A stretch of DNA of 64,000 nucleotides from Coffea arabica (lineage: Eukaryota; Streptophyta; Magnoliopsida; Gentianales; Rubiaceae): NCBI RefSeq assembly GCF_036785885.1, contig NC_092329.1, positions 1,550,001 through 1,614,000 on the forward strand, read 5' to 3'. A model generated the notes under the pieces. The model was given only the letters and a program-made list of their open reading frames with translations. It ran no database searches and was not told the DNA's origin. Positions 1 through 64,000 of the stretch are shown in pieces. Each line of letters opens with the position of its first letter. The first letter of the stretch is position 1. Position numbers and translations under genes: made by a program.

Positions 1-257
1 CTATATCATAAGCTTCAAGGATAAAAGCAGAAGTAATATTTAAATTGCAACCAAAATAAGGAATAAGAAACAAAGCAGCTTCAAATGCGATTTCTTTGCA
101 AGTTGTGTTTGATTGTTATTATCTTTGCCTTTTGGGTTTCTTTTATTTTCAAATAAATTTGGTATCATATTGCTTTGCTATAATGATGGTTGCCCTTTTC
201 ATTTCTTTTATTTTTTGATTCATTTACTAAATTTCATTTGATTTGTTGATTTGTCAG

Positions 258-2009
258 ATATCTGACATACGTGAACGGCATTATGAGAAGATGGGAATTG
301 GGAGCAGTTATCTTTTCAGATTGGACGATGGATATGTGGTGGGTGAGACGAAATAAATTGTTCATATAGTTTCATGAAAGATAAACTTATACCAGTCAGA
401 TTGGCTGAAAACCAATAGCAGATCGATAGAATTTTGCAGAAGCAAAGATATTCATGCCCTTTTTTCTGGCTTCCTTCTACATCAGTTAGCTACTTAATTT
501 AGCTTGATGTTGCTTTCTAGTAATTTCTCATTGCCACCAGAGAGACAGCTGCCTGAGCAATGACAGAGGGGCTGAATAAATATCAGAATCTTTTGCACTA
601 CCCTGTTCCATGAGTTTGAGATTTTTAATTCCTGCAGCCATCAGTTTATGTGTTCCATTTTCTCTTATTTGTTTGACTTCTATTGCCTCTTTCCGTTATG
701 CTTCCTTAATTTGAATGTCTCTTTTCTTGTGCATTGCACAGCTATTGTGTGAACTATCTGTCTAATTTGGGAATCGGTCTTGTTTTTCCTCCCCACCCCC
801 CCTTTTTTTTTGTGGGGGAGGGGGGGGGGGTTTGGTTGGTATTTAGGTGCTAGCAAGCACCTGAAGATATTTCTCCTGGCCTTAAAAAATATGCTTGCTA
901 AGATAGACTACCTTATGTTGTAGATCCCGAACCAATCCATGTTTTAATACCTATATTCTTATTTCAAGTATAAAGGAACTAAATCTCAATATATTGCATT
1001 TCTTTCCACTTCTTTGTTAAACATCATTTTATTTGTACATTCTCCAGGTTGATGCAACAAAGCGTGGTGGAATTGCTAGGTTTATAAACCATTCATGTGA
1101 GGTAACTAGTATGAAACCCATGGTTCTGTGCCATGACATGGTGGACTTTTGACTTGACATGATTTTGTCACTTTCAAATCATATACTGCAGCCTAATTGC
1201 TATACGAAGGTCATAAGTGTGGAAGGTCAGAAAAAGATTTTCATATATGCCAAGCGTCATATTGCAGCTGGTGAAGAAATTACTTATAACTATAAGTTCC
1301 CTTTGGAGGAGAAAAAGATTCCCTGCAATTGTGGTTCAAGGAGGTAATTGCCGATTTCAATTCTTGGTTCCATAGTGTTGCGATGATGTGGTACAAGTGC
1401 CATACCATTTACTGGTGATGTGGAACTCCAGAGTTTGGTTGATGAATGGATTAGATTATCATTTTTAGATCAGTCTGTATATGGATTACTGATAAGCCTT
1501 AAGCATCCATTATACGGTCAGGCATTCTGGAAATTTCTGCATGCTCATATATGATACTGCCAAATTTAGTAAGTACTTAGACATTCAAAATTGTGCATTA
1601 TGATAACACAAATGATTAATTATGTCATTCTAGCATGTCTAGTTTATGTTTCATTTCTTGAGGTTGTATGGCATCGTGGTTTGTGGTCGGTGTTTCAACT
1701 GGTAATCAGCTTTACTTTTTAGTTTTAAGCTTTATAGAATGTTCTCATGTATTTAAATATTATGATACTTAAATTTGTTTATCAGAGACAATGACATGCC
1801 AGCATGGTTGAAACTATTATTGTCATGTTTGGCCTGTGAATGCAAGAAAAATGTAATCACTCTAGATGATATTAATACTAGTAAAATTGTCATGTGATCT
1901 AGTCTGTTACTTTTTAATTTCCAACAAACTGTTGAATTTCATAAAACACATTACCTTGACTTTCAAGAAACTTGCATGGATCTTCAGGTGTCGTGGCTCG
2001 CTGAATTGA
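258..2009 (+). CDS. ATXR7: ATXR7-like histone H3K4 methyltransferase, C-terminal SET and post-SET exons (5' part outside window)
   Basis: Four coding exons join in frame: 258-338, 1048-1101, 1192-1343 and 1988-2009, with the stop TGA at 2007-2009. The first exon shown follows an AG acceptor and continues an upstream reading frame, so only the C-terminus is present. Visible motifs are [14 protein letters not shown] (the NHSC cofactor-binding signature of SET domains), [10 protein letters not shown] (catalytic tyrosine region) and the post-SET zinc cluster CNCGSRRC followed by RGSLN at the very end. This ending is characteristic of SET1-class enzymes and, in plants, of ATXR7/SDG25, which deposits histone H3K4 methylation in the nucleus and acts on flowering genes such as FLC. 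No break is seen in the visible part. Assignment to ATXR7 rather than another COMPASS-type plant SET protein is by recognition, not a search. Confidence 0.88.
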
Positions 2010-4904
2010 GAGGCTTGAGGAGTTTAAGCTGGTTTGTTCATATATTAATCTTGCAATGAGTGTCTTAAAAGCAGCAACTATATCCTCCTTATTAATCTTT
2101 TGCTATTCTTTTTTCAGGCGATTCCTTGGATGTTAAAGCTGACGAGTCCCCAGAGGATTGGAACTGCTGCTTTTTTTTTTTTTTTTTTTTGGTGGGGGGT
2201 AGGTATGGGGCATGTTTCCTTCGCATTTCATCTTTTTGGGTTTTTCTTGTTTCATCCATCTACTTTCAGTTCTTATAAAATACAGCCGCTACCAAATTGC
2301 TTTAACCATAGTTTTTAAACGCAAGCTGATTAAAAGGGCACAATGGAGATCATACCCAAAGGGCTGATTGATAATTCTGCATCGATGTGTTAAATTAATT
2401 CGGGAATTGTTTAAGCTCAATGTTTCAGCCTTCAAGTGATGTCAATTCATTGTTTCTGCAAAACTTCAGTATTGTCACTCTGCTCCTCTTGAAGCTTTTA
2501 CGTTTCAGATAACATTTTCTTCCTAATTTTATTTGGCCTTTACATGCGTTGGGGGATCGGGGGGAGAAGTGGATGAAAATGAGTAGTTGAGCGGTCTCCA
2601 TCTGTGTATTTGTCAAAATTACAAGAGACCACACACTATGGTTCTGGTCCTTAGTAAGCTGTTACCACCAGGTGCTTCCTTTATCATGGATATCTGAATG
2701 TGTTGGATGTCTCTCTCTCTCAACTCTTCCTGTGGGTTTCGGACCCATTGCATGTGTGTTCTCAAAATTTCTGCAAATTAATGTCAAAATCGTGAATGTA
2801 AAAAGTTTAACTGAGAGACATAATAGTGGTTCATCAAAACTATAAAGCTAGCGGACCATTACTTAATAGTATTTCTCTTGAGAAGGAGTTTTAATGTCTG
2901 AATATTCTAAGAGGGATTGCTTGTTAGTCAACAATAAGCAATTAGGATTCCCCTTTCAAATTGTCCATAATATAAGTGATTCATCATGCTTCTGCGAGTG
3001 TCTCTGAAGAAGTGAAAAGTATCTCTATATATGTTGCTAGACTGCAAGAAAAGGCAGTTTGGAGTCCTAGATATGATAGTGAAGTTATCTGACCTGCATG
3101 GCTTATAGCTATTGACGCCTTAAATGTGGTTTCAGGTTATCCCATTCACGTTCTTCTTGTAAACGAGGTAGGTGCTGGCGACCAGTTTTGGACTTTTGCT
3201 ACCTTATCCGATGTTGATGATTACTGACTCGTGTGCATATCCTTGTAGATATCTCTGAGTTGCAGATGAGTTTCTCCTCTTAAGAACTGAAAATTGGTGT
3301 TTTCTGTTTTTTGCATTTGGGCACTTTTGGGCTTTAATGTGTATAGAATTGCCCCATACCGTCATTGTTTTCGAAATGGTATATAAATTAGTTACCTGAT
3401 ACCGTACAGAATTATCATGGTTTACATTTGTAGTGAATATAAGAGATTTCTTAGTCTTTATGGGTATCATAGTTTGTCATCAATACCATGAGAGTTAAAG
3501 GGTATATATGTGAAATGAAATCATATGACTAATTCTCTTTGATTATCAATAATACATTTCAGAGGCCAGCAAGCGGCCTGCTCAATTTTTTCAATCAAGT
3601 GTTATAATGTATTGTTCTCCCCTTCCGGGAGTGAATTAATGCTACTTGATTGCACCCGCAGCTTATTACATTTGGGCTGAAGCCAGTTTACTATTGATTC
3701 CATAAATTTTATTTTCGGGTGATTAAACTTTTCTTTTGTTAGACAGTATTGAAACAAGAAATTACAGTCATATTTTCTATCTAAAAAAGCAAAACTGTGG
3801 ATTACAAAGTATCAAATCGCACCTCATTGCTCCTTGAGAAGCCATGGACTTGGATTTGAGAATGCTGTTGATTTTTGTGTTGGACTAATATTACTAGATG
3901 TTTGTCTCAAGTGAATGTAGTATGAGTGAATATAATAACTCCCCTTTTGAATTTCTCATTGCGGCTCTGGTGTTGTTACATGGCTGCAAATATAGGCTTC
4001 TGAAACATCAATGAGGAGGGATGCCATGTCCTGCCTGAGTGTAACACAAAATAATTATTATTTTGGTTCAATTTTGTTAGCAAAAAATCTTCTCAAATGC
4101 TGATAAACCCTTTTCTCCTTTTGGTTATATTTTAAAGTTTTATCAAGTGCACAACAGATCTCAGCATTTTACATACCAATTTTTGTGTAAGAGGAGGTCA
4201 TACAAATCCCAATTATTAGTTATTTTCACTTTTTATGGCGCAGGAACAATCCAGTAATGTATATATCTATTCAAATTGCAAAGTCGAAGATTATCAAGGC
4301 CCTTTGGTATGTGCTTCTATCTCTTTCTATAAGTGATCATACACCCCCGAATTCTCATCTTCTCATTTGTCCAGCTCATGACTACGTTAAGAATTACGTT
4401 AAACACCAATCCTCGCAGCTCAGTGTGTTCGTTTCTTCCAAAGTTCTAACAATGAATCAGCATTTATCTGACGTTAAATTTTTTTTTCCCCTTATGGTTC
4501 CTGTTGGGTCCACAATAGAGTGCATTTCAGCTTCGGTGACGGGTGCTGTGTGTTGGGAGTGTAGAATGTTTTAGCGCAAACATTAACGTAGCATTGTTTT
4601 GACCTTCGTGTGGTGGAGGGTGTTTTGAGTGAAGCGTCTGTCTAGATGTTGGATGGAAGGGAGAATTGTCCATTTCACTCGTACCAAAATCAATTGACGA
4701 GGCATTAAGATTTGAGGGAGGATACAATAACTATTTTCCTCTTTGATGAAGAGCAAGGAGAGAATCTGTCATACAATTGCAACTGCAATCATATAGCATA
4801 TAAAATAGACAGACACCATACATTTTGGAGGTAATGAAGAGAGTTGGCTGATTGATTGCTGAAACAATTAATTTAGTTGTAAACCATGCCACTGACATTC
4901 TTTG
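2010..4904. other. 3' UTR and intergenic sequence downstream of ATXR7; no gene seen
   Basis: No open frame here resembles a protein. A strong acceptor-like site (pyrimidine tract then CAG, about 2104-2118) lies 110 bases after the ATXR7 stop and could mark a spliced 3' UTR. A 20-base T run lies near 2170. The rest is AT-rich with nothing recognised. Confidence 0.4.
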
Positions 4905-4949
4905 CCGACTTAAGCTAAAATGGAGGAGTACGAGTAGAAGGATTTGCGT
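4905..4949 (+). repeat. Duplicated 5' half of a tRNA-Tyr gene
   Basis: This stretch repeats the acceptor and D-arm side of the tRNA-Tyr relic that starts at 4953. It contains CCGACTTAAGCTAAAATGG, a GAGTA segment and GTAGAAGGATTTG, matching the downstream copy apart from substitutions and a few inserted bases. It has no 3' half, so it is a partial tandem duplication. Confidence 0.65.
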
Positions 4950-4952
4950 TTG

Positions 4953-5060
4953 CCGACCTTAGCTCAAATGGAAGAGTAGAAGGATTTGGCAAAACCAGAG
5001 ACGAACAAGTCCTGCAGTTGCAAAATCCTTTGGTTGTCGGTTCAAGTCCGGCAGGTCGGT
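4953..5060 (+). pseudogene. tRNA-Tyr-derived gene, probably a pseudogene
   Basis: The 5' strand CCGACCT (4953-4959) pairs perfectly over seven bases with AGGTCGG (5053-5059). TA plus a D arm (GCTC..GAGT) follows, and the T arm GTCGG-TTCAAGT-CCGGC pairs over five bases with a canonical T loop. The acceptor and D-arm bases are those of plant nuclear tRNA-Tyr genes, which carry an intron after the anticodon; here the 108-base length also implies an intron-like insert. The anticodon region reads GAAGGATTTGGC instead of the expected GTA anticodon context, has an extra base, and the discriminator is T. That makes a functional tRNA unlikely. The A-box and B-box regions are largely retained, so transcription by Pol III is still possible. 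Confidence 0.7.
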
Positions 5061-6409
5061 GTCTGCAATTGTTATAGGCCTTATTTTTAACTATCTTCCC
5101 TTGTATTTAAGTTTTTGGGGTGTGTGTTTGTTGGGGGTCCAGAATAAACTATACTAAGATTGTGGCTTGTCATATACACAGGTTTGATGGGAACAAGCTC
5201 CATTAAGGTCCAAGTTTTATTACAAGTTTACAGACAAACTGTTTCGGGGTGTCATTGGCCCATAGAAGTAGGTTTTACCAGTGCAAATGAATGGTTATTA
5301 CATAGGCGTCTCTAGCAACTGGCTTTTTGTTTCAATCTATTATTTTTGTTTTCATATATGCTGTGCGGATGTTTTGTGTATTCTATTGGTAATTATTAGT
5401 TGAATAATTATGTGAAGGAGTTGATCTGACTATAACTCATATAACTCTTATAACAATGAATCACCGATCTTTTTCGAAGCCAATCAAGACATATTCTAGC
5501 TTACCTCCTCTTTGATTCACTTTACTTTCCTAACCACTACGTCCCTCTTTGGTAGTCTTCATCAGTAAGTTGTTGGGTTGCCAGTTAGTCTACTACAAGA
5601 TTAAATCTCCATTCCACACCGTTGTGTGCCAACAAAGATGTAACTTCTCCATTCGTTCTCAACCGGGAGACGACCACTAATAACTCACATGACAATTACC
5701 ATTACCCTTATAACCATATAATCAGCATTTGGAGCATAAGAGCACAAGTTAGACAAAATCACCAGTGGAAGAACAAGAGGTCCAATTTGCAGGGAGCTGC
5801 AGCGCATCTTCAAATACCTTACTAATGATGGCCTGCCAAAGTCAGAAAAATAGAAAGATAGCACTGCTTGTGGGAGGGGCAGGAGAGATATGAGCCAGCG
5901 GAGGCCATTGGGATGTGTACAACAAGGAAAACACTGGCCACATCACCCCAAGAGTTTGGAGATTTTTTTCTTTAGCTTTGACGAGTTCAAGAGAATGATG
6001 ACAGCGATCTGCGTTCCTAATAGAGTACAACAATAGTAACAATGCTGTGCTGCTCTCTCCTCATCCAACACCTACCTGCACCTCCTACTCTACGCCCAAC
6101 AGGGCCTAATATTTTCTACTACATGACCCAAAAAAAAAAAACACACACACACACACACACTTCCCCCATTTTGTTCTCGTTATAACGTTATCGTACATCA
6201 CATGCTGTGGCTATTTTAGGTATCTGAACATGCTTTCATGCAGATAAACCGCCACCCTGTCTGCATATAATAAGCTAATCTTTGGATCCCTAGTTCCCAC
6301 AAAGATGCTGTCATATATCAAACAGAATTTGCCCAAAATGCTTGTCATTCCCATTGCATGAGTGCACACAAATAATATCTCAAGCTTCATTTGCATTTAT
6401 AACAGCAGC
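5061..6409. other. Intergenic; likely 3' flank of the YjbQ-like gene
   Basis: No coding region is supported. An A-run followed by a (CA)n microsatellite lies at about 6130-6161. The last few hundred bases are probably the 3' UTR of the minus-strand gene ending at 6410. Confidence 0.4.
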
Positions 6410-9400
6410 TTAAAGGCCATTGAGGGTAACCACAATTTGACGAGCAGTACCAAAGTCACGGTGCTCACACAGCCATATTCCCTGTATCACCAAAAAGGGA
6501 ACTGTTTAAGAAACCAACCTTTCAATAATTGATGCATTGGAACAAATTCCATTAGCTTCTAAGGGTCAATATTTTATCTTTTAATCACTGGAAGCAAATA
6601 TACAAAATTGAAATCCGAATTAACAAAAGTAATCATGTCTTAGAAACTTCATTACATAGTACCGAGAGATTAACAAGGGACATCCCAAGAGTTGTTTATT
6701 ACTACTAAAACTAACTATACTCATTCTAGTTCTTCACAACATCAGACATTCCCACTATAAATTGCTTGTTCCATTGACCGTATATTACCTAATACTCCAG
6801 TCTTTATAATTAAAGAAAACTCACCAGACTCCTAGTCGAAGTATCGGCTCAGAATATAAATAAAATATGTCTCCGCACTATGAATATATAGCATCGGAAC
6901 AATGATTAATCAATCATCATAGCCATGGCATAAGCGGACGATGGATCTTTGAATTGAAGTTCAACCATCTGTAGCTCATTACTCTACAATTTTTGATATT
7001 GTTTTGCATATATCAATTTGAATCAGAACGTCTAACATGCACCTTCACTTACTGTATTTAGTTGTTAAATCTCAGAAACCTAATCCTATGACCTATATTC
7101 TTCTACCAATCAATTCAGAACCAACACACCAGATTATCCGATATAGTTCGCTGCAATTTGTGCAACTATTAAATGAATAGATATAGGGTCCTATTGGATG
7201 GTGTGTGTTTTTGGGTGTTTGTCTAGAAATTTACTCTAGATTATTTTAATTGTTTTAGGCGTGTTTGTCCAAAACACCCCCTCCACCCTCCTACCCTGAC
7301 CACCTGCCACCCACCCCTGATCACCGCCCCCTCCCTCCTCATTTCCCCCACTACCCACCACCTGCCGCCTCTCCTCTCCACAGTATGTACTCAAGGGAAG
7401 GCATGCACGTGAGAAGGAAGTTTAAGCTGCTCCAAATGGCTACACTTTAAGTAGGCATAGAATTCTTTCCTTATTGGAACCCAACAAGCCATGCAGATGA
7501 CAAAGTTTGAATCTCCTTCCTTCTGCTGAGAAAATGATGAAGCCCCTCTTTCATTTGGGCTTTAGATTGGTTAACTAAACGATGAAGTAAACATGTTTGG
7601 ATTAAACAAACTGGATATATCCATATGAAACATGAATGCCACAAATGAATGCTAACTTTGGTTTGGTAAACCAAAGCCAAAGCCAATAACACACAGACTA
7701 TTCGAGCAATGTACAGTATAAGGTTGACAAGAAGGGTATGTTGGAAGCATGAAATTGGTCAACATGTACTTTGGGTAAAAAGGGAAAATTTTTATGAAAC
7801 AGCAAGAAGAGAATGCAGTACCTGCCAAGTTCCCATGTTAAGCTTTCCATTGGTAATTGGTATCCTACACGACCCAAACACACTGTCAATGGCTTTTTCA
7901 ACAATAATAAAACATAACAACATTCCAACAAAAGATAACGAACTAGATTTACGTCAGGGTGCAGCCAAACATTGATGACTTGATGTGAGCGGGCATGTCA
8001 TCTGGACCTGCAGAATAATACAATTCTTGATCATCATTTTGAGATTTGTAAACAATTAACTCAAAAATATTTTGACAAATAGGATTTTACAACTTCATGC
8101 CACTTAGCCACCATTCTGGCTGCAATTTGATATTTCACAATTGGCATTTGAAATTTTCCATTCGAGGAACGAAATATTTAAACATGAATATAATTATGCA
8201 AAATGGTGTCTCAGTGTCTGCAATTTGCAAGAGATATACTGCTTGATCAACTGAAATTTCTTCAACCATGCATAGTAAAAAGTTAAAGAAGGTTTGGTGT
8301 CATGAGCACAAGAAATACAGCCAAATGATGGGACAACATAATATGCACTTGTCACAAGAGGCAAGCAAAAGGAGATGGAAACAAGACCTCAAAGATAACA
8401 ACATATGTGGCATATCTTGATTTAGTTATCATCTCCAGATATTGCAATAGTTGCCAATTTCTTTGGATGTCTGATACTTAAACTACAAGATATGCCAATC
8501 CCTTCTGACAGTTCAAATTGCATTATACAGCAAGCTAAATAAAGACATGAGAACAAGAACTCGAAATTAGCAAGATACTTGGCGAATCATAATTTGTTCT
8601 CTCGAAACTTTGCAATCCAACACTTAATATAAAACTTCAGCACAGAGAAAGAAACCAAAACTTCCTAACAAACCCCTACCACCCTGCCACTTCAAGTTTA
8701 GAACCTTGGACCACATGCATCATGCTGCAAGAGTTCAATTTAACCTCTTTCTTCATCATATACTGTAGAATAACTTACCTCCTCCACTTCAGGAAGAGGA
8801 TGATGATGCTAGTTATAAAAGATATATCCAGGCGCGTAAACAAATTTACAAAAAGGATTGGGTTAGGGTAGAATAAACTTTCATTAAAACTCTTCCTTGA
8901 TAAAAAGTTCCTCTAACAAATGCAGAAATTGAACATACTAGCAGACCCATAAATGAAATATTAATTTCATGAAAAAAATAATTGCAAATAAAAAAAAAGC
9001 TTTCCAGGCAAATGGAACAATCTGCAAAGCAGAGAATCTTGCTCTCAGGAAAATAGGCCATAGACTAACCTTCCAATGTATGCTTCCATGGAGCTGAAGT
9101 TCCCTGGAATCAAGTTTCAAATATAAATAACACAGGAAACAGACAATATACACTATTGCATCTAAATATTCAACTAACAAGCTTACCTCAGGAACTACCC
9201 TGTTCAGAAATGTCTCAGTATCATCTCGAACATCAGAGTCATAGTTCTCATTAATGGTCAATGAAGCACTGGTATGCTGCACTGATGCATCAAGGAAAAA
9301 GGAAAATAAATGCTCCACAATATGAGCTATGGGTTCGTCACACTTACACCAATTAAGATCTGGTTAACTTACCACTATGGCCCTAGAGTTTGAGAAATTA

Positions 9401-12400
9401 TGGACCCCTTTTGACTGAATAGTCAACTAACAAAAAAACCCTCACTGTCAAATTCCATTACACCAAAAAGACTACATTTTAAGTGTCTATGACATTTTCT
9501 GTTGCCAAAGTAACCTTTTAACAATGCTTAGTCATCAAGTTAGGGTAGTGTATTAATAAGAATAGGAATACTTCTAACAAAACAAAAACAAATTTTATCT
9601 AGCATACTTTACTTCTAAGAAAACAGTTCCATTGAATAACCCACTTATACAAATTGATAAAGCAAATACTTCTAAGAAAACAAATTCCATCAAGAATACA
9701 AATATTTCTAAGAGTACAAACCAGGATGTAACGCAATCTTATAGCAATCCCATATTTAGCTTTTTTATTTTTCATGAACAATTAGCAACATATTACTAGA
9801 TAACACCTACTTGAACACTTAAAACCTCAATGATATTAACTTAAAACCTCAATGATATTAGTCTACATAGTTAAAAACCTGATAGATGCATAAAATCCAA
9901 GACTGACACAGGGAAACATGCATCACCAGAATGACATCTTTCTGACAATGCATCAAGAAAACAGTATTGGTTCCTAATATTGCATAACCTTTTATATTTT
10001 ACTAATTGATTAATCCCTTTTTCTTAGAAAACAAAAATAAAATATCTACAGGAAAAAAGTGGGTAACTAATAAAATTGTAATAAATTGCTTTGATATTAA
10101 AAAAAATTTCAGCTACAAATTTAGAATAAAATAAACTATTAAACGTTCTTTGTTTGCTCGGAAGAAAATAAAAGCAATAGTTTGCAGGATTTCAGGGTAA
10201 CACTAGTAATCAATGGTCAATTAGTGTAAAAAAAACGATGAGATAATCTACAACAGTCTTTCTTTTCTAAATATGTAATTATCAAAACCTAATGAATCTT
10301 AATAGGGGATGCAATTTTTTAAATTAAATGCCTATTGTAATTTTCTGCTTTTTTTAAGACAGATTCATCATGATTGCTAAGTAATATCCAAAAGATCTAA
10401 AAATATATGGAGTACTTCCAGAGTTCCAAAAGTTGATTACACTATCAGGTATTATTAGACAAAATAAATGTGCTAGACTTTCTATGCATCAGTAAAAATC
10501 AACTTTAGAGAGAGAAAGAGAGGGAGTCTGTGTGGTGATAATGATAAAATTAAGATCTAAAGATACCAGCATAAGCAATCACTTTAAGAAAATGGCTATA
10601 CCAAGAAATGCATCTACCATAATACAATAAGATTTTACAAAGGGTTCTGATGAAAAATATATGAATCTAGATTGCCAAATGAATATGGAAACTAACCATA
10701 TAATTGTTAAAGATGCATTTAAAATAGAAATAAGTAAACCAAAATAGTTAAAGGATTTCAAGATTAAACCATTTTTAGTATGACAATCTAGAGGTATTAA
10801 GCTGAAAAGACACCATAACCCTACCCACTATTCTGATATTAAAATCAGAAGTACGGAAATCTAGTCGATAAAGTTTAGATTGCCCTCATTGTTTTATACC
10901 TTTCTTTTGAATTATCTTTTATACATACATACTAGTCTGAGGAATTAAAATATTTATCTTATTACATTAACTTGCTCATCCTCTCCCTCCTCCACCTCCT
11001 AATAATCCAACAATTTAAAAAAAAAAAAAGAATCCAGGACAAAAACATAGAACAGGCCAATCAACAAATTATAAATACTAATGCACTCATTTGCCGGACA
11101 TTTGCAGACTTGAAGAATCAAAAGGGTGCACACAAAAAGACATCCCCATATAAAGAATAGAAATGCAACTTATAGAAACTATGAAACAGTCAACAACAAA
11201 AGCAACCTGTCCCCAACATTGTACAGACCAGCAGACCTGGTTGTACTATCGGAAGAAAATATGATGGTTTCAGAGGTAGAGGGAATGTAGAGGTGTGGAG
11301 GTGGCTGCCATAGCAACAAAGGAGATGGATATGCTTGAAGAGAAGAATTAGCGGCAACAAGAGGGCCAGGGGTGGGCAATGCATCTGGCAGTGGCTTGGA
11401 AAGGAGGGGTGGAGAGCAGCACTGTAGCCTAAAGAAAAGAGATAAGAGCAAGAAGGGGCGGTTCAATTGAGGGAAAAAGAGGCAGGGGCTACTAGGGGAT
11501 GAAGGGCAGGTGCATAAAAAAGAGGAAAGGAAGATAGGCACAAGGGAACATGCTGAAGAAAAGGAAGGGAAATATGTATAAGGGACACCTAGTTGGTGAA
11601 GGGGAAGGAGCGTGGAGAAATACAAAGCAGCGAAGAGGGGTGGCCAGCGGAAGAAGCAGAGGAAGGAAGGGGGGGGGGAGTTCCTAGAGAAGGATTGGTC
11701 TGTCAAATACTTACAGAAAAGATGTGCAAGACCACATTTAAAGCCTGACAAGTCTTGCCCAATTTCCTTCAAAATCTGAGACATGGAAAAGGTCACTAAT
11801 CACTACCACCTTCACAAGAATGAAAGTAAAGCACCAAAATAAACAGATGTGCACATGTAGTTATTCCAGGTAATTTTCTCAATATATGAACAAAACATCC
11901 CTCACATTTACCCGTTCGACTTTTTCGTCCCTCACATTTAAAATGATGCATTTAAGTCTCCCGCAAATATGAAGCACACCAATTGAGCTATCTGTCAGGA
12001 TCGATCAGAAGAAGTTTTAGGATCAGGTAAATTTCGGGTCATTGGATATGTAGTGGGTGGGTCAAAATCCCTGATTTAACCTTTTCTACGCCACTAAAAT
12101 TCATAACGCGTGAGTCCTGTGACAGTTTTAAGCTAAGGTTACGGGAACTAGAGTTAGGATCAAGATGGAATCTTTCACTTTTGTGAGGAATGCAAATGCA
12201 TCATTTTAAATGTGAGGAACAAAAAAAAAAGTAAAATTGCAAAACACGAGGGACGTTTTGATTTAAGTACCAACACTCACAGGTTGTGTTAACTAATAGT
12301 AGTACTGCAAAAAATTATTTAAGCACTAATTACTAGCACAAAATATCAAGAACATTTATACAGATTGATGACTGAAAATTACTACTGACAAACAATACCT

Positions 12401-13065
12401 ACAAATGGTACAATGGGAACGTCATACGGCCACACTTGATTTGTACTGGAAAAGAAAATCCTGGGGCGTGAGGGTGGGTTTTAACGGTAAGCGGCAAACA
12501 CCAAAGATCAACGGGGAACATGTTTACCTTCCAGAAGGCCAGAAAAGTTAAGTGGGATTTTAAAAGAATTACCTTTGCAGAAAAGGGGTAAAGCTGCAAA
12601 GCTCAAAGGTGGCATGAAAGCTTTAAAACTGTAGCAAGTAAGAGGCGTATGCTATATTGATGTGGGAAGACAAAGCACAAAAGAATTTGTAGTGGCGATG
12701 CACAGAACAAAATGTTTGTGCAATCCCGCCGGGGGTATAATAGGTGGCGTTACCTTGGAGGTGATAAGATGACAGCCTCGCCTCTGTGGAGGGATGGTAA
12801 TAGTCTTCTGAGCCCACTTGGGTGAGGTAGCAGTAGCAGCCGCGGCGGCACCACCCCCGGAGGAAGCCATGAACGGGAATGAGCGGTGACGGTGGATTGT
12901 CCTCCTCTTGGGAATCTGAGTTGCAGTGCGGAGGGATTTTAATCTGATGATGGGTCCCGGTCCCAGGCACAACTGGTTGGCGGCGAAGGTTGTTGTTAAT
13001 GGGCGACTGGTATCAGAGGAGACGGAGCACACCAAAAATGAAGAGGCCAACGATGAGAGGTTCAT
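6410..13065 (-). CDS. YjbQ/UPF0047 family protein (secondary thiamine-phosphate synthase-like), organelle-targeted
   Basis: Seven exons join in phase, giving 223 aa: 12754-13065, 11715-11775, 9187-9281, 9070-9103, 7953-8007, 7822-7864 and 6410-6481 (stop TAA 6410-6412). The conserved core runs from WAQKTITIPPQRRGCH to the end, with family signatures LQHTSASLTINEN, DMPAHIKSS, LTIPITNGKLNMGTWQG and WLCEHRD. The His and Glu residues in these are the expected metal/active-site positions. Bacterial YjbQ can supply thiamine-phosphate synthase activity; the plant role is not firmly known. Residues 1 to about 65 are Ser/Thr/Arg-rich with few acidic residues, as in a plastid or mitochondrial transit peptide. 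A second in-frame Met (M66, MASSGGG) would give a core-only product. Introns are long (2.4 kb, 1.3 kb, 1.1 kb, 1.0 kb), and intron 1 contains a MITE-like element. Confidence 0.9.
7190..7385. mobile_element. Fragment of a TE terminus with a C-rich tract, inside intron 6 of the YjbQ-like gene
   Basis: TTTTGGGTGTTTGTCTAG and the bases after it resemble the reverse complement of the right end of the element at 46507-47675 (TTTTGGGAGTTTGTCTAAAA). In both places the terminus is followed by a strongly strand-biased C-rich (here) or G-rich (there, opposite strand) tract. No second end or target duplication was found, so this is a partial copy at best. Confidence 0.35.
11891..12260. mobile_element. 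MITE-like element in intron 1 of the YjbQ-like gene
   Basis: Long inverted ends are visible. The left end CAAAACATCCCTCACATTT matches the reverse complement of the right end (CAAAACGTCCCTCGTGTTTT) imperfectly. Inside it, 11931-11953 is a perfect 23-base inverted copy of 12194-12216 (core CTCACATTTAAAATG). The 370-bp size, lack of coding capacity and intronic position fit a non-autonomous DNA transposon. The flanking nine bases are only weakly similar, so a target-site duplication is not established and the superfamily is unknown. Confidence 0.6.
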
Positions 13066-13445
13066 CTCAGGGGAAGATTGAATACCTATTTATATTGATT
13101 AGCTTAAAATTTTTAAATTGATCCTCTTCGTCCTCCCTTCTTCAACAAATCAACCAATACTCCAATTACTTTGCTTAGTAGTCAGTGCTGCTCCATTACT
13201 ATTAGTGGTGTTTCTGCAGACTACAGACTAGTGTAGATCTCATCTACTCCGGGCCGGCCACTATCTTCCTGCTCTTTACTTGGGTTGGGTTTGCCCATAC
13301 CACACCCAACAAATTCTAGTATCTAAACTCGAGTGATTCCGGACTCCCCCCCCCCTCTAAGCCCCAAACTAAGCGATGCTAAGCATCAGCCCACTCGCTT
13401 ATGGCTTTTTTCATTTCTTTTTAATGTTCAGTGGTTTGATCGCAA

Positions 13446-13458
13446 CTTATAATTATAT
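13446..13458. repeat. SINE target-site duplication, left copy
   Basis: CTTATAATTATAT here matches CTTATAATCATAT at 13657-13669 with one mismatch. The two copies lie exactly outside the poly(A) end and the tRNA-like head of the SINE. Confidence 0.75.
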
Positions 13459-13656
13459 CTTTTTTTTTTTCTTTTTTTTTCGACACAGGAGTGTCCGGGT
13501 CAATCCTTATGGGGCTCGACTAATCCCCTGCGGTCCGGAAGAGGAGGCCCCACTCCACTCCGGACACAGTAACTCCAGGCAGACTCGAACCTTGGTTGCC
13601 CAATGCCGGACAACGCCCCTAAAGAGGAAAGCGTGACCGACTGAGCTGCCTGGGGC
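13459..13656 (-). mobile_element. tRNA-derived SINE with poly(A) tail
   Basis: On the minus strand the element starts with a tRNA-like head (GGCAGCTCAGTCGG, A-box, 13637-13650). It continues to a B-box GGTTCGAGTC (13582-13591), has a short body, and ends in a poly(A) tail seen as a T run at 13460-13490 on the plus strand. It is flanked by 13-bp direct repeats with one mismatch, the hallmark of LINE-assisted insertion. Length is about 200 bp. The position is downstream of no coding exon; it sits between the 5' ends of the divergent YjbQ-like and PhoD-like genes. The SINE family cannot be named without comparison. Confidence 0.8.
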
Positions 13657-13669
13657 CTTATAATCATAT
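13657..13669. repeat. SINE target-site duplication, right copy
   Basis: CTTATAATCATAT pairs with the left copy at 13446-13458 with one mismatch. Confidence 0.75.
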
Positions 13670-13899
13670 CATTGCTAACTACAAAATTGTAGTAATGCTA
13701 CTATAGCAGGAGAAAAGGATGAGTGAGAAATTGCAAATCTTACAATAGAAATATAAAAGAAAGGATATGAGAGTCAAGACTAAGAGCTCCAGTTAAGCAA
13801 CCTCGAAATATTGACTAAATTTGAGTTACTCAATAATACGTACGAATTGAGTTCGAGTGTTTCTAAAATCATAAGTTCAAGAGTCTAATCCATCTTTCA

Positions 13900-13901
<2 letters not shown>

Positions 13902-13934
<33 letters not shown>
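13902..13934. repeat. (AT)n microsatellite
   Basis: About sixteen AT units in a row, in the intergenic space between two divergent genes. Confidence 0.9.
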
Positions 13935-13936
<2 letters not shown>

Positions 13937-14658
13937 AAATTTTTTTTTATTTATTAGTGTGATATGTCGATTATATCCTTTGTTTGACATTACATATAAA
14001 ATATTAATTTTTTATATGAGTTCATTTGACTTTTTGAAAATTGGAAGAGATTGAATTTAGTTATTATCTTAATTTGAGTTGACTACCGGATCTCCACTTG
14101 AATGCACCCTTATCTTGTGCTAAATTGGCTAATATTTGATGGGTATGCATATATTGCTAATTATTTTCTTCTAAGCAAGAGGTGTTAACTCTTAAACCCC
14201 AAACCTCTCCCATAGTGCTAATTAGTTAAGCTCTAATTCTAGAGTATTAGTAGGGAATGTTATTAAAAATAGACAATATAATTTGTTTTTCAAATAATAT
14301 TGTTGTTGTATTATAAACAAAATTTCCAAATAATCTCCTATGATGTTTGGGTATGGTTCAGTGATTATGCATGATTGGTTGATGGTTGATTTTTGCTGTT
14401 CCTTCCTTCCGTCACTAATTTTCATTTTACTACGATTTGCTTCCTTTAGTTCATTAATGTATGTTTGTGTAGGAGGAGGATTAGATGGTACAGGAATCAA
14501 TCAAATCCATTTTACCAGTTTAGGGTATTCATTTTTCGTATATACCACAGTGCTTCTTTTGCTACGCTACTATTGCTCGTAGGATCGCCATCGCCCAGCA
14601 GACAAGAAGCCACGGTGTCGGCGGGACTCTAATTTACTCATCCTCGGAACTACTTGAA

Positions 14659-17600
14659 ATGGCGGCGGCTGTGTCACATTGGCGGCGGCGGCGGTCATCT
14701 CTGTGTGCTGCACTCGTGGTTGTGGGTGCTGTCATCGTCGCATTCTTCGGGGTGTCTCCTTGCAATGCCTTGTTGTTGTCGGAAGAAGCAGAAGAGGATA
14801 ACAAGTCTCTTGTTTCCCGAATTGCCTTCGGATCCTGCGCCAACCAGAGCGCTCCCCAGGTTTTCTCTTTTCTTCTTCTTTTTTTTTTCCCAAATAACAG
14901 TGTAATATTAAGAAAGAAGAAACAGTTCGTCATTCGGTAGATTGATTTAAGTAGGAGGAGCAAGTATCTTTCTTGATTACTAGGTTACTATTGATTAGAT
15001 GATGGTATTTCTCCCACTTCTACGGCTAAGCATTTTTCATTCTTTTGAAGCCCATATGGGATGCAATCATCGACTTCAATCCCCATGTATTTATCTGGCT
15101 GGGCGACAACATATACGGTGACATCCGCCGTCCCTTTAGGCTTTTCGGCAAACAAAGAACTATTGGTCCTTGGAAGAATGTTCCCCGTTTCATCCCTTCC
15201 TCCGAGCATGAAATGCAGTCTAGATATCTCCTGGCTAAAAACTCTCCCGGTTACTCTCGTCTTCGCCTCAACACCAAGGTACCTTCTCTTCTTCCTAGTT
15301 AGTTATTTTCCTGCTGCTATTTTCCTGATGTACTATACTACTACTACCCGTACTACTGCTACCTCTACCTCCCTTCTCATTCTGCAGGTTATTGGCACTT
15401 GGGACGACCATGATTATGGACTAAACGATGCCGGCAAGGAATTCAGTGCCAAAATCACCAACCAAAGGCTTTTGCTAGATTTCCTGGACGAGCCCCAAGA
15501 TAGTCCCCGGTTGGATTCCCTTCTCCCTCCACTTCAAATAAGTCCTCCCCTCATTCTATACATATCACACCTACCTTCTGAAAAATTAAGCTGCAAATTA
15601 CATTTCACGCTGACATGCACTTGGTCCACCCATGCTAAAGCTCAACCTTTTTTCACGCACCAGCTATCTTTTTTGATAGGCGCAAGCAAGCTGGTGTCTA
15701 TGCATCGTACACATTTGGCCCAAGGGGTAGACAAGTCAAGGTATTGTAACTCCCAACATCCACTATTCTTGCTCCTGCGTGGAAGACTGGGACTTCTCGT
15801 GTTTTGTTATGGGTCTTAAACTTCTTCAGGTTATTCTTTTGGATACTAGGTACCATAGAGACCCTTTATTTAGTGATGGAAGTATCGTGGGAAGTCTGCA
15901 ATGGGAATGGTTGGCGAAGGAGTTAAAAGGTCCTGCCACAGCCATTACTATCATCGGATCTTCTATACAGGTAGATATTTTGAAAATTTTTTTATCATCT
16001 GTTATGTTAGATTATGCATCGTTGTTGCTGTGCTGGTTCCTGGTGCGCTATGATGCTACAAGCTCTGATGTAGGATCAATATAGCGCTTTAATCACAATG
16101 ATGCTTTTCCCGCTCTTTGTTCTGTTTAAATGGGGTTTTATGAATTCCACTTTTGCCCTTCCCTGAAACCAGAAAGTGGAGATAGATGGTGGTTGGAAAT
16201 TTTTTGATGGTAGAGTGTGGAAGGACTAAATTGGTCAAAGAAAATTTTCTTCAAGGACTGAATTGGTGAAAGTAAAAGATGAAGGATATAAAGTTGAAGG
16301 ACTAATCCAGCCATTTGTCCTAACACTGATACTATCTCACTTAATCTCTCTATCTTACGATCCTGTGGTTGATTGCTGCTTGTATCATTCACTGGGGAAC
16401 ATGTTGATAGATGTGCGGATTTAGCATTTCATTTATCCTTGTCTTCTGAATTGGTCTCAACAAAAAGCAAGAAAGAAACACTATATGTTGATATATGACT
16501 TTTTCCCATTCTTAATTTGTTTCTTTTTATGTGACAGTCAGACGTAAGTCACCACATATGAACTGGATAGGAGTGGTTCAATTCAACCAAATAGTACCGG
16601 ATTTGTATTCAAGTTGTTTAATTGCCTTTTCATTTTCTTGGCATTTTTGGTATATTTCTTGTCAAGATCATTTGGTGACACTCTTACTGCCACATTTTAC
16701 ATGCTTGGTGAACATAGCTTGGGAAAGAGGATTAGGAGAAAGTTTTTAGTGGAACTCATTCTTTGTTCCTGAATCCACATCGTTTTTTGTTTACTTCTCA
16801 TCCTTTTTATAAATTCTTCACGTTGCTTGTTCCTCCAGGTGATATCAAACCTGTCAGCAACCACTGGCCCTTTGTTTTACATGGAGTCCTGGGGTCGTTT
16901 TCCAAAAGAAAGAAGTCGTCTTTTTGAATTAATATCTGAGAGTAAGGTGATGGTTTCTTGATTACTTTTTTAACAAGGAAAAAAAATTTAATTCACTTCT
17001 GATTGAGCTGGATAAGCGTTTTCTAGTGCTATTGACCTTTTTCATACAAGCTTGAATAACTTAATATCTACACTCAGTTGAAGATTGTCAGTATAATTTG
17101 ATCTCGTATTCAAATTCTTGTTTGTTTTCTTGTTATTCTTGAAATAGAGGGAAGGGGTGTTCTTCATCAGTGGGGATGTTCATTTTGGGGAAATTACAAG
17201 ATATGATTGTGCAGCTGGATACCCCTTATATGATATAACATCAAGTGGGATTACCCAGGCTGTGGAGAAGGCAGTCCCTTCACCACTTCATTTCCTTGTG
17301 AGATTTGCGGCACGCTTGACTCCGAGTACTATGAGAGTGATGGATAGAGGCTGCAGCTACAGTTCATGTACGTATGGTATGTCCTCGATTGCATTTTATT
17401 GAGTTTACCTGACTTGCTGCATGCATTTGGATAATTGATCTCCAAGATCTGCATATTTTTTAGGGAAGCCAAATTTTGGAATAGTTGAGATTAATTGGGA
17501 TACTGCTCCTGTCAATTTGAAATTCGAAGTGAGGGATGAAAATGGAGATACTGTTATTGGAGTGAATACCTCATTATCACAATTGAAAGCCCAAAGGACG

Positions 17601-19303
17601 GAATCTAAGTTTACCAAGGTAGAAGGGAAATATAAAAACCATTGCCTTTTGGAAGTTGAACTGCCATGGATGATCAGATATCGGTTGGCCATCATGTTCT
17701 TTTGCACTGTAGGAGGTACTTGTCATTTTCTCCTCCTTTTTCTTTTATTAATGATTTCTTGTGAGAATTTTTCTGGTATGATGGAGTTAACTGTTATTCA
17801 GAGAACTATAGCATCAAATAGTCACCAAGTAGAATTATGCACTTATTGCTCAATGGAGCTTCTTTTTTTTTTTTTCTTTTTTAATTTAAATCAATGGCTT
17901 TAATAAGAGGCTTAGATAGATATTTTCAAAAGCAGTTCTTTCTTTCTTTGAAACTGTTGTTCAGTTATGTTTTTGAGGAACAAATATTAGATTGTGCAGT
18001 GGGCTAGTTTGATATTGTCTAGTTGCAACTGTATTTGTAGCTTACAAATACAACAAATTAACATTAAAATATATTTGCTTTCTTAGCTATCCATCATGCA
18101 TGTGTACAAACCTTTGCATTTGTTAATGGTGGGGTTTCATATGAGACAGTGGACTCTTCTGCTTACAGATGTAGAACAGGAAAAAAATTGTGAGATATAA
18201 ACTAAGAAATGATAGAAGAAGGCAAAACAATGGAACAACCTGTTTGTTAACTCCGGGATAAGTACACGGGAAAGAAAAAGCTTTTATTTTAATCGAAAAA
18301 GAGATAAAAACAAATAATCTAAGCCTTTTACTCCTCCTATTGGAAATAAACTCTTTTCTCTTCTTTTCTTGTGCAGGAGTAATACTAAACTGACTACATG
18401 GAATGCCTATATAGTGTTATAAGGCAACAAGTGCATATGGACCATATGTTACTTCCTGAAATGAAAGATGAAATTCTTTTTGACTTTTTTCCTTGTTGCA
18501 GTAAATGAACTGAAGAGCACATGAACTGGTTGGAATTACATAATAAGAACATTATAATGAAAGTCTGCTGATGTCACTTAGTTCGCAGACCTAGTCAACT
18601 AAGATTGAATAGTTTTGCTTTTGGATCTTAATAATGACATGAAATGAACCAGTTCTGGAGATATATGGCTGGTCAAAATTTTTACATGGTCTCTTTATAA
18701 AAGCCCATTATTGGTGGAAGAAGGCAGACATGGGACTAATGGAGTTAAGAAACAGCATGTGGATTGGAGGCCATAGTCTGATGGAATTTTTCTTCTGGCC
18801 AGGACCCCAAAAAACAGTTCCTCCCTAGTTTTATTCCAGACTCCATATAGATATCCTTTTATCATGTGGTCACAAACTTTCCTGGTGAGCTAGGAGATGA
18901 AAGAAAAGGAAACTTGAGGATGTTTTATCATTCTTATATAGATTACAAGCAGGTCCACGAAGGTAGAACAGAAAAACGGAAATTACGGGTTACACAGCTG
19001 ATTTGGTTCACGACAATAGTTACACTAGCAGGAAGGGGATCCACAGAGCTCTCACATTCTAGATAGCTTGTAGGCATCGTTATGATTGTCTGGGACTATT
19101 TTAACTTTGTTATCTGTGTGGAGGCTTATCATTTGAGTGATGCTACTTTTAGACTGTTATTCTTGTCTTCTCAATTTCTTATTTTGTCTTTTTTTTTTTT
19201 TTTTCCATTCACCTTTGCAGTGTTGCTGCTGCTTCTCATAGGTGTGTTTTACACTGTCATATCACTGTGCAGCCGATGTCTCCAAAAGTGCAAGCTTGAT
19301 TGA
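14659..19303 (+). CDS. PhoD-like (alkaline phosphatase D family) metallophosphatase, membrane-anchored
   Basis: Nine exons join in phase to 474 aa: 14659-14859, 15051-15278, 15388-15509, 15680-15740, 15830-15970, 16839-16946, 17148-17376, 17464-17715 and 19221-19303 (stop TGA). Metal-binding motifs of the PhoD metallophosphoesterase fold appear in order: FGSCANQ (57-63), GDNIYGD (85-91), WDDHDYG (148-154) and SGDVHFGE (295-302). A hydrophobic segment at about 16-38 suggests a signal peptide or anchor. The last exon supplies a second hydrophobic segment (VLLLLLIGVFYTV, about 448-460) with a short Cys/Lys tail, so the catalytic domain is probably lumenal or extracellular. PhoD enzymes hydrolyse phosphomonoesters or diesters; the plant substrate is unknown. 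No break in the gene is seen. The final intron is 1.5 kb. Confidence 0.92.
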
Positions 19304-20799
19304 AAAATTGAATGGCGATCCTCAGAGTTGATGTTATCCTGATCAAACGAATTGAGAGTTATTCACTTTACAATCCAGCTCAACTCCAAGATAGTGCCAC
19401 ATATGCAAAACTCCGTCTGCTTATTTCCATTAGATTTATATTGGTAGACGACTTACTTATTAATTTACTTTGCGGTGCGCTCTAACTCATTTTGTCTTGG
19501 CCTTTACAAGTACTGGGAACAATCATGTCACCGAGTGTCATTACTTTGGTAATCTGTCTTGATCAGTCATTAGGTCCATCTGCTTATGGATGGATGTACC
19601 ACTTTAACCCGTTGTGATTCAGCTGTGACAAGAACGACCATGAGCTGCAACAACAGCTATAGGGCGGGGCAACCACAGCATTCACCGACTTCAACCTTTC
19701 TGACAAGTGAAACTGCTGCAATTAGTTCAAACTACTTTTGAGCGGAGTGTCTGCTAGTCAGTTCTATTCTGCGCCAAATCAAGTTTGCCCCGCCAATATA
19801 TGACAGGTGAGTTTTGTTAAACAAAAAATTAGATGCATGAGACAGCAAGCTGTGCTTTCGTTGGCTAATAATGACTGAAATTGGGCATAATTTATGTACT
19901 ACAACTTGGGCGGAGTTTGGCCCCCGGTCAACTCTTGGTACTCCACGACACTTTTTTTTTTTTTTTTTGGCTCAGTGAAAATTAGCTCTTACATTGAATT
20001 AAAAAGACATTCAGTGCAATTATCGTTATAAGATTCTTACTTGCACATAGCTACAGTATTGTTTGCTATTGCGGCCATAGTTTTGCCAATGACAAGCAAT
20101 TGATCAGTTATCAGTTAAGGCACCATACACTACTAAAAAGGAAAAAAATGACAGCACTTTCCCTTTGGGCTGTTCTGTTCTGCATGATACAAGATAAAAG
20201 GCCAGAACATGAGAAGGCCTAAAGCCCTTGCAGTTGAAACCAGGACGACGACATCGTGAAACAGAAATCAGCAGAAATGCAATTTTCACTCTGATGCTAC
20301 TCGTGCAAGAGGCGAAAACTTTCAGGCATTTTAGGCACCTTTTTTAAAAAAAAATAATAATTTTAGGCACTTGTTGCGCTAAAGTTGTGTCCATGGAAGC
20401 ATACCAGTAAGGAAAACCAGAATCTTAGAAACCAATTTTTCCAGAGCTAGATAGTAAATAAAAACCGTGAAATCCTTCTCCTTTTTTTTTTTTAATCTCT
20501 AATAATTTCGCATGCCTGATAATGAAGATAGATAATGTTGTCAGCAGCAAAATATATATAATTTATAGACACTCAGAACCTATACCGCATGTATGAAGTA
20601 CAGCCAATTGCCTCTTCCCTTCTGATGACAACCCAAAAAGCTTTTCGTAAATTCAAGTTACAGCATGCTGTACAGATTGCATCGTGTTACAACTCCCACC
20701 TCCACCCAATCCTCCCAACTAAAGATCCATCACATAGCAACCTGGAACATCAGAAAGGCAAAAAGCCTCTGCCTCTTCTTGTGTACCGGAATGTTCCTA
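19304..20799. other. Convergent intergenic region between PhoD-like and SKI3 genes
   Basis: Holds the 3' flanks of two genes facing each other. T runs occur near 19950-19968 and 20480. No open frame worth calling and no structured RNA was recognised. Confidence 0.4.
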
Positions 20800-23700
20800 T
20801 TACCCTGTAAAGGTCTGCAAAACCTTCCAATATCTCAAACAAGAAGGGTTCAAATGGATTGCTTGAAGAACCCATCTTTGAGCACTCTGAGAAGACTCTA
20901 TAAGAGAAGAAGATCTTGAACTCTCTCTTTCCTGCTTAGCTAGCAAATGCATTTGAAAATAGAGTTCTGCAGGCCTCATCCCTGCCAGGAACGCAAGAAA
21001 ATTAGAAGATAAAGGTGACAGACTTCAGAAGGTAAAGTCAGAAACTGTTGCACGTCTACTGTGATGTTCATGCACACTACTATGATGCTTGTGGGTATAC
21101 AGTACAGAAAGATAACTTTCCTCATTGCGGGATAGCAGTCCACATCCTAAACTGAGATGGTGCAACCTATTGGATGCAGTAGTATTACAAGCCCAGCAGA
21201 AAATACATCAGAATCCTTTGATTACAATTTTCCATGGATGTAAATGTTGCATGTGAAAGGAAGATGCATCCATTTCAATCATAATCTAAAACATGTGTCT
21301 ATTGATACCTATTATATGCTGGCCCAACAACAAAACTCCATTCCACAACTAGGAAAGGAGCCGATACAACAAGCCCCCAAACAGCAAGATAGCACATCTA
21401 ACTTTGGCCATAGATATTGAAGGCTTAATGACCCATGTATAAACCTCTCAAAAAGTTAACCCATGAACCTTTTTCTCCAGCTAGTGAGTCCACATGAATT
21501 GCAATTGCAGGACTTGATGTGTTTTCACAATACAAAGTGAAGACCATATGCAAAATGAGACTCATGGCTTGCAAAAACATGTGCTCTCCAATATGTAAAC
21601 ATTCATGAAAATAATTGCAATAATCTTGGTCAACTATATGAAACAAACCTGGTGGCCAAGAAAACCATTCATCTCGAAGGTTTTTCTCCCACTTCATTTT
21701 AGAGCCAAGGCTTGCTTCTGCTTGTGCCAACAGTAGTGAGACAATAGGTAACATAACAGAAGTTTCTCTGGCTTTCTGAAGACTTCTAACAGCCAGAGAC
21801 AAGAATCGAGCATCACACTGCTGTTTGGCTAGCTGCATGCAGATGGTACCTGTTCAACCACCACCATTAAATATTCATTTCTAAATGGATCTGGATTGAC
21901 TTATATATGCATGTAGACACACTCCCATGGAAGGAAAAAACAACAAAGTGTATATAGAATGACCCATCAGTTTCAATTTTGAACAGATCATTCAAGAAGA
22001 GTAAGGAAAAACTCTTACAGGAAGACCTCTAGCATTGGAAATCCTTCATGTGTTTTCTTGAAAATCCTTTGTTTTAAATCTTGTCTTACCAAAGCAAATC
22101 CAAAGTTTCAGATGCGCCTTTAACATTTTTAATAAAATTTTAAGGAGAAAGGCACTGAGGATAGTCAGTGGAATGAAAAATTAAATAAAGAAATTACATA
22201 GAAATTACAAGAGAGAACTTAAGTTCTACCATGACAGAGAAAGAGGCAGCTCTCATCACCGGCTAATGAACAGGCTTGTGCTAGGAACTTTTCTGCAGCT
22301 AGGAGATCTTTTGTTTGAATAGCAACAAGACCATGGACCAAATCACCAACAGCCATCCACATATTCCAGGATTTCTTGACATCTCTGGAGCACTCCTCGA
22401 AGCCTACTGCTAAAAAGGTGCCATCAGTCTGTAGCTTATACTGACAGTCAATTATCTTAAGACAAACCCACCCAATTGGGTAATCAGTTTTGAGTTCTAA
22501 ACATCTTGTATACTCTTTGCGCATGTCAACAAAATTATCTTGTGCAGCATAGGCACGACAAAGTAAAATGTGTGCATAAAAGAGAGAGTCATCAGGAAGC
22601 AAAAGCTCTGAAGCACTCTTAGCGTGTCTCACACAGCCAATATGATTGCCAAACTGCAAGCAAACTTCTGCAGCACAAAGCAGAAGCTGAAACCTTTGAT
22701 ATTCATAAGAGCTTTCTTGCCTTGAACAGAATTCATCAGAAAGAGCCACACATATTAGCCGTTCAATTATAGTGCAAAGATGTTGAGGATATCCCTCCTT
22801 ACGTGCCTTCTGCACATAAGTAAGTATAAGCAAGTACCTTGCTCTATCATTCCAAGGTTCTCGATGCAAATCCCTGCAGGTTCAAGGAACGAAACAAAAA
22901 GAGCTAATGAGTTTCAATAACCATGAAGATAAACAGACTTTTCTGCATGAAGAAAAGCTGCTGTTTCCATAGAACAAAACCATTGTTCCTAGATAAGTTA
23001 GAAGCAACCTTTCCAAATTGCAGGGAGGATAATATCTGACAGTACTTCACACAATCATCCCATTAAAGCAATAGGCAAAAAAGCTTTCAAATGGGAACAG
23101 TGGAGGGCGGGGGGCAAATAAGACCATATCCATTGAATTAAACATATAAGATTTGCTACATAATGAAATAATGAGGACAATAAATGCATTTCAAAGGCAT
23201 AGGTAGAAGAAGCATTTACTTCTGTAGCTGCTGGATTATTCCAGTTCCAAAAAGGCATTGCTCTTTACTGGTGGAGAATGAGAATTCATCATTGCACCTT
23301 CCCTTAGTATAACAAGCAACAGCACCGGCACCAAGAATCTCGAAGCTGGATTTTAAAACCTTTTCCTTTTGATGGTCATAAGAGTCAACGATAAAACATC
23401 TAGTTGCAAGATGAACATCTTTCCATTCCTTGCTGAATAGTAATAGATAACTAAGGAGATTCCTGTTAAAAATAAATTAGGTATATAAAACAAACTTAAG
23501 AGCACGAATTAGACCAGTAAGAATACAAAGAAATCCAGGAAATCCTTTGAAATGATGGCAAATAAATTAAGAAATATCGTGATCACTTCTCAATGTCTAT
23601 TAAGTGCAAAGCACCAAGAATTTCGGCAAAAATTACTGCATAAACTGAGTACACAACCTAAGACTTTCATTCCATAAGAGCAAGAAAAATTCATTGGTTT

Positions 23701-26700
23701 GCAACTGATATCAGCAATGTGCTGCAAATTGATAGTATAAGGCATTAGAGTGCTAAAATTGATAGTTTAAGGGGCACAGAGAAGATTGTGATAGCACAAG
23801 GGTGCACATTGCAACTAACCAGTTCAAATGAAAAAGAATATTTAATATACCCCAAGGGGAAAAAGGATTAAATAATCACAGTGTTGAAAATCTAGAATAT
23901 CTTTTTCTATGTATATCCCATGATCTCTGCTATATCCCATGATTTCTGCTATATCCCATGATTTCTGCTCTATTTTAGGATAGAATAATTTACTCCTAAT
24001 GTATTTTAGGATAGAATAAATTAGCTCCTAATTTTTAGGAAATTACAGATTTCATGGAATTGACAAAAGTCCAATTCCATTTGTATAAATGTTGTACAGA
24101 GTCTAGAACAAAAGATATGACAGAACAATTCAGTTTTCTTTTTTGTTCATGGTATCAGAGCTTTTGCTCTTGGGACCTCTTCTTGTCAGCCTTCATTGCT
24201 GAGTGCTTTCCTCTCTTCAAGTCTTTATTGCCAAGTGCAATTTCCAGCCTTCATTGCTGATATTTTTCATTAGGCCTTCATTGCCAATTTTTCTTTGAAA
24301 CCTCCAACATGTCTGAAACTGAAACATCAGAAATCCACTCCAATACCAAATCAGAAGAGACCTCAAATATTCCACAAACAGGGGATTTGCAGAATATCCA
24401 GGCAGCCTACAGGCTCAACGGGAAAAACTATTTGAAGTGGTCACAATTTGTTCAAACATTTCTCAAAGGAAAGGGCAAAATCAGCCACTTGCTTGGAACT
24501 GGACCGAAAAAGGGAGATCCTAAATTCGCTGCTTGGGATGAAGAGGATTCTATGGTCATGTCATGGCTGTGGAACTCCATGTTACCTGAAATAAGCGATG
24601 CTTGCATGTTCCTATCAACAGCTCAAGATATATGGTCTACTATTCGACAGACCTATTCAAAGGCAGGAGATGCTGCCCTAATCTATGAGATCAAAACAAA
24701 GATCTCAGCCACTAAACAGGGCAACCTTTCTGTTACTCAATATGCCAACCTTTTGCAAAATCTATGGCAGGAACTGGACCAATATCGGTGTGTTCAGATG
24801 TTGTGTAGTGAAGATGCAGCCACCTTGAAAAACTTTATCGAAAAGGATAGAGTTTATGACTTCCTTGCAGGTCTGAATGTGGAATTTGATCAGGTCAGAG
24901 TCCAGATATTGGGGAAGGAAAGATTATCATCTCTGAATGAGACAATATCATTGGTTCGAGCTGAAGAGAATAGGCGAGAAGTCATGTTAGAGCCTAAAAC
25001 ATTAGAAGGCTCGGCAATGATTTCTACAAAGTCAAATAAAGACACAATTTGGTGCACGTACTGCAAAAAATCACGCCATACGCGAGATGATTGCTTCAAA
25101 CTCCATGGGAAGGAACAAGTCCTTAGTCGTAAAGGAGGATTCAAAGGGGGAAAAGCCCACTTAACTGCTGGAGAAGACCAAACACAAGAAAAATCCAACC
25201 AGACTGGTATGGGAGAATTCAAGAAAGAAGAAATCGACAAGCTAAGAAACCTCCTAAATTCCCTTGAAAAGTCCTCTAGTACGTGTTCATTGGCTCAATC
25301 AGGTAAGTACCTTAACTCTTATGCTTTAAGTGCCTCAAGCATGTCTTCTCTAGGCTCTTGGGTCATCGACTCAGGAGCTACTGACCATATGACTCACAGC
25401 CCAATCAGATTTAGAACATACAACCCATGTCCTGGAAATAGAAAAATTACTGTTGCGGATGGATCTCCTATAACTGTTGCAGGCCAAGGGACAGTAAATC
25501 TATCAAATTCTTTGTCCCTAAATAATGTGTTGCATGTCCCAAAATTGTCCTCCAATCTCATATCCATCCATCAAATTACCAAAGATCTGAACTGTAGAGT
25601 AATTTTCTATACTACTCACTGTGTTTTTCAGGATTTGGTTACGGGGAGGACGATTGGACTTGCTAAGGTGAATGACGGGCTTTATTACCTTGAGGAGATG
25701 AGTGGCAACAAGAAGAACAAAAATCAGTTATCCCTCACCTGCTCCTCAAATAATAAATCTGAAATTTGGCTTCATCATTTCCGTCTTGGTCATCCATCTT
25801 TTATGCTACTTAAAAGCATGTTTCCTTCACTTTTCAAGAATGAAGATGTTAGTAGTTTCCATTGTGATACATGTGAAATTGCTAAACATCATAGACTATC
25901 ATTTCCATTGAGTAATACAAGATCTACTAGACCTTTCTCTTTGATACATACTGAAATTTGGGGGCCTTGTAGAATTTCTAGTATTTCTGGAGCAAAATGG
26001 TTTGTCACATTCATTGATGATTGTACTAGAACTACTTGGTTATTTCTTATGAAAGAAAAATCAGAAGTAAGCAGTATTTTTCCAATGTTTCATAAAATGA
26101 TTTGTACACAATTTGGAAGTTTGATTAAAAGAGTAAGATCTGATAATGCAAGAGACTATTTTAATCAAATTCTCTCATCTTTTTTTCAAAAAGAGGGTAT
26201 AATACATGAGTCATCTTGTGTAGATACACCCCAACAAAATGGGATTGCTGAACGAAAAAATAGGCATTTACTCAATGTGACTCGAGCAATTTTGTTTCAA
26301 CATAAAGTTCCAAAAACTTTTTGGGGGGAGGCTGTTTTAACTGCTGCACATTTGATAAATAGAGTACCTTCAAAAGTACTAAATAATCAAAGTCCCATTG
26401 CTGCTCTTTCTGGTTTTTACCCTGATTTTAATGTCTCTTGCACATTGTCACCAAAAGTGTTTGGTTGTGTTGCTTTTGTACATGTTCATGCACACCAAAG
26501 AGGGAAACTTGATCCAAGAGCTTTAAAATGTATTTTTGTGGGATACTCAAACACAAAGAAAGGATATAAGTGTTATCATCCTCCTTCAAAAAAATTTTTT
26601 ACCTCTATGGATGTCACATTTGTTGAAAATGAACCTTACTCTCAAAGTAACAATCCTCATCCCCAGGGGGAGAGTTCTTGGGAAGATAAGGAATTTCTCC

Positions 26701-29700
26701 TTGATCTTCAAAGTTCTACACTAAACTTAAAGTCTTTCAAGCCGGACCATACACCAAATTCTAAAGGGGAACATACTAGCAGTGAACCTGAACCTGAATT
26801 TGAAGTTGAACATGCCAGTAAAGAAATTGAACCTGATCTTGGAGTTGAGGGAAAATCTGGTTTAAATCCAACTACACCACTCAAGGTCTACTCAAGGAAG
26901 AAAGTTCATATTTCTGAACCTGTGCAAATCCAAGAATCTGAACCACAATCAGGTACTGAAAATTCTGTTCCTTTGTGTGTTCAATCTGACTCTGCTCCTT
27001 GTGAATTTAATGATTTAGACCTGCCTATTGCTGTTCGAAAAGGAACACGAGAATGCACTAAGCATCCAATCTCAAATTTCGTGTCTTTCCATAGATTCTC
27101 TCCACAACATAAAACTTTCCTTACCACCATCAATTCTATTTCAATTCCACAAACACTACAAGAGGCACTTAGAAATAAGAATTGGTTACATGCTATGAAA
27201 GAGGAGATGAATGCCCTAGAGAGAAATAAGACTTGGGAAATTGTAAACCTACCCAAAGGAAAGAAAACAGTGGGGTGTAAATGGGTGTTTACTTTGAAAT
27301 ATAGAGCTGATGGTTCATTAGAAAGGCATAAAGCTCGGTTGGTCGCAAAAGGATATACACAGACATATGGGATAGATTACCAAGAGACCTTTGCACCCGT
27401 TGCAAAAATGAATACTGTGCGTGTTCTTTTGTCTTTAGCCGCTAACTTTGGTTGGTGTTTACAGCAATTTGATGTGAAGAATGCATTCTTACATGGGGAT
27501 TTAGAAGAAGAGGTGTACATGGAACCTCCACCGGGTTTTAATGAAATGTTTTTTGAAAAGAAAGTGTGCAGGTTAAAGAAAGCTTTATATGGATTAAAAC
27601 AATCGCCAAGGGCTTGGTTCGGAAGATTTACTAAAGTGATGTTAGCAATGCAATACAAACAAAGTCAAGGAGATCATACTTTGTTCATAAAACATTCAAA
27701 AGGAGGTGTTACAGCTCTACTTGTATATGTAGATGACATCATCATCACCGGGAATGATCCAATTGAAAGAGAAACACTCAAAAAGTGCTTAGCAAAGGAG
27801 TTTGAAATTAAAGAACTAGGGAGGCTGAAGTATTTTTTAGGCATTGAGGTGGCATACTCAAGAAAGGGCATCTTTGTTTCCCAACAAAAGTATGTCTTAG
27901 ACTTGCTTAAAGAAACAGGCAATCTTGGATGCAAGGCAGCAAGCACACCCATTGAGCCTAACTTGAGATTGAATGAAGGGAAGGATGATAGCACAGTAGA
28001 TAAGGGAAGATATCAGCGGTTGGTTGGGAAACTGATATACTTGTCCCATACAAGGCCGGACATAGCATTTGCTGTAAGTGTAGTAAGCCAATTTATGCAT
28101 GATCCAAGAGAGAAACACTTGCAGGCTGTCAATAGAATTCTATCCTACCTCAAAGGGACACCGGGTAGAGGAATTTTGTTCAAGAAAAATGAAGGATTGC
28201 TCATAGAGGCATATACTGATGCTGATTATGCAGGTTCTGTTGTAGATCGTAGATCAACTTCAGGATATTGTACATTTCTTGGTGGGAACCTAGTGACATG
28301 GAGGAGTAAGAAGCAATCGGTTGTTGCAAGATCAAGTGCTGAAGCAGAGTTTAGAGCTATGGCTCATGGAGTTTGTGAATTGCTATGGCTCAAAATAATA
28401 CTTGATGATCTTAAAATCAAGAGTGAAGGGCCTATGAAACTCTATTGCGACAACAAGTCTGCCATCAACATTGCACACAGTCCAGTGCAACATGATCGCA
28501 CAAAGCACATCGAAGTTGATAGACATTTTATTAAAGAAAAGCTGGACAGTGGCATGATTTGCACTCCATATGTAGCATCAAATAATCAATTGGCAGATGT
28601 CTTAACTAAGGGAATGCCAACTTCCAACTTTGAAGACATTACATGCAAGATGGGAATGGAAAATATCTATTCACCATCTTGAGGGGGAGTGTTGAAAATC
28701 TAGAATATCTTTTTCTATGTATATCCCATGATCTCTGCTATATCCCATGATTTCTGCTATATCCCATGATTTCTGCTCTATTTTAGGATAGAATAATTTA
28801 CTCCTAATGTATTTTAGGATAGAATAAATTAGCTCCTAATTTTTAGGAAATTACAGATTTCATGGAATTGACAAAAGTCCAATTCCATTTGTATAAATGT
28901 TGTACAGAGTCTAGAACAAAAGATATGACAGAACAATTCAGTTTTCTTTTTTGTTCACACAGAAACATCATTTGCTACTATTTTTCAGTTGCACATCTCT
29001 AATTTCAGTAAGAATTATGCATGATCTAAAATGCACTTTATATGTAAAGATCACTGCATTAAAGATAGTTGTTTCGACAAGTCATTTGACCACACATTTG
29101 GTCTCAGTGAAATCAGTGACACACAAATGGTGAACTGTTCAAGTATGAAGAAGCCTTAAAGTTGCTGAGGCAACAAGTTGGTTTAACAATGCTTATGAGA
29201 ACTTAAAAGAATAACATTCTGTATGACCATCAACTTCATTGGTGGATAATTTGATTCATAATTTTCTTTTCGATTTGAAATTTAATAAACCTAGAATATT
29301 TACAACATGCAGCACAACCACTGTTTTTACTTTTACATGGTTATTGAAAGTATTCATTGTATCAACAATTTACAAGCATCTAAAATACTCGACAAGGAAC
29401 CCTCTCTTTCAACAGGAGATGTCGCATTCTCTCTCTCTCTCAGAAAGCCAAAGAAAAGAATTTGACCCTAAAGGAGCATGTATAGGTTTCACCTTCTATG
29501 AATAGGTTAAGTATATAAGCAGAAAGCTGAACTACTATGTCATATAACACCCACCATATTAAATGACACCCTTCATCAATTTTACTTGAGATTTAAACTT
29601 TTGACAAGGCCGTTTTTAACCAGAAACAGAGATCCTAACTAAAAAATGTCAAATAACTATTGACATTAACTTTCATCCAGCAAAAGGAGAAAGGGATATG

Positions 29701-32700
29701 CGTCAGCTAAGCATGATAAAGCCATCTACTTGGTTACCTTATCAAACCACTGTGTGGATACATGTGAAGAGCTTTTCTCAGGTGATCAACTCCATTCTGA
29801 ATTCCAAGGCGGTCATCCGACACATATTTCACCTGCAAATCACACAAGCAGATGCGCAAATTTTATAAAAGACATTTCATGAACGGAAGGAAAAAAAAAT
29901 CCCTCATTCAGGCATAATAAAATTAACTGAGACCATTGAACAGAACTTACTAGTTTACCAAGCGCTATTAGGGAGTGCATTGATGTAATCTCTTCACTTG
30001 ACATAAGAGATGTATGACTGTGAGAAACAATTGGCCCAAGCTGATCACTACAATCTAGTGCGTCAATAGCAGATACTATGAAACTAACTTTTGAACTCTG
30101 AAACAAGTCCTTGGGCATCTTCAAGATGCTGCTAATCACTGAATCTTGTCCAGAAATATAATACATCAATCTGCTGATGAAACTTATAGTAGCAGCAGCC
30201 TTTCTACTATCCATTGATAAAATATTTGCAGCAAGTGTCCTAGCTGTCAATAAAGCCAGATCATTCTTGCCAAGTTGCCACAGACATAAAGCATAAATCT
30301 GCAAGCCCTCCAGATCAAGCAGTCCTAATTAGTAGATAAGGATGATATGTTAGAACATGAGATCTGGCCCAACATTTAACAAGCAAAATGACAACTGAAG
30401 GAGTTCATCAGAAAAAGAGAACCATGAGTCTGCCCTCTAAAGCCTTTCCATAATTTCACTGCCCGTTAGCAAGAAATTAGCAAAATCAGACTGCCAATGC
30501 CAGAATGTCCAAACAACATATTCAACAGTTTGTATTCTAAAAAAGGTTTCTGCTGTATTTTCACAATGAATGGAAAATTTTCAGGTGATAAACATGATTG
30601 AACCTCTGACAACATGATCTATGCATCACATAGGAAATATAACCAAAAACAGCAGTTGATCTATTATACAACAAGACAGCACAGTATCAGACCTTCTTTC
30701 TTCAGTAACTCACACTCTTCAACAGCTTCATTGGGACTCCCTGCCTGTACCGGACAAGGATTTAAAAATCAACCATATATGTGGCACCCCTTATTTGTGC
30801 CAACAAGAGATTCAATGGTTTAGGCTAGCAAGTTCAGCCACTTTTAACTATCCAAAGATAAACAACATACCTTACAAAGAGACCTCACAAGGTTCATTGA
30901 AATATCTTTATGATACAATTTTGATACTTCGCCAGAAAAAGAGCTCACTGCATGGCGTGCTAGCCTAAAAGATGCACTAGCACTTTGATAAAGAGATCGT
31001 GCTTCACATATTAGCCCATTCAAATTGTGAGATTCAGGATAATGGGGTGCACGCTGCAAAGCCTGCCTGATGGCTCTAAATACCTGTTGCAGTAAAAACC
31101 CGTAAAATCTTATTGTCCTTTCTGCAGCATCACGTTAACTTCAAAAGCTACTTGGCGGTAAGAAAATGGTAATATGCAACAATGATAATAACTTGAGACT
31201 CAAACGACACCTTAATACCTCTGAAGATGGCATTTGACCAGAATACAAACCAAGCTTTGCAAGACCAATCTGAAACTCTGCAAGCTGCTCAAGAGACAGT
31301 TATCAGTACAACAATGATTACAATGATTACAATGAAATATGCCTCAAAGCATACAAGCATTTACACCGTTCCTTACTTGAGAAAGAACCATAAATGTACA
31401 CATATCACCACTTGCACTACTTCAAGGGCAGAAATATTTCACAAGTGGATTGCATCAACCAAAAGATTAATTTGAAATAGAAATCATTGGACTTTGTGTA
31501 CCTAGTTTCTAAATTCCTCTAAAGAATCTGAGCTAAAAATAAACGGATACGACAAACTATGCTTGCATCTGTGAGAAAGAACGGGAACTTACAGGCAAGA
31601 TCTGCACGGCTTGTAGACAGCAGTCATATGCTTCATCCGGTTTGAGATTCCTGGGGGGAAATTTGGCAGACATAGATACACTTTCCAAATAGAATATGCC
31701 GTCATAAAATGAAGCATTCTAGTTCTGCCATGAATTTATACACATACCTAATATCAGCATCAGCTGACATTCCAGCCCAAGGTAATGCAAGTGAGGGATC
31801 TATGCTTCTAGCACGATCAAATGCTTGCTGTGCCAGTTTCCTTTCACCCTCTAGCCTGTAGAGCTGTAAATCTCAACATTAGATCTCCTACATGTTGCTA
31901 GGCACTGCAACAACCTCCCCCCTCCCCAATCCTCCAAATTCTGAGAAGGTTGTTCAAATTTCAGCAGCTTAAATAGATTTGAGAGTGCATAAACCAGCAA
32001 AGCCTCCTAACATTCTATAAAAGCCAAGAACCAATTGGAGTTGTGAGTCGAAAAGGGCACCCAACTAAGAGAGGTAACACAATTTCAAGCCAGTTGTGTA
32101 AGTATGGCAGATTGACTACATTCAACAAAAACTTGAAAAGAAACACTCATTTAAGATTTTCATCTTTCCAGAATAACTAGCATTGACAATGACTAACAAT
32201 AGGATGTCATGCTTCAAAAGTCGTACACACTGCATCATGATCCCCTAGCACACCAACTTTGTGCAGCCTTACTCATGCAAGAAAATAAAACTTCCATGTA
32301 TCCAATCTTTGATCTCTTAGGTCACAAAAGAGCAACTTTATGAATATAATGATCCCAAAGATAAGTCATTTGACTATGAAATCATTGACTGCTGCCAGAA
32401 AAGATATATTAGTCAATTCACAAATTTGCATGGGTATCACAGAAGCCCACAAAAGGAAAGAACCAACGCATGAATGTGTGTGCTCATTGAGACAGAAAGA
32501 GAGCGCTGCAGCAACACTATGGTTCCAGACTTGATAATGTTCTTCTAGTGTCAAGAAAAACTTGAGTTCAAGTTCTCTCTCACGTCTAAAAAGATTATTT
32601 TAGCAGATGGAGTCACTGAATTTAAAATCACATCTGTAAAGCATTACCTTCCCAAGGTACGCCCAAGCAACAGCCAGTGAAACATCCAACTGCAGCCCAC

Positions 32701-35700
32701 GAATAAAAGCATGTTGTCTCAAGGCATTATGATCTGATAAACATCCTAATGTCACCCAGAACTCATTATTTTCTCCCTCAAGTAATAAGCCCCCTAAGCA
32801 CATCTTCTCAGCTTGTGACCTGTTAAGTAGGACAACCGCATGAGATGCAAACCTTAATAATCATCCTGTAGCTGAACAGAAGATGAAAAACTACCAAGAG
32901 TTCAGGTCCTCTTCGTGATTCTCTTTTGAAAAGAAAGTAATATCTGATGCTATGGCAATGTCTGTGTACAAATTAGATTGCCAAGGTGCCAAGTGCAGAG
33001 CCCGCTGATAAGAACGAGATGAAGATACAGCAGCTAGATGGCAAATTCTTTTCCAGGAAATGATTGAGTCGCTGAAACTTTTTTGGTCAGCTTTTAAGCC
33101 CCACCCATCATCCACCCAGGGAAAACATTTGGCATAGAATAGCTGACAACACAGAGACGGGCCTCAATTCAGGGCCACTCATTATGAGAAACATTAAATG
33201 AACAGACAATGAGGCCATTTCGAGAAACTTTTGATATATTTGAGAAACTAATACCAAATACAATGCGGAAAACAGAAGGCAGAAATTACCACTAATTACA
33301 AAACAACATAATCATGACAGACGATTTCACCTTAATGTCACCATGCAGCTTCCAGATACATGATATGTTACCAGCTAATGTCATAATCGATACAATTACT
33401 TCAGAAGCCTCCTACAATATTTATAAATAAAATAAATAAGAAAGATATATTTATTGAAACCTCAAATGCTGCAACATTCAAAAGTTCGGGTTCTAAACTA
33501 TCAAGTCAACTGACCTCCAATAGTGAAGCTCCCCATCTAAATGCACCTGAATTTATGCATTCCTTAGCCAAACCAAGTAGAGAAGAAGCTAGCCCATAAT
33601 GTGCAGCTAAATTTTCAGGTGAAATCAACAAAGCTTGCCTAAAATGCTCAACTCCCTACGTGCAAAGATAATTTCACTTAATAGCAACAAAAACGGAAGA
33701 GAGCTAAAAATATTCACATTGAATTATCTCATTGAAATAACATAAGAAGTACCAGTTCAATATGTGATCAAAGCACTTAAACTTGACCTTGTGTTCAGAT
33801 TTATTTAATATAAACTAAGCTCAAACCACAAAAACGGCTTAGAAACGGAAAATAGATCCTAAATAACCTTTTTGTGTTTCTGAACATAAACAAATTTGGA
33901 CATCCCACTAAGAAAATGAAAGTTACGCAACAGGGAGAACTACTACGGGCTAGAAAAAGCTTCATTTACGTTATACTCATTTGGCATTCACAATATGATG
34001 CATAAAACAAACAAAATAATTATTTTTAATGATTCAGAGAAATGAGGATAAAAATAAAAGAAGCGATGAACCTAAAACAAAAAAATACTTTCAGGGGGTG
34101 AGTCACAAAATGAGGTTGGGAGTAAGTCCAATATCAGGAACAAGGGATGGTAAGGTATAAACAAGCTTTACCTTTCTAAAAGAACCTAGCATCAAGGAAA
34201 TGTTTCCGCTTTCAATCAAGGCAAAGATTCTTGACTCCTCTAACTCAATAGCTCTTCCATATGACTGTTGAAGTAACCAAAAGAAGTCACTTTTTTGAGA
34301 GTGAAACAGAATGCAGATCACCCTTATTAAAAGTTACAACAACTAATTATAGAAGCTTCACCAACGTTTAAAAACCCATCTCTTTTTCATTTTCTGGTGA
34401 AGGGGAGAAGGCAGACAATCTAGCTTTATCTGGTTTACCAGAAAGAGGATTATTTTACTTTTTAATGAATAAAAGCAAAAAGGTTCTGCAGCAGCACGAG
34501 TTAATGTCAGTGAGAGAATTATGTAAGAGGCAGAAATGTATCATCAGCTCAATATTAGAGAAAAGAAAGCAGAGAAGAAAGATTTATTAAGATGACCTTG
34601 ATTGCAGCAGTGAACATGCCCAGTCTCTGGTAGGCTAGACCCAAGGCCTATAGTAGCAGAAAGACAGAAAAAGACCTTAAATAAATGTGTGCTACTGTAA
34701 AAGAGAATGCTTGTTGGAGTGCAAAGGGATATAATATATATTTTTTAGAAAAAGAGAATGAATGGACAAAGAAAGACCTCCCAGAGATCGGCACAGGTGG
34801 GATAGCCACGGATGGCATGCTGAAGTTTCTGCACAGCTTCAGACCATCTCTTTTGATGGACCTGGAATTGCAAACACGCGTCCATGGACGATTCAGCACA
34901 AAAGAAACGAAGAAAAAGGCAGGTTATATAGTTTGGGAGAAAAAACATTTTAGAGAGCATTGCGGTGAAAAGATGAGAGGAGAAATGGGTAAAACCTGAA
35001 GAAATCCCAATCTTCGAAAAGCCCAAAAGGCTGTCGGGGACTTATTGGAAGCTTGAGTGCAGATGGCAAACTGCAAGGAGATTTTACCTTGTTGGTCCAA
35101 CAAATCACAGATAGCTTCCCCGGAAAGGGAATCATCAGGATCGAGGAGGAGGGCTCGTTGGTAGCACTTGAGAGCCCTCTGGTTCTGGCTCTGGTCGTAG
35201 TCCAATCGCGAGTAATAATCACCCAAATACCTGAAAGCAGCAGCTTCCTGGGGGTTGAGCTTTGCGCAAGTTACAAAATGCTCTGCTGCTTTTGACTCTT
35301 CTCCCTCTTCCCACAGTAATATTCCCTGACGACACCACCACCACCACCACAACAACAACAAACAGAGTCAGACAGCAATGCAGCAGGAGCCATCACCGAA
35401 ACCAGTCAAAAAAATTCTTAATAAATAATACTGCTCCGTAAATAATGCTACTACAGAAAAATTGAATTGAATTGAATTGAAGCTTACGAGTTTAAAATGG
35501 AGGGATGAATCATCTGGTTCGGAGTTTAATAACTCTTCCAAGTGTCTTCTCCTTGCAACAGCTTCGCAATCTTTCCCCCCATCCTACATGTACATGTACG
35601 TGTTAACCCCAAACCAAAAAAAAAAAGGAAGAGTAAATGTACGTGTAAGCAAACACAAAATCATTGTGCAGCTACAGGCGGCCCGATTAATCAAACGAAT

Positions 35701-35741
35701 TTGAAACAAAACAAAACAAGAAGAAGAAGAGAGAGAACCAT
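20800..35741 (-). CDS. SKI3: SKI3, tetratricopeptide scaffold of the Ski complex
   Basis: Twenty-one exons close in phase to 1,180 aa, close to the Arabidopsis SKI3 length (about 1,170). Exons 5' to 3': 35739-35741, 35488-35583, 34996-35325, 34778-34861, 34597-34647, 34172-34264, 33515-33655, 33331-33411, 32895-33142, 32648-32819, 31748-31863, 31593-31650, 31219-31284, 30871-31083, 30693-30744, 29951-30324, 29738-29832, 23220-23462, 22230-22873, 21649-21849 and 20800-20981. TPR-type helices are visible, for example [31 protein letters not shown] and [16 protein letters not shown]. The protein should hold SKI2 and SKI8/VIP3 and feed mRNA to the cytoplasmic exosome for 3'-5' decay. The ATG forms the last three bases of exon 1, preceded by an in-frame TGA. 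Intron 17 (6.3 kb) is swollen by a copia element; the coding sequence itself is unbroken. Confidence 0.92.
23877..23881. repeat. Copia target-site duplication, left
   Basis: CACAG directly before the 5' LTR, repeated directly after the 3' LTR at 28958-28962. Five base pairs is the standard Ty1/copia duplication length. Confidence 0.92.
23882..24149 (+). repeat. 5' LTR of the copia element
   Basis: 268 bp, from TGTTGAAAATC to TTGTTCA. It contains three consecutive near-identical units of TATATCCCATGATTTCTGC and two copies of a TTTTAGGATAGAATAA motif. A TATA-like TATAAAT at 24084-24090 is a candidate core promoter. Identical by eye to the 3' LTR. Confidence 0.95.
24150..24161 (+). promoter_or_regulatory. 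Primer-binding site (initiator Met tRNA)
   Basis: TGGTATCAGAGC immediately follows the 5' LTR with no spacer. This is the standard complement of the plant initiator tRNA-Met 3' end used to prime minus-strand synthesis. Confidence 0.93.
24309..28682 (+). CDS. Copia gag-pol polyprotein, intact single frame
   Basis: 1,457 aa with no stop or shift. The Gag region (about 30-245) begins with the [12 protein letters not shown] motif of plant copia Gag. It is followed by a CCHC zinc knuckle (C249, C252, H257, C262). The aspartic protease shows DSGATDH with catalytic D354. The integrase has an HHCC-type N-terminal finger (HHFRLGH ... CDTC, about 490-525) and the DDE core ([30 protein letters not shown]). 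The reverse transcriptase active site YVDD is at 1140-1143, and RNase H shows [18 protein letters not shown] near 1303-1320. An acidic, Ser/Glu-rich linker separates integrase from RT. Gag and Pol share one frame, so no frameshift is needed. The stop TGA overlaps the polypurine tract. Confidence 0.96.
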   Translation: MSETETSEIHSNTKSEETSNIPQTGDLQNIQAAYRLNGKNYLKWSQFVQTFLKGKGKISHLLGTGPKKGDPKFAAWDEEDSMVMSWLWNSMLPEISDACMFLSTAQDIWSTIRQTYSKAGDAALIYEIKTKISATKQGNLSVTQYANLLQNLWQELDQYRCVQMLCSEDAATLKNFIEKDRVYDFLAGLNVEFDQVRVQILGKERLSSLNETISLVRAEENRREVMLEPKTLEGSAMISTKSNKDTIWCTYCKKSRHTRDDCFKLHGKEQVLSRKGGFKGGKAHLTAGEDQTQEKSNQTGMGEFKKEEIDKLRNLLNSLEKSSSTCSLAQSGKYLNSYALSASSMSSLGSWVIDSGATDHMTHSPIRFRTYNPCPGNRKITVADGSPITVAGQGTVNLSNSLSLNNVLHVPKLSSNLISIHQITKDLNCRVIFYTTHCVFQDLVTGRTIGLAKVNDGLYYLEEMSGNKKNKNQLSLTCSSNNKSEIWLHHFRLGHPSFMLLKSMFPSLFKNEDVSSFHCDTCEIAKHHRLSFPLSNTRSTRPFSLIHTEIWGPCRISSISGAKWFVTFIDDCTRTTWLFLMKEKSEVSSIFPMFHKMICTQFGSLIKRVRSDNARDYFNQILSSFFQKEGIIHESSCVDTPQQNGIAERKNRHLLNVTRAILFQHKVPKTFWGEAVLTAAHLINRVPSKVLNNQSPIAALSGFYPDFNVSCTLSPKVFGCVAFVHVHAHQRGKLDPRALKCIFVGYSNTKKGYKCYHPPSKKFFTSMDVTFVENEPYSQSNNPHPQGESSWEDKEFLLDLQSSTLNLKSFKPDHTPNSKGEHTSSEPEPEFEVEHASKEIEPDLGVEGKSGLNPTTPLKVYSRKKVHISEPVQIQESEPQSGTENSVPLCVQSDSAPCEFNDLDLPIAVRKGTRECTKHPISNFVSFHRFSPQHKTFLTTINSISIPQTLQEALRNKNWLHAMKEEMNALERNKTWEIVNLPKGKKTVGCKWVFTLKYRADGSLERHKARLVAKGYTQTYGIDYQETFAPVAKMNTVRVLLSLAANFGWCLQQFDVKNAFLHGDLEEEVYMEPPPGFNEMFFEKKVCRLKKALYGLKQSPRAWFGRFTKVMLAMQYKQSQGDHTLFIKHSKGGVTALLVYVDDIIITGNDPIERETLKKCLAKEFEIKELGRLKYFLGIEVAYSRKGIFVSQQKYVLDLLKETGNLGCKAASTPIEPNLRLNEGKDDSTVDKGRYQRLVGKLIYLSHTRPDIAFAVSVVSQFMHDPREKHLQAVNRILSYLKGTPGRGILFKKNEGLLIEAYTDADYAGSVVDRRSTSGYCTFLGGNLVTWRSKKQSVVARSSAEAEFRAMAHGVCELLWLKIILDDLKIKSEGPMKLYCDNKSAINIAHSPVQHDRTKHIEVDRHFIKEKLDSGMICTPYVASNNQLADVLTKGMPTSNFEDITCKMGMENIYSPS
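28681..28689 (+). promoter_or_regulatory. Polypurine tract
   Basis: GAGGGGGAG abuts the 3' LTR and would prime plus-strand synthesis. Its first two bases are also the last two of the gag-pol TGA stop. Confidence 0.9.
28690..28957 (+). repeat. 3' LTR of the copia element
   Basis: 268 bp, no difference from the 5' LTR seen by eye, including the triplicated TATATCCCATGATTTCTGC units. Confidence 0.95.
28958..28962. repeat. Copia target-site duplication, right
   Basis: CACAG directly after the 3' LTR; matches 23877-23881. Confidence 0.92.
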
Positions 35742-37047
35742 GTCTTCCGGAATGTATCACAGATGCTGGGAATTAGTACTTTTCTCTGACAACGTGCCAA
35801 AACCCTTTTAAAAGATTAAAAACAAAAAAAAAAAGGACAGCTATATTAGCAAGCAAGGGTCACCGATCAGTTGGGGTACGGAACGGTGACCGGGAGGTGT
35901 TTGATTTGATGGTTCGCTGCTCTCGCATTACTCCGTACGAGTTGAGTATCGGACAAGATTACTCCTTTTTTCATTCTTTCTTCTTCAACTAAATGTAGCT
36001 ATATTAGAGCTGAATACTCACTGGCCGCTATTAAAAATGACGGTGGTGGTCAAAAGCTCGAGCTCGAGCTATTTCTTCTGTGTAAATCAGAAGTAACTCG
36101 GCGAGTAGTAATCGAGGTAATAAATTTGTATGAAATAATTAATGTTCAATAAAAAGGAATGCTGGATAAGAAAAGAAAAATTCGTGCTCGAGTAGCTTGA
36201 ACTTAATAAAACTTACAGTTTATTCGAATTTAAACGAGTCGAGTTCGAACTTAATTTCAATTATATGGAATTGAGTTCAAATTCAAATTTATATACTCGT
36301 TTAAACTTGAGTTCAAATTCGAATAGCACTGAATCAGTCAGTGATCAAGTTCGAATTTGAGTATAACGCTCCTCAAGCTGGACTCGGTGGCACCCTACCG
36401 CTACTTGGTTGCTTAGTACTGCGAGTTTTTGTTTCGCAATTGGAAGGGCACCGTTCTTTTTTTGTGCTTGTTTGTTTCACAAAAGGACGGCATGTGACCA
36501 CAGTGTGATGCACAACCAAATAAGGATGGTAGCAAACTAGCTTACCATCACACTTGTGCACGAATTAGAGTTTTTTTTTTTTTTTTTGGGTACAACATTT
36601 TACAAATGGTCTTATACTAGGGGGAGAGGAAGTGAAATGGGGATGGATCAACTAACCTCTTGAATACACTCGCAACTACAAAGTTTTGATAATCTATAAA
36701 ATTAATTATTATCTCAACACCAAAAAAAAAAAAAAAAAAACCTCATGAAAATTTAGAGGGCATTAAACCACGGTTGGCCGGGAAATGCAAGGGGCTTGCA
36801 CAAATTAGAGTTATGGGCAATTGCAAACTGCAGAAGAGGAGGAGGTGCATCCCAGAGCCAGTCACGGTCGTTGCATTTGAGTCAGGCGATTGTACAGGAT
36901 GAGGGGAAAGCCAAGAAGTCAAGAACTATAAACCATTTGCATCTTTCTATACAACGCGAAATCATTCCATTTATTCTCGATCCTTCATTTACAAACAAAC
37001 CAATAGAAAAAAAAAAAAAAAAAACAAATGCGCGCTCTTTCTTTTTG
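35742..37047. other. Promoter side of SKI3 and 3' flank of the DUF547 gene; TE-like palindromic sequence
   Basis: No gene is seen. About 36050-36390 is rich in interleaved CTCGAG, GAGTTCGAA and GAATTTAAACGAG motifs reading alike on both strands, as in a decayed MITE-like repeat, but ends and target duplication are not clear. Long T or A runs occur near 36570, 36721 and 37008. Confidence 0.4.
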
Positions 37048-40000
37048 TCAATTCAACGGGTATCCTCCTTGGACTACCTCCTTGCGGATTAGATATCGAA
37101 AAGCTGAGCTGCGTGGTACCCAATAGATATACTTGTCAGCTCTACCCTTTATGCATGTTCTGATAGCTTTCTGCTGAAGCTCCGGAAGACATGCACACAC
37201 CATTTCCAGCAGTCCACTCGTGCTTAGTGACATTTCCCTTGCAAAGTGACACGCTAGTTTTGGCAGGTATACCTTCGTTTCTTTTTGGATGTATACACTC
37301 GCCTGTATGAACTCGTCTCTGGCAACTTTTAGGTCCTGAAATACATTCTTTGCCGTGTACGCTCGAACCTGCATCCCGGGGGAGCATTGCATTGCATTGC
37401 ATGGTGCCATTGTCAAGTCAGATAATGCACTACTCCAAAAATCAAAACATATATCCACGCTCAAAAATGAAGGCATACCGGAGGGTCGGAGCATGACCCC
37501 GAACAAAGCGCAAAATGAACTAGAGGTTCTGCGTATTCAAGGGAATAAGTGTGCCTCGCACTCCCGGTCATAAGCTTCTTCTTTGGACTCAGCAGTGTCT
37601 GTAGCCACTGCATTCATCTCGTGTTAGAAAAGCTACACAAAATACTGGATGATTGGCTAAGACCAAACAAAGTTACCACTTATCTCAGTCAAACTACCAT
37701 AACACCCCGTGATCAGTCATACTACAGCTACATCACATGATTTATGGTCAAGACGAGGTAACCAGTCATAATTTGATGGTTTTTAATGTGGAATAAAAAA
37801 TCCAATGCGACTTTGTCTGTTTTGCCTTCCTGATTATGATTTTTGTCTTTTTTCCAAAGTGCAACAATTTAACTTCTAGTTCAATAACGAAAACCCCTTT
37901 TTTTAACCCAGACCACAGGTCTCCAAATACTATGGAATCTTTAGAAGGACTCTATATATTGGCAGCCTTACTTCAAAATTAAGGACCATATTATAACGTT
38001 CTGAACTTCATTAAGATTACATTTGATAACTGGAAGAAATTTGTGCATATTTTTACCATCATTTCCCTCCACTTTCCTCAATCTTTAGTTTGTTAATGTT
38101 TCTGTTCATGTCAACTTGCTTAAGGATTTTTTTTCTTTTTTTTGGTAGATTTTACAGCGTTTGTACATTGATAAAACTTCATGATTTTGCATTATCTTTC
38201 TTCACCTATTAAGACCAGAAACTAGGAAGAGATCAATATCATGTAGAAGCATATAAATGTGTCCCATGTGCGAGCAAATAGATTAAGACACTAAAATCCG
38301 AGGCATACCGGTGCTGAGTAGTGTGACCGGATTCCTAAAATTGAACTTTGTATAGTATGAGCATTTATGCAGTGTCCACCCACATTATAAGCTGCCTGAA
38401 AGAGAGATTTGTGTATTAAATTACCACAGCTTATGCACAGAAACTATAGACCAAGGGACCAGGGAAAGCTAGCACATTTGAGTATATACCTTTAAGATCG
38501 AAGAGCTTCTCACAAAATTATGAGTTCCATATGCTAAATAACCCTGCATAAAAAGCCAAACACCTCAATAGAATGTCAAAGTGAAGTATAATGGGAAGGG
38601 ATGCTGAACGAGAGGGTGGCATAGCATAGTAATAATCATATAATTTGAAAGAGTTACACTAGAATAATTTGAAGAAGTAGTTGATATGCAATGTTAGCAT
38701 GCGTGCCACTGTGGTGAATATTTACATATTGTAGACCGTAAAAAGGCACTAATGGTCCTGTAACCAAGCCAAGGTAAGATCATAACATCCAACAATAGGT
38801 CAGAGAGGGAGTTCAAATCATCATTACTATGGTCACGTCCTCTGTGTGCGCAAGGATCTGTAGTTGACAGGGGCAGCCAAAACTTTCGTAAAGCATAATT
38901 TAGAACTAGCCTTGGTAAGAGGGATAACCTTATTCACCTAAGGCAAAGAAGTGTAGGCCAGCTAATAGTAAGTAATGCACCATACGTGCAAAGATCACAT
39001 GAGCCCCTTGGGACTATCCATGAACAAATAGAGTTCCACTACATTCTCTTAATCTTATGGAAGTGCTCCTGAAAGCTTATGACTACACACTTAACTGATT
39101 AGATTATCAGTCTAATATAACAAAAGCTAATGATTTACAATCAGAAATAGAGACCCTTCATTAAAAGGTTAAGTAATGGGCTTAATTTTCTCCACCAGAC
39201 ATCAATGATCAAGGGATAGATTCTTTTCCAGTTTGCAGGTGATGGTGGGAAATGTGAAAAATGATTCTCTTCAACATACAAGTATCACAAAGAAACAAAA
39301 TTAAAAAGCGAGCTCTAGAAGCATACATGCATGACCAAGGCATTGTGAATATTTATCCAAAATGAAAGCTTCTCCTCACGTTTCATGTTCCTTGGGTCAA
39401 TAGTTTCAAGACTCTTAACTAGTGACCTGCAAAATTAGAACTTCGACAAGAAATGTTAGACCCTAAGGAAACAACTCCCCAGAAAATCTTAATCAAGGAT
39501 TTCCCTTGTATCAAATGACGGGTCATTTGTTTGCTGAGCAATGATTCCCAATTTTAGTTAAACCTATAGTATTCAGTTTAGGATAATTGAGTTGTGGGTA
39601 GGTAACATAACCTGAACTTTCTAGCAAAGTTTGTTACTCTATCAACTAGAGCAAGACTTCTAAGCAAAGCATATTCATGTGCAGACAACCTGAATTTTTC
39701 CAGCACTCTTGCAACTTACTGGAAAGTCTGATCATCAAGACGTATCTTTAACACTTCTATTGTTGCGGCATATGGACCAGCCTCATCTTTTAGGCCTTCA
39801 ATGTACCCTTTAGGTTCTTCATCAAATTGAGGACTCCAACCACCAGAAATATTTCTGGGAGAAAATGTGCTAGAAGAGGACAACGATGAACTAGAAGATA
39901 CTGAAAGACCTTTTTGAGGAAGAGCTGGATCAGAAAATTTGCAGTAAATACAACATATGCATCTGACGATCTCTTCGGACAATCTATTGGGATAATCAAG

Positions 40001-42163
40001 GGCATCATCCATGAGAGAAGTGCCAAGATGATCTGCAAGGCTACGGTGCACAGAATCCACCTGTGGTTTCTCCTACAAAATATTATTTATGTCACTCAAT
40101 GAATGCCTTCTGGAATAACATAAAACATTGCAGATTTTCATGACCAGCAATAACTCAAGAAGATGACAACTAAATATGTGAGTGAAACCTTTAAGAGTGG
40201 CAATGTATCAACCTTTCTAGATGATGCCCTTGGAGCAGCTTTTATATGGTAACTTGAACAGGTCAATGCATTTGAAGGGAGGATTTGATGGCGATGGTTA
40301 GAATCACTTTGTGAGAGAGCCCAATCCAGTTTGTAACATGGATGATTATCGGTAGCTTGCAGGTGTGGTCCCATCTTATCGTTACTACAAGTTCCCCGAT
40401 CTCTTATCAGAACTGGAAGATGCTGTTGGAAAGCTTTCTGGTAAAGAGAAAGAAGATGACGCTCCAATTGAAGTATTTCAACCTCAAGTCTGGTTATCTC
40501 TTTCATGAGTTCCATAGAAGACTGAAATCCACAACTAAAAATATAAGTCAGGTAGCCTCTTTTCAAACGACACATCAAGTGAAGACAGAGTATCAGGAGA
40601 AGGAGACTATGACTAATGGGATTGGAACCCATGATATGCATCATCATGCTGGAGAATCAGGGAAAGGTGTCAAGACTTATAATTTATCCACAAATAGAAA
40701 ACTTACAAAATTTGTCCTAAAATTCAACTGTCTGCATCAGATGTGAGCACTTCATTACATGTTTCATGAGCTACAAGGAGAAACCTTTATAATCATGAAA
40801 TACAGGTGCTCGTGCATCAAGAGTTATATCAGTTCAAACTTATCCTAATGTTTCTGAAGGTTCTTATAACTGAAACAATCACAAGTCAGCGGAACAGATG
40901 AAATTCTGTGCTGACATTATCCCAAGCAGAAGATAATTGAATAATGAATGGTAGACGCATCTGTAGAATGTCGGTTATTCGTCCTAATGAGCCTTTGTAC
41001 AGAAAAATAAAAGAGGCACAGTCATTACAGCTGTTATAGCTCTCGGATAATATCAATATCCGATTCAAGAAAAGAGCAAGAAGTAAAGGTTCTCATGGAA
41101 CCCCAACAGTTGAAATGTTTATCCTTCAGAGATAAGAAATTCACCAATTCGAATTTGGTAACACCAAGTCTGTGATCAGGAGGACGCAAACACGCCACCA
41201 TAATACGCATGATTTTATGGAACCTTGGTCAAATTTGGTAATATTAAACTCGAGTTCTTGGTTGCAGCAGATGATGTCAAGATTTTGGCTTTAGCTACGC
41301 CCCAGCGTAAAAAAAAAACACATGGAGAGCTATTCAGGAAGACTCTTGTCTAGAGCGCATTCAGGAAGCAAACTGAGACTGAAGAATGGTAAGTGTGATA
41401 GAAAGCCAAGTGGGTATCATGGCATGTCGATCATATCACGAATGATATCATGGTGGCTCTGAAATTGGGTAATCCGAGTGGTTGCGTTGCGTAGAAAGTC
41501 CAATCGAATTTTTGGGTTTACTGTCTTCAGACAAATGTCAAGACTGAGTATGTGGTGGATATCTTCAAGTATGATGATGTGTTCGATGCGTTTAGTCGGG
41601 GTTGTATTTGTGTAAAATAGGAAGTCTTTCCGCCCGTTATAGCATGTTCACATCACGGAGAACAAACAATTTAATCGTATATGTACACTATATACTAGCA
41701 TGCGTAGGAATTTGCAACAGAAATAAACGTAAAAAGACGAATTGTGAATGCAGCACTATTAAAATGAACATTAAAACAATGGGGAAAAAAAAATTTTTTT
41801 TTTTTGGGTTGGGTTGTGCTCGTCGGAGAAGAGGGGGCGGAAGACAGAATACTTACAGGGGATGGGGAAATGAGGTGGGATTGGGAAGTTGGTAGAGGAG
41901 GCGTAGCATCGAGTAGTGAAAGATCCTCCTTTTGCAAGAGAGTGGTCAGAAGGTGAGGCGGAGGAAGACTGCAGAGAGCCAGAAGAAGGAAGAAAAATAA
42001 AAGTTGGAGAGATTAGAGAGTGTGAGAGAGAGGTAGAAAAGAAAAAGGATGTGATGATCTCTCACCAATAGAACTGCAAAGTAGTGGAGTCCGGCGTTCG
42101 TATCGGAGAAGAATGAGTAGTGGTCGAAGGAGAAGAGAAATCCAGTAATGGCGCTCTCATCAT
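37048..42163 (-). CDS. MIP1-type leucine-zipper plus DUF547 protein
   Basis: Exons 5' to 3': 42066-42163, 41857-41968, 40189-40521, 39720-40072, 39327-39426, 38490-38543, 38309-38395, 37479-37607 and 37048-37368 (stop TGA 37048-37050). Phases close to 528 aa. After a Ser/Thr/Pro-rich start, residues 71-115 form a heptad zipper (MELMKEITRLEVEILQLE). A Ser-rich linker follows, then the DUF547 domain (about 300-425) with KREEKLSFWINIHNALVMH, AAYNVGGHCINA and EPLVHFALCSGSCSDP, and a basic C-terminal tail (WVPRSSAFRY). Plant members are thought to be scaffold or regulatory proteins; no enzyme activity is known. Exons 1-2 are inferred only from a plausible ATG, GT/AG sites and phase agreement, so the N-terminus may change. 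The exon at 40189 could also end 24 bases earlier. Confidence 0.8.
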
Positions 42164-42341
42164 CGTGATTCGGGCTCCGGTAGTAGCAGGCAATTAATCG
42201 AAGCTACAGAAGAAGAAGAGTATTTGGATTAGTATTTAGTAATATTACATAGCTTGGTACTGGAGTGGAGGGGTACTGTATAGGAGTGTGGTTTGGAAGA
42301 CGAAGAATGAATGGAACTATGGAAGGAAGGCACCGACAGAC

Positions 42342-42371
<30 letters not shown>
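42342..42371. repeat. (AAT)n microsatellite
   Basis: About ten AAT units, close to the 5' end of the DUF547 gene. Confidence 0.9.
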
Positions 42372-42372
<1 letters not shown>

Positions 42373-42766
42373 CGATGTAAGTAGATACAATAGCAATAGG
42401 AGAAGATATACAACTGCTCCTCAGCCGAGCAGCAAGTACAACATTACTAGTTACTGCTGCTACTAATAAAGCAGCAATCAGTAATCAATGGAGGCTGAGA
42501 GAGCTCAACTCATTAATAAAATAAAACCGGTGGGTTTCCAATTTGTGAAGCCTAAAACTGCGGTGGTGCCCCGCCCGGTGGGATGAATCTAATAAATATT
42601 CCATCCCGTCAACATCATCATGCTTTGCTCCTCCTCCTGGGCTAACACACTACTACTTGCAGATCACTCGCGGCCTAATTTGATACCGCGAGTACCATAA
42701 TTATCCTATTATATGTATAATAATTAATGTGCCCCTCCCCAAAAACTCCTACAGTGCTGCTGCTAC

Positions 42767-42790
42767 ATGATGATGATGATGATGATGATA
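42767..42790. repeat. (GAT)n microsatellite
   Basis: About eight ATG/GAT units in a row. Confidence 0.9.
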
Positions 42791-45334
42791 TCGATGTTGT
42801 TTCGGATATTAATAATAATTAATAGTAGTAGTCTCGATGAAGTTGGTAACCAAATAACGGCATCACATATAAGATTAAGACCGCTTTAATTGGTGAACGA
42901 ATTAATACTATACGGTTTCAATAATAACAACACTCGTTCATTTAATTTAATTACCACCAAATTCAGATTGGGTCAACGCCATTTAATGACAACACCCGCC
43001 CCATTTCATTTGTTTGTATTGCACTCGTTAGTGGGTCAACGCCATCTCTAACCATCGCAAGTGATCATCAGTACACCTAGTCCACTAGTTACGTTAACTG
43101 ATCAACAAGTCATTTAATTACAACCAATTCAGAGCAATAGCATTGCGTGTAGGAGTTCCATTAGGACCAACCTGTGAATCCGCATTTTTCTCGAACTTGT
43201 TTGCAGTACAAAATTGCTTTGCTAAAAAATTAGTCAAAAATCGACTAAATCAGTGACTTAATTCGACTGCTTAACCCTATTTTCAAACTTTTCTTTCTTG
43301 TTTTTTCCAAACATAATTTGAGTTATTTACATTGTACCACTTTTATTTATTAATAGAAGTATGAAAACACCACCCGTTTAGTGTAAATACTAAACTCATT
43401 CACTTTCCTGAATAATCTCTAAATCAAGACGTTTCATCCCTATCATCTTATCAATTTAGCATCAGTGATTCCAACTTGCGTCAATTTGTTTTAATTTAGT
43501 TTTTTAAGTAGTTTTAGAAAATGGACATATTTTAGTCACGAATTTACATTTTTATATATAATTATTAGGTGTGTATTTGATTACAAATCTAATATTTTTG
43601 GAACATTTTTTGTGATTGGTCGACTATAACCAGTAACTTAATTTCAATATTTCTGAAACTTATAAAAATATAAAATAATTATGACATCATGCTGATGTCA
43701 ACAAATTTTTTAGAATTGTCCGATTGATCCGACCAGTTGATCCTGGCCCAATAATTTAGTCGAATCGCTATCCGGTCCGAATTTAACAACATTATTGTCT
43801 CTCCCTCCCCTATCTTCTCCTTAGGTTTGGTCACAATTATACCTAGGGAAAGAAATAGGGGAGAAAATGTGGAAATGAGGGAAATAAAGAAGAAGGACGT
43901 GGCAAATTTGGTGATAATGAGATAGAGAAAGAGAAAGGAAACAACCAAGTTGTGGGAGGAAGAAAGAGAGAACGGAAAAGAAGAGGAGGAAGAGAAGCGG
44001 TGACAGGATGAATAGTGAAAAAGAAGGGGATGATCGAGTCTGGCAAAGAGATAAGTGGCAACACATCGATGGCCACTAGCTACGTATGTTAGGCAAAGTG
44101 ATATTTTTTTTGAATACATTAATAAGACAACTATAGTAATTTATAGTATAATTTTAGATAAACTCACAGAAGAAACACACGATCCAAATGGATCCCATGT
44201 TATCAAACAAGTTTAATAGAAAAGGCACTTAATATATTGCCTAATTAATAAATGATATTTGCGTTCTAATAAAAAGACTCTGGCACTCCATTCATTATTT
44301 TATGTTCCTTGAATTTCAAAAAAGTTATCTATCATCTATTCCTCGTGGCATTTCTTTTAGCCTTGTTTGTATCCTAATTTCACAGTCATTGTATAGTTTT
44401 TTTTATTTCAAATAATGTCTTCTCATTATGATTAATTACATAACAATTCTTTTTATTTTGCATTTAGCTAGATCCTATAACGAAAATATACTAATTTGTT
44501 CATTCTTTTCTAAAATAAGAGAAATTAAATATATTTGGATAAAGAGTAGAACCAGTTCAAAATACATTAAACAATGAGCTGATTTTTATCAAGTTGAAAA
44601 TCCTAAACATAAGAATTGCCCCTTTCATGATCACATACATCAAATCATTACAATATATTTTTCTACGAAAACTTCTAAAATTAGCAATCCAAATGAGATT
44701 GATAATATTTCAAAATAATGAAGGCAAATACATTATTCAAACCGATGAATCTAGTAGTTGTCGATAATGTATTTATTTTCAGGCCCCCTCTTCTTTGACG
44801 TACAACCCTTCTTCACAATATTCCCTGCATATCTTGCGCCCTTTTTTTTTTGGAACTGGCGCATCTTGCTTATTATTCTCCGAAGCGCAACCTGGTTCTT
44901 CTTATACAAGTCTATTAAATTGACCTTCAATTCACAACACCCGTAATGGGCTCCTTCGGCAACCGCAATGTGCATCCGAATTGATGTGGCCAATCGACGC
45001 ACATTGCATCAATCTAGTCAGAGTAATGTATCACTTTGCCGTAAGATCTGCTACATGTTACACTGAAGAAAATTCACGTTGTTTGCATTATTGATTGCTA
45101 AAGAAATTTTTTAGCAAATACATTTTTCACTCGCTTCTTTACTTGCATACATTTTTTTCTGCTGCAACTCTAAAAAATGAATAGCACTACAAATGGGTTC
45201 AAATATTGTGGCGGAGCGGTCCGGCTGGCAGGGCCTGGATGCATGCACAGGATGGGACATTAATCAATTGGTCTCCTAATGAAGGGACCCAATTGATTAA
45301 AAAAATGAACAAATATAATAATGATGATATTAAT

Positions 45335-46096
45335 TTAAGGGTTGAAAAGGAGAACAGATCCTTCGGAGATGGTGGTTAGCCTGATCCTAAAGGAACGTAC
45401 AGCCATCTTAGCCCGCCGGGAAGACAATCTTTGGAGTACCGTCGGGCGGGGTGTGGAGGACAAGAGTGTTTGGTGTTTGTTACGAGTATGATTATTAATG
45501 TGCTGGAGTAGTGGCGGGGGAGGCTGAGCATGATCATCTTCGTGTTGGTGTCGTACCAGAAGCAGAGGAGAAATTCGAGATGGGTTGCGCTTGTGCTTGT
45601 GGTTGCGGGTGCTTCTTGTAATTGGAGGAGGAGGAGGATTATTAGTAGGTTTAAGGAGGATACTAGTAGTGGCAGTCTGAAGGGCGAGGGTAGCCTTGAC
45701 GGCGAGAGCAGCCATGTCGGAGGCAGATAACTTGTAGCGGAGCTTGGAGAGGGGGAGGAGGAAGTAGATCTGAGAAGGGTCGAGTTGGTCTTTAGGACGG
45801 AGGGCAGGAATAAACTGGTCAAAGTACAGGGAGTCGGAATTGCAGAGGAAGAATAGTGTTGCAGAGGAGGAGGAGGTAGGACTGGTAATGCTACTAGTAG
45901 AGGAGGAGGAGGAGGAGGAGGAGGAGGTTTCTGAGTCTAGAACTTGAGACGCAGTTATGGGAGTAGAGTAGTGGCGCAGGTCCCCATTGACTGAGACAAC
46001 GTAAGCAGGAGGCGTAGAATTGGATTTGTGGTGGCGTGCAAGTGATGCTGCTGCAGCGACGCCGCTGCTGCTGCTGCTGGAGAAACAGCTTCCCAT
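45335..46096 (-). CDS. DUF4228 (PADRE-type) protein, probably N-myristoylated
   Basis: A single-exon frame of 253 aa. It starts MGSCFSS: Gly2 fits N-myristoylation and Cys4 possible palmitoylation, so plasma-membrane attachment is likely. DUF4228 features are present: AYVVSVNGDLRHY near the start, FFLCNSDSLYFDQ, then LDPSQIYFLLPLSKLRYKLSASDMAALAVKA. A His/Pro-rich variable stretch follows and the C-terminus is basic (RLSSRRAKMAVRSFRIRL..ISEGS). Members are often induced by stress or pathogens; their molecular role is unknown. Poly-Ser tracts (TCC/CTC repeats at about 45890-45930) may vary in length. TATA-like ATATATAC on the minus strand near 46160-46172 lies about 65 bases upstream of the ATG. 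Confidence 0.88.
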   Translation of the reverse strand: MGSCFSSSSSSGVAAAASLARHHKSNSTPPAYVVSVNGDLRHYSTPITASQVLDSETSSSSSSSSSTSSITSPTSSSSATLFFLCNSDSLYFDQFIPALRPKDQLDPSQIYFLLPLSKLRYKLSASDMAALAVKATLALQTATTSILLKPTNNPPPPPITRSTRNHKHKRNPSRISPLLLVRHQHEDDHAQPPPPLLQHINNHTRNKHQTLLSSTPRPTVLQRLSSRRAKMAVRSFRIRLTTISEGSVLLFNP

Positions 46097-46506
46097 TTGC
46101 TGTCAAGGACAGCACAGAGAGAGATTGATGTTGATGAATGCGGAATGAAGCAAGCTATCTATGTATATATCCTTGTGGTAATTGCAAAATTTTGCTGCTG
46201 GTGCTGGTCCGGTAGCAGTACTAAGACCCTGAGCCGGGGGTTTTGGCGGCGTCTTGGGGAAGATATCTTCGATATGGGAGGAAAAATATACTATTAAAAA
46301 AAATGTTTGGATTTGAGCAAGTACATATATTGCTAAGGCGCTATATATGTAATGGCGCCGTGCCGTCCCCAGCAAGCAGACAGTAGGAGTAGAAGTAGGG
46401 GCTTTGGTGTGGGACCCAATCAGGCGCACGGTGACGGAAGTAAGCGCGTCAGAGATGAGATTAGTGAGATTCGATTCAATTCAATAGAATGGAAGAAGAA
46501 GAAGAT

Positions 46507-47675
46507 CCCTGTTTGGAAGCTTGGTTTTTTACCAAGTTTGTATAAAACTAGTTTTTTAACAACTTGTGCTACAGGAACCCCAAAAAACTTATCCAAAAAA
46601 CTTATAAAATTTTTAACCTACACACTTAAAATATCCAAAACACAACAAAAAAAAAAATTTTCCTTCCCCTTTTCTTCTTCTTCCTCTCCCACCACCACCT
46701 CCATTGCCGGCTCTGTCGCCGGTTCCCGCGTCAATTTCCGGTGCCGGTGCCGGTCTTCTTTTTTTTCCCCCTTTTTTCCCTCTCCCCCTCTTCCTCCCCT
46801 GCCATCATCCTCTCTTGTCTTTTTTTTTTTTCTCTCTACGTCCGGCACCATTCCCACCTCTCTGTGGGGAAAAAAAAAGAAAGAAAAGAAAGAGGATGAG
46901 AAGCGGGAAGGGGACAGGGAAGGCGGGGGTGGCGGGGCAGAGGGGGGCGGCAGGGGGAGGGGGAAGGTGCAGAGGGGGGCGGCAGGGGGAGGGGGAAGGC
47001 GGGGGGAGTGGGAAGGGGCAGAGGGGGCGGCGGGGAGAGGGGGAAGGGGCAGAGGGGGGCTGCGGGGGAGGGGGAAGGCGGGGCAGAGGGGGCGCGGGGG
47101 GAGGGGGAAGGGGCAGAGGGGGGCGGCGGGGGGAGGGGGAAGGCGGGGGGAGTGGGGAGGGGGAGAGGGGGCGGCGGGGGGAGTGGGGAGGGGCAGAGGG
47201 GGCGGCGGGGGGAGAGGGAAGGAGGGGGGAGGGGGATGGGGCAGAGGGGGGCAGGGGCAGGGGGAAGGCGGAAGACGGGGGGAGGGGGAAGGGGCAGAGG
47301 GGGGCTGCGGGGGGAGGGGGAAGGCGGGCAGAAGGGGCGGCGGGGGGAGGGGAGGAGAAGGGGAAAGGGAGGAGAGGGGTGGCGGTTGCTGGCAGGCTGC
47401 TGGGGGTGGCGAAGGTAACGGGGAAGAAGAAGAAGAAGAAGAAGAAGAAGAAAAAGAGAAGAAAGAGGAAAGAAAGAAAAAGAAAAAGAAAGGGAAAGAG
47501 AAAAAAAATAGAAAAGGAAAAAAAAAGAAAAAAGAAATTTTTCACCTTACAAAAACTTCTACAAAATTTTTCATCTTACAAAAATTTCTTTCTACAAAAT
47601 TTTTTCAAAAACTTCTACAGTACACTACAGTAAAATTTTAGACAAACTCCCAAAAAACAGCAACCCGTCTGGGTT
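46507..47675. mobile_element. Non-autonomous TE-like unit with a GC-rich purine-strand core
   Basis: The left end starts CCCTGTTTGG and continues through AGTTTGTATAAAACTAG. The right end read in reverse gives CCCAGACGGG then AGTTTGTCTAAAATTTTAC, so the ends are loose inverted copies. Both subterminal regions are rich in ACTTATAAAATTTTT / AAATTTTTCATCTTAC type sequence. The core (about 46870-47540) is almost pure G/A on the plus strand. Target duplications were not found, and no protein is encoded. The similar terminus inside the YjbQ-like gene at 7190 supports a dispersed family. Confidence 0.5.
46884..47540 (+). repeat. G-rich minisatellite followed by GA-rich tract
   Basis: Degenerate repeats of GGGGAGGGGGAAGG, GGCAGAGGGGG and GGCGGGGGGAG types fill 46920-47400. 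(GAA)n and A/G-only sequence follow to 47540. Many GGG/GGGG runs with short loops make G-quadruplex formation on the plus strand likely. The long Arg/Gly-rich frames on both strands are by-products of the composition. Confidence 0.9.
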
Positions 47676-48169
47676 GATGATAAGTCTTCCGCTTCCCGTC
47701 TGGGTTTGGTCGTCAACAAGCAACGCTAATCGACTTTTATTTATGGTCCGATCGAGGAGGTGGACTAGTTTACTCATTGCTAAGTACTGTAGCAGCAACC
47801 TTTTTGCCAAGAAACAAAAATGAGTCCTCAGCGATGACGTCCGTTTCCCCCCCTCCCCCCCTCCTCTCTTTGCGGTGCTTTCTTGCTTGCAATCTTTGAC
47901 CAGCTGACGTACCTGCTTGCATCGCCCTTTCCTCAATCAGCTCTCAATTTCATTCCCCGCCCAAGCTTCCTCCAATTACCTGGAACCAACATCACCAGCC
48001 ACAGCCCCAGCTCCATGCATTCCTCCTAATTAGTTGTAACTACCTACTAATTAGTTATCAGTTATCAGCAGGCCGTTGAACAAGTCTAAATAATTTCTCC
48101 CATATACACACACGCACGTGTATGTAATTGGAGTTGTCATCTTCACTATTGGTGGGGATTACTTATAAT
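47676..48169. other. Intergenic; no gene seen
   Basis: The 12-base CCCGTCTGGGTT at 47664-47675 recurs at 47695-47706. Otherwise nothing is recognised. Confidence 0.4.
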
Positions 48170-49033
48170 TAGAGGTGCAAAAATAGGTGATTTGGACGGG
48201 TTTGGATTGGGTAAAATGGATAATGGGTATAAATGAGTCAATCCATTTATACCCATTTAATTAGATGGATATAAATGGATAAGTCAAAAAATGAATTGGA
48301 TAACCCAATTACCCATTTATTTTAACTTTTTGTAAATTCATTTTTGCAAACTAAGTTATCAATTTATGCCATTCTTTGCACTCATCATTAGTTTTAAATA
48401 TTTACTTATAATGCTCAATAAACCTAATTATCAATTTTTTTCCCATCCGTACTCTATGTCACAAAATTACATACTATTTAATAATCAAACAATAAGAATA
48501 TAAAAATTTGAACTAAGTATTATAAAAGTTAACATAGAAATTTAATCCAAAAATTTTGAACCCCTAGCATTTTTTCGTGTGTAAATTTAAATTTTCATTT
48601 TGGAAAAATAAGAAAAGAAGCTAAAACTTGTCATCAATTGGTAATGTTGAAAAATGAGCAAGTTAATAAACTAAAATAAAATAAAATGATAAGATAAAAT
48701 CAACAAATAATAATAATAATAATAATAATGAAACAAAAGTAGTTAACATCATGACAAAATGAATTTTTTTTTTTTTTTAAAAGGGTGGGGGAAGAGAGGA
48801 GGCTGGAGAGAGGACAATTTTAAATGGGTTAATTGGGTTTGATGGGTTACCCAATAATACCCATTTAATGGGCAAAAATTGGATAACCCATTTAAATAAT
48901 ACCCATTAAATGGGTTACACATTTATTGGGTAACCCATTTATGCCCATATGTAAACATTTAAGATATTCATACTCATCTATTAATGGGGAGGTATGGGTA
49001 AATTTAGTTAAATGGGTTTGTTTGACAGCTATA
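48170..49033. mobile_element. MITE-like element rich in AATGGGTTACCC motifs
   Basis: The left end TAGAGGTGCAAAA and the reverse of the right end TATAGCTGTCAAA resemble the inverted termini of a common plant MITE type. Both subterminal regions are full of inverted copies of ATGGGTAACCCATTT and TTTATACCCATTTAA. A (AAT)n tract and a T run lie in the AT-rich centre. No convincing target duplication was seen. Length is about 860 bp, non-coding. Confidence 0.5.
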
Positions 49034-51013
49034 TTGTAATGTTCATCTTAACAACTTTTTGAAAACTTGACGTTCTTTTCTTATATTAGTATTTCTTTCA
49101 ATTTTTATTTGTCTATCTTTTCTATTTCTTTTTTTTTTCTAAATCAAAAGTAATATTAATTGAAAATGAAATCGTCTATCAAATTATGATAGTTAGTTTC
49201 GCAAATCCAAAAATTCAAAAAACTTTAAAAGAATTGTGATGATATTTTCTTTTTCAGTTTACAAAAATACATATCCTCCAGTACTCACCATTAAAAGAAG
49301 TTTTATCATATAGTGGTAGAAGTAGAACTATTGTCATAATTGATTATCAATAATAAATATGGTATTGAAAACTTGAGTTCTTTTCTTGTATTTATGTTAA
49401 ATATATTATAATTATTTTTTAAAGTGATTTAAATATTACAAGTTGAGGCTATTTTAGGGTATTCATTTTTTTTATCAAATCTAAAGTTTAATTAGCAAAA
49501 GCGTCGAATTATGAGAGGTAGATGTAATTTTTGACACAGCTCAATTACTTAAGTCGTACTCCTGTTATGTTTCTCTTCTTATTATTACTTAATAATTCGT
49601 GTTCGTGCTATACTGCTCATACAGTAAGGACAGGTACTGTTTCTTTCACTCGCCCAACCCAGATTTGAGAAATGCATCTAACCACAATGCCCACTTTTTT
49701 TTTTTTTTTTTTTTTTATGGCATGGGCCTCTTCTTTGGGTGACCGGATTTGTGCACACTATTAAAATAAGAGCCGTGGACTCCCAATTCACCAATGAGAC
49801 CGACGGAAAGGAAAATGTTCAGCGGGCCATGCATGTTTTAACTTTTTAAGGAAGGGAAAAAACACAATTGAAATTATACAATCCTCAAAATTTTTAAATT
49901 TTTTTTTTTTGAATCAGTTATTTGTCCTCTCAATTTGCTACCCAGGGTCTTGCACTGGACAAAGCTACTTGCTTTTCATCAACTATTCCAAATGAGGACA
50001 CATATGATTTACTTCTGCTTTGGAAAACGGAGAGAGATTTTTATGGGTTTTGGGCTCGTCTTTCTGTCTCGAGTGAATCTTCCCAACTTAAAAAGCACCT
50101 GCCAGAAGAAAAACGCTTGCGAAATTGTAGCTGTGCCCGCAGGCGCAACAAACTGTCGGAGTTATCCTTGGGACGAGTCCCTCCCGCTCCCTACTCTCTT
50201 TCGTCTCTTTGTGTTTGGCTGCTTGCTAAGTAGTAACTGCGACTGAAATACATAATTCGGGTTCTGCCGCCTGATTTGACAACCGTTAGAAGCCGCAACA
50301 TTCTGCCAGCCCAGGAGCTGACTACCCCTACGGCAATCAATGCACCCTGACCTTTTGGCATCCAATCTTTCGGGGCTATAAATACAGCCAATTTCCGTAC
50401 TTATCTAGGGTTTTTAACTCTCGAACTTCCAACCTTATCTAGTCTAGGTCTCTAACTTTGACATCGGAGCTATTTCGGAAGACGAGCCCGGCTCCCTTGT
50501 CTTTTTCAGCTGTGTTCAGTTCACAGGTTAGAGACTCGGCTCCGATAGTTCCTTTTTGCTTGCACCGTAGCCTACCTACAACATTCTTCCTCCTCCTTTC
50601 ATCTTTCAGTTTCAGGAGGAAGAATAAGAATATCTTTATCTTTACATACACATAAGAAGCACTTTGTCTTTCTACAGTGGTGCTGCTTTCAACTGCAACT
50701 CTGCTTCCACGGCTTGTACTTTCGGCTGCTGCTCTTTGCTTCAAACTCTTGTACATTCATTGAAATGGGCATTCAACAGCCGCGAATTTGGATTGTTTTT
50801 TGTTCTGATGCTTGTGGAGTTCGGTTTTATACTTATATATATATATATATATATATAGATATTATTATAGATATATATTATAGATAAAAAATATATATAT
50901 ATATATATTGTAGTTTTCAAGTGCATCGGGAGTGCTTCCAGATGCTGTACTTTCGACTTGTTTTGGACGTTCCACTGCACATTCACCTTTGCTTGAAACT
51001 TTAGAAACTCTTG
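49034..51013. other. Repeat-flanked region with no recognised gene
   Basis: Contains a T run (49688-49714), two overlapping unrecognised 103-aa frames (49922-50246), a TATA-like CTATAAATACA at about 50375-50385 and a TA-rich tract (50830-50910). Nothing supports a real gene. The stretch 50640-51000 could belong to the flank of the downstream Helitron. Confidence 0.4.
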
Positions 51014-52552
51014 TATATTATTTTTTGTATTTTTTGTATGTATACAGAATATAAAAATCTATACAAAATATTTCAACAAAATTTCTCATAAACACCTCTA
51101 AAAATAACTAATTTAGACAAGATTTATGTATCAATAGGTACATATAGTAGATATATATACATACAATTATAGATAAGTCTGACTTTCATATGTCTTAATA
51201 CTTTCTAAAAATATCCTATAAACAAATTTTTAAAACACTGCTAAAAATACCTAATTTAAACGGGATCCATATATATTTGTTTATCTATATATCAATAAGT
51301 ACATGGATTTGTGTATACAATTAAAATCTGCATTTATTCTTAAATACTTTCTAAAAACATTATAACAAAATTTCTGAAAAACACCCGTAAAAATAACTAA
51401 TTTAGACAGCATTTATGTATATGTTTATATTTGTGTATCAATAATCAATAAGTTTATTAGTGTATCAATAATCAATAAGTACATATAGATATTATAATAC
51501 ATACATAGATATATATATATGAGTATATTATTTTTTGTATTTTTTGTATGTATACAGAATAAAAATCTATACAAAATATTCCAACAAAATTTCTCATAAA
51601 CACCTCTAAAAGTAACTAATTTAGACAAGATTTATGTATCAATAGGTACATATAGTAGATATATATACATACAATTATAGATAAGTCTGATTTTCATATG
51701 TCTTAATACTTTCTAAAAATATCCTATAAACAAATTTTTAAAACACTGCCAAAAATACCTAATTTAAACGAGATCCATATATATTTGTTTATCTATATAT
51801 CAATAAGTACATGGATTTGTGTATACAATAAAAATCTCTATTTATTCTTAAATACTTTCTAAAAACATTATAACAAAATTTCTGAAAAACACCCGTAAAA
51901 ATAACTAATTTAGACAGCATTTATGTATATGTTTATATTTGTGTATCAATAATCAATAAGTTTATTAGTGTATCAATAATCAATAAGTACATATAGATAT
52001 TATAATACATACATAGATATATATATATGAGTATATTATTTTTTGTATTTTTTGTATGTATACAGAATAAAAATCTATACAAAATATTCCAACAAAATTT
52101 CTCATAAACACCTCTAAAAGTAACTAATTTAGACAAGATTTATGTATCAATAGGTACATATAGTAGATATATATACATACAATTATAGATAAGTCTGATT
52201 TTCATATGTCTTAATACTTTCTAAAAATATCCTATAAACAAATTTTTAAAACACTGCCAAAAATACCTAATTTAAACGAGATCCATATATATTTGTTTAT
52301 CTATATATCAATAAGTACATGGATTTGTGTATACAATAAAAATCTCTATTTATTCTTAAATACTTTCTAAAAATATTGTAACAAAATTTCTGAAAAACAC
52401 CCATAAAAATAACTAATTCAGACAGCATTTATGTATATGTTTATATTTCTGTATCAATAATCAATAAGTTTATTTGTGTATCAATAATCAATAAGTACAT
52501 ATAGATATGTAATACATACATAGATATATATATATATATATATATATGAGTA
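51014..52552. repeat. Higher-order tandem repeat, 508-510 bp unit, three copies
   Basis: Copies start at 51014, 51524 and 52032, each with TATATTATTTTTTGTAT. Copies 2 and 3 are nearly identical. Each unit contains three diverged submonomers headed by AACAAAATTTCTCAT, AACAAATTTTTAAAA and AACAAAATTTCTGAAA. These lie at 51075, 51221 and 51364, with the next unit at 51583 (spacing 146, 143, 219). The sequence is AT-rich and non-coding; the two identical 67-aa frames in it are repeat copies. Confidence 0.9.
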
Positions 52553-53280
52553 AACAAGTATCTATATGTTTATCTATATGCACTAATAAGTACATAGTAC
52601 ATATAACTACTTTTTTTATATATATAAATATGTGTGATTATAGATAAGTTTCGCTTTCATATGTCTGAATACTTTTTAAAAATATCCTACCAACAATTTT
52701 TCAAAACACTGTAAAAAATAGCTAATTTCAACGGGATTTATATATGTCTTTATATATATATCAAAAAATAAGTACATGGATAATTATAATTATAGATAAA
52801 TCTGAGTATTATATTATTTTATAACTCTTGTATATTATTTTTTTTATATACAATAAAAATCTTTACAGAATATTCTAAAAGATAATCTAAAAATTAGTTT
52901 GAATTTTTTGAAAAACTTTCTAAAAACATTCTCAAAAAAATTTTCAAAAACACCCCTAAAAGTAACTATGGTAGACACCATTTATATGTATATGTATACG
53001 TTTATATATATATATATATATATAAGATATAATAAAATAAGTATCATAAATTAAATATAAGTACATAGATAAATGTGATTGTAGATAAGTCCCACTTTTA
53101 TATATTGTGTATATGAATAATAATCAATATAATAAGTATCATAAATTAAATATAAGTACATAGATAAGTGTGATTGTAGATAAGTCCCACTTTTATATAT
53201 GTTAGAAATATATAAACACGTGTGTATGAAGAAGTACAAGCTATGCAGATACATAGATAATTGTGATCTCACAGAAATAG
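52553..53280. repeat. Degenerate monomers and a 95-bp tandem duplication beside the 508-bp array
   Basis: Diverged submonomers continue (for example CAACAATTTTTCAAAACAC near 52690 and AAAAATTTTCAAAAACACC near 52936). GTATCATAAATTAAATATAA and the following 45 bases occur at 53041 and again at 53136, a 95-bp spacing. Confidence 0.75.
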
Positions 53281-53982
53281 ATATGCATGATTTGAACTCA
53301 AATACTTTTTCAAATTTACCGTCTACACCCTGCTATGTAGCAATTTAATATGTATGCTATGAATCTGAAAAAGGATAGAAGGGACTTTTTATTATGACCT
53401 GATACTCATCTTTACCTAGCTGTCGACCACTGCATTTTCTTGTTTAGCAAATTCCCCTGGAAGTTGCTTCTGTTCTGGACTGGTCTTGATTCATTTTTTA
53501 TATTTTATAATATATAATATATAAGACATATATACATGGTCTTCATGCAACGTCTTCTTTTATATGCTTTGCTTTCCAGATTGTATGAAAATCTCCTTAG
53601 CAATTCTCCTCAACTAAATACCTCAAACACCAGGTACTGGAATGTTACTTGTTTCACAATTTTTTCTTTAATATCTTCTGATATCATTCTGATGTTTTGT
53701 TCTGCTCATTTCCTTATTGATAAAAAGATCTGTGTTTACTGACTTCAGATCCTTTTTTTAGCTTGCGACAAGTCTGCTTCATAACTCTGTGCTTTGACTA
53801 CCGATGGAGGTATTCCCCCAGTAGCTCCTTTAACATATTCCTTAGCTTATTCAAAGTATTTCGATACCACTTTTGTACTTTCTGCTTTGGTATCGTTCAC
53901 TTACTTCATGCAACGAACTATGCTCTCTTCCCTGCATGCATATATCGACAATAAAAATCAGTTGTTCTAGCTAAGAAACATT

Positions 53983-56900
53983 ATGAAATCCTCTGAGTTA
54001 TATGCACAAAACGATGATCTCAAAATCCGTGAGAAAAAAAATGAAAGAAATAAAAAAGCTAGAGAAAAATTTGCTGCTCTTTTTGTCGAACAAAAGGAAA
54101 CTCATCGAAGAAAAAATAGAGAAGCGTATCACAGAAGAAAGATGACCAAACTATTGTCCAAGACGCTTGATCCAGAATTTGTACAGCCTACCAAAGAGTC
54201 GAATATCAAACCTCTTTTCAGACCAGCCAGTACCAACAATAATAATGATGGTACGTATATACTCCAACACAAAGCTTACAAACATTTTTAGTTTGCAGTT
54301 TCTTTGACTGAAAATATGAAACAATGAAAATATGTATTATTATACACAGGAGTGCTAATGCCACAGTTAATTGAGCAGCATCTTCATGACACAGGTATAT
54401 ATCTTGAGGTTCACCTACTTTTTTTTTCTCATATTATTACATTCCTATTCACTTTTTATCTCTTAAACATTCCTTTTCTCTTGTTATACTTATATTGACG
54501 TTTAAAGCCCCAAAAATTGCAGTTGCAAAATATGATAGAAGTACACTTGCTGGAACATCTGATACAAATGTCACCACAGCTCTTTTTTCTAATCTTCAGT
54601 TACCTAGCTCCAAGTATCAGAGTAACAATGGTAAACTTCAACAAAATATCCCTCTGTATCAATGTCAGAGTAACAATGTTTTCCATATTTCCTATTTTTT
54701 TTCTTACTGTTTGCTTCAGAAATGCATTATACTGGTTTGTCCAGACTTAACTTTGGAAATACCTGTTTCTTTTCCACATGACATACATACAAATTGTTAT
54801 CTGCATTTACAAGGTCTATCAATTCACGTAGGCAGTCAATGCAATCATGATAAACACCCAATTCTTCTTGATATCCAAAACTATCATAATAATATATTTC
54901 TTGTTCCCTAATATAATCAGCTATTTACTTTTTTGTATGCCACAGATAATCAATTCTGTGTATCGCACCCTGGATCAAATCTCAAGAATAGTCTCTTTTG
55001 CTTTTCTACTTATGAAGAAGGTCTTCATTTCTATCATCTTCGTGTAAACATAATTGGTTCTATGACAATTGTTATTTCAGCTACATAACTGAGCTTTTCT
55101 TAATTTTCTAAAACCTAGGTAATTGTTCAGGCACCAACCACAAGCATATATGCTCGGATAGTGGTGCACAGCATGACAAAGGTCTGAAACTACTGCAAAT
55201 AACTTGTTCTTTAATTCTTTCAAACAATCTTAAGCACAAAAATAAACTGTTCAATATATGATGCTTTACTATGTTCTTCTCACTCTTCCACTATCATTTA
55301 TTTACATTGCATCAACAGCTAAATCCTTCATGTGTATGAACTGCTTCAAATTTCTTCCCCAAAACATAGAAGATGCTCCAGGTAGTTGACACTGTTAACA
55401 ACTTTAGGTATACAAGATTCTACTCAATCGTATTTAACATCTACATATATTTCTTTTCTTTACAATACCATTGATTGCACAACTTTGCCTTTCTAGAATT
55501 GTTAGCATTTGCAAAGGAATATCAAGTCAGCCAACAATGCTTAAAATCTATTGCTAAAACACAAAAAGGTACAGATACAACCTCAATTATTAATTTTCAT
55601 CATCTAATGATCATTAGATTAAGCCTTTGTATACTAAAGTCAATTATGTTCTATTAACTTCACACAGGCAACAAACGTTCAAGGTCAGCAAGAACTCAGA
55701 AACCTCACAACAGAGGTATAGAAACAAAAAGTCTTATTAATGTAACATGATATTCATTCAAAACTTTTTTGTCATTCTTTTTTTTATATTCAATAATTAC
55801 TATTACATTCATTGTACTGTAGGTGGAAAAATTCCAGATGGAATTGAAGCATTGAAATGCATCAGCAATGAACCAGATATACTGGCTCCCAAACCAGATT
55901 GCAGCTACTGCGAAGCAAAAAAACTTCACTCTGAAACACCAAATTTCTGCTGCTCTGCTGGTCAGATAGTTCTCCAAGAGAACAAATTTTCATATATTCT
56001 CATCGAACTATATACTGGTCATTCTGCTGAAGCTCTTTCTTTCAGAACATATGTCAGAACATACAATAACATGTTTGCCTTCACCTCTTTCGGAGTACAT
56101 TATGACAAATCCCTATGTAGAAGAACTAATGGTATCTACACATTCAAAGTCCAGGGACAAACCTATCACTTCATCAAGGATCTTATTCCACATGAGCAGA
56201 AAACTGTTTATTTGCAGCTATATTTTCATGATACGGAGCACGAGTTAGAAAACAGACTGGCTACATCAGAAAAGCTAACAGAGAGTGCGGTGAAAAAGAT
56301 TATGCATGTCATGGAATCCAACCCCTATGCCTCTTTTCTGCGAAGCTTAAAAAATGTTCCGAATCTTGACTCATATCAGATTGTCTTAAAGTCTCACTCA
56401 GAGAATGACCAGAGAGTTTGGAATCAACCAACTGCATCCCAAATTGCAGCCTTATGGGTAGAGGGCCAAGAATCTGGAGAAGGATACAAAAGGCACATCC
56501 AAATCTATACTAAAGAAGGCAAAGATCATCTGGTGCAATATTATTATGGATGCTATGATCCATTGCAGTATCCGCTACTGTTTCCATTTGGAGAGACAGG
56601 ATGGCATCCTGGTATAAAAAGAATAGCACCACATAATGCAAACAAAAGATAAAGATCCAATAGAACAGGCAACTGCTCTGCTGCTTTTACTAATTGCACA
56701 TCTGCAGAAGAACTAATAGGAGCTGAACACCAAGGTATGGCAAAAATTATAGTAAATAATTATATTCCCCAATATACAGTTACTATATCATTAGATTGAT
56801 ATTGAATAACATGTCCTACAGCTTCTGACAATCCTGAAAACAATAAAGAGTTTGTATCTATGCGTGAGTATTACGCATACAAGTTGCAGATGCAAGAAAA

Positions 56901-59900
56901 GTACACTCCAGGCATACTCAACACCGGCCGACTACTTCAATAATATGTCATCGATATGTATATCAAAATAGAATCCCAGAGGCTTGACTATTACAGAAGC
57001 CGACAACAGTTAATAAGAAGAGAGGAACTTCAAGGCATAATGGACAGTGTCATCGCAGGACATTGCCAAGGATCCAAAATAGGTCAGCGAGTTATCCTTC
57101 CAGCATCATTCATAGGTGGTCCTCGCGACATGAGAAGAAGATATGTTGATGCTATGGCTCTCGTGCAAAAATTTGGCAAACCAGATCTATTCATCACTAT
57201 GACATGCAATCCTTCATGGCCTGAGGTGAAAAAACACATGCTCCCTACTGATGAAAGTCATAACAGACCAGACTTATTGGCTCGAGTTTTCCATGCTAAG
57301 CTTGATCTTCTGAAAGAGCAACTCTTCAAGAAACAAATATTTGGATCAGTCGCAGCATATACCTATGTTGTTGAGTTCCAGAAACGTGGTCTACCGCATG
57401 GTCATTTCCTCATAATCCTAGAGGCAGCTTCAAAACTTTATTCCACAGAATCTTATGATAAAATCGTCAGCGTAGAAATTCCAGTTATAACAGCAAATCG
57501 ACATTTATTCAGTATGGTTCGAAAGCACATGATCCATGGTCCTTGTGGAGCACAAAATCCAGATAATGTTTGTATGCAAGGAAATCAGAGGAAAAGATGC
57601 AGAAATAATTATCCAAAACCATTTGCTCAGACAACCTTTCATGGCAAGAACGCGTATCCTACTTACCGAATGAGAAATGATGGACAGAAAATAATGGTTT
57701 GTGGCCATCAGCTTGATAACAGATGGGTTGTTCCACACAACGGATACTTATTAGCAAAATTTGATTGTCATATAAATGTCGAAATCTGCTCCACTGTGAA
57801 AGCTGTCAAATACATATACAAATATATATACAAGGGTCATGATAGGATTCATTTCAGAGTAAACTCAGATAGTTGTGCTGAAGGCAATAATAACTCTCAA
57901 TCTCTTCCAATCGATGAAATAAAGGACTTCCAATCAGCTCGATGGGTGTGTGCAGTTGAAGCAATTTGGAGAGTATTCAGATTTAACCTCAGTGAAATGC
58001 ACCCTTCTGTAATTCATCTCCAACTTCATTTACAAAACTGTCAATCCATGAGCTTTACACCTGATCAAGACCTACGGGATGTAGTCAGAAACAAGTATAG
58101 AAAGAGAACCATGTTAACAGAATTCTTTTACATGAATTCTATGGACAAATGAGCTCAGCATCTTAACTGTACATACAAAGAATTCCCAGAGCACTTCGTT
58201 TGGTACCCCGGAAGGAAGAAATGGGAACCTAGAAAGCAGAAGGACTGTATTGACAGAATTGTCGCAGCAAGTATAAAAGAAGGAGAACATTATTTTCTTC
58301 GACTACTCCTAACACATGTTAAAGGCCCCAAATCATTTGAAGACCTCAAGACTTTCAATGGAACATACGTCAACACATTTCGTGAAGCAGCAATTTTCAG
58401 AGGATATTTTGAATCAGATACATCACAAGAAAAATGCCTTGAAGTAGCCAGTTCATATCAAATGCCATACATATTGAGAAGGCTGTTCGCAACTCTGCTG
58501 GTACATTTTCCTCCATTAAATGCTAGAAAGCTATGGAAAAAATTTGAATATTGTCTATCAGAAGATTTCATCAAAATATCAGAAATATCAACTGATGAAA
58601 TACGATACAAGGTTCTTGAGCAGATAAACAGTTTTCTTGAATCAATGGGAAGAGATATCAACTCATATGCCCTGGTTCCATATCCTCTAAATTTTAATGA
58701 TCTGAACAAGAACACGAGGGACACAATAGCAGAAACAAGAATTACTGTGCTAGAGTCTGATCTCCAAAGAATTGATCAATTAAACAATGATCAGAAAATT
58801 GCCTTTGATATAATCACTCATGCAGTATTCCAGGAAAAACATGGATGCTTTTTTGTTGATGGACCAGGTGGAACGGGAAAAACCTTCCTCTATCGAGCAT
58901 TATTAGCTGAGGCAAGATCCATAGGATTCATTGCGCTGGCTACAGCATCATGCGGATTAGCAGCTTCAATATTGCCTGGTGGAAGAACAGCTCACTCAAG
59001 GTTCAACATACCACTAGATACAACAAAAAATAAGAATTGCAGAATCAGCAAACAAAGTTCATCGGCAGAACTTCTGCAAAAAGCCAGTCTTATAATTTGG
59101 GAAGAAGCTCCAATGACAAATAAAAGTTTAATAGAAGCTGTTGATAGATTACTCCAAGATCTAATGGACTCGAACGCCTTATTTGGATCCAAAGTAATCG
59201 TTTTCGGAGGAGATTTTCGACAGGTATTACCAGTTATTCCTAAGGGCACAAAATCAGAATTCATTTATGCCAGTATAGTCAAATCATATATATGGCCACA
59301 CCTCCACAAGCTTCAACTCACAGAAAACATGAGAGCAAGGGATGATCCAGAATTCATTGAATATTTGCTCCGTGTTGGAAATGGAACAGAACCTACTGTC
59401 AACAATGACTGTATACAAATACCTCCATCAATGCTGATAAGATATACAAATGATGAAGATTCAATCAAAGAGCTGACTACCACGGTATTCCCAGATTTGA
59501 CAATATTCTCTCATCATGATTTCTCGGCTGTAAACCGTGCTATACTCACAACAAAAAATGAGTTTGTTGATCAGATTAATCAGCAGCTCATACACCATAT
59601 GCCTGGTCGAATTCAAGAATACATTAGCCGAGACAAATGTATTAAGGATTCTGACCAAACAATCATGGAGGACTTCATAAACGCCCTAACACCAAATGGA
59701 TTTCCACCTCATAAATTGATTCTGAAGCCAAACACTCCAATTATGCTACTCAGAAACATTGATCCATCCCAAAGACTATGCAATGGGACAAGGCTCATCT
59801 GCAAATCTTTAAACTCCAACGTCATACATGCAACAATAAGTTGTGGAGAATTCACTGGCAAAGAAGTCTTCCTTCACAGAATCTGCTTCAGAATAGAAAA

Positions 59901-60180
59901 TGATCCAGAGTCACCAGTATCTTTTGAAAGAATACAATTTCCTATTCGACCATGCTACGCCATGACTATAAATAAGGCTCAAGGGCAGACCCTAGATTTT
60001 GTGGGAATATATTTACGTGAACCAGTTTTTTCACACGGCCAGTTATATGTAGCAATGTCAAGAGCCAAGAACAAGACTTCAATAAAAATTCTGATCAAAC
60101 CAGCTATATTCAGCACTGGAGTAGACTCAATAACACATAATGTAGTATATAGAGAAGTATTAGATTTGGCAAATGAATAG
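53983..60180 (+). pseudogene. Helitron Rep/PIF1 helicase (RepHel), three in-frame stops
   Basis: Start ATG 53983 (MKSSELYAQN, then a basic Lys/Arg-rich region). Small exons follow: 54350-54394, about 54523-54630, 54946-55020, 55119-55181, 55370-55381, 55497-55568 and 55668-55715. The main exons are 55823-56734 and 56822-60180. The Helitron-like N-terminal domain includes CCSAGQ and FPFGETGWHPG. The Rep domain includes QKRGLPHGHFLIIL (HUH motif) and AVKYIYKYIYKGHD (paired tyrosines). The helicase has Walker A GPGGTGKT, IIWEEAPM, GGDFRQVLPVIPKG, and a C-terminal QGQTLDF ... YVAMSRAKNKTS. Stops interrupt the same frame at 56650-56652 (TAA), 56941-56943 (TAA) and 58150-58152 (TGA). There is no frameshift across more than 4 kb, so decay is recent. 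Exon boundaries in the N-terminal part are inferred; one exon near 54814 is unresolved. Confidence 0.88.
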
Positions 60181-60283
60181 CTTCTTTATTTATTCATACG
60201 CATATGGTTACAGCATACATTAAGTATTCTATCCTCATATTCTTGCTCAGAAACTACCCATTACTTGTTCTTCTGTATTACAG

Positions 60284-62432
60284 GACGACAGAAAAGTCAT
60301 AGGATTTGCTGAGATCGTCCCCGGACTTCAATACTAGACAACGATAGTCCAAGTCCTTGATAAGCAGAAACCCCTACTATCAAAAGCAGTAAATCGTTAT
60401 CAGAAGCTTACTCTGATTGATAACCAGGTAAACACAGTAATAAATTCTGCCACAGAGTTATCATGCCTCACTGTACACATTCGCATTCTAATCAAAACCA
60501 AATTTCATGTATAGGGCATTACAGTGGAAGTTATGATATACAAGTCAGATATAGAATTCTTTCGCAACCACTTCAACCTGTACAGACGTTACATGGTATC
60601 CAATGCAAGAGTTGAATACACTCCGCCGGAATACCGTGCACATGAAAATCAATGCACCTGGTATATTGACAACTCTACTGTTGTCCAAGCAATCGATGAA
60701 GCAAGCTCTCCAGAAATTCCCCCTGTTTTCACATTCACACCTTTCAGAAGATTCTATCAACACATTGATGACGCTTCAGACATAGGTAATGCACAAAAAT
60801 TAAATTCAGCTCTATTATACTCAATACATGACTACTTAGTTTACCTTTGATAAATGACAAAAACAGATACCCTTGGCATTGTTACACAAATTCATCCGCG
60901 AAATCACAGAGGACCTACCCCAACCAGAGAGATTGTGATCATAGATAACAGGTAACTTGCATCATTTATCAACCAATGGCTTTACACACAACACAATCTT
61001 CATTTTAACACATATACAACAATGCCAGCTAAATATCTAACCAACTGTATTGCAGCTTCATGCCAGTCATCTTAACTCTGTGGGGTGAGCATGAAACAGA
61101 TGAAGGGCAGACTATTGCAAATATCATTCAATCAATGCCACTCATTGTCGCACTTCGAGTGAAAGTCTCATCCTATCACAGTAAGTAAACCACAAAATAT
61201 TACAACTGAATCATTTATACAGTCCATCATTTTTTAATACACATAATGTTTCAACTCTGAATCTATCAACAAAGTTTGGCTCAAGTATTTTGGTGAACCC
61301 TCCTATACAACAAGGTGCCTCACTGAAACAATGGTAACCACTTGCTCCCATACAAACCCACCAACTGTTGCCATACAAATATCTTCAAAATACTTTAACA
61401 GCTAATCATCACCATCTCCTTACAAGGGCTGTGGAAAACAAGTCACAAATTACTGAGCTCATCGCACAAAAAGCATACTGTGATCGAGCAAAACTCCTAC
61501 CACAACCCTCCGAAGATGAGCTCTGCACAATCGCAGAGTTCCTAAAATTCCCAACGGTAAGATTCTACAACTTTGACATCCACACTTCTCTACTGATCAC
61601 ACCTGCCACAAAATTAACCAGTTGATAATATATTTTATTCTCAGAAAAAAGCTTATTGGATTCAAGGAACTCCACGATTTCTTGACAGAAGCCAACACCT
61701 ATGGTATAATGCATGCTCAAACTGCCATAAATCATTCAGAGCAAAACCACTCTGAAAAATTATCTGCACTTCTTGCAATAAGCAAGTGAATGTCATTCCA
61801 AGGTAACTAACAGAACAACAATATTATAAGTTATTCCACCACTCATTACTGCACTAATATCTAATTTCTATTGCAGATGCAGATTAACCATAGAGCTGGC
61901 TGACTACTCTGGAATGCTCACACTTGATCTATACGACAATGATGCAGAGCAACTATTGCCCTTCACTCTACTTCAAATTCAAGAACTTGAAGACAAGGTT
62001 AGTACATCCCCAGCACTAAAATTTATTAACCTCCAGTTACACAATAATTGCCATACATTCTATCAACTAATACTCAAATATCAATATTACAGCATCAACT
62101 CAACTACATTGCTATTGAAGAAGCTATTGAAAGCACCATTCTGACTTGCTTTGTGAAAAAAATGATGGGAAACCGTGGATCTGGGGACACAGAAAAATAC
62201 ACAACCATAATAGTGCACAAAGCAAATGCTGCAGAAAATCATATCAAAGACTTCTACAACTCCAGCATCAGTTGGTACTTCCTCTACATGCCCTTCCTCG
62301 ACTCCAGGACCATCAACTGCAGAGGCTGTCCCAAAACCCACAACTTTCGACAGCAACTTATTCACAGCGCTCAAAATTACAGAGAGTCCAACTAAGAGAC
62401 AGCGCACTGACGTGACTGATATGGAGCAGTAG
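60284..62432 (+). pseudogene. Helitron RPA-like single-strand DNA-binding protein, broken
   Basis: Exons read in order: 60284-60427, 60515-60785, 60867-60951, 61056-61180, 61275-61333, 61427-61556, 61645-61802, 61877-61997 and 62093-62432. OB-fold type sequence is visible (TIVQVLDKQ ... YQKLTLIDNQ; IVTQIHPRN ... REIVIIDNR; VILTLWGEHE). A C4 zinc finger follows (CSNCHKSF ... CTSCNKQ), then a DNA-binding C-terminal fold (LADYSGMLTLDLYDNDAEQLL) and a Ser/Thr/Pro tail ending TKRQRTDVTDMEQ. Breaks: TAG at 60335-60337 in a place where related proteins carry Trp, TGA at 61753-61755 inside the zinc finger, and a one-base frame change near 62225-62250. Such proteins are thought to coat single-stranded DNA during Helitron replication or capture. 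Confidence 0.8.
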
Positions 62433-63158
62433 AATGTAATATCTCTACTTAAACTTTTGATACACCTTTTGAACGTTTGATCATCAGCAATCTCCATCAT
62501 TGTATATAACGTTGATGTAGCTAGATAGCTAAAGATCTGAACCAGATCATTCGCTCAGGTTGCCTACGCTTTTGAATATTTTGTTTATCACAAAAAACTG
62601 TAGGCTATGCTTTTTGAAGTACAAGTCTGTAAATTACATCCACGCTATGTTTATAAAATGTACTTTTATCCAGGCTACATGCCATAGCTTCACAAAATCT
62701 CCTTCTTTGTAGACTTCTATTTTTTTCTTCTGATCTCCAACATTTAAATCCCCAAATAAGTCTTCTATATTTTTCATCTACTATTTTTTCATGCCGTAAA
62801 TTTATTCATAAAACCATTTGACTGCAAGAAACAACAACTGCTTATTAGTTTGAACATATATTTTTTAGTTTGAGTAGTGAGTTGCAACACAGAACTCCAG
62901 AATATGAACATATGATTTTTGTCAGCAGTAGGAATATTTTACCCCAATTGCTTCTGTTTTTCCTTTACCCTTTTCTCTCTGTTTCATGTAGTATACTTAT
63001 TCGACAAACCTCAACCTTGGAATGATCACGATAGAAACTGATGAAAAATCTACATTCTTTATTCTTCAAAATAGATGCATTAAGCAACACCATACAAAAA
63101 CCTAATACACACTAAACCCAATAGAACAAATACATAAAAAAAACAGAACATAAACACA
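62433..63158. other. Downstream of the Helitron coding region; no gene seen
   Basis: AT-rich, with no recognised protein. The palindromic TAGCTAGATAGCTA at about 62518 is followed by no CTRR end and is not GC-rich, so it is not accepted as a Helitron terminator. Confidence 0.35.
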
Positions 63159-63562
63159 CTAAACCATCGCACTTCTAACAGCTTTCTTCTGCTCTTCAAC
63201 CTCAAGCTCCATGCGTTGAGCAATTATTGAAGAAACGGAAACTCGCCAATATCTCCCAAAACTTCATCCAACACAGCAACTCTACCAGATTTCCGATAAA
63301 ACTTCTTAAACAAATCATATATCTCATTCCGCAGCAAAATATTATTCGCTAAAGCCCTATCAGAACCAGCCAAAGAAGCATTCTGTCCATCAGATCCACC
63401 CACACTCCCCACAACACCAGCTAATGACAATCTATTAAACAAGACTTCAATATCTGGATGCAAATCACGTAACACTCCAAAATGATTATGACAATAATCC
63501 ATTTCCAAAGAATAATGCTCAACCATAAGAAAAAAACACCTACACACTCTACTTATAGACAA
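63159..63562 (-). pseudogene. Unrecognised reading frame, possibly shifted near its end
   Basis: On the minus strand a 112-aa frame (stop 63224-63226) reads MVEHYSLEMDYCHNHFGVL ... RNEIYDLFKKFYRKSGRVA and ends GEFPFLQ. Beyond it, another frame on the same strand continues with a strongly charged segment (AQRMELEVEEQKKAVRSAMV) to a stop at 63159-63161. The composition of both parts looks protein-like, so the original gene may have run through a one-base shift around 63225-63250. It resembles no family I know. The Rep/RPA genes lie head-on to it, so it may be a captured host fragment or a neighbouring gene. Confidence 0.35.
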
Positions 63563-64000
63563 TAAAGCACAATATCACCTATATAATCCCACAAAGCTCC
63601 AAAACTCCTGCGCAAAATCACATGCACACAGGATCACAAAGATTCCACAAAGAAAAAACAAACCAATTCACTGCACACTACACACACGTCATGTAGGAAC
63701 AAACCTTATCCATATTGTACACAAAACTTGCACACACGTACAAAAAAGGAAACACAAAAAATAACTAAATCAAAACAGCATCATAAAATAATTAATAATA
63801 AAAAAACAATTCATTCCCACTTATTTACAAAAATTCACACTATTTTATTACTCAATTTAATAATACATAAAAACAAAGCATTACTGCTTTATTTAATTAC
63901 ACTAAAAACAAAGCCAAACCAAGTGAAATTACATAACACAACGCTAACAAACACATAAAACAACACTCAACTTACTAAACACATTACTAAAACAACACTC
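63563..64000. other. Strongly G-poor plus strand at right edge
   Basis: From about 63590 the plus strand consists mainly of A, C and T, with G under one base in fifteen by rough count and many ACACA, AAAACA and AATTA motifs. There is no gene; the 76-aa plus-strand frame here is compositional. Confidence 0.5.

Follow-up and report, generated by a model that had tools for sequence, protein, structure and literature searches.

We consider it likely that the RepHel gene in one group of Helitrons of Coffea arabica has an N-terminal part with a real and inherited exon-intron structure of an unusual kind, serving as a conserved frame-neutral spacer. Between a basic start exon and the core, which comprises zinc, Rep and helicase parts, five to seven exons are predicted, most of them 45–120 nt long, and all introns between them would be of phase 1. 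These introns would be mostly short (about 75–140 nt, with a few of 190–530 nt), and splicing would join the exons into a fast-evolving, probably disordered N-terminal linker that carries one conserved CxxC segment. As every exon is of the symmetric class 1-1, the resizing, loss or gain of an exon could be tolerated without harm to the frame of the downstream enzyme, and this tolerance may be the reason why the layout has persisted. The uniform phase itself could have arisen by biased intron gain or from an old history of exon duplication. The stretch analysed, here called the window, comprises 64,000 nt of the C. arabica assembly GCF_036785885.1 (NC_092329.1, positions 1,550,001–1,614,000, forward strand), and the genome searched was that same assembly (1.198 Gb in 131 contigs).

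The gene that hosts the array is a Helitron RepHel, as it encodes both a Helitron-type Rep and a PIF1-family helicase. The Rep part of the window copy matched the Pfam family Helitron_like_N at 6.8e-53, and directly downstream, on the same strand, lies the match to PIF1 (1.4e-71) together with Pif1_2B (2.4e-14). Helraiser (PDB 7lcc) aligned to the window Rep with an E-value of 2.9e-105 over query residues 1–401, including the segment pairs GLPHGHFL/GLPHAHIL and VKYIYKYIYKG/VKYLFKYIYKG. We take GLPHGHFL and VKYIYKYIYKG to be the HUH and two-Tyr motifs. The core open reading frames of the window copy end or begin at stops (56652, 56943 and 58152) and the Rep frame is broken; by eye, an in-frame stop also lies in an RPA exon near 61646–61802. 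Going by its sequence, the window copy is not expected to yield a full transposase. Relatives with an open core frame are present in the same genome, and in these the open frame holding the Rep domain exceeds 1100 aa, which would give room for Rep and helicase both. Searches of viral contigs with the helicase found no relative, and an Rfam search of the window gave no match.

Copies of the element share homology upstream back to about position 50630 of the window. In this upstream part, at 51013–52781, there are tandem copies of a repeat of about 510 bp that are about 90% alike; related repeats stand upstream in other copies of the same family (family A, see below), so they seem to be part of the Helitron 5′ region. 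Elsewhere in the window we noted by eye a young Copia-like LTR element (23880–28957) with 270-bp direct repeats that are 100% identical and an open frame of 1473 codons, flanked by minus-strand open frames that resemble one gene for a TPR protein. At 46000–48000 the sequence is of low complexity and differs from the remaining window in being GC-rich (52%) and in its Gly/Arg-rich open frames.

DNA matches to the helicase part numbered 381 candidates in the genome, 40 of which were scored and were 100% to 68% identical (window included); for Rep domains, 150 of 763 candidates were scored. From the 40 helicase matches, 36 upstream stretches were fetched (one match is the window and three rows were left out). 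A recognisable start exon or core was missing in four of them (L015, L020, L022, L044), and 32 have both; the diverged L019 and L021 were kept out of the alignments. The aligned set therefore consists of 30 relatives plus the window, in families A (window and 9), B (12) and C (9). Two sets of Helitron matches are equally spaced triplets (G000:C16:748473, 757039, 765605, spaced by 8,566 bp; G000:C8:523936, 540862, 557788, spaced by 16,926 bp), which suggests Helitrons arranged head to tail in tandem. The predicted parts of the gene are collected in Table 1.

Table 1. Predicted exons of the RepHel gene and parts of the element in the window copy (lengths in nt; rows are aligned sequences)
Feature	Position in window	Strand	Basis or conservation
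Start exon E0, 268 nt, Lys/Arg/Glu-rich, ends in phase 1	53983..54250	+	ATG; donor GATG/gtacgt; aligned length 268 in 24/31 rows (families A, B, C)
Mini-exon 1, 45 nt, phase 1-1	54350..54394	+	45 in 10/10 family-A rows
Mini-exon 2, 108 nt, phase 1-1	54523..54630	+	108 in 9/10 family-A rows; 110 in L009
Mini-exon 3, 75 nt, phase 1-1, ends ...FSTYEE/G	54946..55020	+	75 in 9/10 family-A rows
Mini-exon 4, 63 nt, phase 1-1, Cys/His-containing	55119..55181	+	63 in 10/10 family-A rows
Mini-exon 5, 63 nt, phase 1-1, SFMCMNCFKFL (CxxC)	55319..55381	+	63 in 30/31 rows of A, B and C; 62 in L017
Mini-exon 6, 72 nt, phase 1-1	55497..55568	+	72 in 9/10 family-A rows
Mini-exon 7, 48 nt, phase 1-1, Lys/Arg-rich	55668..55715	+	48 in 9/10 family-A rows
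First core exon, zinc-ribbon-like CxxC...CC, entered in phase 1	55823..56652	+	ORF list; aligned in 11 sequences, families A–G
Rep (HUH endonuclease) part, stops at both bounds in this copy	56944..58152	+	Pfam; Helraiser 7lcc; ORF list
PIF1-type helicase part	58153..60180	+	Pfam PIF1; scored genome matches
RPA-like second gene, decayed here	60285..62395 (start approximate, by eye)	+	Pfam, weak: Rep_fac-A_C 0.053

The relatives carry most of the evidence for these borders. Across the mini-exon cells of the alignments (reference rows included, the 51-nt candidate discussed below excluded), AG precedes the exon in 189 of 196, GT follows it in 188 and both are in place in 182; the family length is kept in 184 cells, and 185 contain no stop. 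For the introns, 127 of 205 non-reference cells have the same length as the reference. Among the most diverged family-A rows (L016–L018), length is kept in 17 of 21 exon cells vs 4 of 24 intron cells. The relatives place the exon borders much more securely than the window could by itself.

All seven small exons of the original prediction, which had been drawn from the letters of the window, are found there as described, with AG before, GT after, a length divisible by three and an open frame in phase 1. One extent is better read differently: according to the relatives, its exon of 12 nt (55370–55381) would be just the last 12 nt of mini-exon 5. The phase-1 segments had been picked by eye, and we therefore used a semi-Markov gene decoder that allows introns in all three phases; its codon usage was learned from the Rep-helicase core, and its splice-site frequencies are rough. 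Applied to the window alone, it gives the mini-exon 5 acceptor at 55370 a weight of 0.46 and that at 55319 a weight of 0.29, so that the case for the 63-nt form comes from the relatives. For mini-exon 2 the decoder prefers another in-frame acceptor, at 54508 (0.725); 12 of the 15 nt between 54508 and 54523 are absent in L016 and L018, which favours 54523. The in-frame alternative acceptors that receive decoder weight are 54508/54523, 55119/55131 and 55497/55506. Extra exons at 54720–54734 (a decoder suggestion) or 54720–54764 were rejected, as their acceptor AG is present in just 2 of 10 family-A rows. The base composition follows the exon model: with mini-exon 5 taken as 63 nt, T makes up 27% of the mini-exons vs 40% of the introns between them, and GC 38% vs 29%. 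Plant exons are generally poorer in T and richer in GC than introns.

On the window, the best decoder path contained only phase-1 introns at four settings and at three further ones, and 14,907 of 15,310 sampled introns were of phase 1. For comparison, the stretch from start exon to core was shuffled with dinucleotide frequencies kept, 150 times at each of three settings. No shuffle matched the real score (e.g., 33.9 vs a mean of 20.7 and a maximum of 28.1). The shuffle paths averaged 2.6–2.9 introns; 2, 3 and 3 of them per setting had at least six, and none of these was all phase 1. The first donor and the last acceptor pin phase 1 at the ends, so shuffles lean towards phase 1 too (mean share 0.79–0.90). 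The score by itself is unspecific, since of 102 stretches taken from elsewhere in the window 61 equal or exceed it; at least six introns were called in 46 of these stretches, in no case all of phase 1.

The same uniformity was obtained from the relatives. When a minimum exon length was set and 200 paths were sampled per locus, the phase-1 share was 1702/1707 for the window, 1579/1582 for L023 (family B), 1466/1476 for L038 (family C) and 1192/1199 for L047 (family F). A first run had covered 16 of the 36 fetched relatives, and the best path was all phase 1 in 11 of these 16; the remaining five (L016, L017, L040, L041, L043) all carry stops or one-base exon changes. Decoded on its own, the diverged L019 gave 161 of 200 sampled paths with phase 1 throughout. 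The decoder is able to leave phase 1, as it calls a phase-2 intron in L046 and mixed phases in an intact RPA gene.

This RPA gene (L049) belongs to the same intact family-B element as the RepHel gene of L023. Its introns decode as phases 0,1,2,1,2,0,0, and the sampled introns as 605/396/429 in phases 0/1/2, whereas the N-terminal introns and the core intron of the L023 RepHel are all phase 1. The phase pattern hence belongs to the RepHel gene and not to the decoder or to the element. RPA exons could be decoded in both the window and L049, and the peptide is RPA-like by eye, the best Pfam match being the weak one of Table 1. In relatives with an open frame, the intron between the zinc exon and the Rep exon is likewise of phase 1 (L023:4450-4679, L031:4696-4877). 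The core intron of L038 is phase 1 as well, alongside a call of an extra 72-nt phase-2 intron within the core exon that we regard as spurious, the frame being open there.

Exon number and exon size differ between families while phase 1 is kept in nearly all introns of intact members. Counted between start exon and core, there are 7 mini-exons in A, 6–7 in B and C, 5 in F, 1 each in D and G and none in E. Given as exon lengths in nt from the start exon on, the layout is 268, 45, 108, 75, 63, 63, 72, 48, core in family A; 268, 87, (51), 120, 63, 63, 78, 63, core in family B; 268, 72, (51 or 12), 120, 57, 63, 78, 63, core in family C; and 193, 90, 72, 63, 18 or 63, 72, core in family F (L047), where the acceptor of the 63-nt form (1786–1848) weighs 0.44 vs 0.555 for that of the 18-nt form. 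Mini-exon 2 is the most lineage-variable one, with 108 nt in A vs a 51-nt candidate in B and C. This candidate, which in B lies between the first and the second assigned exon, has a length of 51 and no stop in 12/12 B rows, AG in 10/12 and GT in 12/12; in C, 51 nt are kept in 9/9 rows (one with a stop) and AG in 4/9, and in the five C rows without this AG, use of another in-frame AG inside the candidate would shorten it to 12 nt. Its position suggests that it may be the counterpart of mini-exon 2 of family A.

Within families, exon length changed 12 times, always breaking the frame, so in-frame resizing is visible only between families. One-base length changes in the Lys/Arg-rich last mini-exon (L023:3383-3445 and equivalents) occurred in 5 of 21 B/C rows (L030, L035, L043, L036, L040) and are perhaps due to slippage in an A-run. 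Three near-identical relatives (L031–L033), in which the donor of mini-exon 1 is lost, count as a single event; their Rep-domain frame is open over 1164 aa. Such a loss can be absorbed owing to the 1-1 phase of the exon, and mini-exon 1 would be skipped in the RNA of these copies.

The outlying families show a different organisation. D (L045) reads 808, 69, core and G (L048) 502, 153, core, all in phase 1; E (L046) has one exon of 776 nt, with a phase-2 intron leading in and a phase-1 intron leading out. One continuous coding exon in relatives, which the original prediction had listed among the observations that would speak against it, is thus found in L046 and nearly so in L045 and L048, all outside the group with the array, and the array is not universal among the Helitrons of the C. 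arabica genome. In an unrooted tree built from 11 sequences of the first core exon, a branch with a support of 99 splits off D, E and G; the remaining set of A, A′, B, C and F is a clade or not according to where the root lies. The two C sequences of this tree fail to group (support 41). Given the common ancestry of A, B, C and F, their phase pattern counts as one evolutionary observation, not four.

Selection was assessed mainly between L023 (family B) and L038 (family C). dN/dS was 0.08 for the Rep exon, 0.14 for the zinc exon, 0.25 for the start exon and 0.45 for the pooled mini-exons (145 codons, Fisher p 0.0007), with values for single mini-exons between 0.12 (the CMNC exon) and 1.15 (mini-exon 1). 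The CMNC exon, i.e., mini-exon 5, is also the best-conserved mini-exon in diverged comparisons. Within families, the values for the mini-exons were 0.62 (window/L011), 0.89 (L023/L029) and 0.72 (L038/L032), and substitutions had scarcely any third-position bias; the pairs L023/L037 (0.82) and L038/L036 (0.74) were not used, being partly out of frame through one-base changes. Taken together, these values indicate an array that is translated but weakly constrained and, the CxxC exon excepted, evolves in the manner of a spacer; parts of it are nearly unconstrained.

According to the original prediction, any of the exons could be skipped, duplicated or swapped without consequences for the frame. 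In-frame loss and resizing are indeed possible in principle and exon number differs between families; swapping was not borne out, B and C being collinear. These two families align exon for exon. Between A and B, the anchors A3–B2 and A5–B4 (0 of 300 shuffles) and A6–B5 (0.01) follow in the same order, A3–B2 joining a 75-nt to a 120-nt exon and A6–B5 one of 72 to one of 78 nt; the matches of A4 are ambiguous (B3 0.037, B5 0.02), and for A1 and A7 no exon of B stands out as the partner. No swap in exon order was seen between relatives where order can be judged (B vs C and the A vs B anchors). The proposed variation of exon number and order at constant phase between copies therefore holds for number, and phase 1 is kept in nearly all introns of intact members; order is collinear wherever it can be judged. 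For an origin by duplication there are weak hints: the lowest values of exon-pair similarity were 0 of 200 shuffles for A6/A7 and 0.01 for A1/A5 (21 pairs) and 0.005 for B1/B4 (15 pairs), uncorrected for the number of pairs.

We also searched the genome with the joined exons of L023 (537 nt), obtaining 32 first-look candidates and 186 matches. The matches listed are single-exon pieces; none of them covers two whole exons (the longest has about 140 of the 537 bases), as an intronless spliced copy would, and the longest pieces listed end within about 20 bases of the predicted borders. This search is also a weak test for captured host exons, of which the matches listed gave no sign.

How the layout is to be understood is a separate matter. 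The closest competitor of a persisting frame-neutral spacer holds that these are ordinary constitutive introns whose common phase came about by historical accident or through biased intron gain, with a frame neutrality that brings no benefit. It overlaps with our preferred explanation in anatomy and differs on why the layout persists, and we give it a substantial chance, somewhat short of even. The collinear exon order agrees with it, and so does phase 1 in the pre-core intron of the array-less families D, E and G and in the core intron of L023, L031 and L038 (the last with the extra call mentioned above), as the gene may simply favour phase 1. The changes in exon number between families and the splice-site loss in L031–L033 that leaves the core open count against it. 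A wider version of the spacer idea, in which the N-terminal region of RepHel forms a frame-neutral exon bay, its division into phase-1 mini-exons being maintained because it lets exons be lost, gained, resized or skipped over evolution, perhaps even per transcript, with the enzyme unharmed, is a tentative idea that we think rather doubtful. The two uses envisaged originally, namely product diversity from programmed isoforms and harmless capture of host exons, are unsupported.

Programmed alternative splicing that gives several N-terminal isoforms of the transposase appears unlikely to us. Every exon is compatible with use as a cassette and in-frame alternative acceptors do receive decoder weight, but chance alone would put about a third of such acceptors in frame, and the conservation of exons and splice sites in B and C fits constitutive use. 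Much less likely still are mini-exons taken from host genes. Helitrons are known to capture gene fragments. However, the same exons recur in B and C and partly in A and F, with no change of order where this can be judged, and the matches listed for the joined query are exon pieces as expected of Helitron copies (with the Rep gene checked at some of the places). That the array is an artefact of chance splice-like sites in an AT-rich stretch is barely credible. AG/GT pairs enclosing in-frame openings are common and single exons have several alternatives, yet shuffles, relatives and selection all speak against it, and the relatives come close to refuting it.

The array provides a countable case in which the intron phase of a transposase N-terminus stays fixed while exon number and size change, with the RPA gene of the same kind of element as the contrasting gene. 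It also makes testable the idea that a frame-neutral exon structure helps transposons to survive the decay of splice sites. For annotation it is a warning, as plant RepHel genes may hold about 150–160 residues in exons below the reach of similarity searches.

Runs of symmetric class 1-1 exons between phase-1 introns are a feature of shuffled modular proteins of animals. There they correspond to shuffled or duplicated domains, whereas in the coffee array the exon order seems constant and there are no more than weak hints of duplication. Our search of the open-licence literature, a weak test, found no description of phase-1 mini-exons in a Helitron. The bat Helitron Helraiser, whose Rep core (7lcc) is homologous to that of the coffee element, has a disordered stretch of 110 residues at its start, according to the wheat Helitron report (PMC13286980). 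Another multi-exon Helitron gene of plants is the RPA gene of Mothra in rice, whose annotation was revised by the authors from four exons to eight (PMC4683698); it is an RPA and not a RepHel gene, and the coffee RPA has mixed phases. The nearest parallel is the RepHel of wheat Feng8 (Xuan-Feng Helitron family), for which the same report describes seven exons with RNA-seq support, a large N-terminal domain that precedes the Rep core, a motif resembling a zinc finger (Arg311–Val337) and, for the first 264 residues of the N-terminal domain, predicted disorder except for two helices (PMC13286980). Feng8 resembles the coffee RepHel in being a multi-exon plant transposase with a big N-terminal region and a zinc-finger-like motif, and its predicted N-terminal disorder agrees with the spacer-like evolution of the array. 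Compared with the seven exons of Feng8, family A in coffee has about ten, seven of which are shorter than 125 nt and all bounded by phase-1 introns. A multi-exon RepHel in plants is already known, and what appears unusual is the uniform, inherited layout of phase-1 mini-exons in an ordinary Helitron.
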